Source: Aliiroseovarius zhejiangensis
Lineage (GTDB): Bacteria > Pseudomonadota > Alphaproteobacteria > Rhodobacterales > Rhodobacteraceae
Assembly (NCBI RefSeq): GCF_014656375.1
Contig: NZ_BNCH01000001.1
Coordinates: 558,001 to 622,000 of the forward strand
Direction of reading: 5' to 3'
Length of the DNA stretch: 64,000 bases
Shown one piece after another: positions 1 through 64,000 of the stretch; positions within the stretch are counted from its first letter, which is position 1, and every line of letters starts with the position of its first letter. Below the pieces are notes generated by a model. It had not been told where the DNA came from. It was given only the letters and a program-made list of their open reading frames with translations, and did not search any database. The position numbers and the translations under genes are program-made.

Positions 1-599
1 CCCAGCGCGTCCAAGGCATCCTTCTGGGCGCCCGTGCCTTCCATGGCCAAGCCAATATTTTTGGTCATTTTTTCGAGCGACTTGTCGAATTCGCCGGTGG
101 AAACCCCTGACCGTTCGGCGGCATAGCGCAGCTCTTGGAGCGCGCCGGTGCCGATACCCAGCTTGTCGGCGGTTTTGGCAACATCGTCGCCAAGCTGGGC
201 GGTCGAAGATGCGACACCAAAGATCGCTGTCGCCGCAAGCCCGCCGCCGACAGCCAGACGACGCGCCTGGCGCCCGATGTCGGTTGTCATGGCGCTGAAT
301 GTCTTTCCGACCCGGTTGGCCGCATGGGACGCATTGGTCCATCGCTCCTGGGCGCGGCGCAGTTTGCCTAGCGTCCGCTCTAGGTCCTGATACTCGCGGT
401 CAAGCTCTTCGACAGACCGGCCTTCTTTTTCCAGAACCTTGCGCTGCTTCGCCAACTCGCGCTGGCGCCGCTCGACATCCTTGATCGCGCTGCCGACCTG
501 CGACAAGCCGGATTTCAGGAAACTAATATTCTTCTTGACCGATCCCTCGAGGACCGAACCGATGGTGATCGAGGCGTTAAGGCGTTGGTTCTTTGCCAT
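1..599 (-). CDS. Phage tail tape measure protein, N-terminal part (P2 gpT-like)
   Basis: This gene starts at the ATG at 599 and runs off the left edge, so only about 199 N-terminal residues are visible. The translation has a charged, coiled-coil-prone stretch (SVEELDREYQDLERTLGKL, about residues 60-80) followed by a hydrophobic Gly/Ala segment and a motif ending in LQELRYAAERSGVSTGEF, which is characteristic of TP901/P2-type tape measure proteins. These set tail length and thread the tail tube. Its place directly after sheath, tube and E/E' matches P2 gene order. The start overlaps the end of the frameshifted E' frame by 23 bases. Confidence 0.85.
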   Translation of the reverse strand, partial: MAKNQRLNASITIGSVLEGSVKKNISFLKSGLSQVGSAIKDVERRQRELAKQRKVLEKEGRSVEELDREYQDLERTLGKLRRAQERWTNASHAANRVGKTFSAMTTDIGRQARRLAVGGGLAATAIFGVASSTAQLGDDVAKTADKLGIGTGALQELRYAAERSGVSTGEFDKSLEKMTKNIGLAMEGTGAQKDALDAL

Positions 600-732
600 T
601 GGCGGGCAATCCTTCTAGCCACCACAGGAACAGGCTGACCGGCAAGCCCATGATTTCGGCGTGGCCCCAGCCCGTGAACCGGGCCAGGGCTAGTGCAGAC
701 CTGCGCAGATCCCCATCACCGGTCAGGCGTAA
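577..732 (-). CDS. E' extension reached by -1 frameshift (P2 gpE'-like)
   Basis: There is no convincing independent start here, but if ribosomes slip back one base on the run of six T (minus strand; 731-736 on the plus strand) near the end of the E gene, a 51-residue frame opens and runs to a TAA at 577-579. It contains RFTGWGHAEIMGLPVSLFLW followed by WLEGLP, resembling the short P2 GpE' domain (aromatic-Gly-Trp, then a Leu-Trp-Trp helix). E plus E' would make a fusion of about 143 residues. The frame ends 23 bases inside the tape measure gene. Programmed -1 frameshifting here is well established for P2 and lambda; in this phage it is inferred from frame and content. Confidence 0.65.
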   Translation of the reverse strand, partial: LRLTGDGDLRRSALALARFTGWGHAEIMGLPVSLFLWWLEGLPANGKEPTP

Positions 733-1007
733 AAAACCGCCAGCGCCGCCTGCAAGCGCGTGTACTGGCGGATGGGTAGGCTGCGAATGGTGGCGGGGGG
801 CAACTCAACCAGGTTGGCAATCAGCGTGACCTCGGCCTCGCCCTCGCCGCCCTTGGCGCGCTGTGCTGTGATCTGGTCATCCACCGTGGGTTCGCGCATG
901 GTCAGGGCCTTCACCTCGGTGCTATCAATGATCAGGGGGCGTTCCTCGAAACGGATTTCAATGGTTCCGTCTGAATTCTCGATCAGCCAGGCGGGGTTTT
1001 TGTCCAT
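723..1007 (-). CDS. Tail assembly chaperone, zero-frame product (P2 gpE / Mu gp41-like)
   Basis: A 94-residue protein starting MDKNPAWLIENSDGTIEIRF. It matches the pattern of the short tail assembly chaperone family (P2 E, Mu gp41): a beta-rich start and a C-terminal helix ending AALAVFYA. It lies between the tail tube gene and the tape measure gene, the usual place for the chaperone that coats the tape measure before tube polymerisation. The ATG at 1007 is 2 bases after the tube gene. The open frame extends upstream into the tube gene, but that part is an antisense-like shadow. The last codons form a T6 run, the probable slip site for E'. Confidence 0.8.
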   Translation of the reverse strand: MDKNPAWLIENSDGTIEIRFEERPLIIDSTEVKALTMREPTVDDQITAQRAKGGEGEAEVTLIANLVELPPATIRSLPIRQYTRLQAALAVFYA

Positions 1008-1009
1008 GA

Positions 1010-1519
1010 TCAAAGCCCCAGATTGCGGCGATGCTCGGCCAACTGATCGACGCCGCCGATGACACGCACCATGTTGATGGCGTCGATCTCGGTGGTGACG
1101 GTGCCGCCATGCGTTTCGCGGTAGTAATCCAGCGTGGCGGTGACGGTCAGCGAGGGCTTGTTGCCCGACCCCCACGTGCCGCGCGACAACTGCGTGATTT
1201 TGCCGCGCATGGTGTGGGTGACAGCCGTGGTGGTGCCGTCATAGCTTTCCAACGAACCCTTGACGGTCAGGGGAACACCAGACCCGGCTTTCAGCCCCCA
1301 CATCTCGATCGTGGCACGGTCATAGCCGGTCAGGACGAACGAACAGGTCAGTTTTTCCAGTCCCATGTCGATGTCGATCGGGGCGTCCATGCCGCCCGCG
1401 CGGTGTTCCTCAGTGGAAACGGTCAGATCGGGCGGCGAATATTCCTCGATCTGGCCAGCATGTCCGCGCCCGTCGACAAACAGGTTCAGATACTTCAGCA
1501 CATCACTTGCGGCGGTCAT
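1010..1519 (-). CDS. Phage major tail tube protein (P2 FII-like)
   Basis: 169 residues, close to the P2 FII length (about 172). The sequence (start MTAASDVLKYLNLFVDGRG, later ITQLSRGTWGSGNKPSLTVT and LDYYRETHGG) has the FII pattern: a beta-barrel subunit that stacks as rings to form the inner tube of a contractile tail. It directly follows the sheath gene, overlapping it by 4 bases, as in P2-like phages, where sheath and tube are cotranscribed and co-assemble on the baseplate. Confidence 0.9.
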   Translation of the reverse strand: MTAASDVLKYLNLFVDGRGHAGQIEEYSPPDLTVSTEEHRAGGMDAPIDIDMGLEKLTCSFVLTGYDRATIEMWGLKAGSGVPLTVKGSLESYDGTTTAVTHTMRGKITQLSRGTWGSGNKPSLTVTATLDYYRETHGGTVTTEIDAINMVRVIGGVDQLAEHRRNLGL

Positions 1520-2700
1520 GCGAACACCTCCTCTACGTAATCATTGACCAGGTGCGACCGGAACGTGATGCGTTCGGCCGGATAAGGCGGGGTGAAGTCA
1601 AAGTCGAAGAAGACCTCGCCAAGCTGCACATTCGCGGGCGTGTTCAGGTCCGGGTCAGCCCAGCATTCACCGCCCAGGATGGCACCCTGCGCTTTCAGAT
1701 CGCGCAGAGAGTCGTTAACGCCCTCGGTGACGGCTTCGACATAGGTCTTGGTGATCCCGCGATCGACAGCCCACAGGTGGGCGCGTTGCAGGCTGTCATT
1801 GATGATGTCAGCGGTGCGGCGCACACACAGGAAGTGCCATTTCGTGTCGGCGGTCACAGACCGGTTGCCCCATAGGCGGTATCCGTTCTGGCGAATGATC
1901 GTCGCGACCTTGTTTTCGTTCAGCAGGTTGGCGCGGGAATTGGCATCGCCCAGCTTGAAATCGACCGGGCGCGAGGTGCCCACGATGCCATTGATCAGCT
2001 TGTTTGACGGCGATGCCCAGAACCCGACAGTCAGGTCGGTCTTGGCGATCACGCCAGCAACCCGCGCGGATGCGGGTTCATCGACGGTGACGCCGCCGCG
2101 CGACACCTTGACCCAGGGGTCGACCACATACAGGCGGTCCGATCCGAAATCAGCCGCGGCGGTCTGTGCGTCCGCATCGGTTGTGTTCGGGCCATCTGCG
2201 ATGATCACAGCGCGCATACGTTCGGCAATGCCGATCAGTTCGGACACGACCGGGTTGGCAGCATCGCCGGGGCGCTGATGCGTCATGCCTGGTGCGATCA
2301 GGACGCGCGGGGAAAACCCGACGACGCTTTCAGCCCCCAGAAGGGCGTGAACGCCCTCAAGGTTGCCATCGACCGCGTTGACGCCACCGACTGCATTTGC
2401 CAGCAGCGCCGCTTCGTCGGCGCCCTCTTCGATGCGCACCACCACCACGGCGGCGCCGATCTGGTCGAAAATGGCGTCAATTGCGTTGGGCAGGGTGCCG
2501 TTGGCGTCACCAACGGTATCAAGCCCAGCCGCTTCGGTGCGCGAACCCGCAATCAGGACGGGGGTGTTCAGGGGGAATGCGGCTGCATCGGCGTCGGGCG
2601 CGGTGCCCACGATACCGATAACGGAGCTTTTGACCGCCTCGATCGGGCGGGTGCCGTCGTCAATCTCGACAACCTCGACACCGTGAAGAAAAGTGGGCAT
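1516..2700 (-). CDS. Phage contractile tail sheath protein (P2 FI-like)
   Basis: 394 residues, the usual length of P2 FI sheath proteins. It starts MPTFLHGVEVVEIDDGTRPI, the typical sheath N-terminus (a handshake strand then V-x-E-V-D-x-G-x-R-P-I). It also shows VVDPWVKV mid-protein and a C-terminal FFDFDFTPPYPAERI. The sheath contracts around the FII tube to drive it through the host envelope. An 18-bp repeat (2754-2771) lies 54 bases upstream of the start codon, so this may be the first gene of a subtranscript. Confidence 0.93.
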   Translation of the reverse strand: MPTFLHGVEVVEIDDGTRPIEAVKSSVIGIVGTAPDADAAAFPLNTPVLIAGSRTEAAGLDTVGDANGTLPNAIDAIFDQIGAAVVVVRIEEGADEAALLANAVGGVNAVDGNLEGVHALLGAESVVGFSPRVLIAPGMTHQRPGDAANPVVSELIGIAERMRAVIIADGPNTTDADAQTAAADFGSDRLYVVDPWVKVSRGGVTVDEPASARVAGVIAKTDLTVGFWASPSNKLINGIVGTSRPVDFKLGDANSRANLLNENKVATIIRQNGYRLWGNRSVTADTKWHFLCVRRTADIINDSLQRAHLWAVDRGITKTYVEAVTEGVNDSLRDLKAQGAILGGECWADPDLNTPANVQLGEVFFDFDFTPPYPAERITFRSHLVNDYVEEVFA

Positions 2701-2753
2701 GTGTCACCTCGAAATCTGCTATTGTTGGCAGCATTTCAGGCAGGTGTCGGGCT

Positions 2754-2771
2754 TTCCTCTGGCGGCTTCCC
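2754..2771 (-). repeat. Interspersed 18-bp prophage repeat, copy 1
   Basis: Plus strand TTCCTCTGGCGGCTTCCC, read by the leftward transcript as GGGAAGCCGCCAGAGGAA. It sits in the 83-base gap between the sheath gene and the fibre-linked gene downstream of I. Four further copies lie at 5961, 9457, 12203 and 30828, all in the same orientation and all inside the prophage. They differ only at one C/G position, except that the last copy also lacks the final C. Confidence 0.85.
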
Positions 2772-2783
2772 TATGCCCAGCGG

Positions 2784-3362
2784 TCAGGTCTGATCCAGGG
2801 ACGCCAGCAGCGTTTCGGCCTGGGCCTTGGCCGTCAGCAAAATGCCCTCGTAATCATGTGGATCCGTGACCGCCTTCAACAGGTCGGTGGTCTTGCGGCG
2901 CAACCCGGATGCGCGAACGGCGATGGCCTGGAAGCGCGCGGCGTTGGTCACAATTTCCTGCGCCAGCTCGGTCAGGGTTTCGCCCGTCAGGTCGGCCTCG
3001 CCCTGCAAAAGGGCCTGCTGCTCTGCCGTTGCAGCACTTTGCAGATAAGCCCGCGCCGCCGCGTCCTTTTCGGCCCATGTCATTTGTTCATGCAAGGGCG
3101 CGCCGCCCGCCTGTGATGCCATGAAGCCTTCGATCCACTGGTTCATGGCGTTCAGCGCCTCGCTATAATCGGCAAACATGGGACCGCTGGCCGGAACGCT
3201 GCTGATCAGGTTGCCGTTGTCAAACGACAGAACAACCGCACCCTCCAGGTGAAGCCGCCACGCGCTGTCGGTGATTTCGACAGCACCTTCGGGGATCTGG
3301 ATGTGAACCGCATCGTCATAGAACGCGATACCATCGGGGGAAACAGGGGCTGCGTATTTCAT
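2784..3362 (-). CDS. Hypothetical phage protein in the tail-fibre-assembly position
   Basis: 192 residues, not confidently recognised. It starts MKYAAPVSPDGIAFYDDAVH and has an N-terminal beta-rich part with repeated acidic/hydrophobic alternation, then from about residue 70 a helical, Ala/Gln/Glu-rich part (EKDAAARAYLQSAATAEQQA). In P2-like phages the slot between the tail fibre gene H and the sheath gene holds the fibre assembly chaperone G, so a role in fibre folding or attachment is plausible from position only. It lies 2 bases after the fibre gene. Confidence 0.6.
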   Translation of the reverse strand: MKYAAPVSPDGIAFYDDAVHIQIPEGAVEITDSAWRLHLEGAVVLSFDNGNLISSVPASGPMFADYSEALNAMNQWIEGFMASQAGGAPLHEQMTWAEKDAAARAYLQSAATAEQQALLQGEADLTGETLTELAQEIVTNAARFQAIAVRASGLRRKTTDLLKAVTDPHDYEGILLTAKAQAETLLASLDQT

Positions 3363-3363
3363 C

Positions 3364-4095
3364 TTAGTGTCCTATCGCCAAATACGAAACATTTTCACCG
3401 CTCACGGGATTGCCGGAAGCATTCACGACAAAAAAACGACAACTTGCAGTTGTTGTCTGGTCAGGCACCCAGCCAACCATCCGCACACCGGAGGTTCCCG
3501 ATGCTGTGCTGGTGGTTTCCTGAGCGATTACCTTGAAAACATCGTTAGGGAATGTGATCGGAAACGTAGCATCCGCTTCGCCGCTTCCGCTGGACATGCC
3601 TGACGAACCCCACTGCAAAATCAGCCCGCTGGGTAGAATCTGAAAACCGGCAGTCGTCATGCTGTTGGACGCATAGTCCGTCATGGTGACAAGTTGCTGC
3701 CAAAGCGACCAGGACGACCCCGTGCGCAGACGAAAGAAAGCATCGCCGTCCGCGTCCGTGGCGATCTGCGACGCACCTGCCGTGCCTTCTTCATGCAGAA
3801 CATAAATGCTGGCAGCACCGCTGGGACGTCCGGTGGTGGTCGCGTTTGCAAGGTAAATCCCGCTTGCGCTGATGACGTCCAGATCATCCACGCCAGATGA
3901 CAGGTCGATGGCTTCCTGGTTGAACCCGGCGGTCTGGTCTTTCAGGTATTTCGTCCGCGACGCGAGCTGCGCCGCCTGTACGTTGGCAATGCCCTGACCC
4001 GCGCCAAGGTTGGGCGGGCCACCCACAACAGGATCGGTGGTTTCGATCTGGTAAATGCCGGATACCCAGCCTGCGCTCTCTGAAAGGTCAGCCAT
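3364..4095 (-). CDS. Tail fibre protein (P2 gpH position)
   Basis: 243 residues. The N-terminus (GIYQIETTDPVVGGPPNLGA, then AQLASRTKYLKDQT) matches the baseplate-attachment region of short tail fibres that follow gpI: Gly/Pro-rich linker then a short trimeric coiled coil with L-x-x-R-T-K-Y-L. The C-terminal 90 residues are beta-rich (FQILPSGLILQWGSSG; ITFPNDVFKVIAQE), a pattern seen in collar- or gp53-like receptor-binding tips. It probably forms a trimer binding the host surface. A second receptor-binding cassette sits at 27.8-30.8 kb. Confidence 0.75.
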   Translation of the reverse strand: MADLSESAGWVSGIYQIETTDPVVGGPPNLGAGQGIANVQAAQLASRTKYLKDQTAGFNQEAIDLSSGVDDLDVISASGIYLANATTTGRPSGAASIYVLHEEGTAGASQIATDADGDAFFRLRTGSSWSLWQQLVTMTDYASNSMTTAGFQILPSGLILQWGSSGMSSGSGEADATFPITFPNDVFKVIAQETTSTASGTSGVRMVGWVPDQTTTASCRFFVVNASGNPVSGENVSYLAIGH

Positions 4096-4097
4096 AT

Positions 4098-4670
4098 TTA
4101 GACAACTCCGTAGGTAAACGCGCCATCATAGAAAATCGCAGCGTTGTAAAGGTTCGCGGCCTGTTCGAAAACGATGCCATCCAGGAAGCATCTGGCGGGA
4201 ACGACCGTGTTCAGGATCCGTTGCAGTTCGGCCCCTTGTTCGATCGTGATCGGTCTGGCCATATACACCCGATACGATGCCCAATGCAGCGCGCCACCAT
4301 ACGGCTCGGCACCGTCATAGCTGATCGACCCATCAAAAACGGCAGGGTTGACACCCTCGACCACCACGGCATTTCCGTACCCGGCCGCTTTCACAGCCGC
4401 CCGAACGGCGCCCAACGTGCCCTTGCGGCGATGCACCCTGATCGAACTGGCAACCACGGCCCGTTTCGTGTCCTCGGACCAGCCCGCATTCCAATCCTCG
4501 ACCGATGCCGCCCAGGCGTGAAACGGCAGCGCAGACGCCGGACAATCCTCGGTGGAGCCGATGCTTTGCACAGTGTCGACCAGACCTCTGTGGTCCAGCG
4601 CCGCCGCTTCCTCGATCGCGCGCTCCAACGGGGTCGCGTTTGGGGGCAGCAGGGTCTCGAAATCAGACAT
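4098..4670 (-). CDS. Phage tail protein I (baseplate wedge, P2 gpI-like)
   Basis: About 190 residues starting MSDFETLLPPNATPLERAIE, the typical P2 gpI opening (L-L-P-P-N-A-T-x-L-E). Also typical are FHAWAASVEDWNAGWSEDTK and VHRRKGTLGAVRAAVKAAGY. An in-frame ATG lies 12 bases upstream, but the start at 4670 follows a GGGGG Shine-Dalgarno run and gives the canonical N-terminus. gpI joins gpJ in the baseplate wedge. It overlaps the end of the J gene. Confidence 0.88.
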   Translation of the reverse strand: MSDFETLLPPNATPLERAIEEAAALDHRGLVDTVQSIGSTEDCPASALPFHAWAASVEDWNAGWSEDTKRAVVASSIRVHRRKGTLGAVRAAVKAAGYGNAVVVEGVNPAVFDGSISYDGAEPYGGALHWASYRVYMARPITIEQGAELQRILNTVVPARCFLDGIVFEQAANLYNAAIFYDGAFTYGVV

Positions 4671-5595
4671 CGGTGCCCCCATTGGTCAGGGTGATGCCGG
4701 TCGAAGACGACACTTCGTTCCATGCAATCACCACATCGGTCGCGGGGGCTGTCAGCGTGACATTCTGCACCCCTTCCTGATGCAGCGCGGCAAAGATGCC
4801 AGAACGCGTGATGTCGTGCCCCAGCTTTCGGTTCTTTGCCAGGTACGCTTCAAGCGCAGCTTGCGCCTGGGCCATGACAACCGATGCGTCCGGCCCCTCG
4901 TAAAATGTCAGGGTGGCGTCGACCGCGAATGTGACCACAGTGGCGGCGTTCACATTCACCGTATCGCACAGGCGGCGGCGGTCGGGATTGCTTAGGTAAT
5001 CTGACACCGTGGTCAACAGGCCGGCATCCGGCACCCCGTTTCCCTCGGTCGACAGGATGGTCACATCGACCACACCCGATGCGCTGCTGTCGCTGATCGC
5101 CACATCAGCCACCAGGGGCGATGCCGCAAGCGCGTTGAACGTATAATCACCGATGGTGCCACCTGTGGTGAACGCCTCTGGCGCCAGTTGCACCCGCTGG
5201 CGCAACCGCTCGTCGCCTTCCATGATCAGTTCAAGCGGCGGATTGGCGTGGGGGTCCGCTTCCTGAATGGTCTGACGCGCGACACCGTATTCGGCGGCGA
5301 TGTGGTCAAGAACAGCCCCTTTGGCGAAGGCGAGCAGGCGCGACTTGCTGGCGTCCTGGATGGCGGCGCGCAGGATCAGTTCGCGATAGCTGTCTTCCTG
5401 CAACAACAGAACTATCGGCTCGCTTTCCAGTTCCAGCGTCGGTCGCAGGCTGTCAGCCAGGTCGATGCCGCCCTTTTCCTCGGCAAGCTCCAGAAGCCGT
5501 GCTTTTCGGGCCTCAAAAATCTCGGTGAAACTCGGCTGCTCAATGAACAGGGGCGCGGGCAGCTTGTCCAGGTTGATCGCGGTGAAGGCACTCAT
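4663..5595 (-). CDS. Baseplate assembly protein J (P2 gpJ-like)
   Basis: 310 residues, in the range of P2 gpJ (302). The N-terminus (INLDKLPAPLFIEQPSFTEI), the LLAFAKGAVLDHIAAEYGV motif and LSNPDRRRLCDTVNV are diagnostic of baseplate J-like proteins. J builds the peripheral wedges of the baseplate with W and I. Its start overlaps the end of W by 4 bases (ATGA-type coupling), and its end overlaps I. Confidence 0.92.
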   Translation of the reverse strand: MSAFTAINLDKLPAPLFIEQPSFTEIFEARKARLLELAEEKGGIDLADSLRPTLELESEPIVLLLQEDSYRELILRAAIQDASKSRLLAFAKGAVLDHIAAEYGVARQTIQEADPHANPPLELIMEGDERLRQRVQLAPEAFTTGGTIGDYTFNALAASPLVADVAISDSSASGVVDVTILSTEGNGVPDAGLLTTVSDYLSNPDRRRLCDTVNVNAATVVTFAVDATLTFYEGPDASVVMAQAQAALEAYLAKNRKLGHDITRSGIFAALHQEGVQNVTLTAPATDVVIAWNEVSSSTGITLTNGGTDV

Positions 5596-5939
5596 GACAG
5601 CTCGATCCCTTCAAGGCGCACCGGATCACCGCCGGGCAAGTACGTTCCGATCAGATCAATGACCACTTGGCCGGGGGCGAATGACTGAACCTTCACGCTG
5701 TCCAGCGCAAAGCGCGGCTCCCATTTCAAAAGCGCATCCGCCGTGGCGGCGATGATCGCCAGTTGGTTCGCCGCTGAATAGGGCTTGTCCACCAGGTCAA
5801 ACAGACGTGATCCATAGTCACGACGCATCACCCGCGACCCGATGGGCGTGGTCAATATGCCTCTGATCGACTGTTGCAGGTGATCCAACCCGCTCGTCGC
5901 CCGGCCCGTGGTTGCGCTCATACCGTGCATGGTGGCCAT
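5592..5939 (-). CDS. Baseplate wedge protein W (gpW/T4 gp25-like)
   Basis: 115 residues, matching P2 gpW (115). The motif IRGILTTPIGSRVMRRDYGS followed by WEPRFALDSVKV is the gp25/GPW lysozyme-like baseplate fold signature. It starts the W-J-I block, and an 18-bp repeat lies 22 bases upstream of its ATG. An internal ATG at 5921 is possible but has a weaker ribosome site. Confidence 0.92.
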   Translation of the reverse strand: MATMHGMSATTGRATSGLDHLQQSIRGILTTPIGSRVMRRDYGSRLFDLVDKPYSAANQLAIIAATADALLKWEPRFALDSVKVQSFAPGQVVIDLIGTYLPGGDPVRLEGIELS

Positions 5940-5960
5940 TTTGATCCAGCGCCCCTTTTC

Positions 5961-5978
5961 TTCCTCTGGCGGGTTCCC
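5961..5978 (-). repeat. Interspersed 18-bp prophage repeat, copy 2
   Basis: Plus strand TTCCTCTGGCGGGTTCCC, in the 39-base gap between V and W. On the transcribed strand it continues as GAAAA, making a 22-base match (GGAACCCGCCAGAGGAAGAAAA) with the copy at 30828, so these two copies are the closest pair. Confidence 0.85.
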
Positions 5979-6368
5979 CTATTGGGGCTGTCCGGTGCTG
6001 CCGGTGCCGGGCATCGTGTCGCCGTGTGTGTGCGTAACCAGGCTGATGCCGTCCGCGACCACATCGCCGGTGCCGGTGAATGTTCCGTCAAAATTTCCGG
6101 CAGGGACGCCGCCTGCAAACGGGCCGGGAAACACGATGCCCTTTGTCGTGTCGCCGCCCGGCGAAATCACGACAACCTGCGTTCCCGGTGTTTTCGGGAT
6201 CCAGAATTTCTGGTCCTGCGACCCGAGCTGCGCGACCTTCAGCCAATCGCTGGTCACGCCGCCCGCCCACTCGACTTTTACTTTGTCGCCGTCCGCCTCG
6301 ACCACCGTGGCGACAACCACCATGCGCTCGATCCGCCGCATGATTTCTGAAAGGGCAAAATCACTCAT
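5979..6368 (-). CDS. Baseplate spike protein V (P2 gpV-like)
   Basis: 129 residues, shorter than P2 gpV (211). It has the OB-fold region of the family: SEIMRRIERMVVVATVVEAD, WAGGVTSDWLKV, IPKTPGTQVVVISPGGDTTK, then a Gly/Thr-rich end THTHGDTMPGTGSTG. gpV is the membrane-piercing tip of the contractile tail. The THTH motif near the C-terminus resembles the His-x-His iron-binding apex of short spikes, although the long beta-helix is missing. Confidence 0.88.
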   Translation of the reverse strand: MSDFALSEIMRRIERMVVVATVVEADGDKVKVEWAGGVTSDWLKVAQLGSQDQKFWIPKTPGTQVVVISPGGDTTKGIVFPGPFAGGVPAGNFDGTFTGTGDVVADGISLVTHTHGDTMPGTGSTGQPQ

Positions 6369-6886
6369 GGTGCCACCGTGTCATAGTCGTCTTCATTGCC
6401 CGACCCGATGTCCGGTGCGAATGACGAAAGCACTTCGCTTGCCGCCTGCCCGTCGCCCTGGTCGACCTGATCGCCGATGTTCGCCAGATGCGCCCATTCG
6501 ACCAGCCAGGCGCGGTATTGATCCGCGCGCGGGTTGAATTCATCCGGTGCCACGGTGAACACCTGTGCGGCCCCCCACCGGACGCCCAGCCGCTCGTTGT
6601 GCAAAAATGCTGCCAGGGCGGCGGCATCGCTGGCCACGACGCGCCGCGCGCGCGGCTCGCGATAGCTGCGCAGAACCCGCGCCTCGAACCGCATCAAGGC
6701 CGCGATTTCGCCAGTGGTGGGGTCGCGCTCTTCTGTCGGTTCGATTTCGACCAGATCGACCAGGATGGCAGGGGTTGCAATCGCGTCCTCGCTTGGGTCT
6801 TCGCCTGCCTGGACGTTGAATGCGGGGAACGCGGCGCTGATCGCCGCGATCACCTGGTCCCATGCCGCCGCTACGTCGATACCCAT
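6365..6886 (-). CDS. Hypothetical tail-completion protein between Z-like and V genes
   Basis: 173 residues, start MGIDVAAAWDQVIAAISAAF. The first third is an amphipathic helix and a strand pair ending IEPTEERDPTTGE; a Trp-rich segment (YRAWLVEWAHLANIGDQ) follows at about residues 127-143. No family was recognised with certainty. Its place just before V corresponds to the tail completion genes R/S of P2, which suggests a tail terminator or completion role. It overlaps V by 4 bases. Confidence 0.65.
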   Translation of the reverse strand: MGIDVAAAWDQVIAAISAAFPAFNVQAGEDPSEDAIATPAILVDLVEIEPTEERDPTTGEIAALMRFEARVLRSYREPRARRVVASDAAALAAFLHNERLGVRWGAAQVFTVAPDEFNPRADQYRAWLVEWAHLANIGDQVDQGDGQAASEVLSSFAPDIGSGNEDDYDTVAP

Positions 6887-6887
6887 G

Positions 6888-7424
6888 TCACTTCCCCACT
6901 TTCAGAATGGTGTAGGCGTGGATTTCATTCTCAAAATGCTTCCAGAAGATGCTGTCGATGTCGACGAACACGTTGTCTTCCAGATAAATCATGATCCGGT
7001 CAGCCACAGGCACGGTTGCCTCGCTGATCGCCCACCGCCCGCGCCCGTGGCGGGTATAAACACCGACCTTGCCGCGTATCTTCGCCACGAACCCGCCATG
7101 GATCATGATGTCGCCAACCTGGACACCGCCGGGCACCTGCTTTTTGCGCCCCGGAAATGCCGAGATAGGCAAATCATTGGTGCCGAACCACAGTTTCAGG
7201 GCGTTGCCGCCTTTGCCGACGCGGTATTCCTTGATGCGGCGGCGCAGGGCGGTGACGTTGCGCAGGCCCAATTCGGTCTTGATCCCGGTCGATGCCATAC
7301 GACGCAGGGTGCCAGCCGTGCGCCTGACGGCCCTGTTCGTTGCCATTTTCACCTGTTTTGGTGTCGCGTCCAACGCCTCGGCCAAATAGTCGATGCGGCT
7401 GTCGTCGAAATCAAACTGCAACAT
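6888..7424 (-). CDS. Minor tail protein Z-like (lambda gpZ family)
   Basis: 178 residues, a length typical of the prophage minor tail protein Z family. Supporting motifs: NRAVRRTAGTLRRMASTGIK (basic helix), LKLWFGTNDLPISAFPGRKK, and the C-terminal IFWKHFENEIHAYTI. In lambda, Z completes the tail end that joins the head. The ATG at 7424 overlaps the upstream head-joining gene by 14 bases. Confidence 0.82.
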   Translation of the reverse strand: MLQFDFDDSRIDYLAEALDATPKQVKMATNRAVRRTAGTLRRMASTGIKTELGLRNVTALRRRIKEYRVGKGGNALKLWFGTNDLPISAFPGRKKQVPGGVQVGDIMIHGGFVAKIRGKVGVYTRHGRGRWAISEATVPVADRIMIYLEDNVFVDIDSIFWKHFENEIHAYTILKVGK

Positions 7425-7743
7425 GGGGTGTGGCCCCCTCTGCCAACTCGATCACCACCAGGCCGGTGCCGTTCTTGACCGCGTTGTGAACCACATCATA
7501 CCGCGTCCGGCCGATCTGCACCTCGTCGCGCGTTTTCGCGTTCAGCGCGTTGTCTTCCGGACTTAGAAAGCGCGGGCCATCCTCTGACAGGGTGTAATCG
7601 CCGATTTCCTTGCGGTCTGTGGGGTCGTCAAAAATGCCTAAGACCCGCCCGATGATCTTGTTATCCCGGATGATCGTTGCCTCGATGGCAAATTCGTCGG
7701 GGTCGAAGAACTCGGACAGGTCTTCCCAGAGTGGTGACGGCAT
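7411..7743 (-). CDS. Head-tail attachment protein (lambda FII-like)
   Basis: 110 residues. The opening SPLWEDLSEFFDPDEFAIEA and the RVLGIFDDPTDRKEIGDYTL region fit the lambda gpFII head-tail joining fold (about 117 residues), in which a small beta-barrel binds the portal-adaptor complex. Its place between capsid and Z agrees. Assignment rests on pattern and order, not on a catalytic motif. Confidence 0.7.
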   Translation of the reverse strand: MPSPLWEDLSEFFDPDEFAIEATIIRDNKIIGRVLGIFDDPTDRKEIGDYTLSEDGPRFLSPEDNALNAKTRDEVQIGRTRYDVVHNAVKNGTGLVVIELAEGATPHVAV

Positions 7744-7746
7744 GGA

Positions 7747-7965
7747 TTACGCCTTTTTGTCGTCGCCCTCGGCGTCGGCTTTGGCTTTGCCCTTGGGCTT
7801 GCCCTTGGCGTTGTCTTCGGTCAGCACCTCGGCCTTGCCGCGATGCAGAAGATTACGCGCCAATGCGTCCGAAACGGTGATTTCCGATCCGGCCTTGACG
7901 ACTTCACCATCGACAACGATGGCCGAGGTGATCTTGATGTCGACGTTCTCTTTGCTCTTTGCCAT
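7747..7965 (-). CDS. Small phage head protein (DUF7210-like)
   Basis: 72 residues starting MAKSKENVDIKITSAIVVDG. This ATG follows an AAGGG site by 9 bases and is preferred over the upstream in-frame start at 7998. The core (VDGEVVKAGSEITVSDALAR then LLHRGKAEVL) is a short beta-hairpin plus helix seen in small proteins between capsid and head-joining genes. The tail is a Lys/Ala/Asp-rich low-complexity stretch. It may be a head completion or decoration factor; the family name is tentative. Confidence 0.6.
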   Translation of the reverse strand: MAKSKENVDIKITSAIVVDGEVVKAGSEITVSDALARNLLHRGKAEVLTEDNAKGKPKGKAKADAEGDDKKA

Positions 7966-8016
7966 TTCAAAAACCCTTGTGTTGCCCGCCAGCGTCACCG
8001 CTGGCGGTTAATTCAG

Positions 8017-10026
8017 TTAGACGCCGTCGCGGCCCAGGCAGAAGCTCTCTTTGCGGCGCAGCGCAATGTCGAAATCCTGATGCAGGATGATGCGGCGGGT
8101 GCCGGACAGCGACTGCGTGTACGGGTCGACCAGGATGTCCAGACCGCCCCACAGGCCGATCATCACATCGCGCATGTTGCCGAACAGAACGTCGCCATCG
8201 GCAAACTGGTTGGTGATCTCGACATCCGACCCGTTGACGGTGTTGCCCTGCTCCCAGATCGGCTGGCCGTTGGTGCCGCTGAATTTCTGGGTGCTTTTGC
8301 AATGGCCACGGAATTTCGAGTTGCCGATATAGCGCATACCATCGGTCAGCGCATTGTCCACGTCGACCTCGGTTTCCATCTGGATCAGCTCGGCATAGGT
8401 CGGCTGAACCGCGCCGAATGTCACGGCGTTGATGCCGGTCGTGTTCAGGATGCCCAACGGGTTGTTGCCAACCCCGTCACCATAGAACCCGTAATGGTCG
8501 ATGCCCAGGGCAAGGTCCGTGGCAAGGCTGCTGCGGAACTGCATTTCGACATCAAGCGACGATTGTTGCAGCATCCGGCGCGTCACGCGCCCGAACACAC
8601 CGATGGTGGTCGGCGTCAGGCTGACGTTTCCGACATCCATGCTGCCCTCGCCAACATCCTCGTCCTCACCGACGATGAACACGTTACCGCTGCCGGTTTG
8701 GCCAGGAATGTCCACATTGCCGATCAGGCCCGCCATGGGGGTGCCAAGCGACAGAAGAACAGCGCGGTTGCGCAGCATTTCGATGAACGATTGCGTGGCC
8801 AGCGTCGTGTCGATCAGATAGCCACCGGTGTCACCGGGGTTGGTGCCGCTGGTGTCGGTGTTGAACGTCCGGGTCAGCACATCGACCGGCACCGTGATAC
8901 CCTCCGAATTGCGACCCATCGACCGCTGGGCTTCGGCGGATGCCTCGAATTCGAACTCTGCGTCACGCTGCGCGGTACGATCGCTGGGGTTCAGCAGTGC
9001 GCGGGCGGCGCGCAGGAAACTGAACCGGCGGATTTCGCTGTCCGACATTCCGATCTGACCGGCATTGTCGGTCAGCGGGTCGCGGGTCGACTGCCCCGCG
9101 GGGGTTTGGGCAACACGTGCCGCAACCACATCCAGAAGCGAACGCGAGAACGCTTCCGGCGTGGTGCCGTCGCGAACAGCTTTGATCGCCTCGGCTTGCG
9201 CGTCATACTGTTCACCCAGCTCAAGAATGCGCGCGGCGCGGGTTTGTTCGGCGGTGGCACCTTCGCCACCCAGCGCGCGCATCTGCTTGGCGGTTTGCAG
9301 AACCTCAAGCTCCTTGACGATGTTGCCGTCTTCGTCGACCTCGGCGCGGACAAGAGCACCGTCCGAATTCCGTGTGATGATGGTTTTCATATTGTCCGAA
9401 CCCTCTTGTCGGTTTGTTTCAGGTTGGTTGGAAGTATTGTCAGGCTCCGCTGGGGCTTCCTCTGGCGGGTTCCCGTGTGCGCGACCCACGCCGACAGACG
9501 GGTCGGCGGGGATGCTGACCAGCGAAATCTCGTACGGTTCCCAGCGCGTCACCGTCACTTCATCAGGCTCGCCTTCGCGCTGCTCGATCACAATGTCGCG
9601 GACGAAATACCCGACCGAGATATGGCGGATGATACCTGACACCACGTCCTGCCATTTCTCGTCAGCCTTGGGGCCGGATCCGAAGCGCAGGACAGCCCGG
9701 CCGCGCCGGTCCTTGTCGATGCGGGCGCTCTCGACGACGCCGATCTGTTTGTCTGGGTCGTGATTCCACAGCACCGCCGCGCCATTGTCCAGGCGGTCCA
9801 TAACCATGGCACCGGAACTGTGGTCAAGGATTTCATCGCCGAACCAGCGCGCGACCGGCGTTTCGGACGAAAACGCGACCTCGACGGTTCGTTCGTCCTT
9901 GTTGACATTGCGCACCTGGGCGGTGCGGCGCAGCGGCCCCGCCTCTCGGTTGTTGTTGATCTGCTCTGGCGTGATCGACCGGCACAGTGCCGCGCCAATC
10001 AGGCCAAGGTCACGTGCCTGTTTCAT
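8017..10026 (-). CDS. Prohead protease fused to HK97-fold major capsid protein
   Basis: 669 residues carrying two normally separate proteins. Residues about 35-190 look like an HK97-family prohead protease (RRTAQVRNVNKDERTVEVAF; VLWNHDP; ISVGYFVRD; WEPYEISLVSIPADPSVGVG, where the His and Ser would be catalytic). After a Pro/Glu linker holding an 18-bp repeat, about residues 210-330 form a helical scaffold-like segment, then the HK97 major capsid domain (GGYLIDTTLATQSFIEML; MLQQSSLDVEMQFRSSLATD; GVGNNPLGILNTTGINAVTF). The protease presumably frees itself during head maturation. The gene overlaps the portal gene by 17 bases. Confidence 0.9.
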   Translation of the reverse strand: MKQARDLGLIGAALCRSITPEQINNNREAGPLRRTAQVRNVNKDERTVEVAFSSETPVARWFGDEILDHSSGAMVMDRLDNGAAVLWNHDPDKQIGVVESARIDKDRRGRAVLRFGSGPKADEKWQDVVSGIIRHISVGYFVRDIVIEQREGEPDEVTVTRWEPYEISLVSIPADPSVGVGRAHGNPPEEAPAEPDNTSNQPETNRQEGSDNMKTIITRNSDGALVRAEVDEDGNIVKELEVLQTAKQMRALGGEGATAEQTRAARILELGEQYDAQAEAIKAVRDGTTPEAFSRSLLDVVAARVAQTPAGQSTRDPLTDNAGQIGMSDSEIRRFSFLRAARALLNPSDRTAQRDAEFEFEASAEAQRSMGRNSEGITVPVDVLTRTFNTDTSGTNPGDTGGYLIDTTLATQSFIEMLRNRAVLLSLGTPMAGLIGNVDIPGQTGSGNVFIVGEDEDVGEGSMDVGNVSLTPTTIGVFGRVTRRMLQQSSLDVEMQFRSSLATDLALGIDHYGFYGDGVGNNPLGILNTTGINAVTFGAVQPTYAELIQMETEVDVDNALTDGMRYIGNSKFRGHCKSTQKFSGTNGQPIWEQGNTVNGSDVEITNQFADGDVLFGNMRDVMIGLWGGLDILVDPYTQSLSGTRRIILHQDFDIALRRKESFCLGRDGV
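9457..9474 (-). repeat. Interspersed 18-bp prophage repeat, copy 3 (in the protease-capsid linker)
   Basis: Plus strand TTCCTCTGGCGGGTTCCC, lying in the coding sequence at the junction between the protease and scaffold/capsid parts of the fusion gene. In frame it encodes GNPPEE, within the linker AHGNPPEEAPAEPDN. The same hexapeptide pattern (GKPPEE) occurs at copy 4 in the terminase. Confidence 0.85.
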
Positions 10027-11581
10027 CCTCTTCGCCCTCCTGTGGCTGTTGTGGTGTGGCTTGCTGCGGGGTCGCGCCCAGCACAGAAGCCATGATGAAT
10101 TCGATGGGAATGCCTGCCGACTTCATCTGGTCGATGTCAGCCGCCATGTTTTTCCAGACGGTTTGCGGATCACGCCCGCTCTTGCGGATAATCTCGGAAG
10201 GGGAAGTCAGAAGGTTGTTCTTGCTATCCACCTCGGCCTTGATGTCTTTTGCCGGGTCGACCCATGCCCAGCGACGGGCCTGCCACAGGACGTTCTCATA
10301 TTTCTCGCGACTTTCAGGGCGCAGGCGGATCGGGCCGTTCTTGACCAGGCCCAGAAGCAAGCCTGCTTCCAGCGCCCCTCGATAGACGCGATCGACCAGT
10401 GTTTCGATCAACCATTCCTGCAAATCCATCCAGTGTTCGCGCTCGTCCAGGACACCTTGGCGGATTGACGAAAAGTTCACGCCCTCAAGGTCGTTGGCAA
10501 ACGACACATAGGCCACGCCCAGACCGGCCCCGGCCCCTTGCAGCATGGCCTTGCGGAACGGTGAAAACTCGCCGCTGGGATATTGCGGGTTCCATTCCTT
10601 GAATTTGGCGCCGACCGGCAGTTCCTGAATTTCACCGCCCGCGTGTTCGATCACGAATTCTTCGTCATCATCCTCTTCATCGGGGGCAAACTCGGGGTCC
10701 CATTCGATGAAGCCGGTCTTGGCCGCGCCGATCCGCGCATTCACCAGCGCCGATTTTTCGAAACCTGCCAACATCTTCATGCGCCACAGTGCTGTCGCCG
10801 CCCAGGGGATGCCGCGCCGCTGGCCTTCAACATCCTCGACAAAGCCGTGGATGATTTCCCCGGCCGCGATCCGGTCAAGGCTGCTCGACCCGTGGGCATA
10901 GCCCGTGCCTCGATTGTCGTAGCGCATGAAATAATAGGCCAGCGCGCGGCCTTCGCTCGAATATTCGATCCCCTGGCGCACAAAGCGCCCACCCGACAGG
11001 CGGTCGATATTGTAATCGACCGGGCACCGCTGCGGATCAAGCGTTTGCAGGGCATACCCCATCGGACCCGCCGCTTTGCCGCGCAGCTCGCGGATCATGA
11101 ACTCGCCATCTTTCGCCGCGGCTGTGATCGCCCCTTGCAGGATCAGCCGAAACGACCGGCGCCCTTTATGGTCGCAGTTTTCGGCCCGACACCATTTGTG
11201 CCAGAACAGTTCCAGCGCATCGTTGGCGGCGGTATCCAGGCGGTCTCCATCTTTGGCCTGCGCTTGCAGGGATATTCCGCGCGACCCGACAATGTTCTGA
11301 CGGCACAGGCGCAGATAATTCTTCATGTAATCGTTGTTCGCCGCCTGCTCGCGCGACCGGGCCACCAATATTTTCTGGTTGCGGTCGATGATGTCGTCAG
11401 CCGTCATGGGCTGCGACCCCCAACCCGCCGTGTAACGGTCGACCTGGGCGGCATCGTAACTGCGCACAGCACTGCCAATGGGCAAACCACGGCGGCGGGT
11501 GACGCGCGGAATGCTGGTCTTGCGCATCTGGGCGGTGGCATCCGGGCTTTCGGAGCGGCGGCTGGTGAATGGCCAGGCCAT
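10010..11581 (-). CDS. Phage portal protein, lambda gpB family
   Basis: 523 residues, the usual length of lambda-type portals (533). Family signatures include the N-terminal SQPMTADDIIDRNQKILVAR with YLRLCRQNIVGSRGISLQAQ, and the core GEIIHGFVEDVEGQRRGIPW, which leads into ATALWRMKMLAGFE. The portal is the dodecameric ring through which DNA is packaged and ejected and which nucleates the head. It overlaps the capsid fusion gene by 17 bases and abuts the small gene 11581-12138. The C-terminus is Gln/Glu-rich. Confidence 0.93.
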   Translation of the reverse strand: MAWPFTSRRSESPDATAQMRKTSIPRVTRRRGLPIGSAVRSYDAAQVDRYTAGWGSQPMTADDIIDRNQKILVARSREQAANNDYMKNYLRLCRQNIVGSRGISLQAQAKDGDRLDTAANDALELFWHKWCRAENCDHKGRRSFRLILQGAITAAAKDGEFMIRELRGKAAGPMGYALQTLDPQRCPVDYNIDRLSGGRFVRQGIEYSSEGRALAYYFMRYDNRGTGYAHGSSSLDRIAAGEIIHGFVEDVEGQRRGIPWAATALWRMKMLAGFEKSALVNARIGAAKTGFIEWDPEFAPDEEDDDEEFVIEHAGGEIQELPVGAKFKEWNPQYPSGEFSPFRKAMLQGAGAGLGVAYVSFANDLEGVNFSSIRQGVLDEREHWMDLQEWLIETLVDRVYRGALEAGLLLGLVKNGPIRLRPESREKYENVLWQARRWAWVDPAKDIKAEVDSKNNLLTSPSEIIRKSGRDPQTVWKNMAADIDQMKSAGIPIEFIMASVLGATPQQATPQQPQEGEEDETGT

Positions 11582-12138
11582 CAGTTGAACCTCGCTTTCA
11601 AGACGCGTCCCAGGCGGCTTTTGTTCTTCGACTTCTGCCGGTTGACCTCGGCGCGGTAGGCCGTGCGCAGTTTGATCAGGTCCGCAATGGGGGTGCGTTG
11701 CAGGCTGCGCCCGCCAATCGAGTAGGATAGTTGATCTTTCGTCGCGCGGCTTTCGATCACCGCTTCGATTGCATCCAGCACCTTCGCGGCGTGGGTGCGG
11801 GCGTCATGGCCGATGTTCGCCCGCGCGGTATCGGCAACAACCTGGCAGGCACCGTGTTCGATTTCGAAAACGTCTCCACCATTCTGCATTCGCACAGACA
11901 CGAAATAGGTGCCAGGCTCCCATGCGCCCGTGGCGGCACCGTTGGCGGAAACGGTGAAGTTCGCGCCATCGCCAACGCCTGTCAGTTCGAAAACGTCTGG
12001 CCCTGCAAAGAAGACGGTCATGGACCAATCGGGCGCCGGGTAATCCGACACCGTGAAATTGGCTTCCAAGTTCAGGCCAGCCCGAATTTCAGAAGGAAAA
12101 CAATTCAGCAATTTACCACCCGTCCAGACGTGGGCCAC
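11581..12138 (-). CDS. gpW-like head-joining protein with extra N-terminal beta domain
   Basis: Up to 185 residues. The C-terminal 60 residues (LSYSIGGRSLQRTPIADLIK, then TAYRAEVNRQ) match the small lambda gpW head-tail joining family, which normally makes up the whole protein. In front is a beta-rich domain of about 110 residues (FTVSDYPAPDWSMTVFFAGP). The ATG at 12138 lies 26 bases inside the terminase gene. A TTG just after the terminase stop, giving LLNCFPSEIRAGL, is an equally plausible start. Lambda has W between terminase and portal, as here. Confidence 0.72.
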   Translation of the reverse strand: MAHVWTGGKLLNCFPSEIRAGLNLEANFTVSDYPAPDWSMTVFFAGPDVFELTGVGDGANFTVSANGAATGAWEPGTYFVSVRMQNGGDVFEIEHGACQVVADTARANIGHDARTHAAKVLDAIEAVIESRATKDQLSYSIGGRSLQRTPIADLIKLRTAYRAEVNRQKSKNKSRLGRVLKARFN

Positions 12139-14053
12139 TTCGGCGCCGCTTTGATTTCGGCTTCCGGCGGCGTGTCTTAGTCTTGCGGGTGGGTGCCGTC
12201 GCTTCCTCTGGCGGCTTCCCGTCCGCCGTATCGCCCTGATCTTCGGCTTCCTCGGCCTCTTCGGTCAGCTTTTTCAGGCGCGCAGCGATGTTAGGCTTCT
12301 CGATCTTCAGGGCGGCATAGGCATAGACACGGCAGTCCAGCGCCTCGTTGCGTTCGCGCGATGGGCGCCACTCGCGCACCGGCCATCCCTTCAACCAGCG
12401 CGTAACTAGGCGTTCGGCGGTCATTTGCAGGAAATATTCAGGATCCCGGTTGTCTGGGAAATGGCAGGTGCCCGGCCCGGCTTCCAGGATCAGACGCCGC
12501 GCGACAATGACCTTGGTTTCATCCGTGCCCACCGAGAACAACTTGACCGGGCGCCCCCGCCGCCCAGTCTTGACCGTTCGGGGGGCTGACACCACCGGGC
12601 GACCCCAGCCACCGACGCCTTTGATCGCGAAAATCCGGCGGGACTGCTTGCCCGCCAACTTCTCATAGGCTGATTGTGTCAGGCCACCGTCACCACCAGT
12701 GTCGACGCACATGGCCGAAATCCGCATCTGCGCGCCGCTTTCGTGGCTAAACAGATGGTCACGGTATTCGAACAGTTCGTCCCAGACCTCCTGTTCGAGC
12801 GGGTTGCCCCAGAAAACACGGTAGTCGATGTTCCAACTTTCTTCACCCAGCCCCCATCCGACAACCTCGACTTCAAGGCGGTCTTTCTGCATGTCCACAC
12901 CGGCAGTCAGCACACCCGCGCCCATCGGCACCTCGGCCGCATAGGTTTCCGCGCGGCGTTGCAGCAGTTCGGCTTCGACCTCTTCGGCCTCTTCCACCCA
13001 CGTCTCGGCCAAAGACACGTTGGTGAAGGTCTGGATGTCGTTCGCCGCCTTCTTGTCCAGGAAACTCTGAACAATCTCGGACAGGTTGCGAAACAGCGAA
13101 TACAGTTCGGACAGGTGATAGGATGCGTGGCCCCTGAACGGCTTTTTCCCGATCCAGCCGCCCCCTTTTGTTTCCGCATCCCGGATCGCGCGCTTGCGTT
13201 CTTCTTCGGACCACCAGCATCCGTTGCCGCTGTCGCACAGGTAATAGGCTGTTTCCGGCAGGTGGTTGCCTTCGTCGTCCTTGTTCCACTTCACATTTGC
13301 CCATCGCAGCGCCTGCAAATGATCGCAATGGGGGCAGCAGACGTGAAACCGGCGCTGATCGCCCGCCTCGAACGCGCTTTCGATCCAGCTCGCGCCCTTG
13401 ATCGTTGGCGTCGAAATCTCGACCAGCAGTTTGTTGTCGCCGAATGTCGCGGCCCGCTGCCAAAGCAGCGATACCGGGTGGCCTTCCTGCGTCCGGTCAT
13501 ACCCATCAGTTTCGTCGCAAAAAATCTTGGGGGCAGACCGGCCGCGCATGGTTTTAGGGGATCCCGACCAGGAAAACATCATGAACCCGCCCGGATAGGA
13601 CTTCATGCGTTGATTGTTCACCCCATCGCGCCCCCGCGGCTTGGCCAGGCGGTCCTGAAGGTTCGGGTTTGCGTCGACCAACGGGTTGAATTTCGTTTCC
13701 AGCCAGGTTTGAAGATCGCCCTGACTGGGCTGCATCATGATTTGCGACGCCGGATCATGGTCGATGAAATACCCCTGGCCGCACAGGGCAAGCTGCGTCT
13801 TTCCAACCTGTGCTCCCCACATCAGCGTGATGCGCTGGCAGGCCGGATTTGCCATCATGTCCAGCGGCTCGCGCTGATACGGGGCGTTGTCAAACCGGAT
13901 GCGGCCGGGGATCGCGTTGCCGGTGGGGATGCGAACATGACGTTCCGCCCATTCGGACGGTTTCAGTTCAGGCGGCGGGCGCAAATATTCCTGCGCGCGA
14001 TTGGTCGCGGCAACCAGTGCGCGGATGTTTGAAAAATCCGGGCGCACAGTCAT
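12113..14053 (-). CDS. Terminase large subunit, lambda gpA family
   Basis: 646 residues, matching lambda gpA (641). It shows SEWAERHVRIPTGNAIPGRI at the start, a Walker A-like GAQVGKTQLA (about residues 80-90), SPKTMRGRSAPKIFCDETDG with the Walker B-like FCDETD, and a nuclease domain with GVDMQKDRLEVEVVGWG and a late WRPSRERNEALDCRVYAYAA. It cuts concatemers and pumps DNA into the prohead. The basic/Pro C-terminal tail carries GKPPEEA, encoded by an 18-bp repeat, and ends in a Lys/Arg-rich stretch. It overlaps Nu1 by 4 bases. Confidence 0.95.
   Translation of the reverse strand: MTVRPDFSNIRALVAATNRAQEYLRPPPELKPSEWAERHVRIPTGNAIPGRIRFDNAPYQREPLDMMANPACQRITLMWGAQVGKTQLALCGQGYFIDHDPASQIMMQPSQGDLQTWLETKFNPLVDANPNLQDRLAKPRGRDGVNNQRMKSYPGGFMMFSWSGSPKTMRGRSAPKIFCDETDGYDRTQEGHPVSLLWQRAATFGDNKLLVEISTPTIKGASWIESAFEAGDQRRFHVCCPHCDHLQALRWANVKWNKDDEGNHLPETAYYLCDSGNGCWWSEEERKRAIRDAETKGGGWIGKKPFRGHASYHLSELYSLFRNLSEIVQSFLDKKAANDIQTFTNVSLAETWVEEAEEVEAELLQRRAETYAAEVPMGAGVLTAGVDMQKDRLEVEVVGWGLGEESWNIDYRVFWGNPLEQEVWDELFEYRDHLFSHESGAQMRISAMCVDTGGDGGLTQSAYEKLAGKQSRRIFAIKGVGGWGRPVVSAPRTVKTGRRGRPVKLFSVGTDETKVIVARRLILEAGPGTCHFPDNRDPEYFLQMTAERLVTRWLKGWPVREWRPSRERNEALDCRVYAYAALKIEKPNIAARLKKLTEEAEEAEDQGDTADGKPPEEATAPTRKTKTRRRKPKSKRRRSGPRLDGW
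12203..12220 (-). repeat. Interspersed 18-bp prophage repeat, copy 4 (in the terminase C-terminal tail)
   Basis: Plus strand TTCCTCTGGCGGCTTCCC in the coding sequence for the disordered C-terminal tail of the large terminase, encoding GKPPEE in frame. It lies about 90 bases before the terminase stop, close to the boundary with the portal/gpW module. Confidence 0.85.
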
Positions 14054-14574
14054 TCTGCGTCTTCCTCTTCGAAGTCGTCTTCTTCGACCAGCGCCGCATT
14101 GGCCAGGGCTTCCAGCACTTCATCAATCTCTTCGCGCAGCACCTCCTTGATTTCAGTCTCGCCTGTCAGCGCGGCGACCCGCGCGGCGACGCGGGCGGGC
14201 AACACCCCGCGCAATCGGGATCGCACCTCGGCAAACCCCTTTTGCATCGCGCGCTCGAATTCCTCGACCGGGGCAACCAGGGCGGTCGCGGTCGCCAGTT
14301 CCAATTCGACCAGCTCGACCTCCGCTTCCAGTTTACGCCGGTTCAGTTCTTCCTTTGATGAAACCTCGACGCCTTTGCTCTGCGCGCGAACATCATCTTC
14401 GCGCCAGCGCATGACCTGGGCCGAGTTGAAAATCCATGGACGCCCGCGCGCGCCCTTCTGAACGGCAGGACATCCCCGCCGGATCCATTCATCGAGCGTC
14501 GGGGGGGTGATGCCCATGGCATCTGCCATTTCTGCGCGGTTCAACTGAATGCCCCGCCCCCGCGTATTTGCCAC
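14050..14574 (-). CDS. Terminase small subunit (lambda Nu1-like)
   Basis: 174 residues, near the Nu1 length (181). The N-terminus is a winged-helix DNA-binding domain of the Nu1 type (QLNRAEMADAMGITPPTLDE, then WIRRGCPAVQKGARGRPWIF), followed by an acidic coiled coil (SKEELNRRKLEAEVELVELE) and an acidic end. Nu1 binds cos and recruits gpA. The start is GTG at 14574, preceded by AGGTGG. In lambda, cos lies just upstream of this gene, making 14575-14710 the first place to look for a packaging site. Confidence 0.88.
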   Translation of the reverse strand: MANTRGRGIQLNRAEMADAMGITPPTLDEWIRRGCPAVQKGARGRPWIFNSAQVMRWREDDVRAQSKGVEVSSKEELNRRKLEAEVELVELELATATALVAPVEEFERAMQKGFAEVRSRLRGVLPARVAARVAALTGETEIKEVLREEIDEVLEALANAALVEEDDFEEEDAE

Positions 14575-14577
14575 CGA

Positions 14578-14715
14578 TCACCACCTAAGCCAATATAAAG
14601 AAAAGACAATTTCCGATTTGCCACGCAGAATTATTTTTTTGCGATGTCGAACACCCGCGGGCCGTGGCCCCCTGGGAAGGACCCGCTTTTCCTCTGCGTG
14701 ACAGTTCGAAATCAT
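14578..14715 (-). CDS. Possible small basic phage protein (uncertain)
   Basis: A 45-residue frame (MISNCHAEEKRVLPRGPRPA...) whose ATG overlaps the stop of the lipoprotein gene 14712-14918 as ATGA and which stops 3 bases before the terminase small subunit start. The spacing is what a coupled gene would show, but the sequence is Arg/Lys-rich with no recognised domain. This stretch may instead be non-coding and hold the packaging site or a promoter; it is markedly AT-rich at 14590-14645. Confidence 0.3.
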   Translation of the reverse strand: MISNCHAEEKRVLPRGPRPAGVRHRKKIILRGKSEIVFSLYWLRW

Positions 14716-14918
14716 GGCTTCACCCGGCATCCGGCGCCGAAGCCAATCACCACATCGGTGCCCGCCTCGCCCACCGGGTCTGGGGTGTTGGGATGTGCAG
14801 CAAGCGCATCCGACAGGGCGGCAACGTGTGGCCGCAACCCGGCGCACAGGCCGGGTTCACTTGCGCGCGTCGCGCAGCCGGTCACGCCAATCAGCGTCAC
14901 GATCATCATCCACCGCAT
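14712..14918 (-). CDS. Rz1-like outer-membrane lipoprotein (o-spanin candidate)
   Basis: 68 residues starting MRWMMIVTLIGVTGCATRAS. It has a short signal sequence and a lipobox (V-T-G-C, Cys about residue 15), so it should be lipidated and anchored in the outer membrane. The start lies inside the upstream membrane-protein gene in another frame, overlapping 62 bases, as in Rz/Rz1 pairs. O-spanins fuse the two membranes in the last step of lysis. Pro content is lower than in lambda Rz1. Longer in-frame starts upstream only read shadows. Confidence 0.65.
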   Translation of the reverse strand: MRWMMIVTLIGVTGCATRASEPGLCAGLRPHVAALSDALAAHPNTPDPVGEAGTDVVIGFGAGCRVKP

Positions 14919-15090
14919 CCTCGATCCTTTCCCGTGTCTCGATGTGGTCCTGCGCGTCCTGTTGGGCGCGCTCTTCCCTGGCGTCCTTGCGCCCCTCATG
15001 TCGCTGCGCCTTGCCATAGGCCAGAAAGCCCAACAGCAAAGCGCCGATTGCCGACAGGATGGTCGGCAGTTTGCCAAGCCACCGGATCAT
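14857..15090 (-). CDS. Rz-like inner-membrane coiled-coil protein (i-spanin candidate)
   Basis: 77 residues starting MIRWLGKLPTILSAIGALLL. One N-terminal transmembrane helix (about residues 9-26) is followed by a long, highly charged Arg/Glu/Asp coiled coil facing the periplasm (REERAQQDAQDHIETRERIE). This is the layout of an i-spanin. It sits between the holin-like gene, which it overlaps by 4 bases, and the lipoprotein gene whose start lies within it. Confidence 0.65.
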   Translation of the reverse strand: MIRWLGKLPTILSAIGALLLGFLAYGKAQRHEGRKDAREERAQQDAQDHIETRERIEDAVDDDRDADWRDRLRDARK

Positions 15091-15290
15091 TGGCTTGGCG
15101 CCTGCCGCCGCAACCGAACGAATTGTGCAGCCAACCACAGGCCCAACATGATCCATGGGATCCAAGACGGTGGGATCATCGCCTTGATGTCAGCGGGCAG
15201 TTCGGCCCATGCGACCGGAAGCCCGGCCAGGAATGCAATGGCATAGGTCGAATGCCACCGCCAAAAGTCTTTCCAATTGTCAACGAACAT
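15087..15290 (-). CDS. Holin-like small membrane protein
   Basis: 67 residues starting MFVDNWKDFWRWHSTYAIAF. Two hydrophobic segments (about 14-32 and 42-60, ...WIPWIMLGLWLAAQFV) end in a basic tail (RLRRQAPSQ), typical of small class II holins found beside phage endolysins in Rhodobacteraceae. A strong AGGAG site lies 7 bases before the ATG. Holins set lysis timing by opening the inner membrane to the endolysin. The upstream extension of the frame is non-coding. Confidence 0.7.
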   Translation of the reverse strand: MFVDNWKDFWRWHSTYAIAFLAGLPVAWAELPADIKAMIPPSWIPWIMLGLWLAAQFVRLRRQAPSQ

Positions 15291-15468
15291 GACTGCTCTC
15301 CTGTACCTGTTTTTGTGATGGTCGTAAGTCGAAACCAACTGACTGCTGTTGATATGCAAGAGGGCGACCATCCGGCCCAAGAAGTTGGGAGTGGGTTGGC
15401 TTGTTTGACACCTCACATTGTGTCGCCACTCGGCCTTGATTTTCCCCGTAAAAAGTTTGCTCGCTCAT
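15280..15468 (-). CDS. Small hypothetical phage protein in the lysis cassette
   Basis: 62 residues starting MSEQTFYGENQGRVATQCEV, with a conserved-looking LLGPDGRPLAYQQQ. No membrane segment. The 15 bases AGGAGAGCAGTCATG at its start are identical to those at the holin-like gene, which suggests a duplicated translation start region. Its end overlaps the first codons of the holin-like gene by 11 bases. The endolysin stop codon lies within its ribosome-binding site, so expression of the three genes is probably linked. Confidence 0.55.
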   Translation of the reverse strand: MSEQTFYGENQGRVATQCEVSNKPTHSQLLGPDGRPLAYQQQSVGFDLRPSQKQVQESSHVR

Positions 15469-15478
15469 GACTGCTCTC

Positions 15479-16192
15479 CTATGCTTCGTTGGTTGAAACC
15501 GCACCACTCGTAACGGATGCAAGATCGGCTGTGCCCTGCCAGCCTTTCGGCCCCCGGAAGCCCAGCAGGCGTGACTTGGACACGCGCGTGATGTTCACGC
15601 TGTCGGACTGGTTGCCGCCGAGGATGTGGTAGGTCGATGTATCTTCACCGACGAGGAAGCCCACATGACCATTCACGCTCTTGGTCGGGTGAGTGCGCCA
15701 GAACACGGCGATGGCACCGTACGCCTTTTCGACCTCGGACCCGTATTGAAGCCACGCCCGCGCGCCCAACCGGTTGTGGTTTTGTGGCTCATACGGCGCG
15801 CCAATGGCCATGCAATGCGCCACGAACAGCCCGCACCACGGCACATCGTCGCCCGGATACCACTGATCGAGGTCGCGCGCCCATTGCATGATTTCAGGGT
15901 TGTTGGTCGGGCCGGGCACCTCGCGCAGTCCGATGTGACTTTGTGCCTCGGCAATCCATGCCGGGACACCCGCGCCAACCACCGGCGCGGGTTTGCGCTC
16001 GGCTTTCGGCGAAAACAGCCGCGTCAGGGTGATCGGACCCACGAAGTCGCGCGGGGCAAGACCGTGCTGGCGCTTGAACGCGATCACGGCCCTGTTGGTC
16101 ATTGGGCCGGTCAGACCATCCAAAAAACCGGTGTAGTATTCAAGCTCTTTGAGCCGCGTTTGAACAGCCCGTGTGAGTTCTTCACAGTTCAT
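15479..16192 (-). CDS. Endolysin: peptidoglycan-binding domain plus TIGR02594-type Cys peptidase domain
   Basis: 237 residues. Residues about 1-60 form a peptidoglycan-binding type 1 domain (LKELEYYTGFLDGLTGPMTN then AVIAFKRQHGL). From about residue 85 a CHAP/NlpC-like hydrolase of the TIGR02594 type follows (IGLREVPGPTNNPEIMQWA; DDVPWCGLFVAHCM with the catalytic Cys; GHVGFLVGED with the His). The start at 16192 (MNCEELTRAVQTRL) is preferred over a longer shadow frame and overlaps the upstream Mor-like gene by 4 bases. It degrades the murein at lysis. Confidence 0.85.
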   Translation of the reverse strand: MNCEELTRAVQTRLKELEYYTGFLDGLTGPMTNRAVIAFKRQHGLAPRDFVGPITLTRLFSPKAERKPAPVVGAGVPAWIAEAQSHIGLREVPGPTNNPEIMQWARDLDQWYPGDDVPWCGLFVAHCMAIGAPYEPQNHNRLGARAWLQYGSEVEKAYGAIAVFWRTHPTKSVNGHVGFLVGEDTSTYHILGGNQSDSVNITRVSKSRLLGFRGPKGWQGTADLASVTSGAVSTNEA

Positions 16193-16587
16193 TGCCTTGA
16201 TCCTTTCCTTGAAACGCGCCGTCCGTCGATCAGCTCGCGAACGCGGGCCTCGGATATGCCCAACTCGGCGGCGATGGTTTGCGGGGTTGCGCCACGGCTG
16301 AACATCTGAACAACGCGCTTGTTGCGCATGTCGCGCCCCCAATAGCGGACGTTGGACGGCTGCAAGATCATCCCGCCAAAGCTGCGCACCATCCGCTGGG
16401 CGTCAGACCAGCCCAAGCGGGCCACTAGCCAGTGATTGGGCGACAGCCGCTTGGGCACGTGAAAGCACTTGCGCCATGGCCGATTGCCCGCCGCAGGAAG
16501 CGTCCCGATGAAAATCAGGGCGCGGTCTTCCCCCAGAACATCGGCAATCTGGTCAAACACGCTATCGCCCTCGTCGTCCGCCATCAT
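16189..16587 (-). CDS. Mor-like transcription regulator (probable late-gene activator)
   Basis: 132 residues. The N-terminal half (FDQIADVLGEDRALIFIGTL, then RKCFHVPKRL) resembles the dimerisation domain of Mu Mor/C activators. The C-terminal half holds a helix-turn-helix (RNKRVVQMFSRGATPQTIAA, then ELGISEARVRELI) and a basic tail. Lying directly upstream of lysis, packaging and structural genes, it is well placed to activate late transcription. Assignment to the Mor family is by pattern only; a generic HTH regulator is the alternative. Confidence 0.6.
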   Translation of the reverse strand: MMADDEGDSVFDQIADVLGEDRALIFIGTLPAAGNRPWRKCFHVPKRLSPNHWLVARLGWSDAQRMVRSFGGMILQPSNVRYWGRDMRNKRVVQMFSRGATPQTIAAELGISEARVRELIDGRRVSRKGSRQ

Positions 16588-17255
16588 GTTTCGGTCGCCT
16601 CCTCGAGGTCGTCACACACAACGGAAATGCTGGCCACCAGCGACAGAAGCCGGTTGCGCTCGCTCTCGGTCATGTGGGGCACTACAGATCGCCAGGCGCG
16701 CAGCCGCTCGATCGCGCGGGTGGTGTCCTGGATGAAGGCCTTGCACTCGCGCGCTTTGGCCGGATCGCGCCCGTCCAGACTGGACGGACGGCGCTTGCGT
16801 CCGATGTCTGCCAGTTGGGTAATCGTCGCGGGTCGGTCGGCTTCGGTCTTGTCTTCAAAAACCTGTTCGGGAACACGCGCGACGCGAACCGCCTGCACCT
16901 GCTGATCCTTGGATATGCCCGCCTCGCGGGCGGCTTGGGCGCGGCTAGTGGTAGGGGCGTCCCCACCAGTAGAATTGCCGTGGTGATTTGCGGCAGGCTC
17001 GATGTTCTGCAAAACCTCACCCATGCGCCGAATCGCCCGGTTGCGAATGCGCCGGGCATAGGCCTCGAGTTCTTCGTCCTGCGCCTGCTTCGCATAGCTG
17101 GCCAACGCCTGCGCCTTGTCCGACCAGTCCTTGCATTCGTCGACGTTCTGACAGGTGGCCAGCGCCGTCTTCGCGGCGGCATAGGTCGCGGGAAGGCGCG
17201 CCTGGTCGATGCTGCCGGGAATTTCGCTGATTTCGGTGCTGGGCTGGTTGGTCAT
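16584..17255 (-). CDS. Hypothetical phage protein with charged helical N-terminus
   Basis: 223 residues starting MTNQPSTEISEIPGSIDQAR. The segment CQNVDECKDWSDKAQALASY, followed by AKQAQDEELEAYARRIRNRA, is a conserved helical block seen in phage and ParB-neighbour proteins; next come AAREAGISKDQQVQAVRVAR (possible HTH) and a basic RKRRPSSLDGRD. The C-terminal 40 residues are helical. Possibly DNA-associated, but no activity is claimed. Its start lies 4 bases inside the preceding gene, as throughout this operon. Confidence 0.6.
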   Translation of the reverse strand: MTNQPSTEISEIPGSIDQARLPATYAAAKTALATCQNVDECKDWSDKAQALASYAKQAQDEELEAYARRIRNRAIRRMGEVLQNIEPAANHHGNSTGGDAPTTSRAQAAREAGISKDQQVQAVRVARVPEQVFEDKTEADRPATITQLADIGRKRRPSSLDGRDPAKARECKAFIQDTTRAIERLRAWRSVVPHMTESERNRLLSLVASISVVCDDLEEATET

Positions 17256-17509
17256 GTCAGCCACCATTGCGCCCACCACCAGATGCAGCCCGCGAGGTTC
17301 AAGAGCGACAGCGCCAAAAGGGACCATTCGGGTCGCCAATATCGGCGGCGCGATCCCGCGCTCTTGCGATCCCGCACATCCAGTTCCTGTTCTGCCAGGA
17401 ACGTAATCAGGCGCACGTGTTCGGCGGGCATCACCACCGGGCCAAATTTGGCATAGAGGCGCGCCTGCTTGATCAACTCTCGCGGGTCTATGGTTTTGGT
17501 GTCACTCAT
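17252..17509 (-). CDS. Small protein with C-terminal membrane anchor
   Basis: 85 residues: a soluble N-terminal helical part (MSDTKTIDPRELIKQARLYA), a basic linker (RDRKSAGSRRRYWRPE) and one Trp-rich hydrophobic helix at the C-terminus (LLALSLLNLAGCIWWWAQWW). This suggests a tail-anchored inner-membrane protein. Function is not recognised. It overlaps both neighbours by 4 bases. Confidence 0.55.
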   Translation of the reverse strand: MSDTKTIDPRELIKQARLYAKFGPVVMPAEHVRLITFLAEQELDVRDRKSAGSRRRYWRPEWSLLALSLLNLAGCIWWWAQWWLT

Positions 17510-17895
17510 ACCTCAACCACCTCGACACCCTGTGCCGCCGCGACGCCGCGCCGAACCTCGTAATCCCGCGTGGGCTTGCCTTTGGCGTCTTCGAACACCC
17601 GCAACCCGGTGTCGGCGTCCACATAGGAAAAATCGACCGTCAGGCGCATCTGGCGCCCCGTGCGGCTTTTCACCGGGCCGCACTGCCCTTCCAGCATGAT
17701 CGGCACTTGCAGTTTCAGATCGCGGATCTTGCCCGCCTTCGCCAACACGCGCAGCTCGCAATAGCGGCGCGCCTCGCGGTCGCTGTCAAACGTGATCCCG
17801 TCGACCGTGGTGCGTCGGGCGCCGTATTTGTTCTTGCTGGGCACAGAGGCCAGCTCCTGCTGAACCTGGGCGGCTGTCATGCGGTGCACGGTCAT
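17506..17895 (-). CDS. DUF1064 family protein (predicted PD-(D/E)XK-type nuclease)
   Basis: 129 residues. SKNKYGARRTTVDGITFDSD, followed by REARRYCELRVLAKAG, is the hallmark of the DUF1064 phage family; LTVDFSYVDADTGLRVFEDAKGK supplies the D...E-x-K nuclease-like core (D about 93, E about 107, K about 110). Family members sit in phage replication regions and are thought to be Holliday-junction-type or single-strand nucleases. It lies between the regulator and replication genes, as expected. Confidence 0.78.
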   Translation of the reverse strand: MTVHRMTAAQVQQELASVPSKNKYGARRTTVDGITFDSDREARRYCELRVLAKAGKIRDLKLQVPIMLEGQCGPVKSRTGRQMRLTVDFSYVDADTGLRVFEDAKGKPTRDYEVRRGVAAAQGVEVVEV

Positions 17896-18110
17896 TTGCC
17901 ACCCCCTGACCGCCCAGCGCGCAGCGCGGCAAGCTCAAGGGCCAAGCGTTCATGCAGGGCATCACGGGTGCGAACACGCAGGGCGGTGACGCCCGGTTCG
18001 CCCTCGTGGTCTCGGGTGCGCTTCACAAGCGCCTCATGGCGGCGCTGGGCGTCGACCACGTGGGGCGCCAGGTGCGGGTGCGGAAGGGTGACAGCTTTTG
18101 TCATGGTCAC
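17892..18110 (-). CDS. Hypothetical small phage protein
   Basis: 72 residues, His/Arg/Leu-rich (MTMTKAVTLPHPHLAPHVVD...), mostly helical with a Gly-rich end. No domain recognised. Overlaps of 4 bases with the DUF1064 gene and the GapR-like gene support it as a real coupled gene. Confidence 0.45.
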   Translation of the reverse strand: MTMTKAVTLPHPHLAPHVVDAQRRHEALVKRTRDHEGEPGVTALRVRTRDALHERLALELAALRAGRSGGGK

Positions 18111-18349
18111 ATGCCCAGCGCGGTTTTGTACACATCCAGCACCGCCTCTTCCTCGGCGATGTCGTCGGGCGTCCGTTTGCGCAGGGCGATCAGCTTGTTG
18201 ATCGTTTTCACGCAGTAGCCGCGCCCCTTGGCTTCGGCCATGACCTCTTTGCGCTGTTCGGCGATGTCCGACTTTTCCTGATCAAGGCGCTCTGCGCGTT
18301 CGATGAACTGGCGAAGCTCGGCGGCGGTTACTCGGTCGATATCAGACAT
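18107..18349 (-). CDS. GapR-like (DUF2312) nucleoid-associated protein, phage copy
   Basis: 80 residues, the usual length of alphaproteobacterial GapR. The translation shows the family pattern: LRQFIERAERLDQEKSDIAE, VMAEAKGRGYCVKTINKLIA and the C-terminal EEEAVLDVYKTALGM. GapR binds overtwisted AT-rich DNA ahead of replication forks and helps topoisomerases relax it. A phage-encoded copy next to the replication initiator and nuclease suggests a role in phage DNA replication or competition with host GapR. Confidence 0.85.
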   Translation of the reverse strand: MSDIDRVTAAELRQFIERAERLDQEKSDIAEQRKEVMAEAKGRGYCVKTINKLIALRKRTPDDIAEEEAVLDVYKTALGM

Positions 18350-18528
18350 CAGGCGTGTTCCTCGCTGTGGGCGCTGGGCGCGGTGGTTTGCAGAATTGTG
18401 ACATGGCGGTCGGGATAGGCGCGGTGAATGCGGTCCTCGGCGTCCGGCTCGTTGGCAGCGCGAACGATGTGCTTTCGGATACCGTCGCCACGCAAGGCGA
18501 ACAGGACTTCGTATTTCGGCAGGCTCAT
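18349..18528 (-). CDS. Hypothetical small phage protein
   Basis: 59 residues starting MSLPKYEVLFALRGDGIRKH. Beta-rich N-terminal half with an acidic/His C-terminus (HSEEHA). The start at 18528 overlaps the preceding gene by 4 bases; its last base is shared with the start of the GapR-like gene. No function recognised. Confidence 0.45.
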   Translation of the reverse strand: MSLPKYEVLFALRGDGIRKHIVRAANEPDAEDRIHRAYPDRHVTILQTTAPSAHSEEHA

Positions 18529-18806
18529 TTGGATTTCCCTCTCTGGATGGATTGGCCCGCGAATTTCAGGGCGCGGGCAATATCGGCGGCAACGCAATCG
18601 GTCGCACCACGCTGAAACTGGACCGCATAGGCCCCGGTGATTTCGTCAAGGCCGTGCAGGTGCAGCCGCTTGGCCACCTGCGTTGCGGCCCCCCGGCGCG
18701 TCATGGGCGCGTGAATGACGCAATCACCAGCGGCCACATCGACCGTGACCAGAACATCGCCAAACCGCTGTCCATGCGTTTCAGGGTTTGCGTGAATGTC
18801 CGACAT
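18525..18806 (-). CDS. Hypothetical phage protein
   Basis: 93 residues starting MSDIHANPETHGQRFGDVLV. The segment VHAP-like GDCVIHAPMTRRGAATQVAK with ITGAYAVQFQRG suggests a small alpha/beta fold. Not recognised. It begins at the last base of the replication gene and overlaps the next gene by 4 bases. Confidence 0.45.
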   Translation of the reverse strand: MSDIHANPETHGQRFGDVLVTVDVAAGDCVIHAPMTRRGAATQVAKRLHLHGLDEITGAYAVQFQRGATDCVAADIARALKFAGQSIQRGKSK

Positions 18807-19657
18807 CACAGCACCCCCGCGGCTTTGCACTCGGCCTCGGTGACAAGCCCGCGGCGGATCAGGTCGCGCGCTTTGGCGGCTGACGTGGTGGTGGCCACCC
18901 AGGGCATCCGGGCTTTGATCGCCTCGGCGAGCTTCGCCAGAACGTCATCCTCGGTTGCGGCGGGCTTCGGCGCGCTGTGGCGCTTCCACCGCTCGTCGCG
19001 CAACCAGTTCTCGGAATAGGCGAGGTATTGCGGCTTGTTGCCCTTCTGCTCGTCGGCATAGGCGCGGGCAGCAGCCAAGATGTGGTCGGGATCCGCACCA
19101 CCATCCAGCGCGGCTTTCATCGCATCTTCGGTCGCTTCCGGGTCGCCGCCCCGCGGATAGATCGCCATGAAGCGATCAAGGAAATTCTGAAAATCAAAAC
19201 CTGTGTGTGTGGCGCCCTGCGACACACAAGGTTCCTTTACTGGTTCCTTTACTGGTTCTTCCTTTATGGAAACTCCACCTGAGTGGAGATAGGTTTGGCC
19301 AGAAAGTGGAGTTAGGTTTGGCTGAAAAGTGGAGTTAGGGCTATCTCCATTCAGTGGAGTTAGGTCTTGTGTCAAATCCTCGTCGCACCCCAAGATGTAG
19401 TGGGTCGGGCCGCGCTTCTTCTTCGCCTTGTCATAGGTTTTTTCGCGCAGGATCAGCCGCTTTTCTTCCAGCGCGGCCAAAGCATTGTTCAGGCCACCAT
19501 TGGACAGGCCGGTCTTGTCGCGCAGATACGCCTGCTTCGGAAAACAGCCTTGCGACGGGTTGTGGCAGTCGCACAGATGGAACAGCACACGAAACTCTCC
19601 ATGCGTCAGACGTGCAGGCTCGATCCCGGCCAACCAATGTGTTGCCTTGTGGCTCAT
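18806..19657 (-). CDS. Phage replication initiator, lambda O-like (winged helix plus C-terminal helical domain)
   Basis: 283 residues starting MSHKATHWLAGIEPARLTHG. Residues about 10-90 form a winged-helix domain (GEFRVLFHLCDCHNPSQGCF; YLRDKTGLSNGGLNNALAAL). A Thr/Pro/Ser-rich linker (about 100-145) is encoded by the iteron repeats, and the C-terminal part has FDFQNFLDRFMAIYPRGGDP and YLAYSENWLRDERW, typical of O- or DnaD-like replication proteins that hand the helicase to the origin. Its ATG overlaps the previous stop. As in lambda O, the likely origin lies inside the gene. Confidence 0.75.
   Translation of the reverse strand: MSHKATHWLAGIEPARLTHGEFRVLFHLCDCHNPSQGCFPKQAYLRDKTGLSNGGLNNALAALEEKRLILREKTYDKAKKKRGPTHYILGCDEDLTQDLTPLNGDSPNSTFQPNLTPLSGQTYLHSGGVSIKEEPVKEPVKEPCVSQGATHTGFDFQNFLDRFMAIYPRGGDPEATEDAMKAALDGGADPDHILAAARAYADEQKGNKPQYLAYSENWLRDERWKRHSAPKPAATEDDVLAKLAEAIKARMPWVATTTSAAKARDLIRRGLVTEAECKAAGVL
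19230..19266. repeat. Tandem 12-bp repeat beside the iterons (possible unwinding element)
   Basis: GGTTCCTTTACT occurs twice in tandem (19230-19241, 19242-19253), followed by a degenerate third unit. In the gene it encodes the repeated KEPVKEPVKEP-type peptide. It is richer in A/T than its surroundings and lies about 15-50 bases from the first iteron, which is the layout of an origin unwinding region next to initiator sites. Confidence 0.5.
19282..19364. repeat. Four iterons within the replication initiator gene (putative phage origin)
   Basis: AGTGGAGATAGG at 19282 and AGTGGAGTTAGG at 19305, 19328 and 19353 are directly repeated at spacings of 23, 23 and 25 bases. Inverted partial copies (ACTCCACC at 19272; CTATCTCCAT at 19341) flank them. 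The spacing places the sites on about the same helix face. Four iterons inside the O gene is the arrangement of the lambda origin. Confidence 0.7.
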
Positions 19658-19923
19658 ACCTGCCCCCGTTCGTTGTTGGTTGCCCCTGCACCGATCGCCA
19701 GCGGCGGCGCGATGCTCTCGGTCGGGGTGGGACCGTCCTTTTGACGCAATGCGGTATAACCACGCGGCAGGTTGCAGCCTGCATTCGCGCCCGGACCCCG
19801 TTGCGCCCTTGTTGTGACCACTCCGCAGGAATACGGGTGTGGAGGAAGTGTCCGGCCATGAAACACCCGGTCGAAAGACCGGCTGCGACATTCTTGTGAT
19901 ATTGTTGCGGTAGGATAGGTCAT
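19654..19923 (-). CDS. Hypothetical phage protein upstream of the replication gene
   Basis: 89 residues starting MTYPTATISQECRSRSFDRV. It has a His/Pro/Cys-containing middle (GRTLPPHPYSCGVVTTRAQR) and a low-complexity Ala/Gly/Asn end. No domain recognised. ATGA overlaps with both neighbours are the main support. Confidence 0.4.
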   Translation of the reverse strand: MTYPTATISQECRSRSFDRVFHGRTLPPHPYSCGVVTTRAQRGPGANAGCNLPRGYTALRQKDGPTPTESIAPPLAIGAGATNNERGQV

Positions 19924-20234
19924 TGGGCGCGCCTCCGAACGGCGACGATCACAGCCCAAACCAGCACATAGCCCGCCAACCCCAGCGACAGGTCTTTCAC
20001 CGTGTCCGCGATGGCGGCGCGGGTGAACCCGGCGCTGCTCAGGTCGGCAAAAACTTCTTTCCCGATCCACGCGCCCAGCGCGACCAGAGCCAGCTTGAAC
20101 AGGGCGGGAAATCGCCAGACCAGCCCGGCACAGATCACGCCCAGCGCGAAATGACTGATGTCGGTGGTCAGGGTGGCATACCAGTCGCCGGAGGCGGCGT
20201 CAGACGTGCCGAGGATGTCGAGAACATCAATCAT
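19920..20234 (-). CDS. Phage integral membrane protein
   Basis: 104 residues with three predicted membrane segments (about 27-43, 45-62, 84-98) and a basic C-terminal end (VRRRAQ). Its size and topology resemble a holin, but it lies in the early region far from the endolysin, so a superinfection-exclusion or other membrane role is as likely. Confidence 0.5.
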   Translation of the reverse strand: MIDVLDILGTSDAASGDWYATLTTDISHFALGVICAGLVWRFPALFKLALVALGAWIGKEVFADLSSAGFTRAAIADTVKDLSLGLAGYVLVWAVIVAVRRRAQ

Positions 20235-20745
20235 CGGCCAACCCCATCAGAACCTTGATCACGTGCTTCTGGGTGGCCACGGGCAGTTCGGCCAGGATCA
20301 CCACGAAAAACAACGGCCAGACATCGCGGGCCTTGGGTGTGGTGATTTCATGCAGCCAGCGGCGCACGGTTTCTTCGTCCTTGCCCAGATACCGCGCGAC
20401 CGCCTTGGCCTGCGCAGACTGGATGTGAACAGGGTTGAAGCGATAGACGACCGCGCGCAGCACGTCCGCGAACTCGGCCCCGTCCAGGACGGACGCAACG
20501 AGCGTTTCCGCAGATGTGCGGCGCACCTCGGCGCTATCGTCAGGGCATGACGTATCTTGCACCGCACCATCACCTAGATCAGAGCATGCTTTCAGGTCTG
20601 AAAAGGGGACAGAAACCCGCATTCGAACGCCGCCCCGATCCCCTTTCAACTCAAGGATGGCGCGCGTGGGATCGTGGGGATCTTCTGTTATCCCTGCGAT
20701 ATTGGTGCGCGGGAACCTCAGGTCGCTTAGGTTTTTCTCACTCAT
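20227..20745 (-). CDS. Hypothetical early phage protein, possible DNA-binding
   Basis: 172 residues. The N-terminal half is beta-rich (TNIAGITEDPHDPTRAILEL). The C-terminal half contains a helix-turn-helix-like stretch (AQAKAVARYLGKDEETVRRW) and then a hydrophobic helix. This could be a CII-like or replication-linked regulator; identity is not established. It starts 4 bases inside the Cro-like gene. Confidence 0.5.
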   Translation of the reverse strand: MSEKNLSDLRFPRTNIAGITEDPHDPTRAILELKGDRGGVRMRVSVPFSDLKACSDLGDGAVQDTSCPDDSAEVRRTSAETLVASVLDGAEFADVLRAVVYRFNPVHIQSAQAKAVARYLGKDEETVRRWLHEITTPKARDVWPLFFVVILAELPVATQKHVIKVLMGLADD

Positions 20746-20948
20746 GCAGCCCCCTTGGCGCGGCGAGCGGCCATGAAATCGCGCAAGTTCTTCTCGGTGC
20801 GCCCTGTGATCGTTCGCCCTGCCTTCAGGCGCGACACGACCTCGGAATTGCCGGTGGCAACCTTCCCGAAGTAGCTGTCGCTCATTCCTGTGTCGCTGAG
20901 AAAATCGTCAATTTCTTCGACCAGGCTTTGATGGATGTCGAGTGTCAT
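20742..20948 (-). CDS. Cro-like early regulator
   Basis: 68 residues, the first gene of the leftward operon, divergent from the CI-like repressor. It contains IDDFLSDTGMSDSYFGKVAT and GNSEVVSRLKAGRTITGRTE, consistent with a small Cro/CI-type HTH fold, and ends in a basic helix. The region between it and the repressor holds three palindromes. Role assigned from size, fold pattern and position. Confidence 0.65.
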   Translation of the reverse strand: MTLDIHQSLVEEIDDFLSDTGMSDSYFGKVATGNSEVVSRLKAGRTITGRTEKNLRDFMAARRAKGAA

Positions 20949-20961
20949 ATGACATCCTTAC

Positions 20962-21029
20962 ATCCTCAAAAGAGGATATTGCAAGCGTCCTTTATTGAGG
21001 ACGTGCAAATTGTCCTCTCTTCTAGGACA
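20962..21029. promoter_or_regulatory. Immunity operators O1-O3 between Cro-like and CI-like genes
   Basis: Three related palindromes lie in the 89-base divergent region: ATCCTCAAAAGAGGAT (20962-20977), GTCCTTTATTGAGGAC (20987-21002) and TGTCCTCTCTTCTAGGACA (21011-21029). The shared half-site is (A/G)TCCT. The third overlaps the AGGA ribosome site of the repressor, suggesting autoregulation. Two more copies occur at 21744 and 21773. Confidence 0.7.
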
Positions 21030-21037
21030 TAAATCTC

Positions 21038-21334
21038 ATGAGCAATTCCGATTGGAGACAGCGGCTAGAGGAAGCGATCGCAGAATCTGGCAAGTCAATG
21101 CGATCCATTTCCATAGCATCTGGAAATGGCCCTGGTTATGTGCACTCGATAATTGTCGAGGGGAAAGATCCGACGATCAGCAATCTTATCGCTGTGTGCG
21201 ACACGATCCCAACCAGCATCATCTACATCCTTCATGGGCACGATGTTACACCCGAGGATGCCGAGATACTGGACCTGCTGCATCGCCACCCGGATAAACG
21301 CTCGGCAATCCAAAGCCTGATATCATCGAAGTGA
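21038..21334 (+). CDS. CI-like phage repressor, short form without peptidase domain
   Basis: 98 residues. It has an HTH_3 domain (WRQRLEEAIAESGKSMRSIS; GNGPGYVHSIIVEGKDPTIS) and a short helical C-terminus (TPEDAEILDLLHRHPDKRSA). There is no S24 autocleavage domain, so RecA-driven self-cleavage is not expected. It faces the Cro-like gene across O1-O3 and is followed after 1 base by a membrane-protein gene. It is the probable lysogeny repressor. Confidence 0.78.
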   Translation: MSNSDWRQRLEEAIAESGKSMRSISIASGNGPGYVHSIIVEGKDPTISNLIAVCDTIPTSIIYILHGHDVTPEDAEILDLLHRHPDKRSAIQSLISSK

Positions 21335-21335
21335 T

Positions 21336-21581
21336 ATGAGGGGCCTCAAAGAGGCGGCAATAAAGGCCGCAATCGTTCTCACCCCTTCCTACACGGCTGC
21401 TTACCTGACCGAACAAATGGTTTACGTTGTGCCGACCTTGGCAGCGGCGGGCTTCTTCGCGTCATCAATTGTTGTAGATGACCGTCCGACAACGCGTCAG
21501 GTTGACGAGGACGGCGAAGGTGGTGAAGAGGGCGACAGCTTGGAAGCCGACTTCATACCCTCTGATGGTGACGGGATCTGA
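21336..21581 (+). CDS. Small membrane protein coupled to the repressor
   Basis: 81 residues starting MRGLKEAAIKAAIVLTPSYT. One or two hydrophobic segments (about 8-22 and 29-48) are followed by a strongly acidic tail (DEDGEGGEEGDSLEADFIPS). It starts 1 base after the repressor stop, so it should be expressed in the lysogen. That makes a superinfection-exclusion role possible, but nothing in the sequence proves it. Confidence 0.5.
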   Translation: MRGLKEAAIKAAIVLTPSYTAAYLTEQMVYVVPTLAAAGFFASSIVVDDRPTTRQVDEDGEGGEEGDSLEADFIPSDGDGI

Positions 21582-21821
21582 CAGAGCGCGCGCGCTTGCC
21601 GTAGCAGTTCGCGCTTCTCAGCGGTGTTCAATCCACCCCAGCGTTGATGATAGTCAAATACGGTCACTTCAATTTGTTCTCTTAATGTTCTCGTTCCCGA
21701 ATAAATAGACCCGCTTCGATTCGCACAAGCGTAAACCCAAAATATCCTCTATTGCGGATATTTATATTGACTATCCTCTATTGCGGACATAACGTCACTC
21801 CAAGTCAGATGGAGTTTCACA
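21582..21821. other. Intergenic region before the rightward operon, with operators O4 and O5
   Basis: 240 bases without a convincing plus-strand gene. It contains two near-identical operator copies, ATCCTCTATTGCGGAT (21744-21759) and ATCCTCTATTGCGGAC (21773-21788), 29 bases apart, immediately before the first gene of the rightward operon; they match the half-sites of O1-O3. The AT-rich stretch 21660-21780 is the likely promoter. The minus strand carries an unexplained peptide-like frame at 21600-21720. Confidence 0.65.
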
Positions 21822-22013
21822 ATGTCCCATACCATTTCACAGCACCTCACGGCGCGGGCCAATGAGCGCCGCGCCCAGCGCATCAGCGGCATGCTGGCGC
21901 GGGTGACGGTCGCCATGGCCGGGGTTGCCCTGGCGTTGATTGCCGCAACCATCTGCGTGTGGATTGTCGAGGCGCTTGCCGTCGCCCATGTCACCTATGG
22001 GGGCGCACAATGA
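21822..22013 (+). CDS. Small membrane protein, first gene of rightward operon
   Basis: 63 residues: an N-terminal basic region (SQHLTARANERRAQRISGML) then one membrane helix (about residues 28-55). A GGAG site lies 7 bases upstream of the ATG. It is directly downstream of O4/O5 and overlaps the next gene by 4 bases. Function unknown. Confidence 0.5.
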   Translation: MSHTISQHLTARANERRAQRISGMLARVTVAMAGVALALIAATICVWIVEALAVAHVTYGGAQ

Positions 22014-22306
22014 CGCCGCGGCACCTGATCAAGTTCGACGAGGATCTGATGCTCGCGCGCGAACTTTACGACGATGTGAAGGGGCAACCACCCTTCCTGC
22101 GCCTGGCGCGGATGAAGCAACTGGCGGTGCAGACGGGCGGAGAATGGGATTTGCCGCACGACACGCCCGGTGTTTACGAGCCGATCATCTGTTCGTTCAA
22201 ACTGGCAGGCGTCCATGTGTTTGCCAAAGACCCGCGCGATCTGCCTGACGAATGGCTGAACGCCACGCAGGACGTGCTCAACCCCACCGACGAGGCAGCA
22301 TCATGA
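22010..22306 (+). CDS. Hypothetical phage protein
   Basis: 98 residues starting MTPRHLIKFDEDLMLARELY. Acidic, with LRLARMKQLAVQTGGEWDLP and a C-terminal helix. Not recognised. ATGA overlaps upstream and downstream support it as real. Confidence 0.5.
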   Translation: MTPRHLIKFDEDLMLARELYDDVKGQPPFLRLARMKQLAVQTGGEWDLPHDTPGVYEPIICSFKLAGVHVFAKDPRDLPDEWLNATQDVLNPTDEAAS

Positions 22307-22482
22307 AAGAACAGCCCCGCCCCCTGTATTGCCGCGTGAACAAAGCGCCCGTGGTGTTCGGCATGTCGACCAGCACGGTCTATCGCCTCGCCCAGCGCGG
22401 TGTTCTGAAAATCTACAAGCGCGGCAGCTCGTCCTATCTGAAATGCGCCGAGGTCGCCGCCTATATCGAGGGGACTGCGTGA
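22303..22482 (+). CDS. AlpA/excisionase-type helix-turn-helix protein
   Basis: 59 residues. RVNKAPVVFGMSTSTVYRLA, then QRGVLKIYKRGSSSYLKCAE with a final VAAYIEG, is the winged-helix pattern of small MerR/excisionase-family proteins. In prophages these serve as directionality factors or as regulators. No intact integrase was seen nearby in this prophage, only a fragment at 26966. Confidence 0.75.
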   Translation: MKEQPRPLYCRVNKAPVVFGMSTSTVYRLAQRGVLKIYKRGSSSYLKCAEVAAYIEGTA

Positions 22483-22706
22483 TGGCCCGGAATGCGAATG
22501 CAACGCGCGATCAGGATATGCGCGCCCTTGAACTGCTCTACATGACCGAAGTGTGTGGCTGGATCATATCCCACGCGGCCGACGCGCTGGGCATGACCAA
22601 GGGCGCCGCGATCGGGATGCGTCAGCGCATCCTGAAGGACGCCGAGAAGCACGACCCTGACGGCAACCAGAACGGCACCATGCCGGAACGGTGGTGGGAC
22701 CAATGA
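22482..22706 (+). CDS. Small HTH-like phage protein
   Basis: 74 residues starting MARNANATRDQDMRALELLY. A possible helix-turn-helix (ISHAADALGMTKGAAIGMRQ) is followed by a charged tail. It begins with TGATG coupling to the excisionase-like gene. Possible regulator; family not identified. Confidence 0.5.
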   Translation: MARNANATRDQDMRALELLYMTEVCGWIISHAADALGMTKGAAIGMRQRILKDAEKHDPDGNQNGTMPERWWDQ

Positions 22707-22801
22707 ACAACCACAAAACACCTCCCCACGGCTGGTGGCTGCTGCCCTTCGCGCTGATCGGCGCGGGAATACTGATCTGGATTATTGGAGTGATGTTGTG
22801 A
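22703..22801 (+). CDS. 32-residue single-span membrane peptide
   Basis: A 32-residue frame starting MNNHKTPPHGWWLLPFALIG with one hydrophobic helix filling residues 11-31. Its ATG overlaps the stop of the preceding gene by 4 bases and its own stop overlaps the GTG start of the J-domain-like gene, so it is well embedded in the coupled operon despite its size. Function unknown. Confidence 0.5.
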   Translation: MNNHKTPPHGWWLLPFALIGAGILIWIIGVML

Positions 22802-23382
22802 CCCAGGCATACCCCCTTCAATGGCCCGCGCATGTGTCCCGCACCCGGCCTGCCGCGCGGCGATATTCCCGCTTTGACGTGACACCAGACCGGGCACGGC
22901 GTGAGCTGCTGCGCGAGGCCGAATTGATGGGCCGTCATGTGGTCATTTCAACCAATATCGAGCTGCGCCGTGATGGTGAACCCTACGCAAATAGGCGAGC
23001 GCCAGAGGATCCCGGTGTCGCGGTCTATTTCATGCGCAAGAAGCAACAAGTCTGCCTCGCCTGCGACAAGCATCCCGAGGTTTGGGAGAACATGCGCGCC
23101 ATCGGCAAGACGCTGGAAGCCATGCGCGGAATAGAGCGGTGGGGAACATCCGAACTGCTGGACCAAGCGTTCAAAGGCTTCACCGCCCTGCCCCCGCCTG
23201 ACCAGATGTCACCGATTGTTACCCCGGCCCCGTCGAACTGGTGGGATGTGCTGGGCGTGTCGCCAGACGCTTCATGGGCCGTGATCAAGGGCGCACATCG
23301 CGCACTGGTGATGGAGGCAGGCGGCGGAACAGTGGAATTGAACGCCGCCTATGACGCCGCAAGGAAGGAAAAGGGACAATGA
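22798..23382 (+). CDS. J-domain-like phage protein lacking the HPD motif
   Basis: 194 residues from the GTG at 22798. The central region (VAVYFMRKKQQVCLACDKHP; ENMRAIGKTLEAMRGIERWG) belongs to a conserved family in alphaproteobacterial prophages. The C-terminal 50 residues (NWWDVLGVSPDASWAVIKGA, then HRALVMEAGGGTVELNAAYD) look like a DnaJ J-domain, but the His-Pro-Asp loop that activates DnaK is absent. It may therefore bind without stimulating the host chaperone, or be a decayed domain. It overlaps both neighbours by 4 bases. Confidence 0.7.
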   Translation: MTQAYPLQWPAHVSRTRPAARRYSRFDVTPDRARRELLREAELMGRHVVISTNIELRRDGEPYANRRAPEDPGVAVYFMRKKQQVCLACDKHPEVWENMRAIGKTLEAMRGIERWGTSELLDQAFKGFTALPPPDQMSPIVTPAPSNWWDVLGVSPDASWAVIKGAHRALVMEAGGGTVELNAAYDAARKEKGQ

Positions 23383-23630
23383 CCCCCACCATTACCAAAC
23401 TGCTCGCCTCTGCCAGCGGTGCCAGCGCCGCGTCCCTCGACATGATCGAAAGCGCTCGCGACGGCGAAATTCGCGGGTTCAGCAACGTGGGGGCCGGGGA
23501 AACCCTGACCCAACTGGCCGACAGTCTGCGCCTGCTGCTGGACGCCATGGAGGCTGGCGAGGTCTGCATGGGCGAGGACGAGACCCAGCTGCACGGCGCG
23601 CTCATTCGTTTTTTGGAGGACCGAGAATGA
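23379..23630 (+). CDS. Hypothetical phage protein
   Basis: 83 residues, mostly helical and acidic (MTPTITKLLASASGASAASL; LTQLADSLRLLLDAMEAGEV). No family recognised. A GGAGGA-type site near its end serves the next gene, which it overlaps by 4 bases. Confidence 0.45.
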   Translation: MTPTITKLLASASGASAASLDMIESARDGEIRGFSNVGAGETLTQLADSLRLLLDAMEAGEVCMGEDETQLHGALIRFLEDRE

Positions 23631-24361
23631 CAGATCGCCCCATCATTTTTTCTGCACCCATGATCCGCGCAATCCTTGAGGGTCGCAAGACGCAGACGCG
23701 GCGGGTTATGACGCTATCAAACACCCTCATGAATGGCGATGCATGGTCGACGTATGACCGCGAGCAGACATGGGACTGGGTTGGAGCGTGGGTTGATCCT
23801 GGCCCTAGCCCTGCTGGCAATCCAGGTCCGTATCTCAAGCTGCCATTTTTGGCCGGTGATGACGCGACGCTCTCTGGCTGCGTGATGCGGGTCTACCCCA
23901 AAATTCAACCTGGCACCCGGCTGTGGGTGCGTGAGGCGCACTACCTGACCGATGACGGTGAAAGCGAATATGCGGTCTACGCCGCCGATCAGGGTGATGT
24001 TGATGAGCATCTTGCCAACATGCAAGCCACAATGGCGAGTTGGCCTAACATAGACTGGTCAAAGCACCTTCGCCTTCGCCCCTCGATCCACATGCCCCGC
24101 TGGGCGTCACGCCTGACGCTCGTTGTGGACGATGTGCGGGTGCAGCGGTTGCAGGACATCAGCGAGGCGGATGCGATTGCAGAGGGTTGCCCCGGATTTG
24201 TGTCTCATGACGGCGAGTACGGAGAACCCCCGCGAGAAGATTTCCACGACCTCTGGAACAGCATCAACGGCCCTGACGCATGGGATGCAAACCCGTGGGT
24301 TTTCGCCCTGACCTTCACGCCCCACAACACGAACATAGACCAGATGGAGCAAGACCAATGA
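23627..24361 (+). CDS. ASCH-like phage protein
   Basis: 244 residues starting MTDRPIIFSAPMIRAILEGR, then KTQTRRVM, the conserved opening of a widespread phage family related to ASCH/PUA-like RNA-binding domains. LWVREAHYL, ADAIAEGCPGF and the terminal DAWDANPWVFALTF also fit. ASCH proteins are thought to bind or process modified RNA; the role in phage is unknown. A GGAGGACCGAGA site precedes the ATG. Confidence 0.75.
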   Translation: MTDRPIIFSAPMIRAILEGRKTQTRRVMTLSNTLMNGDAWSTYDREQTWDWVGAWVDPGPSPAGNPGPYLKLPFLAGDDATLSGCVMRVYPKIQPGTRLWVREAHYLTDDGESEYAVYAADQGDVDEHLANMQATMASWPNIDWSKHLRLRPSIHMPRWASRLTLVVDDVRVQRLQDISEADAIAEGCPGFVSHDGEYGEPPREDFHDLWNSINGPDAWDANPWVFALTFTPHNTNIDQMEQDQ

Positions 24362-24804
24362 CGGTAATTTTGAAGCAAGGCGTAACGAAGAAGACGTCGC
24401 CACTGATGAACGTTCCGACAAAGGAGAGAAAGCGCCTGATCGCTCGCGAAAGGAAAATTCGCCGCACAGGTCAATGGGGTGAATGGGAGCGTTTAGAAAA
24501 CCCTCACCGCTTCAAGTCAGGCTGGCTTGGTGAGGTTGACCATGTTCGCCGCAACAGAGTTTTCTCGGTCCTTGTCCGTGATGTCGGCACAGCCATTCAC
24601 CTTGGCATATCCAGCCTGACCGGCGACCGCCCTTCATTCCATGAAATGCAGCGTATCAAGAACGACTTGGCTGGACCAAACGCAACAGGGGTCGAGGTCT
24701 ATCCGCCACAAGAAGAACTCGTTGATGATGCCGAAATGTTCCACCTGTGGGTGCTGTTTGCGCCGCTGCCATTCTCTCTTTTCTCAAAGGAGCAAGACCA
24801 ATGA
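24358..24804 (+). CDS. DUF7694-like phage protein
   Basis: 148 residues starting MTVILKQGVTKKTSPLMNVP. After a basic N-terminus, the segment WLGEVDHVRRNRVFSVLVRD followed by PSFHEMQRIKNDLAGPNATG and a closing WVLFAPLPF fits a small phage family annotated DUF7694 (helper of the ASCH-type neighbour). Function unknown. Overlaps both neighbours by 4 bases. Confidence 0.6.
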   Translation: MTVILKQGVTKKTSPLMNVPTKERKRLIARERKIRRTGQWGEWERLENPHRFKSGWLGEVDHVRRNRVFSVLVRDVGTAIHLGISSLTGDRPSFHEMQRIKNDLAGPNATGVEVYPPQEELVDDAEMFHLWVLFAPLPFSLFSKEQDQ

Positions 24805-25271
24805 ACCACCGTGAACTCACAATCGCCGCCGCGTGTATTCTCGCGCTGATTGCCACCACCGCCGATGCCGGAGAGTTTAGGCTGAAAACAATCGAGTGGG
24901 ACAAATGCCGGGAGCCTGAGCCTCAGCCTGAACCGGAACCCCAGCCTGAACCCCAGCCGGAACCTGAACCAGAGCCGGAACCCAAAGACCCTCCGAAGAA
25001 GCCAAAGAAGCCAAAGAAAGAGCCGAAGCCGGTCAAGAAGCCCGCGCCGAAAAAACGACTGCCGGAACCGCGCGACAACGGCCCGCGCGTCAAGCCTGCA
25101 ACCCACGTCACCGTGTCCGTCATGCGGCCGAAGGCGGTTTGGGTTGACGACAAACACGGCATTTTCGGGGGTGGCTGGTCGCGGTCGCTGAAATGCACAT
25201 CGCCTGTCGGCACGTTCCCCAGCCGCGCCGCCCAGGTTGCTGACTGCAAAAAACGCGCGGGGTGGAAGTGA
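24801..25271 (+). CDS. Secreted Pro/Glu- and Pro/Lys-rich phage protein
   Basis: 156 residues. Residues 1-23 are a signal peptide (MNHRELTIAAACILALIATT then ADA). After a short domain with one Cys comes an E-P/Q-P repeat (about residues 37-61), a P-K repeat (about 62-87), and a folded C-terminal part of about 65 residues (THVTVSVMRPKAVWVDDKHG) with two more Cys. The charge-blocked proline arms resemble periplasm-spanning rods such as TonB. The target is unknown; a host-envelope role is an inference. Confidence 0.6.
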   Translation: MNHRELTIAAACILALIATTADAGEFRLKTIEWDKCREPEPQPEPEPQPEPQPEPEPEPEPKDPPKKPKKPKKEPKPVKKPAPKKRLPEPRDNGPRVKPATHVTVSVMRPKAVWVDDKHGIFGGGWSRSLKCTSPVGTFPSRAAQVADCKKRAGWK

Positions 25272-25951
25272 TGAAGGTTTTTAAGCATACATCGTCTGAG
25301 CCGGGACTGTGGCGAGGATGGCTCAGGAATGGCCAGAGAGTTGAGATTTCAACCAAAAAATACGGTTGGGATTTCGGCGGTGGCGTCCACATTCACAGCA
25401 ATGATGCTGACATGGGTGATCGGATGTTGTTCTTGGACTTCTGGCGTCTGACAGTCATTTTGCCGCTCGGAATTGTCGAACACCCATGGCCCGCGATGGA
25501 TGGCCCGCAGTGGTCGGCATACGCATCCAAAGAGTTCGGTTTGACGTTCCATTGGGGAATGCACCGCAAGTCATTCGATTGGCCGTGGATGCTACACACG
25601 CTTCGTTATGAAAAGCAGATGCCCGATGGATCGTGGGCAGACGTGTTTGATTGGGATGCCGAGCCTTACACAGAACAGTATCCATACACTTACACCTTGA
25701 AGTATGGAAAGGTGCAGAAAGTCACCGCGACTGTATCAAAGCGTCGTCACGTTCTCTGCCGCCGCGCTTTTAAGCGTCTGGGCTGGCCGCGTTGGAACAA
25801 GGAAAGCATTGAAGTCGAATTTTCCGGCGAGGTCGGTGAGCGCAGCGGATCGTGGAAGGGTGGCTGCATTAGCTGCGATTACGACCTGAAACCCGGCGAA
25901 ACCATGCTGGAATGCCTGCGTCGCATGGAAAGCGAGAGGACATTCGGATGA
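25271..25951 (+). CDS. Hypothetical phage protein, Trp/aromatic-rich
   Basis: 226 residues starting MKVFKHTSSEPGLWRGWLRN. Rich in aromatic residues (GDRMLFLDFWRLTVILPLGI; FGLTFHWGMHRKSFDWPWML), with a Cys pair near the C-terminus (KGGCISCDYDLKPGETML). Not recognised. It starts with TGATG coupling to the secreted protein gene. Local codon use here is less GC-biased than in the structural genes. Confidence 0.55.
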   Translation: MKVFKHTSSEPGLWRGWLRNGQRVEISTKKYGWDFGGGVHIHSNDADMGDRMLFLDFWRLTVILPLGIVEHPWPAMDGPQWSAYASKEFGLTFHWGMHRKSFDWPWMLHTLRYEKQMPDGSWADVFDWDAEPYTEQYPYTYTLKYGKVQKVTATVSKRRHVLCRRAFKRLGWPRWNKESIEVEFSGEVGERSGSWKGGCISCDYDLKPGETMLECLRRMESERTFG

Positions 25952-25978
25952 TCCCCACCAACCAGAAGGACCAAATTA

Positions 25979-26224
25979 ATGATTTCCTTTACAGTTGAAC
26001 ACCGCCCCGAAGAAGCAAACCCGGCTGATTTATCGTGGTGTGTTTTGAAACATGGTCGCCCGCATATCTGGTTTCGTCATGAAGTATATGCTGAGGGGTT
26101 CGCTATCGTCTCTAATCGAGGCGCAAATATGATCTCCGCTCAGAAATTCGTCAAAGCTATGCCTGACGATCTGAAAGAAGCTGAAGCCTATATCCATAAA
26201 TTGAAGGACCAAGACGATGACTAA
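25979..26224 (+). CDS. Hypothetical small phage protein
   Basis: 81 residues starting MISFTVEHRPEEANPADLSW, with a beta-rich core and a helical acidic end (LKDQDDD). Not recognised. A 27-base gap from the previous gene, the largest so far in this operon; it overlaps the next gene by 8 bases. Confidence 0.5.
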   Translation: MISFTVEHRPEEANPADLSWCVLKHGRPHIWFRHEVYAEGFAIVSNRGANMISAQKFVKAMPDDLKEAEAYIHKLKDQDDD

Positions 26225-26612
26225 TGCAAAAAACGCTTTGACACAAATGTTTGGCTATCAGGTCAGGACTGGGTATGAGATTCAATCTGGCGCTGACACA
26301 TGCGCACCAACTTTGATATGGGCCGATAGTGACTACGAGGTCGGTGATGGTTTGTGCGGCCTTCACCCTGACCAAAAAGGGGCCAACGAACCATCAATTC
26401 CATACGTTCGCTTCGATACTGTGTTGCAACTCACCGCCGAGAACGACCGCCTGAAAGCGCGGGTGGCGGAGTTGGAAGATGCACTAAGCAACGTCATGGG
26501 TCACGTTGACACCCCCATCGGTCGTAGACGTCTGCTCCTTGTAGGGCGGCGCCCTGAGTGGCTCACGACTGCCCGCGCCGCCCTCAAGAACAAGGACGCA
26601 AGCAATGACTGA
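26217..26612 (+). CDS. Hypothetical phage protein with coiled coil
   Basis: 131 residues. A Cys-containing N-terminal domain (SGADTCAPTLIWADSDYEVG) is followed by a clear coiled coil (VLQLTAENDRLKARVAELED). The family resembles ead/Ea22-type accessory phage proteins in layout only. Overlaps the next gene by 8 bases. Confidence 0.5.
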   Translation: MTNAKNALTQMFGYQVRTGYEIQSGADTCAPTLIWADSDYEVGDGLCGLHPDQKGANEPSIPYVRFDTVLQLTAENDRLKARVAELEDALSNVMGHVDTPIGRRRLLLVGRRPEWLTTARAALKNKDASND

Positions 26613-26956
26613 CAACAAGGCACCTGAACGGATTACCGCATGGATCAACAAGGACGGGTCCACACAATTTGCAGGCGACAAGCTGTTTCCATCCAATGTT
26701 GAAGTGGAATATGTCCGCGCCGATCTTCGACCTGTTGTGAAGCCGCTGGGACTGGGACAATATGGACGGCGACGATTGTGATGAACCATACTCTTCACAG
26801 GTCGCTGTATGGGTTGATAAAGTCGATTATGAGTATCCTTCAGATACATGGTCTGGTGCATTTAGATCTGAAACATTTAACCCATGCAGCGATTACGCTG
26901 TTAACCCGACCCACTGGATGCCCCTACCAGAACCCCCGGAGGGCAGCCATGAGTGA
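26605..26956 (+). pseudogene. Frameshifted DUF551-like phage gene
   Basis: The frame from the ATG at 26605 (MTDNKAPERITAWINKDGST) stops at 26781 after RPVVKPLGLGQYGRRRL. The other frame over the same bases reads WDWDNMDGDDCDEPYSSQVA and continues to THWMPLPEPPEGSHE, a DUF551-type ending. Splicing at about 26748 gives a natural continuation (VVKPL, then WDWDN). A one-base indel, a sequencing error, or a real frameshift could explain this; a separate gene from the ATG at 26762 is possible but less likely. Confidence 0.6.
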
Positions 26957-26965
26957 TGTGAAGTG

Positions 26966-27127
26966 GTGCGGATGCTGGCAGCGGGACAGTCAATCGAGGC
27001 CGTGGCGCAATACCTGGGCCATTCCAACACCGCGATTACCTATCGGACCTATGCCCGATTCCTGCCAGAACACCTGGCCGATGCGGCTGAAATTTTGAAC
27101 TTTGATGAAGTGAGGGAAGCGAGATGA
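26966..27127 (+). pseudogene. C-terminal fragment of a tyrosine integrase
   Basis: The open frame (stop at 26954; GTG at 26966) encodes about 53 residues reading VRMLAAGQSIEAVAQYLGHS then NTAITYRTYARFLPEHLADA. This is the last part of a tyrosine recombinase: box II Leu-Gly-His-Ser and the Tyr nucleophile region (T-Y-x-R-F). The Arg of box I and the N-terminal domains are missing and not found nearby. It shares 4 bases with the next gene. A decayed integrase or a recombination remnant; translation is not assumed. Confidence 0.7.
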
Positions 27128-27468
27128 ATGAAGCAATAAAGACTGTGGTCAAGCCGGGGAAATTCAACGATTCACTAAATTGGATTTATGAAGAAATACA
27201 GGCGCGTGAGAGGAGAAAACTCTACCCCCGTGCGATTAGTGTTGCCGCTGAAAATGCAGACCCACCAAACTCAATGATCGACATTCCAAAGAGCTTTACC
27301 AGACTCAGAATGGGCCACGCAGCATTCCATGAGGCTAAGGTAGATTCAAAAGCGAACTCCAATACAATGGTCGATTACTGCGACTCGGTAGGCCCCCGAC
27401 TAAAGATTTTCGGACTAGTTGTCGATCCAACAAGCGATCTTGACCCTTGGGAGCTTGAACTATGCTAA
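27124..27468 (+). CDS. Hypothetical phage protein
   Basis: 114 residues starting MNEAIKTVVKPGKFNDSLNW, with less GC-biased codon use than its neighbours. No domain recognised. The ATG overlaps the stop of the integrase fragment and is preceded by AGGGAAG. Confidence 0.5.
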   Translation: MNEAIKTVVKPGKFNDSLNWIYEEIQARERRKLYPRAISVAAENADPPNSMIDIPKSFTRLRMGHAAFHEAKVDSKANSNTMVDYCDSVGPRLKIFGLVVDPTSDLDPWELELC

Positions 27469-27515
27469 ACAGGCTTCGTTGCCGCACTCCGCGCCATAGC
27501 GGAAGGGGGTGAGTG

Positions 27516-27776
27516 ATGTTGACTAACTGCAAATCATCAAAATTGGACTTCCGAAAGGGGCGAAAAATCCCCATATGTTCAGAGTGTGGTGGCAGCGTCT
27601 CGCTATACCTCGCATCAAAAGAGGTGGTCGCTGTCAGGCCGGAGGCCTCTCGATCAGACTATTGGATAGCGTGTGATGAACCCTCCTGCATTAACAACTA
27701 TGGCGACTACATGTTTCAGGAGGAGCCAGATTGGGTGATATGGCAACAGCCTGATGACTGCCCTGGCATTCTATGA
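27516..27776 (+). CDS. Small protein with zinc-ribbon-like cysteines
   Basis: 86 residues from the ATG at 27516, which follows GGAAGGGGG by 6 bases. A CSECGG motif at about 21-26 and a later CDEPSC form a possible two-knuckle zinc ribbon; the rest is Trp-rich (EEPDWVIWQQPDDCPGIL). Function unknown. It converges on the tailspike gene and overlaps it by 6 bases. Confidence 0.55.
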   Translation: MLTNCKSSKLDFRKGRKIPICSECGGSVSLYLASKEVVAVRPEASRSDYWIACDEPSCINNYGDYMFQEEPDWVIWQQPDDCPGIL

Positions 27777-29156
27777 CAGCCTCACCTCGCTGAACCGTTC
27801 GGTTTTTTCGTCTACCAGGATCTCGAATTTTGTGCCGCCTTCAGAGATGCGCGTAATGCGAAGTCCATCAGCAACAGCACCACCGTTTGACGCATAGACC
27901 ACTTTAATTACTGGTTCAGGCTGCGGATCAGGATCAGGCGTGGGTTCGGGGTCCGGGTCTGGTGTCGGATCAGGATTGGGTGCGGGGTCAGGATTTCCAA
28001 CAGCACCCGGATCAGGTCCGGTCGATGCCGCGTCGATCACGTTATCTGCAATGGTCCAGCCGTCCAGCGCGACCGCGCCCATATCGGTCTGCGTGTCGAA
28101 AATACGCTCGGGTTTGCGGTCATGATATTCAGGCGCCCCGTAAAACGCATTGCCCGTCACGACCACATTCTCACTCGCCGGATTTACCCGGATGGTTGGC
28201 ACCCGCATCATTGACCGGGCGTTGTATTTGTCAAAATGATACGCATTCGCCTCATAGTCCATGTTGGGCGATTGTTCTGAAATCAGGATGTTGCCATGGA
28301 TTGTCAGGCCCAGAAACTCGCCCGTGGTGATCCCGTGCAGGTGGCAGTTGCGGATGTAGTTGTCCTGAATGACAAAATCCCGATAGAACATCTCGCGTCC
28401 GGCGCGTCCGTTGTCGACTTCCTCATTCCGAATGAAAATCGACTGCTGCCACCCACCCATCCCGATGTCCAGAATGTTGTCGCGAATGGTCACACGCTCG
28501 CTGGGGACGTTCGTGCCATTGGTCCAGAACTGGATCATGTCGCGATGATCGCCGGGGTTTTTCGTGGCAAGGAAATCGTGGATCCAGTTGTCCGCGATCA
28601 GAACATCCTGCACGGCGGCAAAATCCATGCCGTCTGACCGTAGCGAATGAATGTTGTTATTTGTCACGGTCAGGCCCGCCGTATCGGTCATCACGGTGCC
28701 GCGATGGAACCATTTGACCTCACAGCCCGTCACGGTCACGTTGCTGCAATGCTCAATGGTCAGGCCGTGACTGGTTGGCGTCCCCTCGTCATTGAACGCA
28801 CCGAAAAACTGGCAGTTTTCCAGTTTGATATTGGTCGATTTCATGACCTCGATAGACCGCAAATGTTTCGGATCGCCCGACTGGTAAACATGGGTGAATG
28901 TCAGATCGCGCAGGGTCATATTGTGGCAGCGCCCGAATTTGACACTGCCGTCGCTGATAGATGTCAGAACCGCCCGGTCATCAGGATCAGCCGACCGGAT
29001 GACAACCTCGCTGTCATAGCTGGTCATATGCTCGGTGCTATTGTCCAGGCTCACCCGGCCATAGTCACCCGGCGCCAGTACGATCTCATCCCCACCCGAT
29101 GCAGCCTCGAGTGCCGCCATCAGCTCGGCGTGGGTCGTCACGTTATGTGTTGTCAT
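27771..29156 (-). CDS. Right-handed beta-helix tailspike / polysaccharide lyase-like protein
   Basis: 461 residues. Residues about 10-350 are a parallel beta-helix of the pectate-lyase/chondroitinase B type (AASGGDEIVLAPGDYGRVSL; repeated N-V-T-V-T-G-C and L-T-I-H-G-N coils). A Pro-Asp repeat linker follows (about 380-405, PDPAPNPDPTPDPDPEPTPD), then a small C-terminal beta domain. No N-terminal virion anchor was seen, so attachment may go through the C-terminal part or a partner. A likely role is binding or cleaving host surface polysaccharide. Confidence 0.7.
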   Translation of the reverse strand: MTTHNVTTHAELMAALEAASGGDEIVLAPGDYGRVSLDNSTEHMTSYDSEVVIRSADPDDRAVLTSISDGSVKFGRCHNMTLRDLTFTHVYQSGDPKHLRSIEVMKSTNIKLENCQFFGAFNDEGTPTSHGLTIEHCSNVTVTGCEVKWFHRGTVMTDTAGLTVTNNNIHSLRSDGMDFAAVQDVLIADNWIHDFLATKNPGDHRDMIQFWTNGTNVPSERVTIRDNILDIGMGGWQQSIFIRNEEVDNGRAGREMFYRDFVIQDNYIRNCHLHGITTGEFLGLTIHGNILISEQSPNMDYEANAYHFDKYNARSMMRVPTIRVNPASENVVVTGNAFYGAPEYHDRKPERIFDTQTDMGAVALDGWTIADNVIDAASTGPDPGAVGNPDPAPNPDPTPDPDPEPTPDPDPQPEPVIKVVYASNGGAVADGLRITRISEGGTKFEILVDEKTERFSEVRLS

Positions 29157-29172
29157 TTTTCACCTCCCTGGG

Positions 29173-29754
29173 TCATGCGACCCGGTTCATCCAGAATGTG
29201 CTATTCGGCCCGTCGAAAATCACTGTGCCATTGGGACTGGCTGGCACATCATAGGTCGTGTGTGTTCCCGACGCCCCCATGTTCGCCAACGTAAACTCGA
29301 TATAATCGCCCGCCGTCAGGTTGATCGGACGCGGGGCAATCTCCATCACCCAATAGGCCCAGCCGTCAGAGTTGCGGACGTAGCCTGATCCGCGAAACAG
29401 GCCATCCCAGACACCATTTTTGGATACCTGCAATGCCGCCTGCACCCGTGCATGGGGCGAATGATAGGCAACGACAGCGCCGACCTCATAAACGCCGCTC
29501 GTGCCAGCGGTCAGGCGCGTGTTGTTTGCGCCAGCCCACGTCACGTCCGTGCCGTAACTGTCTCCCGCCGTGTCCAGCGGGATCAGGAGGGGCGTGTTGG
29601 CATAGCTCGTGTCGGTGCTGGATCGGTCCATGAAGCTGTAGACCGAACCGCCGCCGCCGCCACTGCCCTCCAATGTGGTCACGCGGCTATCCAGGCTATC
29701 AAAATCGCCCTTGATCGCCGTGATCAGCGCGGCCATGCGCGTTTGCAGCGACAT
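29173..29754 (-). CDS. Fibre-like protein with C-terminal C1q/TNF-like jelly roll
   Basis: 193 residues. The N-terminus MSLQTRMAALITAIKGDFDS followed by LDSRVTTLEG forms a short coiled coil and a Gly5 hinge. The rest is a beta-sandwich (GVYEVGAVVAYHSPHARVQA, then LQVSKNGVWDG) with a C1q/TNF-like pattern used by trimeric receptor-binding heads. The start shares its opening MSLQTR with the next gene, suggesting a common attachment motif or duplication. Confidence 0.65.
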   Translation of the reverse strand: MSLQTRMAALITAIKGDFDSLDSRVTTLEGSGGGGGSVYSFMDRSSTDTSYANTPLLIPLDTAGDSYGTDVTWAGANNTRLTAGTSGVYEVGAVVAYHSPHARVQAALQVSKNGVWDGLFRGSGYVRNSDGWAYWVMEIAPRPINLTAGDYIEFTLANMGASGTHTTYDVPASPNGTVIFDGPNSTFWMNRVA

Positions 29755-30212
29755 TAGGCAGCGTTCCAGATGGCAACGAGGTCGGTTTCAGGATCGCCAA
29801 GCTGCGCCTGTGTATAGACATCGGACGCATTCGCTTTGGTCGCGAGTTGCGCCGTCACGCTCGCAGCATAGTTCGCATCGTCAGCAAGCGCCGCCGCCAG
29901 CTCGTTCAGCGTGTCCAGTGCAGCGGGCGCACCGCCGATGAGGGCGTTGACCGCTGCTGCAATCTCGGTGTCGATTTTCGAGGATGACCAGGCCTGCGTT
30001 GTATTGGTTGCGCCATCATTGATCGCAACCCCACCGCCTGCCGCGCCATCGGCGGTGGCCTTCACCTCGTTCAGGGCATCAACCAGGTTTGTCGCTGTTG
30101 TGTTCAGACCCGACACGTCACCATTGTTCGCGCCGCTGATGAATGTGCGCAGGGATTTTGTTTCGGTCTTGATCGCTGTAACCAGCGCGTTCAGTCGTGT
30201 TTGCAAAGACAT
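29754..30212 (-). CDS. Tail fibre-like helical protein
   Basis: 152 residues starting MSLQTRLNALVTAIKTETKS, then Ala/Asn/Thr-rich helical repeats (GLNTTATNLVDALNEVKATA; WSSSKIDTEIAAAVNALIGG). This is typical of the shaft of phage fibres found in Rhodobacteraceae prophages. Its stop overlaps the start of the jelly-roll gene by a base. No enzymatic motif. Confidence 0.62.
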   Translation of the reverse strand: MSLQTRLNALVTAIKTETKSLRTFISGANNGDVSGLNTTATNLVDALNEVKATADGAAGGGVAINDGATNTTQAWSSSKIDTEIAAAVNALIGGAPAALDTLNELAAALADDANYAASVTAQLATKANASDVYTQAQLGDPETDLVAIWNAA

Positions 30213-30224
30213 TTTTCGTGCCTC

Positions 30225-30449
30225 CTATGAAAATGCAAATAGTGCGGCCAGATCGCCGGGGTCATAGTCGTCAGCGCCAGCCACATAAACGCCATCCGCC
30301 CGCATTTCCGCATCATTCCCCGCATCGCCCGAAATCTGCACCGTGGCGGGGGGCGACAGGTCAACGGCACCGAGTTTCAACACGATCTCTGACCGGCCCA
30401 CATCGACCAGGTGCGGGTCTTGGTTGAAGGGTCGCAGTTTAAGTTTCAT
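30225..30449 (-). CDS. Hypothetical protein of the fibre cassette
   Basis: 74 residues starting MKLKLRPFNQDPHLVDVGRS. Beta-rich and acidic with a terminal hydrophobic AALFAFS. Not recognised. It overlaps the upstream gene by 11 bases and lies in a strictly co-oriented cassette. Confidence 0.5.
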   Translation of the reverse strand: MKLKLRPFNQDPHLVDVGRSEIVLKLGAVDLSPPATVQISGDAGNDAEMRADGVYVAGADDYDPGDLAALFAFS

Positions 30450-30768
30450 CGCGCGTGATCCCCCGCGTGACTTTGACATGGATGGTGTCGGTGTGGCGCT
30501 TGCGGCCATCGGGGCTGACCACGAACAGATCCCAAGTCAGTATCTGCCCATGTGGCCATCCCGCGACCTCTGCGGCGGGTGCCTGAACCCGGAATAGGCT
30601 AGGGTATGTGGTGACAGTCAGATCCTGCACCAATGCCGCGCCTCTGCTGTCGCGGGCCTGGCTCGTTGCTGTCCAACCGGTCAGGTCGAATGGTTGGTCA
30701 TCATCAGTGAACGCATCGAACGCATAATCGAAGGTGTCGCCTGTTTTGTGTTCAATCAGAAAGTCCAT
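30439..30768 (-). CDS. Hypothetical protein of the fibre cassette (BppU-N-like)
   Basis: 109 residues starting MDFLIEHKTGDTFDYAFDAF. A beta-sandwich pattern with FDLTGWTATSQARDSRGAAL and LTWDLFVVSPDGRKRHTDTI is like the N-terminal domain of baseplate upper protein BppU and related fibre-anchoring proteins. Start at 30768 chosen over 30777. First gene of the cassette; an 18-bp repeat lies 60 bases upstream. It may anchor the fibre proteins to the virion. Confidence 0.55.
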   Translation of the reverse strand: MDFLIEHKTGDTFDYAFDAFTDDDQPFDLTGWTATSQARDSRGAALVQDLTVTTYPSLFRVQAPAAEVAGWPHGQILTWDLFVVSPDGRKRHTDTIHVKVTRGITRDET

Positions 30769-30827
30769 GCCACCCAAGCCGAAAGAATAAACCGCGCAGT
30801 CGCATGGTCAGCGAAGGGCGTGTTTTC

Positions 30828-30844
30828 TTCCTCTGGCGGGTTCC
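30828..30844 (-). repeat. Interspersed prophage repeat, copy 5
   Basis: Plus strand TTCCTCTGGCGGGTTCC, one base shorter than the other copies. It is upstream of the fibre cassette and about 90 bases from tRNA-Leu, at the right edge of the prophage. It shares 22 bases with copy 2. Confidence 0.8.
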
Positions 30845-30859
30845 TTGCAAGAATTCGCT

Positions 30860-30880
30860 TGGGGGACCAGATGGGGGACC
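30860..30880. repeat. Direct repeat TGGGGGACC at 12-base period beside tRNA-Leu
   Basis: TGGGGGACC occurs at 30860-30868 and 30872-30880. The position between the last phage gene and the tRNA 3' end, and the 12-base period, match the CGTTTACA pair next to the second element's integrase. They may be integrase arm-type sites. Confidence 0.5.
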
Positions 30881-30934
30881 GGGGAGCGCGCGCGGCGCTA
30901 CACGCCTGTAATTAAATAGGTTAATGCTTGAATT

Positions 30935-31021
30935 TGGTGCGGGCGGTGGGACTCGAACCCACACGGGGCTACGCCCCAACAGATTTTAAGTCTGGTATGT
31001 CTACCATTCCATCACGCCCGC
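30935..31021 (-). tRNA. tRNA-Leu (UAA anticodon), probable prophage attachment site
   Basis: The minus strand reads GCGGGCG at the 5' end, pairing with CGCCCGC, with the discriminator and encoded CCA following. The anticodon arm ACTTAAAATC gives the anticodon UAA. A long variable arm (GGGGCGTAGCCCC) and the TTCGAGTCC T-loop confirm a type II leucine tRNA. The 3' end faces the prophage, as in tRNA-targeted integration. Confidence 0.95.
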
Positions 31022-31054
31022 ACCGGGTGGGGTCTGGCCCCGTCTTTCCCTAAC

Positions 31055-31073
31055 GCCTCTGGAAATCAGAGGC
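31055..31073 (-). terminator. Hairpin downstream of the Lrp-type gene
   Basis: GCCTCTGGAAATCAGAGGC is a perfect 7-bp stem with a 5-base loop, 36 bases after the stop of the Lrp-family gene. No strong T tract follows, so a terminator or mRNA-stabilising hairpin is equally possible. Confidence 0.5.
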
Positions 31074-31108
31074 AATCGGTCAGATGCGTATGCTGCGAAG
31101 CGGCCGTA

Positions 31109-31588
31109 TTACGTCAGGACCGTGGGGCTGTCATCCTTGACCGCCTGCATCACAACATGGGTCGAACTCTGCGCCAGATGCGGCAGAGTCGAGATGGCTT
31201 CGCCCAGCACCCGTCGAAAATCGCGCATGTCATGGGTGCGCACCTTCAGAAGGTAATCGAAATGCGCCGCCAGCATGTGGCATTCTTCCACTTCAGGAAT
31301 ACCGGCCACTTGCTTGTTGAACGCGCGCAAGGCGGCTTCGCGCGTGTCCGACAGTTTGACCTCGACAAAGGCGACGTGATCGCGCCCCAGACGGATTGGG
31401 TCGATGTCGGCCCGGTATCCCGTGATGACCCCTTCTGCCTCTAACCGGCGCACACGGGCTTGCGTCGGGGATTTCGACAAACCGATCCGCTGCGCCAGAT
31501 CAGTGATCGAAATGCGCCCGTCGCCCGACAGAACATCCAGAATCCTGCGGTCGAACCGATCCAGATCAACTTGTCTATCTTCCTGCAT
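31109..31588 (-). CDS. putR: Lrp/AsnC-family regulator of proline catabolism
   Basis: 159 residues. N-terminal HTH (FDRRILDVLSGDGRISITDL, then AQRIGLSKSPTQARVRRLEA) and C-terminal RAM domain (VAFVEVKLSDTREAALRAFN; GIPEVEECHMLAAHFDYLLK). It is divergent from putA with about 109 bases between, the standard putR-putA arrangement in alphaproteobacteria, where PutR activates putA in response to proline. The name is based on position and family. Confidence 0.85.
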   Translation of the reverse strand: MQEDRQVDLDRFDRRILDVLSGDGRISITDLAQRIGLSKSPTQARVRRLEAEGVITGYRADIDPIRLGRDHVAFVEVKLSDTREAALRAFNKQVAGIPEVEECHMLAAHFDYLLKVRTHDMRDFRRVLGEAISTLPHLAQSSTHVVMQAVKDDSPTVLT

Positions 31589-31697
31589 ATTACCCCCAAT
31601 ATCAGTTTTCTTGACTTCTCATCAGCTAAAATCAGGAAAAACGACTTGCCAATTCGGCATATCATAGGGGAAGTGAAAACACCATGAGGATCCGCAC

Positions 31698-34600
31698 ATG
31701 ACCGATGCTCTGCGCCAGAAGATCGACGATCTCGCCTATACCGATGAAGAAAAGCATGTCCATGAACTGGCCGAGGACGCGGGCCTGTCTGCCGAAGATC
31801 GGGCGCGGATCGCGGCCAGCGGGGCGGATCTTGTGCGTGCCATCCGGGCCTCGTCCGATCCGGGCATGATGGAGGTGTTCTTGGCCGAATACGGCCTGTC
31901 CACGGATGAAGGCATCGCGCTCATGTGTCTGGCCGAAGCCCTGCTGCGCGTGCCGGATGCCGAAACCATCGACGCGCTGATTGAAGACAAGATCGCGCCC
32001 AGCGACTGGGGCAAGCATTTGGGGCGGTCGTCGTCGTCACTGGTCAACGCCTCGACCTGGGCGCTATTGGTGACGGGCAAGGTGCTGGACGAACGCGAAC
32101 CGGGCATCGCGGGCGCGCTGCGGGGTGCCGTCAAACGTCTGGGTGAACCGGTGATCCGCACCGCCGTGGGGCGCGCGATGAAGGAAATGGGCAACCAGTT
32201 CGTGCTGGGCGAAACCATTGCCGCCGCGATGAAGCGCGGATCGAAGATGGAAGCAAAAGGCTTCACCTATTCCTATGACATGCTGGGCGAAGCGGCACTG
32301 ACCGATGACGATGCGCGCCGCTATCAGATGGCCTATGCCAAGGCGATTTCAGAGATTGCCAGTGCCTGTACGTCAAAGGACATCCGCGCCAATCCGGGCA
32401 TCTCGGTCAAGCTGTCGGCGCTGTTTCCCCGTTACGAACGCGCCCAGCGCGAACGGGTGATGGCGACGCTTGTGCCGCGCGTGTCGGCCCTTGCCCACTT
32501 GGCGAAATCAGCCGGAATGGGCTTCAACATCGACGCTGAAGAGGCGGACCGCCTGCAAATCTCGCTGGATGTGATCGAAGCCGTATTGTCCGACAAGTCG
32601 CTGGCCGGTTGGGATGGGTTCGGCGTGGTGGTGCAAGCCTATGGCCACCGTGCCGGGACTGTCATTGACTGGCTGCACGCCGTGGCCGAACGGCTGGATC
32701 GCAAGATCATGGTGCGGTTGGTAAAAGGCGCCTATTGGGACACCGAAATCAAGCGCGCGCAGGTCGAAGGTCTGGACGCGTTTCCGGTGTTCACGCGCAA
32801 GGTGGCAACGGATGTCAGCTACATCGCCAATGCGCGCAAATTGCTGTCGCTCACCGACCGGATCTATCCGCAATTTGCCACACACAACGCGCACACGGCG
32901 GCGGCCATTCTGGACATCGCCAGATCCTCGGGCGTGGATGCGCGTGGCTATGAGTTCCAGCGTCTGCACGGCATGGGCGAGCGGCTGCATCAGATCATCA
33001 TGGACGAGAACGGCACCCGCTGCCGGATCTATGCCCCGGTGGGTGCGCATCGCGACCTTCTGGCCTATCTGGTGCGGCGACTGTTGGAGAACGGGGCCAA
33101 CAGCTCTTTCGTCAATCAGATCGTCGATGAAAGCGTCACCCCCGAAGAGGTCGCCGCGTGTCCCTTCGCGGCACTCGACCACCCTGCGCCGCATGTACCC
33201 ACCGGATATGAGATCTATGAAGACCGCAAAAATTCCAAAGGGCTGGACCTGACCTATGAACCGCATCTGGATCAGATCGACGCCGCCCGCGACCCCTACG
33301 CGGACACACAGTTCACCGCAGAACCCCTGATTGCGGGCACGCAAAAAGGCGGCAAACTTGTCACCGTCACCAATCCTGCAAACGGGAAAGAGGTGGGACA
33401 GATCACCTGGGCCAGCGCCGAGGACGTTCAAACCGCACTTGGGTCAGCGACACGCTGGGATGCCGCACCCGAGACACGCGCCGAGGTTCTGAACCGGGCA
33501 GCGGATCTTTACGAAGACAACCTTGGAGTGTTCTTCGCCCTGCTCGCGCGCGAGGCCGGTAAGACCCTGCCCGACTGCATGGGAGAACTGCGCGAAGCCG
33601 TTGATTTCCTGCGCTACTATGCCACTCGCATTCCTTACCTGACACGCGACGCACGCGGACTGTTCACCTGCATTTCGCCTTGGAACTTCCCGCTGGCGAT
33701 CTTCACCGGCCAGATTGCCGGGGCCCTGGCCGCTGGAAACGGCGTGTTGGCCAAACCCGCCGAACAGACCGGAATCATCGCGTATGAGGCGGTGAAACTT
33801 CTGCACCAAGCGGGCGTGCCGCGCGAGGTGTTGCAGCTTTTGCCCGGCGATGGGGCGACGGTCGGTGCCGCGCTCACGTCAGATGCGCGCATCGACGGGG
33901 TCGCCTTTACCGGGTCGACCGAAACCGCTCAGATCATCCACCGTGCCATGGCGGATCACCTGTCGCCTGCCGCGCCACTGATCGCCGAAACCGGTGGCCT
34001 GAACGCGATGATCGTCGACAGCACCGCCCTGCCCGAACAGGCGGTGCGCGACATCGTGGCCTCCAGCTTCCAGTCGGCCGGGCAGCGCTGCTCGGCGCTG
34101 CGCTGTCTTTACGTGCAGGACGACATCGCTGACAGCCTGTCCGAGATGCTCGTCGGTGCGATGGACGAACTGACCCCGGCGGATCCGTGGCACCTGTCGA
34201 CCGATCTTGGTCCGGTCATTGATGAGGAAGCGTATCAGGGCATTCGCACCTATATCGACGCAGCCCACGCCGATCAGCGGGTCGTGCACGCGCTGCAGGC
34301 GCCCGAGGCCGGCCATTTCATTCCGCCCACCCTGATCCGTGTCGAAGGCATTCACGAGATGGAACGCGAAATCTTCGGTCCGGTTCTGCATATTGCACGT
34401 TACAAGGCGGAAAATCTTGATGCGGTTATCAATGCGATCAACGCCACGGGATACGGGCTGACCTTTGGCCTGCACACAAGGATCGACGACCGCGTTCAGC
34501 ACGTGGTCGATCGCATCCATGCAGGCAACGCCTATGTCAACCGCAACCAGATCGGGGCAATCGTCGGCTCGCAGCCCTTCGGGGGCGAAGGGTTGTCAGG

Positions 34601-35156
34601 GACCGGCCCCAAGGCGGGTGGCCCGGCTTACATGGACCGGTTCTGCAGCGCCGATCCCGCCCCGGTCACCGCCGAGCCATCGGGCGAGCAGACCAAAGCC
34701 AGCTCGGCGCTGGCACAAGCCATTGCCGCCGCTGCGCGCGAGGCAACGCTGGCCTCAAGCCGTCTGCCGGGGCCGACCGGTGAGTTGAACCAACTGTCCA
34801 CCCATCCCCGGGCGCCGTTCCTGTGCCTTGGCCCCGGACGTGCCGTGGCCGAACGACAGAAGGCGGATGTGGAGCGTCACGGCGGCGTGGCCGTTCTGGC
34901 CCCGGATCTGGACGCAACCGCCCTGACCACCATCGACGGGATCGGTGGGGCAGTTTACTGGGGGCCTGAAGCGGACGCAAAGGCGCGGGTTCAGGCGCTC
35001 GCGTCCCGCAGCGGAGCGATCCTGTCTCTGATCACCGGCGCGGTGACAGCCGAGGTCGTGACCCATGAGCGACATCTGTGTGTGGACACCACGGCCTCGG
35101 GCGGGAATGCCGAGCTTTTGATGCTGTCTCAGCCGCCCGACCTGGCCGCAGAGTAG
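31698..35156 (+). CDS. putA: Bifunctional proline dehydrogenase / L-glutamate-gamma-semialdehyde dehydrogenase
   Basis: 1152 residues, a full-length PutA without the N-terminal RHH DNA-binding domain of enteric PutA. The proline dehydrogenase barrel spans about 150-480 (ISVKLSALFPRYERAQRERV; MVRLVKGAYWDTEIKRAQVE; YEFQRLHGMG). The aldehyde dehydrogenase domain spans about 530-1010, with the catalytic Cys in AGQRCSALRCLYVQ (about residue 800). A C-terminal domain follows. It oxidises proline to glutamate using FAD and NAD, on the inner membrane. The start follows an AAAACACCATGAGGATC region; expression is probably under PutR. Confidence 0.97.
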   Translation: MTDALRQKIDDLAYTDEEKHVHELAEDAGLSAEDRARIAASGADLVRAIRASSDPGMMEVFLAEYGLSTDEGIALMCLAEALLRVPDAETIDALIEDKIAPSDWGKHLGRSSSSLVNASTWALLVTGKVLDEREPGIAGALRGAVKRLGEPVIRTAVGRAMKEMGNQFVLGETIAAAMKRGSKMEAKGFTYSYDMLGEAALTDDDARRYQMAYAKAISEIASACTSKDIRANPGISVKLSALFPRYERAQRERVMATLVPRVSALAHLAKSAGMGFNIDAEEADRLQISLDVIEAVLSDKSLAGWDGFGVVVQAYGHRAGTVIDWLHAVAERLDRKIMVRLVKGAYWDTEIKRAQVEGLDAFPVFTRKVATDVSYIANARKLLSLTDRIYPQFATHNAHTAAAILDIARSSGVDARGYEFQRLHGMGERLHQIIMDENGTRCRIYAPVGAHRDLLAYLVRRLLENGANSSFVNQIVDESVTPEEVAACPFAALDHPAPHVPTGYEIYEDRKNSKGLDLTYEPHLDQIDAARDPYADTQFTAEPLIAGTQKGGKLVTVTNPANGKEVGQITWASAEDVQTALGSATRWDAAPETRAEVLNRAADLYEDNLGVFFALLAREAGKTLPDCMGELREAVDFLRYYATRIPYLTRDARGLFTCISPWNFPLAIFTGQIAGALAAGNGVLAKPAEQTGIIAYEAVKLLHQAGVPREVLQLLPGDGATVGAALTSDARIDGVAFTGSTETAQIIHRAMADHLSPAAPLIAETGGLNAMIVDSTALPEQAVRDIVASSFQSAGQRCSALRCLYVQDDIADSLSEMLVGAMDELTPADPWHLSTDLGPVIDEEAYQGIRTYIDAAHADQRVVHALQAPEAGHFIPPTLIRVEGIHEMEREIFGPVLHIARYKAENLDAVINAINATGYGLTFGLHTRIDDRVQHVVDRIHAGNAYVNRNQIGAIVGSQPFGGEGLSGTGPKAGGPAYMDRFCSADPAPVTAEPSGEQTKASSALAQAIAAAAREATLASSRLPGPTGELNQLSTHPRAPFLCLGPGRAVAERQKADVERHGGVAVLAPDLDATALTTIDGIGGAVYWGPEADAKARVQALASRSGAILSLITGAVTAEVVTHERHLCVDTTASGGNAELLMLSQPPDLAAE

Positions 35157-35200
35157 ATCAGCCGCTTGACCCGGTGGACGCCATCGGGTCAAGTCCCTCC

Positions 35201-35950
35201 ATGTTTCCGATCCGCGATCACAACCCCTCTGAACGCACGCCCTTCGTGACCTATGGGCTGATCGCGGCAAATCTGATCGTCTTTCTGGTGATGCTGCCCT
35301 TTTACGGCAACGAGGCGGACTCCGGTTGGGTGTTCCAGACATATGGGCTGATCCCGCTGCGCTTGATCAGCGGCGACGGGTTTGAAACCATCCTGACCTC
35401 CATGTTCCTGCATGGCGGCTTCCTGCATTTCGCGGGCAACATGCTGTTTCTGTACATCTTCGGCGACAATCTGGAGGACGTGCTTGGCCATGTCAGATTC
35501 GCCCTGTTCTATTTTGTTTCGGGGCTGGGGGCAGCGTTGCTTCAGGTGGCCGCAGATGTCACGAGCATGGTTCCGATGGTGGGTGCATCGGGCGCAATTG
35601 CGGGAGTCATGGGCGGATATCTTCTGCTGTTTCCACGGGCGCGGGTCGATGTCCTGTTCATCTTCGTTGTGATCTTCAGGGTGTTTCCCTTCCCGGCATG
35701 GCTGATGCTGCTCATCTGGTTCGGATTGCAGGTCGTGAATGGCGCGTTGAACTGGTCGCAAATGGGCGGCGGTGTCGCCTATTGGGCTCATGCTGGCGGG
35801 TTCATCGCCGGTTTCCTGTTCGTCTTGCCGATCTGGAGAGGACTGGGTGGCACGGCCTTTTGGGCCCGTACAGAAGGCCACCCCGACAAGCCAGCGGCAG
35901 AATACAAATTGGTCAACAGCAACATCCCGGCGATCCGGCGGCGGAAATAG
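35201..35950 (+). CDS. Rhomboid family intramembrane serine protease
   Basis: 249 residues starting MFPIRDHNPSERTPFVTYGL. Six or so membrane helices; HGGFLHFAGNMLFLYIFGDN (loop L1 and helix 2), the catalytic Ser motif GASGAIAGVMGGYLLL (about residue 130), and the catalytic His in YWAHAGGFIAGF (about 197). It cleaves transmembrane substrates; the substrate is unknown. 44 bases after putA on the same strand. The ribosome-binding site is weak. Confidence 0.88.
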   Translation: MFPIRDHNPSERTPFVTYGLIAANLIVFLVMLPFYGNEADSGWVFQTYGLIPLRLISGDGFETILTSMFLHGGFLHFAGNMLFLYIFGDNLEDVLGHVRFALFYFVSGLGAALLQVAADVTSMVPMVGASGAIAGVMGGYLLLFPRARVDVLFIFVVIFRVFPFPAWLMLLIWFGLQVVNGALNWSQMGGGVAYWAHAGGFIAGFLFVLPIWRGLGGTAFWARTEGHPDKPAAEYKLVNSNIPAIRRRK

Positions 35951-35971
35951 ACCATCCCCGGACGGTGGGGA

Positions 35972-36175
35972 TTATCCCCCGCCGACGGTCATCACCGAAA
36001 TATGCGTGCTGATCTTGCTTGCCAGACCCGGCACGCTGCCCGTCACCGTGAAGGCCGCAGCAATCCCCAACATGACGATAGAAGCTGTCAAAACGACCCA
36101 ATCGACCGTGACTGCACCGTCTTCGTCTGCGATCAGCCCTGAAATACGGGCGGCAATATTGTTCAACTGTTCCAT
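35972..36175 (-). CDS. Flp/Fap-type pilin-like protein
   Basis: 67 residues starting MEQLNNIAARISGLIADEDG. The DEDGAVTVDWVVLTASIVML motif (Gly at the prepilin cleavage site followed by a hydrophobic helix with Val and Asp at +5-like positions) is that of the short Flp-type pilins. It stands alone, without tad secretion genes nearby, and ends in VGGG. A longer TTG start at 36196 exists but adds no recognised sequence. Confidence 0.6.
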   Translation of the reverse strand: MEQLNNIAARISGLIADEDGAVTVDWVVLTASIVMLGIAAAFTVTGSVPGLASKISTHISVMTVGGG

Positions 36176-36245
36176 GATGTCTGTTTTGCCAAACAATCAG
36201 GCAGCAATATGGCCCTGTCAGGGTATTTTGCGGCGCAGCCGAAAA

Positions 36246-37034
36246 TCAGTTGTCGCGCACAAGTCCAGCAAATTTTTCGAAAATCGCCTCGTTCGCGGCG
36301 ATCACCTCGCCCTGTTCAAGAATCGACCCTTCCGGATCGATCGGCGCGACAAAGCCACCAGCCTCGCGCACGATGACCAGCCCGGCTGCCACATCCCAGG
36401 CGTGCAGGCGGCGTTCCCAGAACCCGTCATATCGGCCCGCCGCCACATAGGCCAGATCCAGCGCCGCCGATCCGAAGCGGCGCACACCCGAACAGCTTGG
36501 CAGAATCCGCGCCAGATCTTGCAGCGTATCCGGCAGATCGGCGCGTCCCGCGAACGGCAAGCCGGTCGCAAACAGGCTTTCGATTAGACGCGACCGGCCT
36601 GAGACGCGCAGGCGGCTTTGGTTCAGCCACGCGCCTTCGCCCTTTTCGGCCGAGAACATCTCGTCCTTAGCGGCGTCATAGATCACGCCCGCAACGATTT
36701 CGCCCTTGTGTTCCAGCGCGATCGAGATGGCCCAGTGCGCAAGCCCATGCAAAAAGTTCGTGGTGCCATCCAGCGGGTCGACAATCCAGCGGCGGGTGGG
36801 ATCCTTGCCGTCGACGGCGTCGCTTTCCTCGGCCAGCCAGCCATAGTTGGGGCGCGCCTCCATCAGGACATCGCGGATGATCTGCTCGGCGGCGGTGTCG
36901 GCCTTCGATACGAAATCGCCCGCGCCCTTCATCGACACTTGCAGGTTTTCCACCTCGCGGAAGTCTTTCACAAGGCTGCGGCCCGCCATCCGGGCGGCCT
37001 TGATCATCACGTTCAGATTTGCACTGCCTTCCAT
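36246..37034 (-). CDS. suhB: Inositol-1-monophosphatase family protein (SuhB-like)
   Basis: 262 residues, usual for the family. Metal-binding motifs: GWLAEESD (about 67-74), WIVDPLDGTTNF (about 84-95), and WDVAAGLVIVREAGG near the C-terminus. It hydrolyses inositol phosphates or related sugar phosphates in the cytosol; SuhB homologues also act in rRNA antitermination. The exact substrate cannot be told from sequence. Confidence 0.9.
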   Translation of the reverse strand: MEGSANLNVMIKAARMAGRSLVKDFREVENLQVSMKGAGDFVSKADTAAEQIIRDVLMEARPNYGWLAEESDAVDGKDPTRRWIVDPLDGTTNFLHGLAHWAISIALEHKGEIVAGVIYDAAKDEMFSAEKGEGAWLNQSRLRVSGRSRLIESLFATGLPFAGRADLPDTLQDLARILPSCSGVRRFGSAALDLAYVAAGRYDGFWERRLHAWDVAAGLVIVREAGGFVAPIDPEGSILEQGEVIAANEAIFEKFAGLVRDN

Positions 37035-37106
37035 CGGGGCGCTCCTATCTTCTCAGACGGCGCGTATACGCCGCGATGCCTTGTTTGCCAAGCCCGTTTC
37101 CCGGTT

Positions 37107-38012
37107 TCATGCGCGTTGCAGCTTGACCGGCTCGGACCGGCACAACCGGATCATATGGGCGACATAGGGCACGATGGCATCTTCGTCGCGGGTGGCGGCA
37201 AACATGCGCTTAGCCAACCCCTTTTCCGTCAGGGGCCGCGTGATGTAATCGGGGTTCCCATCCACCTTGCGCAACACCCAGTCCGGCATGACGGCCACCC
37301 CGCGCCCGGCGGCGACCAGCATCAGGATCACCTCGGTCATCTCAACCTGACGAACGGCGCGCGGTTCAACACGCGCAGGCGTTAAAAGCCCGGAAAACAC
37401 ATCCGTTTTCGACCGATCGACCGGATAGGTCAGCAACATCTCCTGTTCGAAATCCTCGGCTTCGATAAAATCCTGTTGCGCCAGCCGGTGCCCTGCGGCG
37501 GCGACAAAACGGGGCTCATAGTCGAAGAGCGGCGAAAAGGTGATGCCCGGCAGAGCAATTGGGTCGGAGGAAATGACGAAATCGACCTCTTCCCGCCGAA
37601 GTGCCTCGAGCGCGTCAAAGGCAAGCCGTTGGCGAATGTCCAGATCGACCTCGGGCCAGGCATGACGCAGCTTGTCGAGCACGGGAAACAGCCAGTCAAA
37701 ACAGGCGTGGCATTCGATGGCGATGTGCAAGCGGCCCGACCGGCCGGATTTCAGCGCCCTGAACTCTTCTTCAACGCGGGACACTTCCGGCAGGATATGT
37801 TCGGCAAGGCGCAAGAGCTTCAATCCCGCCGGGCTGAGCCGCATCGGCTTGGTGCGGCGGTGAAACAGCTCCATCCCCACCTGATCCTCAAGCCCCTTGA
37901 TCTGATGGCTCAGCGCCGATTGGGTGATGTGCAGAATGTCCGCAGCGCGTGCCAGGCTGCCCGCCTGATGCACTGCGCGGATGGTGCGCAGATGACGAAA
38001 TTCCAAATACAT
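37107..38012 (-). CDS. metR: LysR-type regulator MetR
   Basis: 301 residues. N-terminal LysR HTH (FRHLRTIRAVHQAGSLARAA, then HITQSALSHQIKGLEDQVGM) typical of MetR, and a periplasmic-binding-type effector domain. It is divergent from metF, the classical MetR target, with a shared promoter region of 99 bases. MetR uses homocysteine as co-effector. The assignment combines sequence pattern and context. Confidence 0.88.
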   Translation of the reverse strand: MYLEFRHLRTIRAVHQAGSLARAADILHITQSALSHQIKGLEDQVGMELFHRRTKPMRLSPAGLKLLRLAEHILPEVSRVEEEFRALKSGRSGRLHIAIECHACFDWLFPVLDKLRHAWPEVDLDIRQRLAFDALEALRREEVDFVISSDPIALPGITFSPLFDYEPRFVAAAGHRLAQQDFIEAEDFEQEMLLTYPVDRSKTDVFSGLLTPARVEPRAVRQVEMTEVILMLVAAGRGVAVMPDWVLRKVDGNPDYITRPLTEKGLAKRMFAATRDEDAIVPYVAHMIRLCRSEPVKLQRA

Positions 38013-38031
38013 GCACGAAACTCATGATGAA

Positions 38032-38057
38032 TGTGAGAATTATGAATTTGTCTCACA
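38032..38057. promoter_or_regulatory. Inverted repeat in the metR-metF intergenic region
   Basis: TGTGAGA (38032-38038) and TCTCACA (38051-38057) form a perfect 7-base dyad with a 12-base spacer between the divergent genes. It is a candidate MetR (or SAM-responsive) operator. Its half-sites differ from the enteric MetR consensus TGAANNNNNTTCA, so binding is unproven. Confidence 0.5.
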
Positions 38058-38111
38058 AATGAAATCCGGGCACAAGAGGGGCCACACGACCTTCCCACCG
38101 CCGAGGATGCC

Positions 38112-38978
38112 ATGACCACGCCCAACATCTCGTTCGAGTTCTTTCCGCCACAATCGCTGGATGCATCTTTCCGTCTTTGGGAAACCGTGCGCGAACTTGC
38201 ACCGCTGGATCCCAGCTTTGTCTCGGTGACCTATGGTGCGGGCGGCACCACGCGCGAGTTGACCCACGACGCGGTCCAGACCATCCACAAGCACTACGAC
38301 CTGAACGTCGCCGCACACCTGACCTGCGTGGACGCCACACGGGATGAAACCCTGTCCATTGCCAAGGAATATGCAAAAGCCGGTGTCACCGAGATCGTCG
38401 CCTTGCGGGGTGATCCGCCCAAGGGCAGCACCGGGTTTGTGCCACATGCGGACGGCTTTTCTTCATCGGTCGAACTGATCGAAGCCCTTGCAGATACGGG
38501 TGATTTTCATATCCGCGTCGGCGCCTATCCCGATCCGCACCCCGAAAGCGCCGATCTGGACGCCAATGTCGCCTGGCTGAAGCGCAAGGTGGATGCGGGT
38601 GCGAACTCGGCGATCACCCAGTTTTTCTTCGAGGACGACACTTATTTCCGTTTCCGCGACAAATGCGAAAAAGCCGGGATCGACATCCCGATCATTCCCG
38701 GCATCCTGCCGATTGAGAACTGGACCGGCGTGCGCAAGTTCGCCGAACGTTGCGGGGCGCATATTCCAAGCTGGCTGGATGATGCCTTCGCCAAGGCCGC
38801 ACGTGACGGGCGCGAAGATCTGTTGTCCACCGCACTGTGCACCGAGCTGTGTTCCGACCTGATCGACGGCGGGGTCCAGGACCTGCATTTCTATACGCTG
38901 AACAAGCCGGCCCTGACCCGCGAAGTGGCACGCGCCTTGGGGCTCACGCCCAGCGTGAAATTGCAGGACGTCGCATGA
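38112..38978 (+). CDS. metF: 5,10-Methylenetetrahydrofolate reductase
   Basis: 288 residues, the normal bacterial MetF length. Motifs: NISFEFFPPQ at the start, SVTYGAGGTTRELT (about 38-51), EIVALRGDPPKG, NSAITQFFFEDDTYFRF, and IPIIPGILPIENWTGV. It reduces methylene-THF to methyl-THF for methionine synthesis, using FAD and NADH. The ATG follows GAGGATGCC. Probable MetR target. Confidence 0.96.
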   Translation: MTTPNISFEFFPPQSLDASFRLWETVRELAPLDPSFVSVTYGAGGTTRELTHDAVQTIHKHYDLNVAAHLTCVDATRDETLSIAKEYAKAGVTEIVALRGDPPKGSTGFVPHADGFSSSVELIEALADTGDFHIRVGAYPDPHPESADLDANVAWLKRKVDAGANSAITQFFFEDDTYFRFRDKCEKAGIDIPIIPGILPIENWTGVRKFAERCGAHIPSWLDDAFAKAARDGREDLLSTALCTELCSDLIDGGVQDLHFYTLNKPALTREVARALGLTPSVKLQDVA

Positions 38979-39002
38979 CCACAGACAGTTCAGCCCGCGG
39001 GG

Positions 39003-40142
39003 TCACAGCCCGGCGCGCTGTACCGTCACCAGGTCGATCTGCCCATATCCGTTGAACCGCGTCACCGTGGCAAGGCTATAGGCGCCCATCCCGGAAAACA
39101 GAACGTAATCGTCTTCGGCCAGATCGGCGGGCAAAGCCAGTGGATCAGGCAATTGGTCAATCGAATCGCAGGTCGGGCCAAACACGATGCGCTTCATCGG
39201 TGCGCCCTTGTGGGACGTGCCGTCTGCCCGAACCGTTGAAATCCGGTCCGGCACCCCGATCGACGGCGCTTCGGACAAAGCGCCATAGATCCCATCATTC
39301 AGATATACCGCGCCATCCTCACGGATGGATTTTACCCGTGTGGCCAGCGTGAACGCCTCGGCGACCATAGCGCGACCAGGTTCACACACCAGCGCCGGTG
39401 CCGCGTCACCAAACGCGTTCTTAACGGCGCGATGGATCGCGGCAAAGATTGCGTTCAGATCAGGGGCAACGCCGCGATTGGCGGCAAACCCGCCGCCCAC
39501 ATTCAGACGCGCCAGCGTCACGCCGGCCTCTTTCGACACCTCCGCACAGGTCGCGACATAGGTCGACCATGCCGAGGGGCTGGCGCATTGCGTGCCCGGA
39601 TGAAAGGTCATCGACGGGGTAAATCCCGCCTCTTTCACCATGCGCAACAGCGCCACGGCCTGTTCCACATCCGCACCGAACTTGGTGCCGAAATGATACG
39701 CAGCCCCTTCGACCGGCAGACGCAGGCGGACCGAGATTTCGATGCCCTTCGGGTCGACCTGCGCGCGCAACTTCTCGAACTCGTGTGGCGCATCGACGGA
39801 GTAGGACCGGACGCCAAGCGCGACTGCCTCGGCGATCTCGTCGCGGGCACGCACCGGGTTGTTGTAATGCATCACCGCATCGGGTGACACAGCGCGCAGC
39901 GCGTGCATTTCCGCCGGGCTGGCAACGTCAAAAGCGCTGATCCCGCAGGCCACAAGGTTTTCCAGCACAACACGGGAATCATTGGCCTTTACCGCATAGG
40001 TGACCAGCCCGTCGAACCCATCCACGAATTGCTGAACGGTGGCCTGCAACGTCGCAGGTGCGAAATACAGCACCGGGTGTTTCGGCGTTTCGGATTTCAG
40101 ATGTGACAGGGCTGTCAGCCAGATCGAGGGTTGCCTGCTCAT
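39003..40142 (-). CDS. Fold-type III PLP amino-acid decarboxylase (ornithine/lysine decarboxylase type)
   Basis: 379 residues. Lys52 in TYAVKAND binds PLP; FHPGTQCASPSAW, LNVGGGFAANRG and CEPGRAMVAEAF are ODC/DAPDC-family motifs, and GPTCDSIDQL carries the catalytic Cys (about 320). The Cys-Asp-Ser-Ile form fits ornithine/lysine decarboxylases of polyamine synthesis rather than diaminopimelate decarboxylase. It is divergent from an Lrp-family regulator, its likely controller. Its tail converges with metF. Confidence 0.88.
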   Translation of the reverse strand: MSRQPSIWLTALSHLKSETPKHPVLYFAPATLQATVQQFVDGFDGLVTYAVKANDSRVVLENLVACGISAFDVASPAEMHALRAVSPDAVMHYNNPVRARDEIAEAVALGVRSYSVDAPHEFEKLRAQVDPKGIEISVRLRLPVEGAAYHFGTKFGADVEQAVALLRMVKEAGFTPSMTFHPGTQCASPSAWSTYVATCAEVSKEAGVTLARLNVGGGFAANRGVAPDLNAIFAAIHRAVKNAFGDAAPALVCEPGRAMVAEAFTLATRVKSIREDGAVYLNDGIYGALSEAPSIGVPDRISTVRADGTSHKGAPMKRIVFGPTCDSIDQLPDPLALPADLAEDDYVLFSGMGAYSLATVTRFNGYGQIDLVTVQRAGL

Positions 40143-40271
40143 GTTCGCTCGCTTTGAAAAGGGTCTGTTCGCGTGGTTCTTTTAGAATCTGAACAGACAC
40201 CGTCGATTTCCAGTGGCAATTCGGGCGATATGTCGTGTATTTTCCGCCGAAACATCGAGGATACCGACCAT

Positions 40272-40703
40272 ATGGATGACAAAGACCGCGAATTGTTGGC
40301 CCAGCTTGAAGGAAATGCCCGCCTGCCCGTGGCCACGCTGGCGCGGCGGCTGGGGCTGGCCCGCTCCACCGTTCAGGCCAGAATCGAACGGTTGGAGGAA
40401 AAGGGGATCATCGCCGGATATGCTCTGCGCCTTGGCGATGCGGCGCGCGGCGACCGCATCCGAGCGACCGTTCTGATCGCGATCGAACCCCGTTCGACCC
40501 CTGCCGTGCTGGCCCGCCTGAAGACCCTGACGGCGGTCGAAACGGCGCACACCGCATCGGGCCGGTTCGACATGATCCTGCAGCTTGCAGCCAAGTCCAC
40601 GGCCGAATTGGACCAAACGCTTGATGCCATTGGTGAAATCGACGGGGTGAAAAGCTCGGAAAGCCTGATCCACCTCTCGACGCGGATCAACCGCCTGGGT
40701 TAG
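40272..40703 (+). CDS. Lrp/AsnC-family regulator divergent from the decarboxylase
   Basis: 143 residues from the ATG at 40272 (MDDKDRELLAQLEGNARLPV), preceded by GAGGATA. HTH (ATLARRLGLARSTVQARIER) and RAM domain (LIAIEPRSTPAVLARLKTLT; ASGRFDMILQLAAKSTAELD). The 129-base divergent gap presumably holds its sites. Likely senses an amino acid and regulates the decarboxylase and itself. Confidence 0.85.
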   Translation: MDDKDRELLAQLEGNARLPVATLARRLGLARSTVQARIERLEEKGIIAGYALRLGDAARGDRIRATVLIAIEPRSTPAVLARLKTLTAVETAHTASGRFDMILQLAAKSTAELDQTLDAIGEIDGVKSSESLIHLSTRINRLG

Positions 40704-40740
40704 AACGGGGGCATTGCTTACATTATTGAACGAGGGCGCC

Positions 40741-42369
40741 ATGACAATTGAAACCATCCCCACCGCGCCAATCGATGGGCAAGTGCCGGGCACGTCGGGA
40801 TTGCGCAAGACGGTTTCGGTCTTTTCGGCGCCTGGCTATCTGGAAACCTATACGCAGTCGATTCTCAACGCCATTTCGCCACAGGGTGCCGTGCTGGTCA
40901 TGGGGGGCGATGGCCGATATTTCAATCGCGCGGCGATGGCCAGCATCCTGCGCATCGCCGCGGCCAATGGCGTGGCGCGTGTCATTGTCGGCCAGAACGG
41001 CCTTTTGTCGACACCGGCGGCCAGTCACCTGATCCGCAAACGCGGGGCGAATGGTGGCCTGATCCTGTCGGCCAGCCACAATCCTGGCGGGCCGAAGGGT
41101 GATTTCGGGTTGAAATACAACATTGCCAATGGCGGACCGGCACCGGAAGCGGTGACCGACGCCATCGTTGCCCGTGCAAGTCAGATCACACATTACACCA
41201 TGACCACCGAAGACGCGCCAGACCTGTCAGAGTGCCGGGAAACCCAGTTGGGCGACATGGTAATTGAAGTGGTGGACCCGGTCGCGGACTATGTTGCACT
41301 GATGGAGGAGCTGTTCGATTTCGATTCCATGCGCCGGATGATCGCGGACGGGTTCACCCTGCGCTTCGATGCCATGCACGCGGTCACTGGCCCTTACGCG
41401 ACAGAAATCCTTGAACGCCGTTTGGGTGCACCTGCCGGATCTGTGATCAACGCCATTCCAAGCGAAGACTTCGGTGGCGGGCACCCGGATCCCAACCCCG
41501 TGTGGGCCAAGCCGCTTTATGATCTGATGCTGCGGCCGGACGCCCCGGATTTCGGCGCAGCCTCGGATGGTGATGGGGATCGCAACATGATCCTGGGGCG
41601 CGGTATCTATGTGACGCCGTCGGACAGCCTTGCACTGCTCGCGGCCAACGCGCATCTGGTGCCGGGCTATCGCAACGGCATCGCAGGGGTTGCGCGGTCA
41701 ATGCCCACTTCGGCGGCCAGTGACCGGGTGGCGGCACGATTGGGTGTGGAAGCCTTTCAGACTCCGACCGGATGGAAGTTTTTCGGCAATCTGCTGGATG
41801 CGGGGCGGGTCACGCTGTGTGGTGAAGAAAGCGCCGGCACCGGATCAAACCATGTACGCGAGAAAGACGGGCTCTGGGCCGTTCTGATGTGGTTGAACAT
41901 CTTGGCAGTGCGCAAATGCTCGGTCGCGGAGCTGGTTCGCGACCATTGGGCGCAGTATGGGCGCGACTACTATTCGCGTCACGACTTTGAAGGGATCAGC
42001 ACGGATGCCGCGACGCGCCTGATGGACCGTCTGGTGGCAAACCTGCCCGCCCTGCCCGGACAACAGGCCGGCGAATTGACTGTGACCGGTGCCGAGGATT
42101 TTTGCTATACTGACCCGGTTGACGGGTCCGTCAGCACCGGACAGGGCGTCATCCTGACCTTCGATGGCGAAGCGCGCGCAATGCTGCGCCTGTCCGGCAC
42201 CGGCACCCAGGGCGCGACATTGCGGGTTTATCTGGAACAATACGCCCCGCCGGGATCCGCACATGATCAGGACACCCAGACAGCCTTGTCAAAGGTAATC
42301 CGGGCAACGCACGATCTTGCACAAATCGAACACTTCACGGGTCGTCACGCCCCGGATGTCATCACGTAG
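40741..42369 (+). CDS. pgm: Alpha-D-glucose phosphate-specific phosphoglucomutase
   Basis: 542 residues from the ATG at 40741; the family length is about 543-550. N-terminal GTSGLRKTVSVF; active Ser in ILSASHNPGGPKGDFGLKYN (about 113); metal loop AASDGDGDRNMI (about 275-286); sugar-binding LCGEESAGTGSNHVREKDGL; phosphate-binding RLSGTGTQGATLR near the C-terminus. It interconverts glucose-1- and glucose-6-phosphate for glycogen, trehalose and polysaccharide synthesis. Confidence 0.95.
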   Translation: MTIETIPTAPIDGQVPGTSGLRKTVSVFSAPGYLETYTQSILNAISPQGAVLVMGGDGRYFNRAAMASILRIAAANGVARVIVGQNGLLSTPAASHLIRKRGANGGLILSASHNPGGPKGDFGLKYNIANGGPAPEAVTDAIVARASQITHYTMTTEDAPDLSECRETQLGDMVIEVVDPVADYVALMEELFDFDSMRRMIADGFTLRFDAMHAVTGPYATEILERRLGAPAGSVINAIPSEDFGGGHPDPNPVWAKPLYDLMLRPDAPDFGAASDGDGDRNMILGRGIYVTPSDSLALLAANAHLVPGYRNGIAGVARSMPTSAASDRVAARLGVEAFQTPTGWKFFGNLLDAGRVTLCGEESAGTGSNHVREKDGLWAVLMWLNILAVRKCSVAELVRDHWAQYGRDYYSRHDFEGISTDAATRLMDRLVANLPALPGQQAGELTVTGAEDFCYTDPVDGSVSTGQGVILTFDGEARAMLRLSGTGTQGATLRVYLEQYAPPGSAHDQDTQTALSKVIRATHDLAQIEHFTGRHAPDVIT

Positions 42370-42645
42370 CGTGGAAACTTCCGTTTGGTGATAAGGATTT
42401 GCAACGGTCGGTTTCAATCTTTCAAAGCAGGTCGATATTGCCTCGTTGTTTTTTTGCGACTACGAACGGGTTTATTGTCTAGAAACTTAATCATCCACGC
42501 CGCACGAGGGCGATTTTGTTAACATAAGAGAAACACCTCACGAGAAGGTCCGGTCGCGCAGAAGCATGACAATAAATGCAGGTTGCGACTGACAGGGTCG
42601 ATCCCATCGGATCATCGTGTGCGTGATTGAAATTGCGAGGGGCGA
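42370..42645. other. Intergenic region upstream of the autotransporter gene
   Basis: 276 bases with no gene seen on either strand. It has AT-rich stretches (42425-42530) likely to hold the promoter of the autotransporter gene. A strong ribosome site (GAGGGGCGA) sits just before its ATG. No terminator after pgm was recognised. Confidence 0.5.
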
Positions 42646-44811
42646 ATGAAACATTATTTCAAAGAGCAGTCAGATTATTCTTCTGCGTCGAAAACAACCG
42701 TGAACCTGCGCCGACTGATTGCCGCGTCAACCCTGGCACTCACTGCGCACCCGGTGCTGGCACAAACCACGGGACCAACCCCAACCATCGAGAGCATTCC
42801 GACCTTTGACGACAGTGCTATGGTCACCGGATCGGACGCGGTGGACATTTCAGGCGACGGATCGGTCGTCGTGGGCTATGCGTCGGATTCTGCCACCACC
42901 CCCCGTGCCTTCGCCTATTCCGGCGGCACGCTTGTCAACCTTGCCCCGGCAATGGGGGATGCCAGCTTTGCCCGCGGGGCCAGCGAGGACGGATCGGTCA
43001 TCACGGGCGTGTATTTGACAGCCGGGACGCCGACCATGTTCTATTGGACGCAAGCCACCGGCGCCGTCTCTATCCCGATCAGCGCGGGCGTTTTGGGCGA
43101 AGCGAACGGCATCAGCGCCGATGGGACGCGCATTGTTGGCACCATCTTCGACAATGGCGCGGCGACGCCGGCACCGGCCGGACCAACCTCTCCGGCGCCC
43201 TATGACCGTGCCTTTGTCTGGACGCGCGCAACCAATACGTTTGTCACACTGCCCAGCCTGGTCGCGAATGGCGACACGTATGGTGCAGATATCAGTGACA
43301 ATGGCACCATTGTTGTGGGGCGCGCCGAAACCGCAACCACAACCCACGCGTTCCGCGCGGTGGTCGGCGGGGCCATCACCGATCTGGGCACCATCGGTGG
43401 CGCCGCCGGTCAAAGCCGCGCCAACGGGGTCAGCGGTGACGGTCAGGTTGTTGTCGGCCAATCAGTGGCCCCCTCGGTCACGGGTCAGCGCGCCTTCCGT
43501 TGGAGTGCTGCCACGGGCATGGTTCAACTGGCGTCGACGGATGAGGCCAATGTCGTATTTTCGCTGGCCAATGCCGCCAGTCAGGATGGGTCATACGTGG
43601 CAGGGGCGGCGCGCTATTCGACCACCCCCGGATACCGCGCCTTGCGATGGGACGAGAACGGTGTGGCGCAGGATCTAGGCGACTTGACCACCGGCAACAC
43701 GGGCACGTCGTTTGCCAATGGGATCAGTGCGGACGGCTCTGTCGTGGTCGGTGTGGCGACAAATGACGCGGGCGATTCACGCGGCTTCATCTGGCGTGAT
43801 GTCGAGGATCCCGACGATACGACGGGCACCCCCGGCGGCACGATGCTGGATCACATCAACACCCTGACGCAAGTGTCAGATAACGCGGCCCAACAGGCGG
43901 CAGGCGCGCATTATATGGACAAGCTGGTCCAGTTCACGCTGGGCCAGTCGCTTGAGCTTCCGATCGAAGGCAGCGCGGGCCAACGCAGCAAAACGGGTCT
44001 GGGGCACCCGTTTTCGATCAAGGTGAACGCAGGTGCGGCCAGCAATCGCGATGGCAATGACACCGCCCTTGCTGGTCTGATCGCCGCCACGGCGCTGACC
44101 GACAATCTGTCACTTGGCGGATTCCTCGGGCTTGGGACGGACGACGACACGCTGACAGGGTTTGGCATCGACGGCACGTTCCGCAGCTTCGGGGTCTATC
44201 TGCAAGGTGGCCACCCGGCAACCGAGGGGTTGAACTGGAAACTTGCCGCCGCACAATCGGCTGCCGAGGTCGAGATCACGCGGTCAACCGCCCTGCCCAA
44301 CACCGAACGCGGTCTGGGCCGCACGGATATGCGCGCACGCGCCGGATCGATCGAAGTTGGATACGGCATGCAGCGGGGCGCTGCATTGGTCACACCGTTC
44401 CTGCGCGTCTCTCGTTCATCGGTTGATCGCGACGGCTACACCGAAACAAATGCGGTCGCCTTCCCCGTGACCTATGACGATTACGTGGTCAGCGCCACCA
44501 CCGCCACTTTGGGGGCAGATGTGCGTATCCCGGTCTCGGCGGCTGGCGTGGTGCGTTTGAAGGCCGGGGTGGAGTGGGATTTGTCCCGCTCGACCGACAC
44601 CGTGTCTGGCACCAGTGCCATTCCGGGCATGACCAGCTTCGCCATCGCGGGTCCAACATTGGAGCACGAAGAACGGCTGTTTGCCGAAGCCCGCTACACC
44701 CACGCGTTGGGCAACGGGCGCAGCTATGATCTGGGGCTTGGCGTGCACCAGACGCCTTATGCGGAAAAACCATCCGTCATGGCGACAATCGGCTATCAGA
44801 TGGATTTCTGA
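42646..44811 (+). CDS. HAF-repeat autotransporter
   Basis: 721 residues. A basic extended N-region precedes a signal peptide ending ALTAHPVLAQ (about residue 40). Residues about 55-390 contain some seven repeats of the HAF type (DISGDGSVVVGYASD; ISADGTRIVG; ISDNGTIVVGRA; VSGDGQVVVGQS; ISADGSVVVGVA). Residues about 440-721 form an autotransporter beta-barrel ending in TIGYQMDF with a terminal Phe. Presumably surface-exposed; the ligand is unknown. It is followed by a strong terminator. Confidence 0.85.
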   Translation: MKHYFKEQSDYSSASKTTVNLRRLIAASTLALTAHPVLAQTTGPTPTIESIPTFDDSAMVTGSDAVDISGDGSVVVGYASDSATTPRAFAYSGGTLVNLAPAMGDASFARGASEDGSVITGVYLTAGTPTMFYWTQATGAVSIPISAGVLGEANGISADGTRIVGTIFDNGAATPAPAGPTSPAPYDRAFVWTRATNTFVTLPSLVANGDTYGADISDNGTIVVGRAETATTTHAFRAVVGGAITDLGTIGGAAGQSRANGVSGDGQVVVGQSVAPSVTGQRAFRWSAATGMVQLASTDEANVVFSLANAASQDGSYVAGAARYSTTPGYRALRWDENGVAQDLGDLTTGNTGTSFANGISADGSVVVGVATNDAGDSRGFIWRDVEDPDDTTGTPGGTMLDHINTLTQVSDNAAQQAAGAHYMDKLVQFTLGQSLELPIEGSAGQRSKTGLGHPFSIKVNAGAASNRDGNDTALAGLIAATALTDNLSLGGFLGLGTDDDTLTGFGIDGTFRSFGVYLQGGHPATEGLNWKLAAAQSAAEVEITRSTALPNTERGLGRTDMRARAGSIEVGYGMQRGAALVTPFLRVSRSSVDRDGYTETNAVAFPVTYDDYVVSATTATLGADVRIPVSAAGVVRLKAGVEWDLSRSTDTVSGTSAIPGMTSFAIAGPTLEHEERLFAEARYTHALGNGRSYDLGLGVHQTPYAEKPSVMATIGYQMDF

Positions 44812-44835
44812 TCGTCGCAAACGACCTGCACTGAA

Positions 44836-44869
44836 ACGCCCGGGCCAAGCTCCGGGCGTTGTCTTTTTT
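44836..44869 (+). terminator. Rho-independent terminator after the autotransporter gene
   Basis: ACGCCCGG / CCGGGCGT, an 8-bp stem with an 8-base loop (GCCAAGCT), followed by TGTCTTTTTT. It separates the autotransporter gene from valS. Confidence 0.88.
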
Positions 44870-44937
44870 GCACGGGCTTTCCCTTTGCCGCCCACTTGGG
44901 TAAACGGTCTTGAACTCATACGACTTGGGACAGAACC

Positions 44938-47900
44938 ATGGCCATGGACAAGACCTTCGACGCTAGCGCAGCCGAGCCGCGCATCTATCAAGACTGGGAA
45001 GACGCCGGCGCATTCAAGGCGGGCGCAAATGCCAAACCCGGCGCGGACAGCTTCACCATCATGATCCCACCGCCCAACGTCACGGGTGCGCTGCATGTGG
45101 GCCATGCGTTCAACAACACGTTGCAGGATATTCTGATCCGCTGGCACCGGATGCGGGGCTTTGACACGCTGTGGCAACCCGGTCAGGACCACGCCGGTAT
45201 CGCCACCCAGTTGCAGGTCGAGAAAATGCTTGCCGAGACCCAGCAGCCAGGACGCCGCGAACTGGGGCGCGAGAAATTTCTTGAGAAGGTCTGGGAATGG
45301 AAGGGCGAATACGGCTCGACCATCATCAACCAGTTGAAACGGTTGGGCTCGACCTGCGACTGGTCGCGCAACGCGTTTACCATGGCCGGCGCGCCGGGCG
45401 ACCCGCGCGTGGGGCACGAGAACTCGGCCGATTTCCACGACGCCGTTCTGAAGGTCTTCGTCGATATGCACGACAAAGGCCTGATCTATCGCGGCAAGCG
45501 CCTGGTCAACTGGGACCCGCATTTTGAAACCGCGATTTCCGATCTTGAGGTCGAGAATATAGAAACCCCGGGTCATATGTGGCATTTCAAATACCCGCTG
45601 GCCGGTGGCGCGACCTACACCTATGTCGAGAAGGACGAGGATGGGAACATCACGCTGAGCGAGGAGCGTGACTTTATCTCGATCGCCACGACCCGGCCGG
45701 AAACCATGCTGGGGGACGGTGCTGTCGCCGTGCACCCGGATGATGAACGTTACGCGCCCGTCGTGGGCAAACTGTGCGAAATTCCGGTCGGGCCAAAAGA
45801 GCATCGCCGCCTGATCCCGATCATCACCGACGAATATCCCGACCCGAACTTTGGGTCGGGCGCGGTGAAGATCACCGGCGCACATGACTTCAACGACTAT
45901 CAGGTCGCCAAACGTGGCAACATCCCGATGTATTCGCTGATGGATACACGCGGGCACATGCGAACCGATGGCCTGCCCTATGCGGATGAGGCCGCCACGG
46001 CCCAACGCATTGCGAATGGCGAAGAAGGGTTTGATGAGGCGAAGATCGCCGCGATGAACCTTGTGCCGGATGATCTGCGCGGGCTGGACCGGTTCGAGGC
46101 GCGTAAGCGCGTGGTCGACCAGATCACTGCCGAGGGGCTGGCCGTGATGATCACCCAGACGGTCGAGGTCGATGGCGAGGAAATCACCGGAACCGTTCCG
46201 TTTGTTGAATCAAAGCCAATCATGCAGCCCTTCGGGGATCGCTCCAACGTCGTGATCGAACCGATGCTGACCGACCAGTGGTTCGTGGACGCCGAAAAGA
46301 TCGCCGGCCCTGCGCTGGACGCTGTGCGCAATGGCGACGTGAAGATCATGCCGGAGTCAGGTGTGAAGGTCTTTTTCCACTGGCTGGAGAATATCGAGCC
46401 GTGGTGTATCTCGCGCCAGCTTTGGTGGGGGCATCAGGTGCCGGTCTGGTATGGTCTGGACCTGTCCGGGGAAGGGTTCAAGGACGACGAAAGCAACAAT
46501 GCGCTTGATCTGGTCGAAATGGGCCGTCTTCTGTTGCAACAGGACATGCTGCCCGGTCACGAACACAGCCATTGCGCCCATGATTTTGACGCGGTTGTTC
46601 CGAAATTCGACGAGGTGCTTGTCACCCTGCCCGCGCCGCTGAGCCACGCCCGTGTGGTCGAGGTGGCGGACCGCGCCGCCGCCATCCACATGCTGGCCGA
46701 AAGCCTGGCCGCCTATGAAAGCACGCAGGACCCGACCAAGCTGGTGTATCCCGTCTGGCGCGACCCTGATGTGCTGGACACTTGGTTCTCGTCCGGTCTG
46801 TGGCCCTTCGGCACGCTGGGCTGGCCGCAGGACACGGACGAACTTGAACGCTTCTTCCCCGGTGACGTGCTGATCACCGGGCAGGACATCCTGTTCTTCT
46901 GGGTCGCCCGGATGATGATGATGAGCCAGGCGGTGACGGGTAAAAACCCGTTCCACACGGTCTATCTGCATGGTCTTGTCCGCGACGAGAAGGGCAAGAA
47001 AATGTCCAAGACCACCGGCAATGTGATCGACCCGCTGGAAATCATCGACGAATACGGCGCGGATGCGCTCAGGTTTACCAATGCTTCGATGGCTTCGATC
47101 GGCGGTGTGTTGAAGCTGTCGCGCGACCGGATCGCAGGCTATCGCAATTTCGGCACCAAGCTGTGGAACGCGGCGCGGTTTGCCGAGATGAATGACTGCA
47201 AGCCCGTCGCTGGTTTTGATCCCAAAAGCCCGACACAGACGGTGAACCGCTGGATCATCTCGGAAACCGCGAAAATGCGGGGCGAGGTGGACGAGGCCCT
47301 GACCGCCTATCGCTTCAATGACGCCGCCAACGGGCTTTACGCCTTTGTCTGGGGCAAGGTGTGCGATTGGTATGTGGAATTCTCGAAACCGCTTCTGAAC
47401 GCGGATGATGAGGCGGTGCTGACTGAGACCCGCGCGACGATGGCCTGGGTGATCGACCAGTGCCTGATCCTGCTGCACCCGATCATGCCCTTCATCACAG
47501 AAGAGCTGTGGGGCCAGATCGCGGACCGCGACACGATGCTGATTCACGCGGACTGGCCGACCTATGGCAACGAGCTGGTAAACGAGTCAGCGGCGCGTGA
47601 AATGAACTGGGTCATCTCGCTCATTGAGAACATCCGCTCGGCCCGGGCACAGATGCATGTGCCTGCTGGCCTGAAGGTGCCCCTGATCCTGCAAGAACTG
47701 GATGCGGCGGGGCGCACGGCCTGGGCGAACAACGAGGTGATGATCAAACGCATGGCGCGCATCGACAGCATGACCGAGATGGCCGAACTGCCCAAGGGCT
47801 GCATCACCATCGCGGTCGCGGGCGGTATCTTTGCCCTGCCCTTGGCAGATATCATTGATGTGGACGAAGAGATTGCGCGGCTTGAGAAGTCTCTGGGCAA

Positions 47901-48063
47901 GCTGGGCAAGGAAATCGGCGGGCTGCGGGGCCGGTTGAAGAACCCGAAATTCGCCGAGAACGCACCGCCCGAGGTTGTCGAGGAAGCACAGGAGAACCTG
48001 GCGGCGCGCGAAGAGGAAGAAGCGACGTTGAATGCTGCTCTGGCACGACTTCGCGAGATTTGA
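44938..48063 (+). CDS. valS: Valyl-tRNA synthetase
   Basis: 1041 residues. HIGH-type motif in [15 protein letters not shown] (about 45-57), KMSKS-type [13 protein letters not shown] (about 684-694), the editing domain in between ([20 protein letters not shown]), an anticodon-binding domain, and a C-terminal coiled coil ([20 protein letters not shown]). It is longer than E. coli ValS (951). An extra stretch of about 60 residues after [14 protein letters not shown] resembles the insert seen in Rhodobacterales enzymes. Start MAMDK; a second ATG lies 6 bases in. Confidence 0.97.
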
Positions 48064-48086
48064 ACAGGTGGCACGCGCGGCAGGGT

Positions 48087-48121
48087 GGCTCACGGTGTGA
48101 GCCTGAGGGGCCTTGCCCCTC
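48087..48121 (+). terminator. Double hairpin downstream of valS
   Basis: GGCTCACGGTGTGAGCC (48087-48103, 7-bp stem, 3-base loop) is followed by GAGGGGCCTTGCCCCTC (48105-48121, 6-bp stem). No long T tract follows. Such paired hairpins after a stop codon suggest termination or 3'-end protection. Confidence 0.6.
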
Positions 48122-48241
48122 TGCGCCTGCGCGCATTCACCCCAGGATATTTTGGGCCAGAAGAAACGGGGTGGTGCGGGACATGTCGGTCGTGGCTCCT
48201 TGCGACTTGCCGACGGGCCGCGGCCCTGATCTAACATCTGC

Positions 48242-49360
48242 ATGACCAAGACATATGCCCGCCTGACCCCGCTTGCCGATAGCTTGCCTGCCACTGTCCC
48301 TTTTGTTGGACCTGAGACACAAGAGCGGGCGCGTGGTCGTCCGTTTGCCGCGCGTTTGGGGGCGAATGAGAACGGGTTTGGCCCTTCGCCCATGGCTCTG
48401 TCCGCGATGGCAGAGGCTGCGCGCGATGTGTGGATGTATGGCGACCCGGAGAATTTCGATCTGCGCATGGCCTTGGCCGCCCATCACGGCATAGCGCCTG
48501 AGAATATCATGGTTGGTGAGGGGATTGACGGGTTGTTGGGCTATCTGGTCCGGCTGTTGGTTGGGTCGGGGGATGTGGTCGTAACGTCGAAGGGGGCCTA
48601 TCCGACGTTCAACTATCACGTCGCTGGGTTTGGCGGGCGGATTGAGACCGTGCCATACAACGCCGATCACGAAGACCCGGTGGCGTTGGTTGAGACGGCA
48701 CGCGAGGTCGGGGCGAAGTTGGTGTATATCGCCAATCCCGACAACCCGATGGGGACGTGGCACGCGGCTGGCACCGTGCAGCGGATGATCGAGGCGGTGC
48801 CAGAGGGGTGTCTGTTGGTTCTGGATGAAGCCTATGTCGAATTTGCCCCCGAAGGAACGGCGCCAGATCTGGCTCCGGACGACCCACGGGTGGTCCGTAT
48901 GCGCACGTTTTCCAAGGCTTATGGTCTGGCCGGGGCGCGGGTCGGGTATGCGATAGGTGCGCGCGAACTGATCACCGCTTTCCACAAGATCCGCAACCAT
49001 TTCGGCATGTGCCGGATCAGCCAGGCGGGCGCGTTGGCGGCGTTGCATGATCAAGACCATCTGCGGCAGACGCTGGACCGGGTCGGGGCCGCGCGGAGGC
49101 GAATTGAGAGCATTGCCCAACAGAACGGGTTGCACCCCTTGCCGTCCGCAACGAATTTCGTCGCCGTCGATTGCGGAGCGGACGGTGACTTTGCCCGCGC
49201 CGTATTGCAGGCTTTGGTGCAGCAGGATGTGTTTGTGCGGATGCCCTTTTCGACCCCGCAGGATCGCTGTATCCGTGTTTCGACTGGTCGGGCAGAAGAG
49301 TTGGACCTGTTTGCAGCCGCCCTGCCCCGCGCGCTTGAAAGGGCTCGTTCAAGCCGCTGA
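48242..49360 (+). CDS. Class I/II PLP aminotransferase, histidinol-phosphate aminotransferase-like
   Basis: 372 residues. RLGANENGFGPSP at the start, YGDPENFDLRMALAAHHG, SKGAYPTFNYHVAGFGG, IANPDNPMGTWH, LVLDEAYVEFAPEG, and the PLP Lys in RTFSKAYGLAGARVGYA (about 223). This is the HisC-like subfamily. Without other his genes nearby it could act on another aromatic or imidazole substrate. Convergent with the class V aminotransferase gene, overlapping 12 bases. Confidence 0.85.
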   Translation: MTKTYARLTPLADSLPATVPFVGPETQERARGRPFAARLGANENGFGPSPMALSAMAEAARDVWMYGDPENFDLRMALAAHHGIAPENIMVGEGIDGLLGYLVRLLVGSGDVVVTSKGAYPTFNYHVAGFGGRIETVPYNADHEDPVALVETAREVGAKLVYIANPDNPMGTWHAAGTVQRMIEAVPEGCLLVLDEAYVEFAPEGTAPDLAPDDPRVVRMRTFSKAYGLAGARVGYAIGARELITAFHKIRNHFGMCRISQAGALAALHDQDHLRQTLDRVGAARRRIESIAQQNGLHPLPSATNFVAVDCGADGDFARAVLQALVQQDVFVRMPFSTPQDRCIRVSTGRAEELDLFAAALPRALERARSSR

Positions 49361-50548
49361 GATCACCTGAGCCGCAGCGGCAAGCGCATCTGTCCCATGC
49401 GGAATGTTCAGGGCGGTCAACCCGGCCTGGATCGAAGACAGCGCCCCCATCACCATCGGTGCATTCACATGCCCCATATGCCCCAGCCTGAAGAATCCAT
49501 CGGCGTTTGGGTCCTCTGCCGTTTGCATACCCAACCCGATCCCCAGGGTGACGCCGGTCTTGTCCTCGGTCCAGCGTCTGAGCGCGGTGCCATGCGGGGC
49601 GCCGATCCGCACGGAGGTCACGGCATGGGAACGATGCGTGGGATCCTTGACGTTCAACGTCATGGGACCATCCGCCGCCCAACGATCAAAAGCCGCCCAG
49701 ACGGCCCGCGCAAGATGGGCATGGCGCGCCCAGACTGCTTCGATCCCGCCCTCTTCCGCGATCATGTTCAGGGCCTCGCGTAGCCCGTAAAGATGATGCG
49801 TGGGCGCGGTGCCGCCGAAATACTGGTAGAACAGGTCGGGATTGGCCCGGTCCATCCAGTCCCAGTTTTGGCTGACACGCGGCATTTCTGACCGCGCTCT
49901 GGCCGCCTTGTCATTAAAGAACACGAAAGACACGCCCGGCGGCACCATCAGCCCCTTTTGCGACGCCGCAACTGCTATATCGGCGCCCCAGTCGTCCATC
50001 CGAAACGGATCGCAGCCCATGGATGCGATGCAATCGACCATCAGCAGCGCGTGGTGCCCAACCGCATCCATCGCGGCACGCACGGTGGCCACATCATTCC
50101 TGATCGAGGTGGACGTATCCACATGCGTCAGCATGACGGCGCGAAGGCGATGGTTGGTGTCCGCCCGCAACACATCTTCGACCCGGTTCGGATCAACGGG
50201 TGTCCGCATACCGAAATCCTCGATCTGAACCTCGATCCCCAGTGCCTCGGCCATTTCGGTCCAGCCATGCCCGAACCGCCCGGTGCACAGGGACAAAGCA
50301 GCGTCTCCGGGTGACAGGACGTTGGACAGGGCCGCCTCCCACGCGCCGTGGCCGTTGGCGATGTAGATTGCAACATTGTGGCGGGTGCGCGCGATGGCTT
50401 TGAGGTCACCGATCAAAGCCGGCATCATCTGAACCAGTTCACCTTCATAGATGTTCGGGCCAGGCCGGTGCATGGCGCACAGCACGCGATCAGGCATCAC
50501 CGATGGCCCGGGAATGGCAAGATAGGGGCGGCCATTGGAAAGTGTCAT
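49349..50548 (-). CDS. Class V aminotransferase, alanine/serine-glyoxylate type
   Basis: 399 residues from the ATG at 50548 (MTLSNGRPYLAIPGPSVMPD). Family motifs: ANGHGAWEAALSNVLSPGD, VDCIASMGCDPFRMDDWGAD, and PLP Lys in AVAASQKGLMVPPGVSFV (about 197). It would transfer an amino group to glyoxylate from alanine or serine. The open frame extends much further upstream, but that part overlaps the phosphatase gene and is a shadow. Divergent from the phosphatase gene. Confidence 0.88.
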   Translation of the reverse strand: MTLSNGRPYLAIPGPSVMPDRVLCAMHRPGPNIYEGELVQMMPALIGDLKAIARTRHNVAIYIANGHGAWEAALSNVLSPGDAALSLCTGRFGHGWTEMAEALGIEVQIEDFGMRTPVDPNRVEDVLRADTNHRLRAVMLTHVDTSTSIRNDVATVRAAMDAVGHHALLMVDCIASMGCDPFRMDDWGADIAVAASQKGLMVPPGVSFVFFNDKAARARSEMPRVSQNWDWMDRANPDLFYQYFGGTAPTHHLYGLREALNMIAEEGGIEAVWARHAHLARAVWAAFDRWAADGPMTLNVKDPTHRSHAVTSVRIGAPHGTALRRWTEDKTGVTLGIGLGMQTAEDPNADGFFRLGHMGHVNAPMVMGALSSIQAGLTALNIPHGTDALAAAAQVISAA

Positions 50549-50704
50549 GGGCGGGCTCGTCTGGCAGTGTGTTTTCCAATCGGTACTGCGCGCCGTGTTG
50601 ACCGTCAACAGACCCGTGCCCCGCCGCGCTTGTCTGCACCTTCGTGACACGATAAACCCCGTAGGATCGCCTGCATCCCTGCCGGCACACAAACCGGAGA
50701 CGTC

Positions 50705-51391
50705 ATGTTTTCCACGCTTTATGCCCGGATCAAGGAATGGGAGCGCAGCTGGAAAAGCGCGTTCGGCACCGACATCTCGACGCCCGAAGGACGCCGGGCG
50801 GCACGGCGGCACAACAATCTGGTCGACCATGCCTTTGTGCGGCGCGTCCTGCCCAACCGCTATCAATTGTCCGATGAGGCGTGGCGGTCCAACCAACCCG
50901 ACCCGGTGCATTTTCCCGTCTTGCAAAAGATCGGTATCAAAAGCGTGATCAACCTGCGGGGGCCGGACAGGTTTTCCTATTACCTGTTCGAGAAAGAAGC
51001 CTGCGCGGATTACGGAATGACCCTTCATGATTACGAGCTGTTCGCCCGTGTGCTGGGCAGCCCACAGGATTATCTGGACCTGCTGGACCTGCTGGAACGC
51101 GCCGAAAAGCCGATGTTGATCCACTGCAAATCCGGGGCAGACCGCACGGGGATTGCGGCGGCCTTGTATCTGCTGGACCAGAAGGGCGCCGACATCGACG
51201 CGGCGCGGGCGCAACTGTCGTTGAAATACGCCCATCAACGCTGGTCAAAGGCGGGGATTCTGGATCATCTTCTGGACAGCTATGCCGCCCACTGCGACAC
51301 CGATCCGATCCCGGTGCGCGATTGGCTGGCGCATCACTATGACCCCGAGGCCGTGACGGCCTCGTTCCACGCCAAGCGGAGCAAAGGATGA
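50705..51391 (+). CDS. Tyrosine/dual-specificity protein phosphatase
   Basis: 228 residues. The CX5R loop IHCKSGADRTGIAAALYLLD (Cys about 140, Arg about 146) and the upstream GIKSVINLRGPDRFSYYLFE define a DSP/SIW14-like phosphatase. It overlaps the ABC exporter start by 4 bases, so the two are probably translated together, suggesting a role in control of surface or lipid export. ATG preceded by CCGGAGACGTC. Confidence 0.85.
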   Translation: MFSTLYARIKEWERSWKSAFGTDISTPEGRRAARRHNNLVDHAFVRRVLPNRYQLSDEAWRSNQPDPVHFPVLQKIGIKSVINLRGPDRFSYYLFEKEACADYGMTLHDYELFARVLGSPQDYLDLLDLLERAEKPMLIHCKSGADRTGIAAALYLLDQKGADIDAARAQLSLKYAHQRWSKAGILDHLLDSYAAHCDTDPIPVRDWLAHHYDPEAVTASFHAKRSKG

Positions 51392-53265
51392 GCGAGACCC
51401 CGCACCCTGACATGATCGGCTGGATGTGGCGCAGCTATATGCGCGCCTATCGCTGGCCGCTGATCGCCGCGGTGTTCCTGATGCTGCTCGAGGGGCTGGC
51501 GCTGGGGGGCTTGAGCTACATGATCAAGCCGATGTTCGACGTGGCGTTTTCGTCTGGCAGCACGTCCTCGATCGTGGGGGTCGCGCTGGCGGTGGCCGGG
51601 ATCTTCATCACCCGCGCCATCGCGGCCTTCGGGCATCGGGTTCTGATGGTTCATGTGGGCCAGCGGGTCGCCGCAAAACTGCAATCGGACATGGTTGCGC
51701 ATATGCTGACGCTGGACAGCAATTTCTTTCGCGACAACTCGCCCGGCACATTGATCGAGCGCGTGCGCGGCGACGCGCAGGCCATTGCCACGATTTGGGA
51801 GGTCGTGCTGGCCGCCGTCGCGCGCGATGTGGTGTCACTTCTGGCGCTGCTGGGCGTGGCTTTGTCGATCGACTGGCTGTGGGTCGTGGTCGCGGTGGCG
51901 GCCGCACCCATTCTGACCATTCCCATGGGTATCTTGCAAAAACGAGTGCGCCGCACGACAACCGACAGCCGGTCATCTGCAGCGCAAATTTCGACCCGGC
52001 TGGACGAGATCTTTCACGGCATCAATTCGATCAAGCTGTCGGGCACCGAACGTCATGAACAAGGCCGTGTCGACCGCGAGATCGACGCCTTCGCGCGCAC
52101 CCATCTGCAAAGCCAGGCCAACCAGGGCGGCATCGTCGCGATGGTCGATATCATCGCCGCTGTCGGCTTCTTCGGTGTGCTGGTTTATGGCGGCATGCAG
52201 ATCAATTCAGGCGCCAAGACGGTCGGTGAGTTCATGAGCTTCTTCACCGCCATGGCGTTGGTGTTCGATCCGCTCAGGAACCTCGGCAAGGTCTCGGGGG
52301 CCTGGCAGGCGGCGTTGGCCAGCCTTGCCCGTATCCGGGGGGTATTTGACGAACGCCCGTCGATCCTGTCACCGGCGACCCCTGCCGCCCTGCCGATGCC
52401 TGCGCGCAAGGCTAGGATCGAGTTGAAGGACGTGCGCTTTTCCTATGGCGATACGCCGGTCCTGCGCGGGGCGAGCTTCACCGCTGACGCGGGCAAAACG
52501 ACGGCCTTGGTGGGGGCATCGGGCGCGGGCAAAAGCACGGTGTTCAACCTGCTGACACGATTGGCGGATGCGAAATCGGGCAAGGTGATGGTGGGCGGCA
52601 TGGATGTCACGCGGCTGCCTCTGGATCAGCTGCGCGCCTTGTTCTCGGTCGTCAGCCAAGAGGCGCTGTTGTTTGATGAAACCCTGCGTGACAACATCCT
52701 GATGGGGCGCACTGATGTGGACGAGAAGACGCTGAAACACGCGCTGGACGTGGCTCATGTCTCGGACTTCCTGCCACAGATGGAGCACGGGCTGGACACT
52801 CAGGCCGGGCCGCGCGGATCGAACCTGTCGGGTGGACAACGGCAGCGGGTTGCGATCGCCCGTGCGGTTCTGCGCAATGCGCCTTTCCTGCTGCTGGACG
52901 AGGCGACGTCGGCTCTTGATGCGAAGTCTGAAAAACTGGTGCAGAAGGCGTTGGACGAGCTGTCAAAAGATCGCACGACCCTGGTCATTGCCCACCGTCT
53001 GGCAACCGTGCGCGAGGCAGACAAGATCGTGGTGATGGATCAGGGCCAGGTGGTCGATCAGGGCACCCATGACGAGCTTCTGGCGCGTGGCGGCATCTAT
53101 GCCCAGCTTTACAAGTTGCAGTTTCAGGACGAAGGCACCCCGGCTCAGGCACCAGAGCGCGGGAAACGCCGCAAGCGGCGTCTGCCGCAGATCGAACAAA
53201 CCGAACCATCACGCTGGTCCGTGCGCAACCTGTTCCGCGGGCTGGTGGGAAACAGCCGCGACTGA
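51388..53265 (+). CDS. ABC exporter, MsbA-like (permease-ATPase fusion)
   Basis: 625 residues: six membrane helices in about 1-310, then an ATPase with Walker A GASGAGKSTVFNL (about 377), signature NLSGGQRQRVAIA (about 480), Walker B FLLLDEATSALDAKS, and the H-loop VIAHRLATVR. A basic tail follows (GKRRKRRLPQ). Homodimeric lipid or multidrug exporters have this form; MsbA-type lipid flipping is plausible but not certain. Confidence 0.9.
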   Translation: MSETPHPDMIGWMWRSYMRAYRWPLIAAVFLMLLEGLALGGLSYMIKPMFDVAFSSGSTSSIVGVALAVAGIFITRAIAAFGHRVLMVHVGQRVAAKLQSDMVAHMLTLDSNFFRDNSPGTLIERVRGDAQAIATIWEVVLAAVARDVVSLLALLGVALSIDWLWVVVAVAAAPILTIPMGILQKRVRRTTTDSRSSAAQISTRLDEIFHGINSIKLSGTERHEQGRVDREIDAFARTHLQSQANQGGIVAMVDIIAAVGFFGVLVYGGMQINSGAKTVGEFMSFFTAMALVFDPLRNLGKVSGAWQAALASLARIRGVFDERPSILSPATPAALPMPARKARIELKDVRFSYGDTPVLRGASFTADAGKTTALVGASGAGKSTVFNLLTRLADAKSGKVMVGGMDVTRLPLDQLRALFSVVSQEALLFDETLRDNILMGRTDVDEKTLKHALDVAHVSDFLPQMEHGLDTQAGPRGSNLSGGQRQRVAIARAVLRNAPFLLLDEATSALDAKSEKLVQKALDELSKDRTTLVIAHRLATVREADKIVVMDQGQVVDQGTHDELLARGGIYAQLYKLQFQDEGTPAQAPERGKRRKRRLPQIEQTEPSRWSVRNLFRGLVGNSRD

Positions 53266-53318
53266 CCCTTTCGCTTTGCGCAACCGCGCCTATATTGAGG
53301 CCGCGACAGGAGAGCAAC

Positions 53319-54062
53319 ATGACAACAGACACATCCCGCAGCGTGCTGCGCCTGACCGGCCGCGACCGGCAGAATTTCCTTCAGGGCCTCGTCACGAATG
53401 ATGTGAAAAAACTAGCCGATGGGCTGGTTTACGCGGCGTTGTTGACACCGCAAGGCAAGTATCTGGCCGACTTCTTTCTGGTGCCGGATGAAGATGCGAT
53501 CCTGCTGGATGTCGCGGCACCTCTGGCTGCGTCACTGGCACAGCGCCTGTCGATGTATAAGCTGCGGGCGGATGTGCACATCACTCCCACCGACATCACG
53601 CCCGCCTGCGGGCTTGGCGACACGCCGGATGGTGCTTTTGCCGACCCCCGGCACGTAGCGTTGGGATGGCGGGCCTATGACGGGCGCGCCGGGCAGGATG
53701 GCATCGACTGGGACGCGATCCGGGTCGCCCATTGCATTCCCGAAACCGGGATCGAGCTGACCCCGGACAGCTATCCGCTGGAAGCGGGGCTGGACCGTCT
53801 GAACGGCGTGGATTTCCGCAAGGGGTGCTATGTCGGGCAAGAGGTCACGGCCCGCATGAAGCACAAGACGGAATTGAAAAAAGGGCTGGCACGGGTGCAG
53901 ATCATCGGCGCGGCCCCGGTTGGCACTGCGATCACTGCAGACGGCAAGCTGGCTGGCACCCTGTTCACCCAATCTGGCGACCATGCCATTGCGTATCTGC
54001 GGTTTGATCGTGCGGGCGCGGAGATGACAGCCGGGGATGCCGCCATATCCTGGCCGGAGTGA
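53319..54062 (+). CDS. ygfZ: Folate-binding YgfZ/GcvT-like protein
   Basis: 247 residues from the ATG at 53319, preceded by GGAGAGC. Motifs: LTGRDRQNFLQGLVTNDVKK, TPQGKYLADFFLV, and the signature DFRKGCYVGQEVTARMKHK (Cys about 168). YgfZ proteins use tetrahydrofolate to maintain Fe-S enzymes such as MiaB. Two in-frame upstream starts are less well placed. Confidence 0.9.
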   Translation: MTTDTSRSVLRLTGRDRQNFLQGLVTNDVKKLADGLVYAALLTPQGKYLADFFLVPDEDAILLDVAAPLAASLAQRLSMYKLRADVHITPTDITPACGLGDTPDGAFADPRHVALGWRAYDGRAGQDGIDWDAIRVAHCIPETGIELTPDSYPLEAGLDRLNGVDFRKGCYVGQEVTARMKHKTELKKGLARVQIIGAAPVGTAITADGKLAGTLFTQSGDHAIAYLRFDRAGAEMTAGDAAISWPE

Positions 54063-54068
54063 CGCCCG

Positions 54069-54614
54069 TCAGGCCCGCCGCCATTTGCCCGGCGCCAGAC
54101 CGTCCAGCGTCCAGGCCCCCACCGCAGTGCGGATCAGGCGCAGCGTCGGGTGCCCCACAGCAGCGGTCATTCGGCGCACCTGCCGGTTTCGGCCTTCGCG
54201 AATGGTCAGTTCGATCCAGCAATCGGGCACGGATTTGCGAAACCGCACCGGCGGGTCACGCAGCCACAACCCCGGCGGGGTGTCGATGCGCCGGGCCTTG
54301 GCGGGACGGGTCAACCCGTCTTTCAGCGTCACACCATCACGCAATGCCTGCAACGCGGCCTCGTCCGGGATGCCTTCGACCTGCACCCAGTAGGTCTTGG
54401 GCAGTTTGTGGCGCGGGTTGGCGATCTGCGCTTGCAACTTGCCATCATCCGTCAGCACCAACAGCCCTTCGCTGTCCCGATCCAACCGGCCAGCCGGATA
54501 GACGCCGGGCAAGTCGATGTAGTCGGACAAGGTTTGACGCGGCGACCCCTGGGTGCCCTTGTCGGTGAATTGTGACAGCACGTTGAAGGGTTTGTTGAAC
54601 AGGATTGTGGTCAT
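54069..54614 (-). CDS. rluE: 23S rRNA pseudouridine synthase, RluE/RsuA family
   Basis: 181 residues. [15 protein letters not shown] at the start, the catalytic Asp in [20 protein letters not shown] (about 42-61), [10 protein letters not shown], and [20 protein letters not shown]. No S4 domain, and short, as in RluE (which makes Psi2457). The specific target base is inferred from length and motifs. Upstream of it, on the same strand, is efp. Confidence 0.88.
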
Positions 54615-54630
54615 ACCGACCCCCTCAATG

Positions 54631-54657
54631 AAAAAGGGCAGAGCAACCGCCCTGCCC
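54631..54657 (-). terminator. Rho-independent terminator after efp
   Basis: On the minus strand GGGCAG, a 10-base loop, CTGCCC and TTTTT, starting 24 bases after the efp stop and ending before the pseudouridine synthase start. It should separate transcription of the two genes. Confidence 0.8.
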
Positions 54658-54680
54658 CGATTTGTGCTATCCGTCCCACA

Positions 54681-55244
54681 TCAGGCGCGTTCGGAATATT
54701 CCATCGTTTCGGTATTCACCACGATGGCTTCGCCCTGCCCGACGAAAGGCGGTACGGAAATGCGGACGCCATTGTCCAGAAGGGCCGGTTTGAAGCTGTT
54801 GGCGGCAGTCTGACCTTTGACGACCGGTTCGGTTTCTTCAATGGTGCAGGTCACTTTCTGCGGCAGGGTCGCGTTCAGGGCTTCGCTTTCGTAAAACTCG
54901 ACCACGATCGTCATGCCATCTTGCAGGAACGGGCGACGATCGCCCAGAAGGTCGGCGGGCAACTGGATCTGTTCATAGGTTTCGGTGTCCATGAAAATCA
55001 GCATGCCGTCGTCTTCGTACAGAAACTGCTGGTCCTTCTGTTCCAGCCGCACACGCTCGACCTTGTCCGCCGACCGGAAGCGTTCGTTCAGTTTCGACCC
55101 ATTGCGCAGGTTGCGCAGCTCGACCTGAGCAAACGCACCGCCTTTGCCGGGTTTGACATGATCGACTTTCACCGCAGCCCACAGGCCACCATTATGTTCC
55201 AGCACGTTGCCGGGCCGGATTTCGTTACCGTTGATTTTGGGCAT
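54681..55244 (-). CDS. efp: Elongation factor P
   Basis: 187 residues, exactly the usual EF-P length. Three OB-like domains; the modifiable lysine is Lys34 in [10 protein letters not shown]-terminal domain motif [20 protein letters not shown]. It relieves ribosome stalling at polyproline, which is relevant here to the Pro-rich proteins (autotransporter linker, phage secreted protein). No epmA/epmB genes are in the window. Confidence 0.97.
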
Positions 55245-55458
55245 GTTTTAAACCTTCGCAAAAGGTTGAACTCTGTTGGCCTGCACCTATATCTTGACGG
55301 TCTGGTTCTGGCAAGGCGACGAATTTCGCATGTCTGGAGCCTAAGACATGCAGTATTTGCATAGCAGGCATGTGGCTGCGGGGATACCGAATCGCGCAGA
55401 AAACGCCATATTGTCCGCTACTCCGACAAGCGCAAGAGCAGAATGATAAAGGACGACC

Positions 55459-55776
55459 ATGCTGGACTCCGTAGATGGTACCGCTTTCAACAACGAACAA
55501 GGCAATCGCGCGCGCAAACTGTTTGCTGCCGTGGTGCTGGCCGCGTTGGATGATGCAATCGCTGATGACAAGAAATACGGCAACGGCCCGGATCAAATTG
55601 CCCGCTGGGCCCGCTCGCGCGACGGGCGCGAAGTGCTGAGCTGTGCTGGCATCGACCCGAACGAACGCGTCGTCAAGGGATTGATGGAATTCGTGTCCAA
55701 AGGGGTTCGCACCTCGGTGGCGCTGAGCCGCGAAGAAAGCGAACGCCGCCACGCCGCACAGGCCGAAGCCGCCTGA
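55459..55776 (+). CDS. Conserved Rhodobacteraceae protein (DUF6280-like)
   Basis: 105 residues starting MLDSVDGTAFNNEQGNRARK. Helical, with AAVVLAALDDAIADDKKYGN and IARWARSRDGREVLSCAGID. A small soluble protein resembling a family annotated DUF6280; function unknown. AAAGGACGACC precedes the ATG and a strong hairpin follows. The 214-base gap to efp holds no gene that I can see. Confidence 0.7.
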   Translation: MLDSVDGTAFNNEQGNRARKLFAAVVLAALDDAIADDKKYGNGPDQIARWARSRDGREVLSCAGIDPNERVVKGLMEFVSKGVRTSVALSREESERRHAAQAEAA

Positions 55777-55806
55777 CCGGACGATCACTTACGGATCACA
55801 GGAAGT

Positions 55807-55829
55807 CGCGCCCCCCGGGGCGCGTTTTT
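55807..55829 (+). terminator. Rho-independent terminator
   Basis: CGCGCCCC CC GGGGCGCG followed by five T, 30 bases after the stop of the DUF6280-like gene. The 2-base loop implies the inner pairs stay open, but the GC stem and T run are convincing. Confidence 0.8.
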
Positions 55830-55896
55830 CGTTTCAGGCCGGTCTTCGGTCGGTTCAGGGCTGGGCAGACCCGTGAAAAGCCCCTATGCAACCGAC

Positions 55897-57342
55897 ATGA
55901 CCAAGGCGATCATGATCCAGGGCGCGGGCTCGAATGTCGGAAAATCCATGCTGGTGGCTGGGATTGCGCGGGCATGTGTGGCGCGTGGCCTGAAGGTCGC
56001 GCCCTTCAAGCCACAAAACATGTCGAACAACGCCGCCGTGACCGTCGATGGCGGCGAGATCGGGCGGGCGCAGGCCCTTCAGGCGCGTGCTTGTGGGTTG
56101 GACCCGGTGGTCGACATGAACCCGGTGCTGCTGAAACCCGAAACCGACACAGGGGCGCAGGTGATTGTGCAGGGCCAACGCTTTGCGACGATGAAGGCGC
56201 GCGACTATGGCCGGGCCAAGGCCGATCTGTTGCCGCGTGTGCTGGACAGTTTTCGCCGCCTTGGCGAAGGCCGGGATCTGGTGCTCGTCGAAGGGGCCGG
56301 CAGCCCGGCCGAGATCAATCTGCGCGCCGGTGACATTGCCAATATGGGCTTTGCCGAGGCGGCGAACCTGCCCGTCGTGCTGGTCGGAGACATCGACCGC
56401 GGCGGCGTCATCGCGCAGCTTGTGGGCACCCATGCGGTGTTGCCAGAGCAGGATCGAAATCGCATCAAAGCCTTTCTGGTGAACAAATTTCGTGGCGATC
56501 CCACACTGTTCACCGAAGGCGCCGCCGAAATTGGCACGCGCACCGGATGGGCGGACCTTGGCACGTTGCCCTGGTTTGCCGATGCCTGGCGCTTGCCCGC
56601 CGAGGACGTGATGGACATCGCCACCCGCCCCGGCGGTGCATTCAGGATTGCCGTGCCGCGCCTGAACCGGATTGCAAATTTCGACGACCTGGATCCCTTG
56701 GTGAATGAACCCGATGTGACGGTCGACATCGTTGAGCCGGGCCGCGCTCTGCCCGGCGATGCCGATCTGGTGCTGATCCCCGGATCGAAATCCACCATCG
56801 CCGACCTTGCCGATTTCCGCGCACAGGGATGGGACGTGGATCTGGCCGCCCATATCCGGCGCGGGGGGCATGTGCTGGGCATCTGTGGCGGCTATCAGAT
56901 GCTGGGGCAGAAAATTGTGGACCAGGACGGGATCGAAGGCCCGCCCGGAGAAGTGACAGGTCTGGGACACCTTCAGATCACAACTCGTCTGGAACCCAGG
57001 AAGACTCTGGCCCTAACCAAAGCGCGTCACATCACATCAGGGGAACCGGTCACGGGCTACGAGATTCACTTGGGACGCAGCAGCGGCCCCGACACCGCGC
57101 GCGCCTGGCTAACGGTCGATGACCAGCCCGAGGGTGCCGCAAGCCCCGATGGCCGCGTCCAGGGATGCTATCTGCATGGTCTGTTTTCAGCGGATGGATT
57201 TCGCAGGGCTTTTCTGAGCGGATTGGGGGCGCAGGTGGCAGGCACCGGGTTCGAAACCCGCATCGAGACCACGCTGGATGCGTTGGCACAGCATATCGAA
57301 ACCCACCTGGACCTGGATCGTTTCCTGTCCCTGGCCGAATAA
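55897..57342 (+). CDS. cobQ: Cobyric acid synthase (adenosylcobyric acid synthase, glutamine-hydrolysing)
   Basis: 481 residues from the ATG at 55897; a GTG 24 bases earlier would add 8 residues, but [17 protein letters not shown] is the usual N-terminus. P-loop-like [18 protein letters not shown], then [20 protein letters not shown]; the amidotransferase domain has [14 protein letters not shown] (Cys about 331) and [10 protein letters not shown] with the His. It amidates four carboxylates of cobyrinic acid in B12 synthesis. No other cob genes are in the window. Confidence 0.96.
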
Positions 57343-57351
57343 TCCCCGCGC

Positions 57352-58158
57352 CTATTCCAGCCCCTTCAGGGTCAGGGCGCGTTCGATTTCACGCCGGACG
57401 AAGCGGCGGATGGATTGGGTGATCTTCTCGCCCACTTCTCCTTGCAACTCTTCGCGCACCAATCGGGCCACCATGGCCTGCACCACCTCTTCATCAATGA
57501 TGTCAGTGTCGTCGGCGACAATCTCGACAGCGCGCGCAGGCGCAGGGACAGGTTCAGATCGATCTGGCAAAACCTCCGGGGCGCTGGCGTTGGGGGTGGG
57601 CGTATCGTCCACCGGATCGGTCACGGCGATGAACGGGGCTTCCCCCGCGTCCTTGCCCGCATCGTCAGACCAGCCATCAGCGCGGCTGTCGCCCACGATG
57701 GACCCGTCTTCGTCTTCCGCGTTCAGCCGAGCGGCGTGAAACATCAGAACGTCGGTCTGGGCGGTTTCATCCCCGCCATCGGCTTCCCATTCGTCGTTCT
57801 GAGGGCTGCGGCTCGCAATAGGATGATGGTCCGCATCTGCGTCCCGCGCCGGATCATACCCACGATGCGAGAAAACCGGAACCGAGGACGTGGCGTCCGT
57901 CTGGTCCGCAGGCTTATCCGCCGTGGCGCTTGGGAGGGTGCCGCCCGCTGAGGCGGCGTTCCGCCCTGCATTGGGCTTGGTCTGTGGGGTCGCGGGTTTC
58001 GTGACTTCGGAATCATGAACCCGAAACGCCGGAGTCAGAACCAGCTTTTCCGCTTTTCCCGCATTTTCTCGGCCATCTGATGCCTTGCTTTCAGAAATCA
58101 GTCGGCGAATCGAGGAAAGGACATCCTCAATCTCGGCATTTGAAACCGGGTCAGACAT
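57352..58158 (-). CDS. PopZ-like (DUF2497-type) protein
   Basis: 268 residues. The first 25 residues (SNAEIEDVLSSIRRLISESK) and the last 50 (EEVVQAMVARLVREELQGEV, then ITQSIRRFVRREIERALTLK) are conserved helices; between them is a long acidic, Pro/Ser-rich disordered stretch. This is the architecture of the polar organiser PopZ of Caulobacter (short N-helix, disordered acidic linker, helical oligomerisation C-terminus). The PopZ assignment is by layout and pattern, not certain. It converges with cobQ. Confidence 0.6.
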   Translation of the reverse strand: MSDPVSNAEIEDVLSSIRRLISESKASDGRENAGKAEKLVLTPAFRVHDSEVTKPATPQTKPNAGRNAASAGGTLPSATADKPADQTDATSSVPVFSHRGYDPARDADADHHPIASRSPQNDEWEADGGDETAQTDVLMFHAARLNAEDEDGSIVGDSRADGWSDDAGKDAGEAPFIAVTDPVDDTPTPNASAPEVLPDRSEPVPAPARAVEIVADDTDIIDEEVVQAMVARLVREELQGEVGEKITQSIRRFVRREIERALTLKGLE

Positions 58159-58257
58159 GCGAAAACACCTGCATTTTGTACCACGGGCCGGTCCATCCGG
58201 CCTTCGTTACAGGAACATTACCCAATGCAGCACGTTCGCACAACTGAACGAACTGTT

Positions 58258-59661
58258 TCAATTTTTGCCAAGAGCTTCCAGCAGGCTGTCCAGTCGCTTG
58301 CCCTGCGGGCTGACACGATGGACCGGAGCGGACTTCACAGTGTTGAAATAGGCCTCGGGATCATAGGTCACGACCCCCAGTTTCAGATGTTCCGCCGTCA
58401 AAAGCCCCATCGCAGACAACAGCGAATACGCAGCAAGATACTGGTTGGACTGGGCCGTGATCCGGCTGGCTTCGGCGTTCAGAAGCTCTTGTTCTGCGTT
58501 CAGCACGTCAAGCGTGGTGCGTGAGCCCAGTTGCGCCTCTTCCCGCGCGCCGCGCAACGCCACACGGCTGGCGCGGATCTGACGTTCGGTCGCCTCAAGC
58601 GAGGCCGCGGCGATGGCAAGCTGCGCCCAGGCATTCGCGACCCCCTGATCCACCGCCAGACGCGCCTGATGCAACCCGGCCCGCGCCGCTTCGGCATTGG
58701 CCACGGCCTTGCGGTGTTCCGCAGACAGTTTTCCGCCGGAATACACAGTGCCGCGCAAAGCCACGCCAACGCTGTTTGAGACGAAATCGGTCCCGCCGAC
58801 ATCTTGCCACTTGGTTTCCGCACTGCCGACCAGCGCTGGCTTCATCGCCGCCATGGAAATCTCGATGGCAAGATCTGCGGCGGCAACATTGTGTTGGGCT
58901 GCCAGAATATCAGGATGGCGCTGACGGGCGATGCCCTTCGCGGCCTCAAGCGTGTTGGCCGTCATCGGCAAGGCGGGCGGCGCGGACAACGTGCCCGGCA
59001 AATCACCGGTCGCCGCGCGGTACTCTTCACGCGCAATGGCAAGATTGCCCTGCGCCGAAGCCTCGTTCGCACGAGCGGCCGCCAGACGCGCCTGAGCAAG
59101 GGCAACATCCGTCTGCGTCACTTCCCCGACTTCGAACCGGTCATTTGCCGCGCGCAGTTCCTGTGTCAGAACCCGCACCGAATTGCCTTGAAGCTGGACG
59201 TTTTCGACCGCCGAGCGCACGTCGACATAGGCCTTGACCGCCCGCAACAGCACCTGTTGTTCGACACTGATCAACCCATCACGCGTGGCCAGCACGATTT
59301 CTTTCTGAGCCGCAACCGCCGCCTTGCCGCGCCCGAAGTTGTAGATCAGAAATTCAGCCGTCAGCGACGCCGTCGTCGCCCAGGCCGAATTGCCGGAAAT
59401 GCTGGTGTTGGGATCTGTCCAGCCATGGGAAATGGCATAGTTCAGCGTCGGCCGCAGCGCCGCCTGTGCGATTGCCACGTCCTCGTCAGCGGCCCTCAGC
59501 AGAGCCTGGTTCTGTTCCAGCAGTCCACTGTGCTTGTAGGCCGATGCCATCGCGTCGGACAGTGTTTCCGCCACAGCCACAGAGGCCAGTGGAGCCTGTG
59601 CAACCGTCAGGCCGATCGCCAGCAAAAGACGTGCACTTCTCATTCCAATCCGACCGACCAT
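58258..59661 (-). CDS. tolC: TolC-family outer membrane efflux protein
   Basis: 467 residues. Signal peptide to about residue 30 (MRSARLLLAIGLTVAQAPLA then SVAVAE), two repeated TolC halves with long helices (LTVAQ...; VRVLTQELRAANDRFEVGEV; RAGLHQARLAVDQGVANAWA), and outer membrane strands. It forms the exit duct for type I secretion and RND pumps. The ATG at 59661 follows GACGAGG by 7 bases; an internal ATG at 59643 lacks such a site. Confidence 0.9.
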   Translation of the reverse strand: MVGRIGMRSARLLLAIGLTVAQAPLASVAVAETLSDAMASAYKHSGLLEQNQALLRAADEDVAIAQAALRPTLNYAISHGWTDPNTSISGNSAWATTASLTAEFLIYNFGRGKAAVAAQKEIVLATRDGLISVEQQVLLRAVKAYVDVRSAVENVQLQGNSVRVLTQELRAANDRFEVGEVTQTDVALAQARLAAARANEASAQGNLAIAREEYRAATGDLPGTLSAPPALPMTANTLEAAKGIARQRHPDILAAQHNVAAADLAIEISMAAMKPALVGSAETKWQDVGGTDFVSNSVGVALRGTVYSGGKLSAEHRKAVANAEAARAGLHQARLAVDQGVANAWAQLAIAAASLEATERQIRASRVALRGAREEAQLGSRTTLDVLNAEQELLNAEASRITAQSNQYLAAYSLLSAMGLLTAEHLKLGVVTYDPEAYFNTVKSAPVHRVSPQGKRLDSLLEALGKN

Positions 59662-59720
59662 TCTGCAACCTCGTCAAATTCTGCCAATGGGCCAGACGCG
59701 CCGGCCCATCCATTGTCTTT

Positions 59721-60374
59721 TCAAAGCACGAACTCGCGGGCTTTCTGGAACCCGTCAAGCAAAGGGGCACCGGCGCTGAACCCGTGGCGCCAGACGACAT
59801 TGCCGTCGATCTTGTACCCCACCTTGACCGTGCCCAGCATGCCTTCGGCAAAGATGCAGCAGATCCGGCCACCATCCTTCAGCTGATCGGTCAGCTGTGT
59901 TGGCACGACCTCGACCGCCCCCTGGATCAGGATCACGTCATAGGGTCCGTTCTTTGCATTTCCATCTGCCAGCGGCCCGACAACCACCGCGACATTGTCG
60001 GCGCCATGCTCGGACAGGTTCGCCTGCGCTTCGGCCGCCATTGTTTCGTCTTCTTCGACCGCAACAACGAAATCGGCAAGGCGTGCCACGACCGCCGAAC
60101 TGTATCCAAGCCCACACCCCAGATCGAGCACCAACTCGTCAGGCTGGATGTCCACGGCATCAAGCATTTTTGCCAGGGTGCGCGGCTCCAACACAACGCG
60201 GCCGCCTTCCAATGCGATGTTTTCCCCGACATAGGCCGCTTCGCGCTTGGCATCGGGCACATAATCTTCACGTGGGACAGAAAGCATCGCGTCGATGATC
60301 GGGAACTTGGTCACATCCGAGGGGCGCACCTGCGTGTCCACCATCATCGTGCGGCGCATGGCAAAATCAGTCAT
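59721..60374 (-). CDS. Protein-L-isoaspartate O-methyltransferase family (PCM-like)
   Basis: 217 residues from the ATG at 60374 ([20 protein letters not shown]). SAM-binding motif [20 protein letters not shown] (about 83-102), preceded by [39 protein letters not shown] is the substrate-side signature of alphaproteobacterial PCM paralogues. The strict PCM Thr-Ile-Ser triad was not confirmed, so substrate is uncertain. Immediately upstream of tolC on the same strand. Confidence 0.82.
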
Positions 60375-60569
60375 GTCTGGCCTATCTTTACTTGGACGTC
60401 TGGTTTCTCTTGCCATAGATAAACAGACGCGGCAATCCCGCACCGCATGTAATGGATAAAGCGTCGCAATCACGACAGGGTGCATTATCCAAAGGTTTTG
60501 CACCAGCGCAGCTGTTCCGGGCTGGACATGCCCCCGGAATAGGCGCTAGAGAAGCCCAACACCACGGAT

Positions 60570-60643
60570 GGCGAGTTGGCGGAGTGGTGACGCAGCGGAT
60601 TGCAAATCCGTGTACACCGGTTCGATTCCGGTACTCGCCTCCA
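60570..60643 (+). tRNA. tRNA-Cys (GCA anticodon), attachment site of the second element
   Basis: GGCGAGT...ACTCGCC pairs as the acceptor stem; the anticodon loop TTGCAAA gives GCA; the T arm is ACCGGTTCGATTCCGGT; CCA is encoded. A tyrosine integrase gene starts 60 bases beyond the 3' end, the usual setting for integration at a tRNA 3' end. Confidence 0.95.
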
Positions 60644-60690
60644 TTTAAAAACAATCACTTACATCACTCCTTGCCGTGTTTGAGACCCTA

Positions 60691-60710
60691 CGTTTACAGG
60701 GGCGTTTACA
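60691..60710. repeat. Direct repeat CGTTTACA at 12-base period near the integrase end
   Basis: CGTTTACA at 60691-60698 and 60703-60710, separated by GGGG, between tRNA-Cys and the integrase stop (the second copy overlaps the integrase 3' end). Candidate arm-type sites of this integrase. Confidence 0.5.
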
Positions 60711-61782
60711 TTTTTGTGTCTTGAGACAGTGATTTTGCTCGATTGAGCTTGCGCAAAACTGCATCGCTTTCGTCCGGGCTAACCTGCGCATAATGCTCGA
60801 TAACCTGCGCCGCGTAGCGAACGGACCACCCCATCAGCACTGCGATCTGGCGCAATGAAAGATCAGCATTCAATAATCTTGTCGCCGCCGTGCCGCGAGT
60901 ATCGGACAGCGTCTTCTCTCGTCCATCGATCCATGGCGGGATCTGTGCTTCGCGCCGCCACTTGGTGATCTGGTTCGATGCCCAACGGGCCGTCAAAGGC
61001 CTGCCAAGCTCCGACACCAGCAGCATTTCTTGTTCCTCCGGTGTCTCTGCGATCAGTTTCACAAGGGCTGATGTGGCAGGGATATATGCGATCTGGCCGC
61101 GCTTGCTGGTCCTGAAACGAAGGCGCTTGCCGTGCGGCGTGTCTTCGAATTGGTCCATCTTGACCTGAACCAGATCAGATGCCCGCAAACCAGTTTCGCA
61201 TCCTGCAGTCAGGATCCTCTGCACCCATTTCGGCGCAAATTTGTTGAACTGCGCGATGTCGCCACTCGTCCAGATGATTTCTGTGCGGTTCGATTGGTAG
61301 AGCTTTTTGAGCTTGTGGCAGTGGCGCTCTTTCAGCTTCCCCTCTTCCACCGCCCAATTCAGAACGCGTGTCGCATGGGTGCCCGCCATGTCGTGCTGCT
61401 TCGGCGAATGCAGCCACTTCTTGCGCCAATTGTTGACCTCACCTCGCGAGGCGCGCTCTTCGAACATTGCGACGGGATCTGCCCCAAATTCCTCGCGAAA
61501 CAGTTCCAGCCACTTGCGGATATCGGCCTTTGAACGCTCTGCCTTGGGCAAGGACGCACTGGATAGAAAATCGTCGACCAAGTGAGTCGTCAGATATTCA
61601 GCCGGGCTCACGGGCGTACCGCACTGTGAAAACGCATGGAAGAATTCGGGGTCTTTGGGATTCGGTTCCGTCCCTTCCCAAAATTTGGGGCCACCCCGCC
61701 AGGCATAGAAATGGTAGCGAACACCGGACACAACCTTGCGCCGGACACGGTGGACGCCCTTGGGAAGGTTACTTCTGGGCAC
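60706..61782 (-). CDS. Tyrosine recombinase (integrase) of the tRNA-Cys element
   Basis: 358 residues from the GTG at 61782 (PRSNLPKGVHRVRRKVVSGV), overlapping the upstream AlpA-like gene. N-terminal SAM-like domain and a catalytic domain with Arg in LTAGCETGLRASDLVQVKMD, box II SDTRGTAATRLLNADLSLRQ (Arg present; the usual His-x-x-Arg has Ser-Asp-Thr before it), and the nucleophile Tyr in VIEHYAQVSPDE. It probably catalyses integration at tRNA-Cys. The frame extends upstream, but that stretch overlaps other genes. Confidence 0.9.
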   Translation of the reverse strand: MPRSNLPKGVHRVRRKVVSGVRYHFYAWRGGPKFWEGTEPNPKDPEFFHAFSQCGTPVSPAEYLTTHLVDDFLSSASLPKAERSKADIRKWLELFREEFGADPVAMFEERASRGEVNNWRKKWLHSPKQHDMAGTHATRVLNWAVEEGKLKERHCHKLKKLYQSNRTEIIWTSGDIAQFNKFAPKWVQRILTAGCETGLRASDLVQVKMDQFEDTPHGKRLRFRTSKRGQIAYIPATSALVKLIAETPEEQEMLLVSELGRPLTARWASNQITKWRREAQIPPWIDGREKTLSDTRGTAATRLLNADLSLRQIAVLMGWSVRYAAQVIEHYAQVSPDESDAVLRKLNRAKSLSQDTKM

Positions 61783-62026
61783 GGCGCACTCTCCGCTGTG
61801 CAACGAGGCTCGGTTCGGAAGTGGCTTCGCGTTCTGTCGCGTTGATGCCCTGAACAGCATCCAATCGCGCGCGAATGAGTTTCGGGTCATACCACCCACG
61901 CCGCCCGGGCACCGGAGCGATGCCAGTCCTACGGCAGAAATCATAGAAGGACGCGCTCGGCTCACTGTAGCCGAAGAGAAGCGCAAGCTCTGGGGTCGGA
62001 ATCAGCTGAATATGGCTTGGGCTCAT
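61769..62026 (-). CDS. AlpA/Excisionase-like small protein
   Basis: 85 residues starting MSPSHIQLIPTPELALLFGY. A short winged-helix-like region (FYDFCRRTGIAPVPGRRGWY, then DPKLIRARLDAV) is typical of excisionase-type proteins that sit before integrases in Rhodobacteraceae islands. It overlaps the integrase by 14 bases and the RHH gene by 4, forming a short operon. Confidence 0.7.
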   Translation of the reverse strand: MSPSHIQLIPTPELALLFGYSEPSASFYDFCRRTGIAPVPGRRGWYDPKLIRARLDAVQGINATEREATSEPSLVAQRRVRRAQK

Positions 62027-62184
62027 TTTTCCGCACTCTCACCCACGGCTTCTTGCCGCGACATGGCTGCCCGCAAACAAGACACCACCTGAGCGCCTTG
62101 TGAGCGCAAGTTCCGCACAGCCTCCTCTTCGAGCCAAGCTTTCACGTCCGCTGGAAGGTTAAGTTTGAACTGGGTTGTCTTCAT
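62023..62184 (-). CDS. Arc-like ribbon-helix-helix protein
   Basis: 53 residues starting MKTTQFKLNLPADVKAWLEE, then EAVRNLRSQGAQVVSCLRAA. The opening beta-strand (TQFKLNLP) and two helices are the Arc/MetJ RHH pattern. It is the first gene of the leftward xis-int operon and is divergent from another RHH gene across two perfect palindromes, so it is probably a repressor. Confidence 0.75.
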   Translation of the reverse strand: MKTTQFKLNLPADVKAWLEEEAVRNLRSQGAQVVSCLRAAMSRQEAVGESAEK

Positions 62185-62202
62185 ATTTACACCTCAACAA
62201 AG

Positions 62203-62242
62203 GGACATAAAATGTCCATATCATTGAGGACAAATATTGTCC
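62203..62242. promoter_or_regulatory. Two palindromic operators between divergent RHH genes
   Basis: GGACATAAAATGTCC (62203-62217) and GGACAAATATTGTCC (62228-62242), both perfect 5-bp-arm palindromes with a 5-base A/T centre, 25 bases apart. They lie in the 69-base gap between the two RHH genes, a natural two-repressor switch. Confidence 0.75.
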
Positions 62243-62253
62243 ATCATGGAATC

Positions 62254-62559
62254 ATGAAAGAAGAAGCCTTGGTCCAATTCAAACTCTTGCTTCCTGCCGC
62301 GCTCAAGAAGCGTCTGGAAACGCATGCAACACTGAACCGGCGCAGCCTGTCTCAGGAAATCGTCGTCGCCCTTGAGGAGAAGTACCCGGCTGCAGAACCG
62401 GACGCGACGTCGGATCCAGCAGCCCGGATGCTCTTCTGGCTTGCCAAACGTATCCGTCGAAGAAACCCGAAGCCCGGAACTCCCCGAGATAAGCAAGCCG
62501 CCCTATATGAGCGCATTGCGGGCGATATCGCGGAACGCATGAAAGACATCGGCGAATAG
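62254..62559 (+). CDS. Arc-like RHH protein, rightward
   Basis: 101 residues from the ATG at 62254. The N-terminus VQFKLLLPAALKKRLETHAT then LNRRSLSQEIVVALEEKYPA is a typical Arc domain; a helical basic C-terminal extension follows (LAKRIRRRNPKPGTPRDKQA). It is nearly twice Arc in length. Divergent from the other RHH gene. Confidence 0.8.
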   Translation: MKEEALVQFKLLLPAALKKRLETHATLNRRSLSQEIVVALEEKYPAAEPDATSDPAARMLFWLAKRIRRRNPKPGTPRDKQAALYERIAGDIAERMKDIGE

Positions 62560-62561
62560 CC

Positions 62562-63203
62562 CTAGTAGGCCACCCACTCATATCCATGGTTGCCTTCGTG
62601 ATCTTCCCATTCCACGCCAACTCCTCGTCGCCAATTCGATGATGAACAGCGCCGTGACGGCAGAACCCACTGCGGGGCATCTACAGGTGTCGTGCGTTGC
62701 CAGCCGAATTCGCCCTGCGTGCCGTAGGTGCCGAGGCGCATATTGTAACTCTCAGAACAATCATCGTCGCGCCCGCCTTTGCGGTGGCTGTAGTGCCGAA
62801 CATCCCAGACGCGGATCGAGCGCACGAAATCGAATTCCAGACCGCTGATGTCGATATCGGCACCGCCTTCGATCACTTGTGCCAGAATGACTTGGGCGAG
62901 CGACTGACCAGCTTGATTGCTGACCTCCCAGATTTTCGGGACGGTGCTTTGCAGCGGTGCACGCTCAGAAACACCCATCGGGCAGCGCCAGATTTGCAAC
63001 GGCGGCTCAATTGGCCAGGGCGTAATCCTGCGGATAAACACGGCGCGGGCATAAGCACATTCTGCGGACGCGGGCCACCCACCAGCCAGGCAAAGCAGAA
63101 TGGCGCAATCGACCTGATAGGCCTTTGCCGCCTGCGGGGCCACGGTTGAAAGAAGAGCCACGACAGCTCCGGCGCTCCAATTTCTGATAAGTCTGCACCA
63201 CAT
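62562..63203 (-). CDS. Secreted conserved protein of mobile elements
   Basis: 213 residues with an N-terminal signal peptide (about residues 1-28, ending AAKAYQ). Conserved-looking block CAILLCLAGGWPASAECAYA, followed by IRRITPWPIEPPLQIWRCPM, seen in exported proteins of Rhodobacteraceae integrative elements and plasmids; four or more Cys suggest disulphides. C-terminal half has YNMRLGTYGTQGEFGW. Role unknown; a conjugation-associated periplasmic function is speculation. It converges on the RHH gene, 2 bases apart. Confidence 0.65.
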   Translation of the reverse strand: MWCRLIRNWSAGAVVALLSTVAPQAAKAYQVDCAILLCLAGGWPASAECAYARAVFIRRITPWPIEPPLQIWRCPMGVSERAPLQSTVPKIWEVSNQAGQSLAQVILAQVIEGGADIDISGLEFDFVRSIRVWDVRHYSHRKGGRDDDCSESYNMRLGTYGTQGEFGWQRTTPVDAPQWVLPSRRCSSSNWRRGVGVEWEDHEGNHGYEWVAY

Positions 63204-63313
63204 GTCAATAAATGCCTTATGCTTACATTACTGTATTATTGATACACTAGCGCCAACCTCAACCTTCACACCATATGCGAGCATAGAGTTTGTTACGTTC
63301 GCGTGCGTTTTGT

Positions 63314-63325
63314 GGAATATATTCC
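63314..63325. promoter_or_regulatory. Perfect palindrome upstream of the XRE gene
   Basis: GGAATATATTCC, a 12-base perfect palindrome in an AT-rich region (63204-63361), 36 bases before the XRE-family gene. A candidate binding site for that regulator or a restriction-control-type C protein. Confidence 0.5.
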
Positions 63326-63361
63326 GTAGAGCGGCTCCTGTGATCTGGCCGAATACAGGCC

Positions 63362-63574
63362 ATGAAATTGAGGGAACAAGTAGGGCTAAACATCCGGAAT
63401 CTAAGAAATTCCAAAGGTATGAGCCAAGAACAACTAGCTTTGGCTGCAGACATGGACCGCAGCTACATCAGCGAGATCGAACTCGCCAAGAATTCAGCAT
63501 CAATCGATATTCTGGAGCAGATTGCGCTTGCCCTCGATGTTGCCCCGAAGGAATTGTTTAACGAGAGGGGCTAG
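63362..63574 (+). CDS. XRE-family helix-turn-helix regulator
   Basis: 70 residues. Almost the whole protein is an HTH_3 domain (GLNIRNLRNSKGMSQEQLAL; AADMDRSYISEIELAKNSAS). Such short XRE proteins are controllers of restriction-modification, toxin-antitoxin or phage genes. A two-gene unit with the following frame is suggested by the 2-base gap. Confidence 0.88.
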   Translation: MKLREQVGLNIRNLRNSKGMSQEQLALAADMDRSYISEIELAKNSASIDILEQIALALDVAPKELFNERG

Positions 63575-63576
63575 TT

Positions 63577-63777
63577 TTGCCCGAACTTGAGAGTGTTCGC
63601 ACCACGGCCGAAGCCATCGGTCGCATTACGTGTATCAAGACTGGCGAAGAAATCGGTCTGCTGTATCAGTGGGATAACGGCGAGACGCAGGCAGCGTTAT
63701 ACGATGGCTGCCATCCTAAAACACCACTCAGCTCGGATCACTCCACTGAACCGGACCTTGGTGCAAAACAAAGCTAA
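63577..63777 (+). CDS. Hypothetical protein coupled to the XRE regulator (TTG start)
   Basis: 66 residues if the TTG at 63577 is the start (MPELESVRTTAEAIGRITCI). A beta-rich core (GEEIGLLYQWDNGETQAALY) reads like a small OB/SH3-like partner. No ATG or GTG is available nearby, which makes the start uncertain. Codon use resembles the XRE gene. Confidence 0.5.
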   Translation: MPELESVRTTAEAIGRITCIKTGEEIGLLYQWDNGETQAALYDGCHPKTPLSSDHSTEPDLGAKQS

Positions 63778-64000
63778 AGGCCGGAAAGAGCCTGAAGTGA
63801 CCGATGCTGTACGACGCACGAATGTTTGGTTCACATTTCAGCGGCGTGATGTCGCCGTAGTGCCGCAGTTAAGAATTTCTCCATTGAAAAGTGTTTGGAT
63901 TGGAAAGTCGGGCAAGGGTGGTTCTTGTGCGGTCATCGCGCCAACCCCTGACATGATAGATACGACTTCGTCGTGGAATCCAAGCTGATCAGAATTCGTC
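63778..64000. other. Window edge, no gene supported
   Basis: About 220 bases after the TTG-start frame. Frames are open on both strands, but none has a start with a ribosome site or recognisable content. It may be an untranslated stretch or the beginning of further element genes. Confidence 0.4.

Follow-up and report, generated by a model that had tools for sequence, protein, structure and literature searches.

The repeat array described here lies in the window (the whole stretch of 64,000 nucleotides that was analysed) and is very probably the origin of replication of a prophage, lying within the gene of the prophage's own initiator and working by the mechanism proposed below. The array is kept in its geometry among relatives, the DNA is under selection beyond the peptide that it encodes, and the iteron letters covary with the recognition helix of the protein. 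It is this concerted change of the sites and of the presumed contacting part of the protein in about 200 related genes that makes the array very probably the start of replication. A phage replication origin inside the initiator gene had been proposed in a preliminary description of this DNA; the geometry in relatives and the helix covariation strongly support it, short of proof.

The start of the initiator gene (Table 1) was judged by the relatives and is not the first ATG of the 361-aa open reading frame. The product matches the PHROG 270 profile "replication initiation protein" over residues 15–242 and, weakly, three "O-like" PHROG families; the HTH_36 match of Pfam is found in the N-domain. 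The AlphaFold model (mean pLDDT 78, pTM 0.38) comprises the N-domain (residues 1–94) with helix 53–65 in the recognition position and a helical C-domain from residue ~155, the confidence being very low at residues 95–120 and 127–152. Both the iterons and the 12-mer are encoded within this low-confidence, predicted mostly disordered linker (residues 95–152), so the repeats do occupy the linker-coding part of the gene, as had been stated. The best solved relatives of the N-domain by sequence profile are MarR/SlyA-type regulators. The C-domain presumably contacts host replication proteins. It has no Pfam match, and its fold search gave at best a Foldseek E of 4.0 and a Z of 4.0, which does not in itself demonstrate a new fold. 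For the full model no Foldseek match in the PDB is found below E 0.001, and among the viral fold matches is a protein of phage Min27, putatively its replication protein O (E 2.3e-4, low TM-scores).

Table 1. Features of the initiator gene and of the putative embedded origin (positions in the window).
Feature	Position	Strand	Evidence
Replication initiator gene, 283 aa	18806..19657	-	PHROG 270 E 4.9e-24; HTH_36 E 8.9e-9
Winged-helix N-domain, residues 1-94	19376..19657	-	AlphaFold model, HTH_36
Recognition helix, residues 53-65	19463..19501	-	model helix 53-65; covariation with iterons
Linker-coding stretch holding putative origin, residues 95-152	19202..19375	-	pLDDT <50 at 95-120 and 127-152
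Helical C-domain, residues 155-283	18809..19195	-	structure model
Iteron 1, CCTAACTCCACT on coding strand	19353..19364	-	
Inverted half-site adjoining iteron 1	19341..19351	+	inverted repeat
Iteron 2, CCTAACTCCACT	19328..19339	-	
Iteron 3, CCTAACTCCACT	19305..19316	-	
Iteron 4, CCTATCTCCACT	19282..19293	-	
Inverted half-site adjoining iteron 4	about 19268..19279	+	read from sequence; repeat-score match at same place
A/T-richer tandem element, GGTTCCTTTACT on + strand	19230..19267	.	tandem repeat; G+C dip; relatives

On the + strand the iterons read AGTGGAGATAGG at 19282–19293 and AGTGGAGTTAGG at 19305, 19328 and 19353. Their starts are spaced by 25, 23 and 23 bp along the coding strand and use all three frames, the single word being translated as LTPL, PNST and YLHS within the gene. 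The four 12-base iterons with 23–25 base spacing of the preliminary description are thus found at their positions, one copy having a mismatch. The inverted partial copies that it mentioned are present as well, and because they lie at 19268–19279 and 19341–19351 the outer iterons (1 and 4) are dyads and the inner ones (2 and 3), having no inverted partner in the window, are not. After the iterons on the coding strand, i.e. on the C-terminal-coding side, follow 2.4 tandem copies of a 12-mer (19230–19258; AGTAAAGGAACC on the coding strand). G+C of 60-base windows is 45–47% over 19230–19379 versus 47–73% elsewhere in 18600–19889; the adjoining tandem repeat described earlier is A/T-rich only in relative terms. 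This element is the probable candidate for the unwinding region.

None of 1000 synonymous-codon shuffles reached the observed repeat score of the window gene, and two iteron pairs 23 bp apart with ≤2 mismatches are found in the window versus 0.03 expected from dinucleotide shuffles. As a control, 2 of 67 stretches from 16 other open reading frames of the window beat 20 shuffles. A looser pair pattern gives two overlapping matches in the 3.4-Mb genome, solely at the initiator locus; read backwards as a control, the same pattern gives one match in the genome. For the relatives, which we divided into a core of 215 and a distant group of 19 (five others, not long enough to contain the stretch, being omitted from the shuffle test), the maximum of 50 synonymous shuffles is exceeded by 192 core genes and 12 distant ones, and is not exceeded by 23 and 7, respectively. 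The lambda O gene itself fails this test (score 4.4 versus a null maximum of 5.2); the test is therefore insensitive, and the failures of other genes tell little. The repeat word occurs in all three frames of the majority strand in 171 of the 215 core genes.

The relatives were drawn from viral contigs (in two of the searches the 80 matches listed), from the order and the class, from genome contigs and from phage records. The initiator is matched in 158 of 390 genomes of the order and in 82 of 385 of the class (many weakly), and 60 further places were extracted from these genomes; genome contigs gave 2 loci, and 5 of the 15 matching phage records were used. Among the matches listed there are 239 distinct genes in total. 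Omission of seven weak matches (L108, L115, L119, L120, L125, L128 and L129) leaves 232 genes in the domain alignment, 34 of which have no safe iteron register and stand outside the covariation tables, although iterons with other letters are evident in several of them. The 198 genes with a register were dereplicated to 130.

The geometry of the array is conserved in the dereplicated set. Of the 130 genes, 117 have a last spacing of 23 bp and 115 a middle one of this length; the first is 25 bp in 75 genes and 37 bp in 23, no first spacing being found in 22. An inverted partner accompanies the last iteron in 123/130 genes and the first in 91/130, and both inner iterons are without one in 100 of the 108 genes that have the first iteron. 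The four direct iterons cover all three frames in 101/130 genes. We name this arrangement the dyad-bracketed half-site array. The relatives had been proposed as a check, vanishing repeats counting against the origin; the opposite is seen, namely the geometry is kept and the letters track the recognition helix. An array of a different style occurs in L122, from another alphaproteobacterial family, where nine direct repeats of the TGAGCAGG type at 22–24 bp lie in an initiator-like open reading frame and inverted copies are absent.

The element behind the iterons has its own signature in the relatives. Its G+C is 0.505 versus 0.611, and it is below the value of its own gene in 122/130. Valine is encoded there by GTA in 241 of 265 codons versus 66 of 1441 in the remainder of these genes, and the word CCNGTAA has a mean of 1.40 per gene versus 0.21 in synonymous shuffles, being present in two frames in 11 genes. 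Judged by this codon and word usage, the element is selected as DNA too. A single frame holds 165 of the 182 word matches in the element, which may therefore have a peptide role as well.

For the comparison of protein and iterons, bases are numbered along the half-site reference CCGTGTCCGGA and residues as in the window protein. The register was fitted by the pattern CYRWST, which limits base 5 to C or G and makes no use of the helix. Arg53 pairs with G at base 5 (GTGTCC) in 112 of 115 genes, and Asn, Val, Ile, Leu, Pro or Ser at this residue with C in all 82; the sole gene with Tyr53 has G. Base 8 is other than C in 20/20 genes with Arg58 versus 0/178 with another residue. A scan of the domain columns, with pairs matched for identity outside the helix, places residue 53 first for base 5 (it differs in 100% of the pairs differing at base 5 versus 13% of the matched non-differing pairs), residue 54 first and 58 second for base 9, and residue 55 first, by a small margin, for base 10. 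Among the columns that have data for base 8, residue 54 comes first and 58 third.

The tree for the pair tests was built without the helix columns; it has few columns, and many of its forks lack resolution. Greedy independent pairs on the best tree agree for residue 53 in 6 of 6 cases (p 0.031) and for residue 58 in 4 of 4 (p 0.125). A stricter count on supported branches leaves 2 independent pairs per trait and therefore cannot reach significance. In the pair and column tests L122, L104 and L004 were left out, and L228 and L236 were re-registered by hand; the exceptions for residue 53 among the 130 genes are L104 (uncertain register), L122 (distant) and the hand-re-registered L228 and L236. 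Several switches occur between near relatives, at forks mostly weakly supported: L295 and L301 (window-clade query) have SRSTVN with GTGTCC amid SNG-type relatives with TCTCC; L066 and L163 have SRSALND with GTGTCC amid SVSALN/SISALN relatives with ATCTCC; and L168 has SLSALNE with GACTCC (iteron CCGACTCCGGA) next to L069 with SRSALNE and GTGTCC (iteron CCGTGTCCGGA). The GRATLFR group (L052, L060, L062, L063 and L104–L106) fits only with GTCTCAA shifted by two bases, a shift chosen by eye, and the group is not counted as support. Of all the evidence, the covariation speaks most strongly for the predicted binding of the iterons by the initiator.

The proposed mechanism follows the analogy to lambda (PMC7466680 and PMC6022878), from which the binding, its stoichiometry, strand opening, helicase recruitment and the start of replication are inferred. 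The winged-helix N-domain would read the half-site (core A/T-C-T-C-C-A) through its recognition helix. Each dyad would accommodate two initiator molecules, the dyads bracketing the array, and each inner iteron would bind one molecule, or one together with a weaker second. The sites are about two helical turns apart, and the bound molecules would therefore lie on one face of the DNA. Such an initiator complex may strain and open the GTAAAGGAACC tandem, the A/T-richer element that adjoins the iterons on the C-terminal-coding side; the host helicase may then be recruited by the C-domain.

The resemblance of the N-domain to MarR/SlyA-type regulators, along with the annotation of one phage relative as putative transcriptional regulator, would suit an autoregulatory operator, by which the protein binds its own gene and limits its expression while replication starts elsewhere. 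This is unlikely: the best-matching protein families are replication initiators, the A/T-richer element is on one fixed side of the iterons, and a consensus-only search for sigma-70-like promoters in 18700–19800 gave no match on either strand. Plasmid iterons serve copy control as well, and the iterons may by this token be a copy-control, incompatibility or partition site instead of a start site, which is very improbable. A partition protein is named in none of the 10 module proteins scanned. Avoidance of a common iteron core between resident prophages was considered and rejected: the 7-base core is common to 8 of 27 within-genome prophage pairs versus 823 of 3054 different-genome pairs (81 loci with genomes; one locus, L103, has no table entry), and at such similar rates no avoidance is seen. 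Because the same core is often shared within a genome, cross-activation between resident prophages is possible. The remaining explanation, that Pro-rich motifs are maintained in the linker for the sake of the protein (relatives have linker peptides like PxPxxGDG and EPVKEPVKEP in common) and the DNA repeats merely reflect the peptide, is most improbable of all, being refuted for the iterons by the use of three frames in the 171 core genes and opposed by the inverted occurrence of the word and by the loss of the DNA repeats in peptide-preserving synonymous shuffles.

The putative embedded origin was compared with known systems. Type-specific origins of a comparable embedded kind are present in P22, phi80 and 82. 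Like the present array, lambda ori (L305) has four iterons (20, 24 and 23 bp apart) midway along the initiator gene, and their starts fall in three different frames. According to the consulted parts of PMC7466680 and PMC6022878, the lambda iterons lie within the initiator gene O with an A/T-rich stretch on the C-terminal-coding side. Unlike here, where only the outer iterons are dyads, every lambda iteron is an 18-bp dyad, and the letters differ; the lambda tract behind the iterons has 27% G+C in 55 bases, the window element being far milder. Of the lambda ori layout with unrelated sequence, as initially described, the embedded iterons, their spacing and the adjacent A/T-richer element hold, and the inverted half is missing from the inner iterons. 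The links between lambda O and the window protein are indirect: PHROG 345, 391 and 678 are matched by both (E 2.5e-6 to 0.0028 for the window protein). Direct homology of the window protein to the single lambda O sequence was not found by hhalign (probability 3.4% and 0.5%). As direct homology was not found and the inner iterons are not dyads, we do not place it in the lambda O family. In its proposed working the array nevertheless resembles lambda ori. A helicase loader is named in none of the 9 other window proteins and, a truncated initiator copy set aside, in none of the 9 L001 proteins scanned; many of these proteins have no assigned function.

Iterons of the pSK41 type are located within repA. 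The N-domain fold resembles those of RepA_N initiators (pSK41, pTZ2162 and PLE RepA), with Z 9.2 for 4pql_A (2.7 Å, 81 residues), 8.9 for 4pt7_B and 8.4 for 5kbj_G, other winged helices scoring alike. As in the RepA_N initiators outlined in the consulted part of PMC7145576, a DNA-binding N-domain is combined with a variable C-domain and semi-palindromic iterons. A Pfam scan of the window protein with a limit of E 0.1 gave no RepA_N match. The RepC of repABC replicons, as treated in the consulted part of PMC3155836, likewise belongs to an alphaproteobacterial replicon whose initiator gene contains the origin, and replication is lost when the A+T-rich region of this origin is altered by silent changes; unlike the present array, the RepC origin is described there as having no iterons. 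The scan at E 0.1 showed no RP-C domain in the window protein either, and five relatives scanned gave only below-cut-off matches, in L018 and L037. The Rep of geminiviruses is an unrelated protein acting in rolling-circle replication. Its iterons, similarly to those described here, vary even among near relatives and show a specific interaction with their cognate initiator, and unlike them are located upstream of the Rep gene (consulted part of PMC12548392).

The C-domain also occurs in six proteins behind another winged-helix N-domain. These were taken as a negative control, which failed, since four of the six (L009, L010, L020 and L022, the last two near-identical) carry repeats that exceed every one of 20 synonymous shuffles, unlike L019 and L026. 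The repeat arrays of the four have other letters. As the C-domain stands behind other winged-helix domains, four of six with arrays of their own, these sequences suggest that the N-domain and iterons may form an exchangeable unit. Two of the proteins belong to the source genome, L009 (C1:680327-680713) with repeats of the TGAACCCC type and L010 (C9:11212-11538) with repeats of the GGCAAATC type, and are perhaps initiators of other mobile elements. Whether the gene is a one-gene replicon cassette, in which the N-domain is passed on jointly with its cognate sites and the unwinding element, and in which recognition-helix residues 53 (base 5), 58 (base 8), 54 and 58 (base 9) and 55 (base 10) predict the origin sequence of a phage not yet characterised, we regard as evenly balanced.

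Replication origins have been mapped experimentally in few phages. A search by title and abstract start of the open-licence literature, most subscription papers being outside its scope, gave no account of the origin of this initiator family and no code between recognition helix and iterons in phage initiators. If the proposed reading is true, sequence alone could reveal the origin and the recognised bases in a large group of alphaproteobacterial prophages. Their natural variants would then be a ready test set for how a winged helix reads DNA, as well as for the evolution of an origin whose bases must at the same time encode protein in three frames.

The search that gave no promoter gave one terminator-like site versus 1.3 expected, and DnaA boxes (TTWTNCACA) occur twice in the window (6598 and 53402), about the chance number. 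On the strand of the initiator gene lie nearby a gene of a GapR-like DNA-binding protein (18107–18349, E 2.9e-28), one of a Holliday-junction resolvase and one of a late activator. In L001, too, the initiator is followed by representatives of these three families, the GapR-like one being of the same PHROG. Head and contractile-tail genes are found further along in the window. An open reading frame at 24747–25271 encodes Pro-Glu and then Pro-Lys repeats (tandem repeats at 24913–25018). The region 27771–31021 holds a right-handed beta-helix, tail-spike-like gene and small open reading frames and ends near tRNA-Leu (30935–31021), which is possibly the prophage edge; an integrase is named in none of the few proteins scanned there. 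In L001, a contig that is also listed as L274, the initiator is directly preceded by a tandem copy of its N-domain (4125–4454), truncated and ending inside the first iteron dyad; it arose perhaps by recombination between iterons, or is perhaps a DNA-binding competitor.
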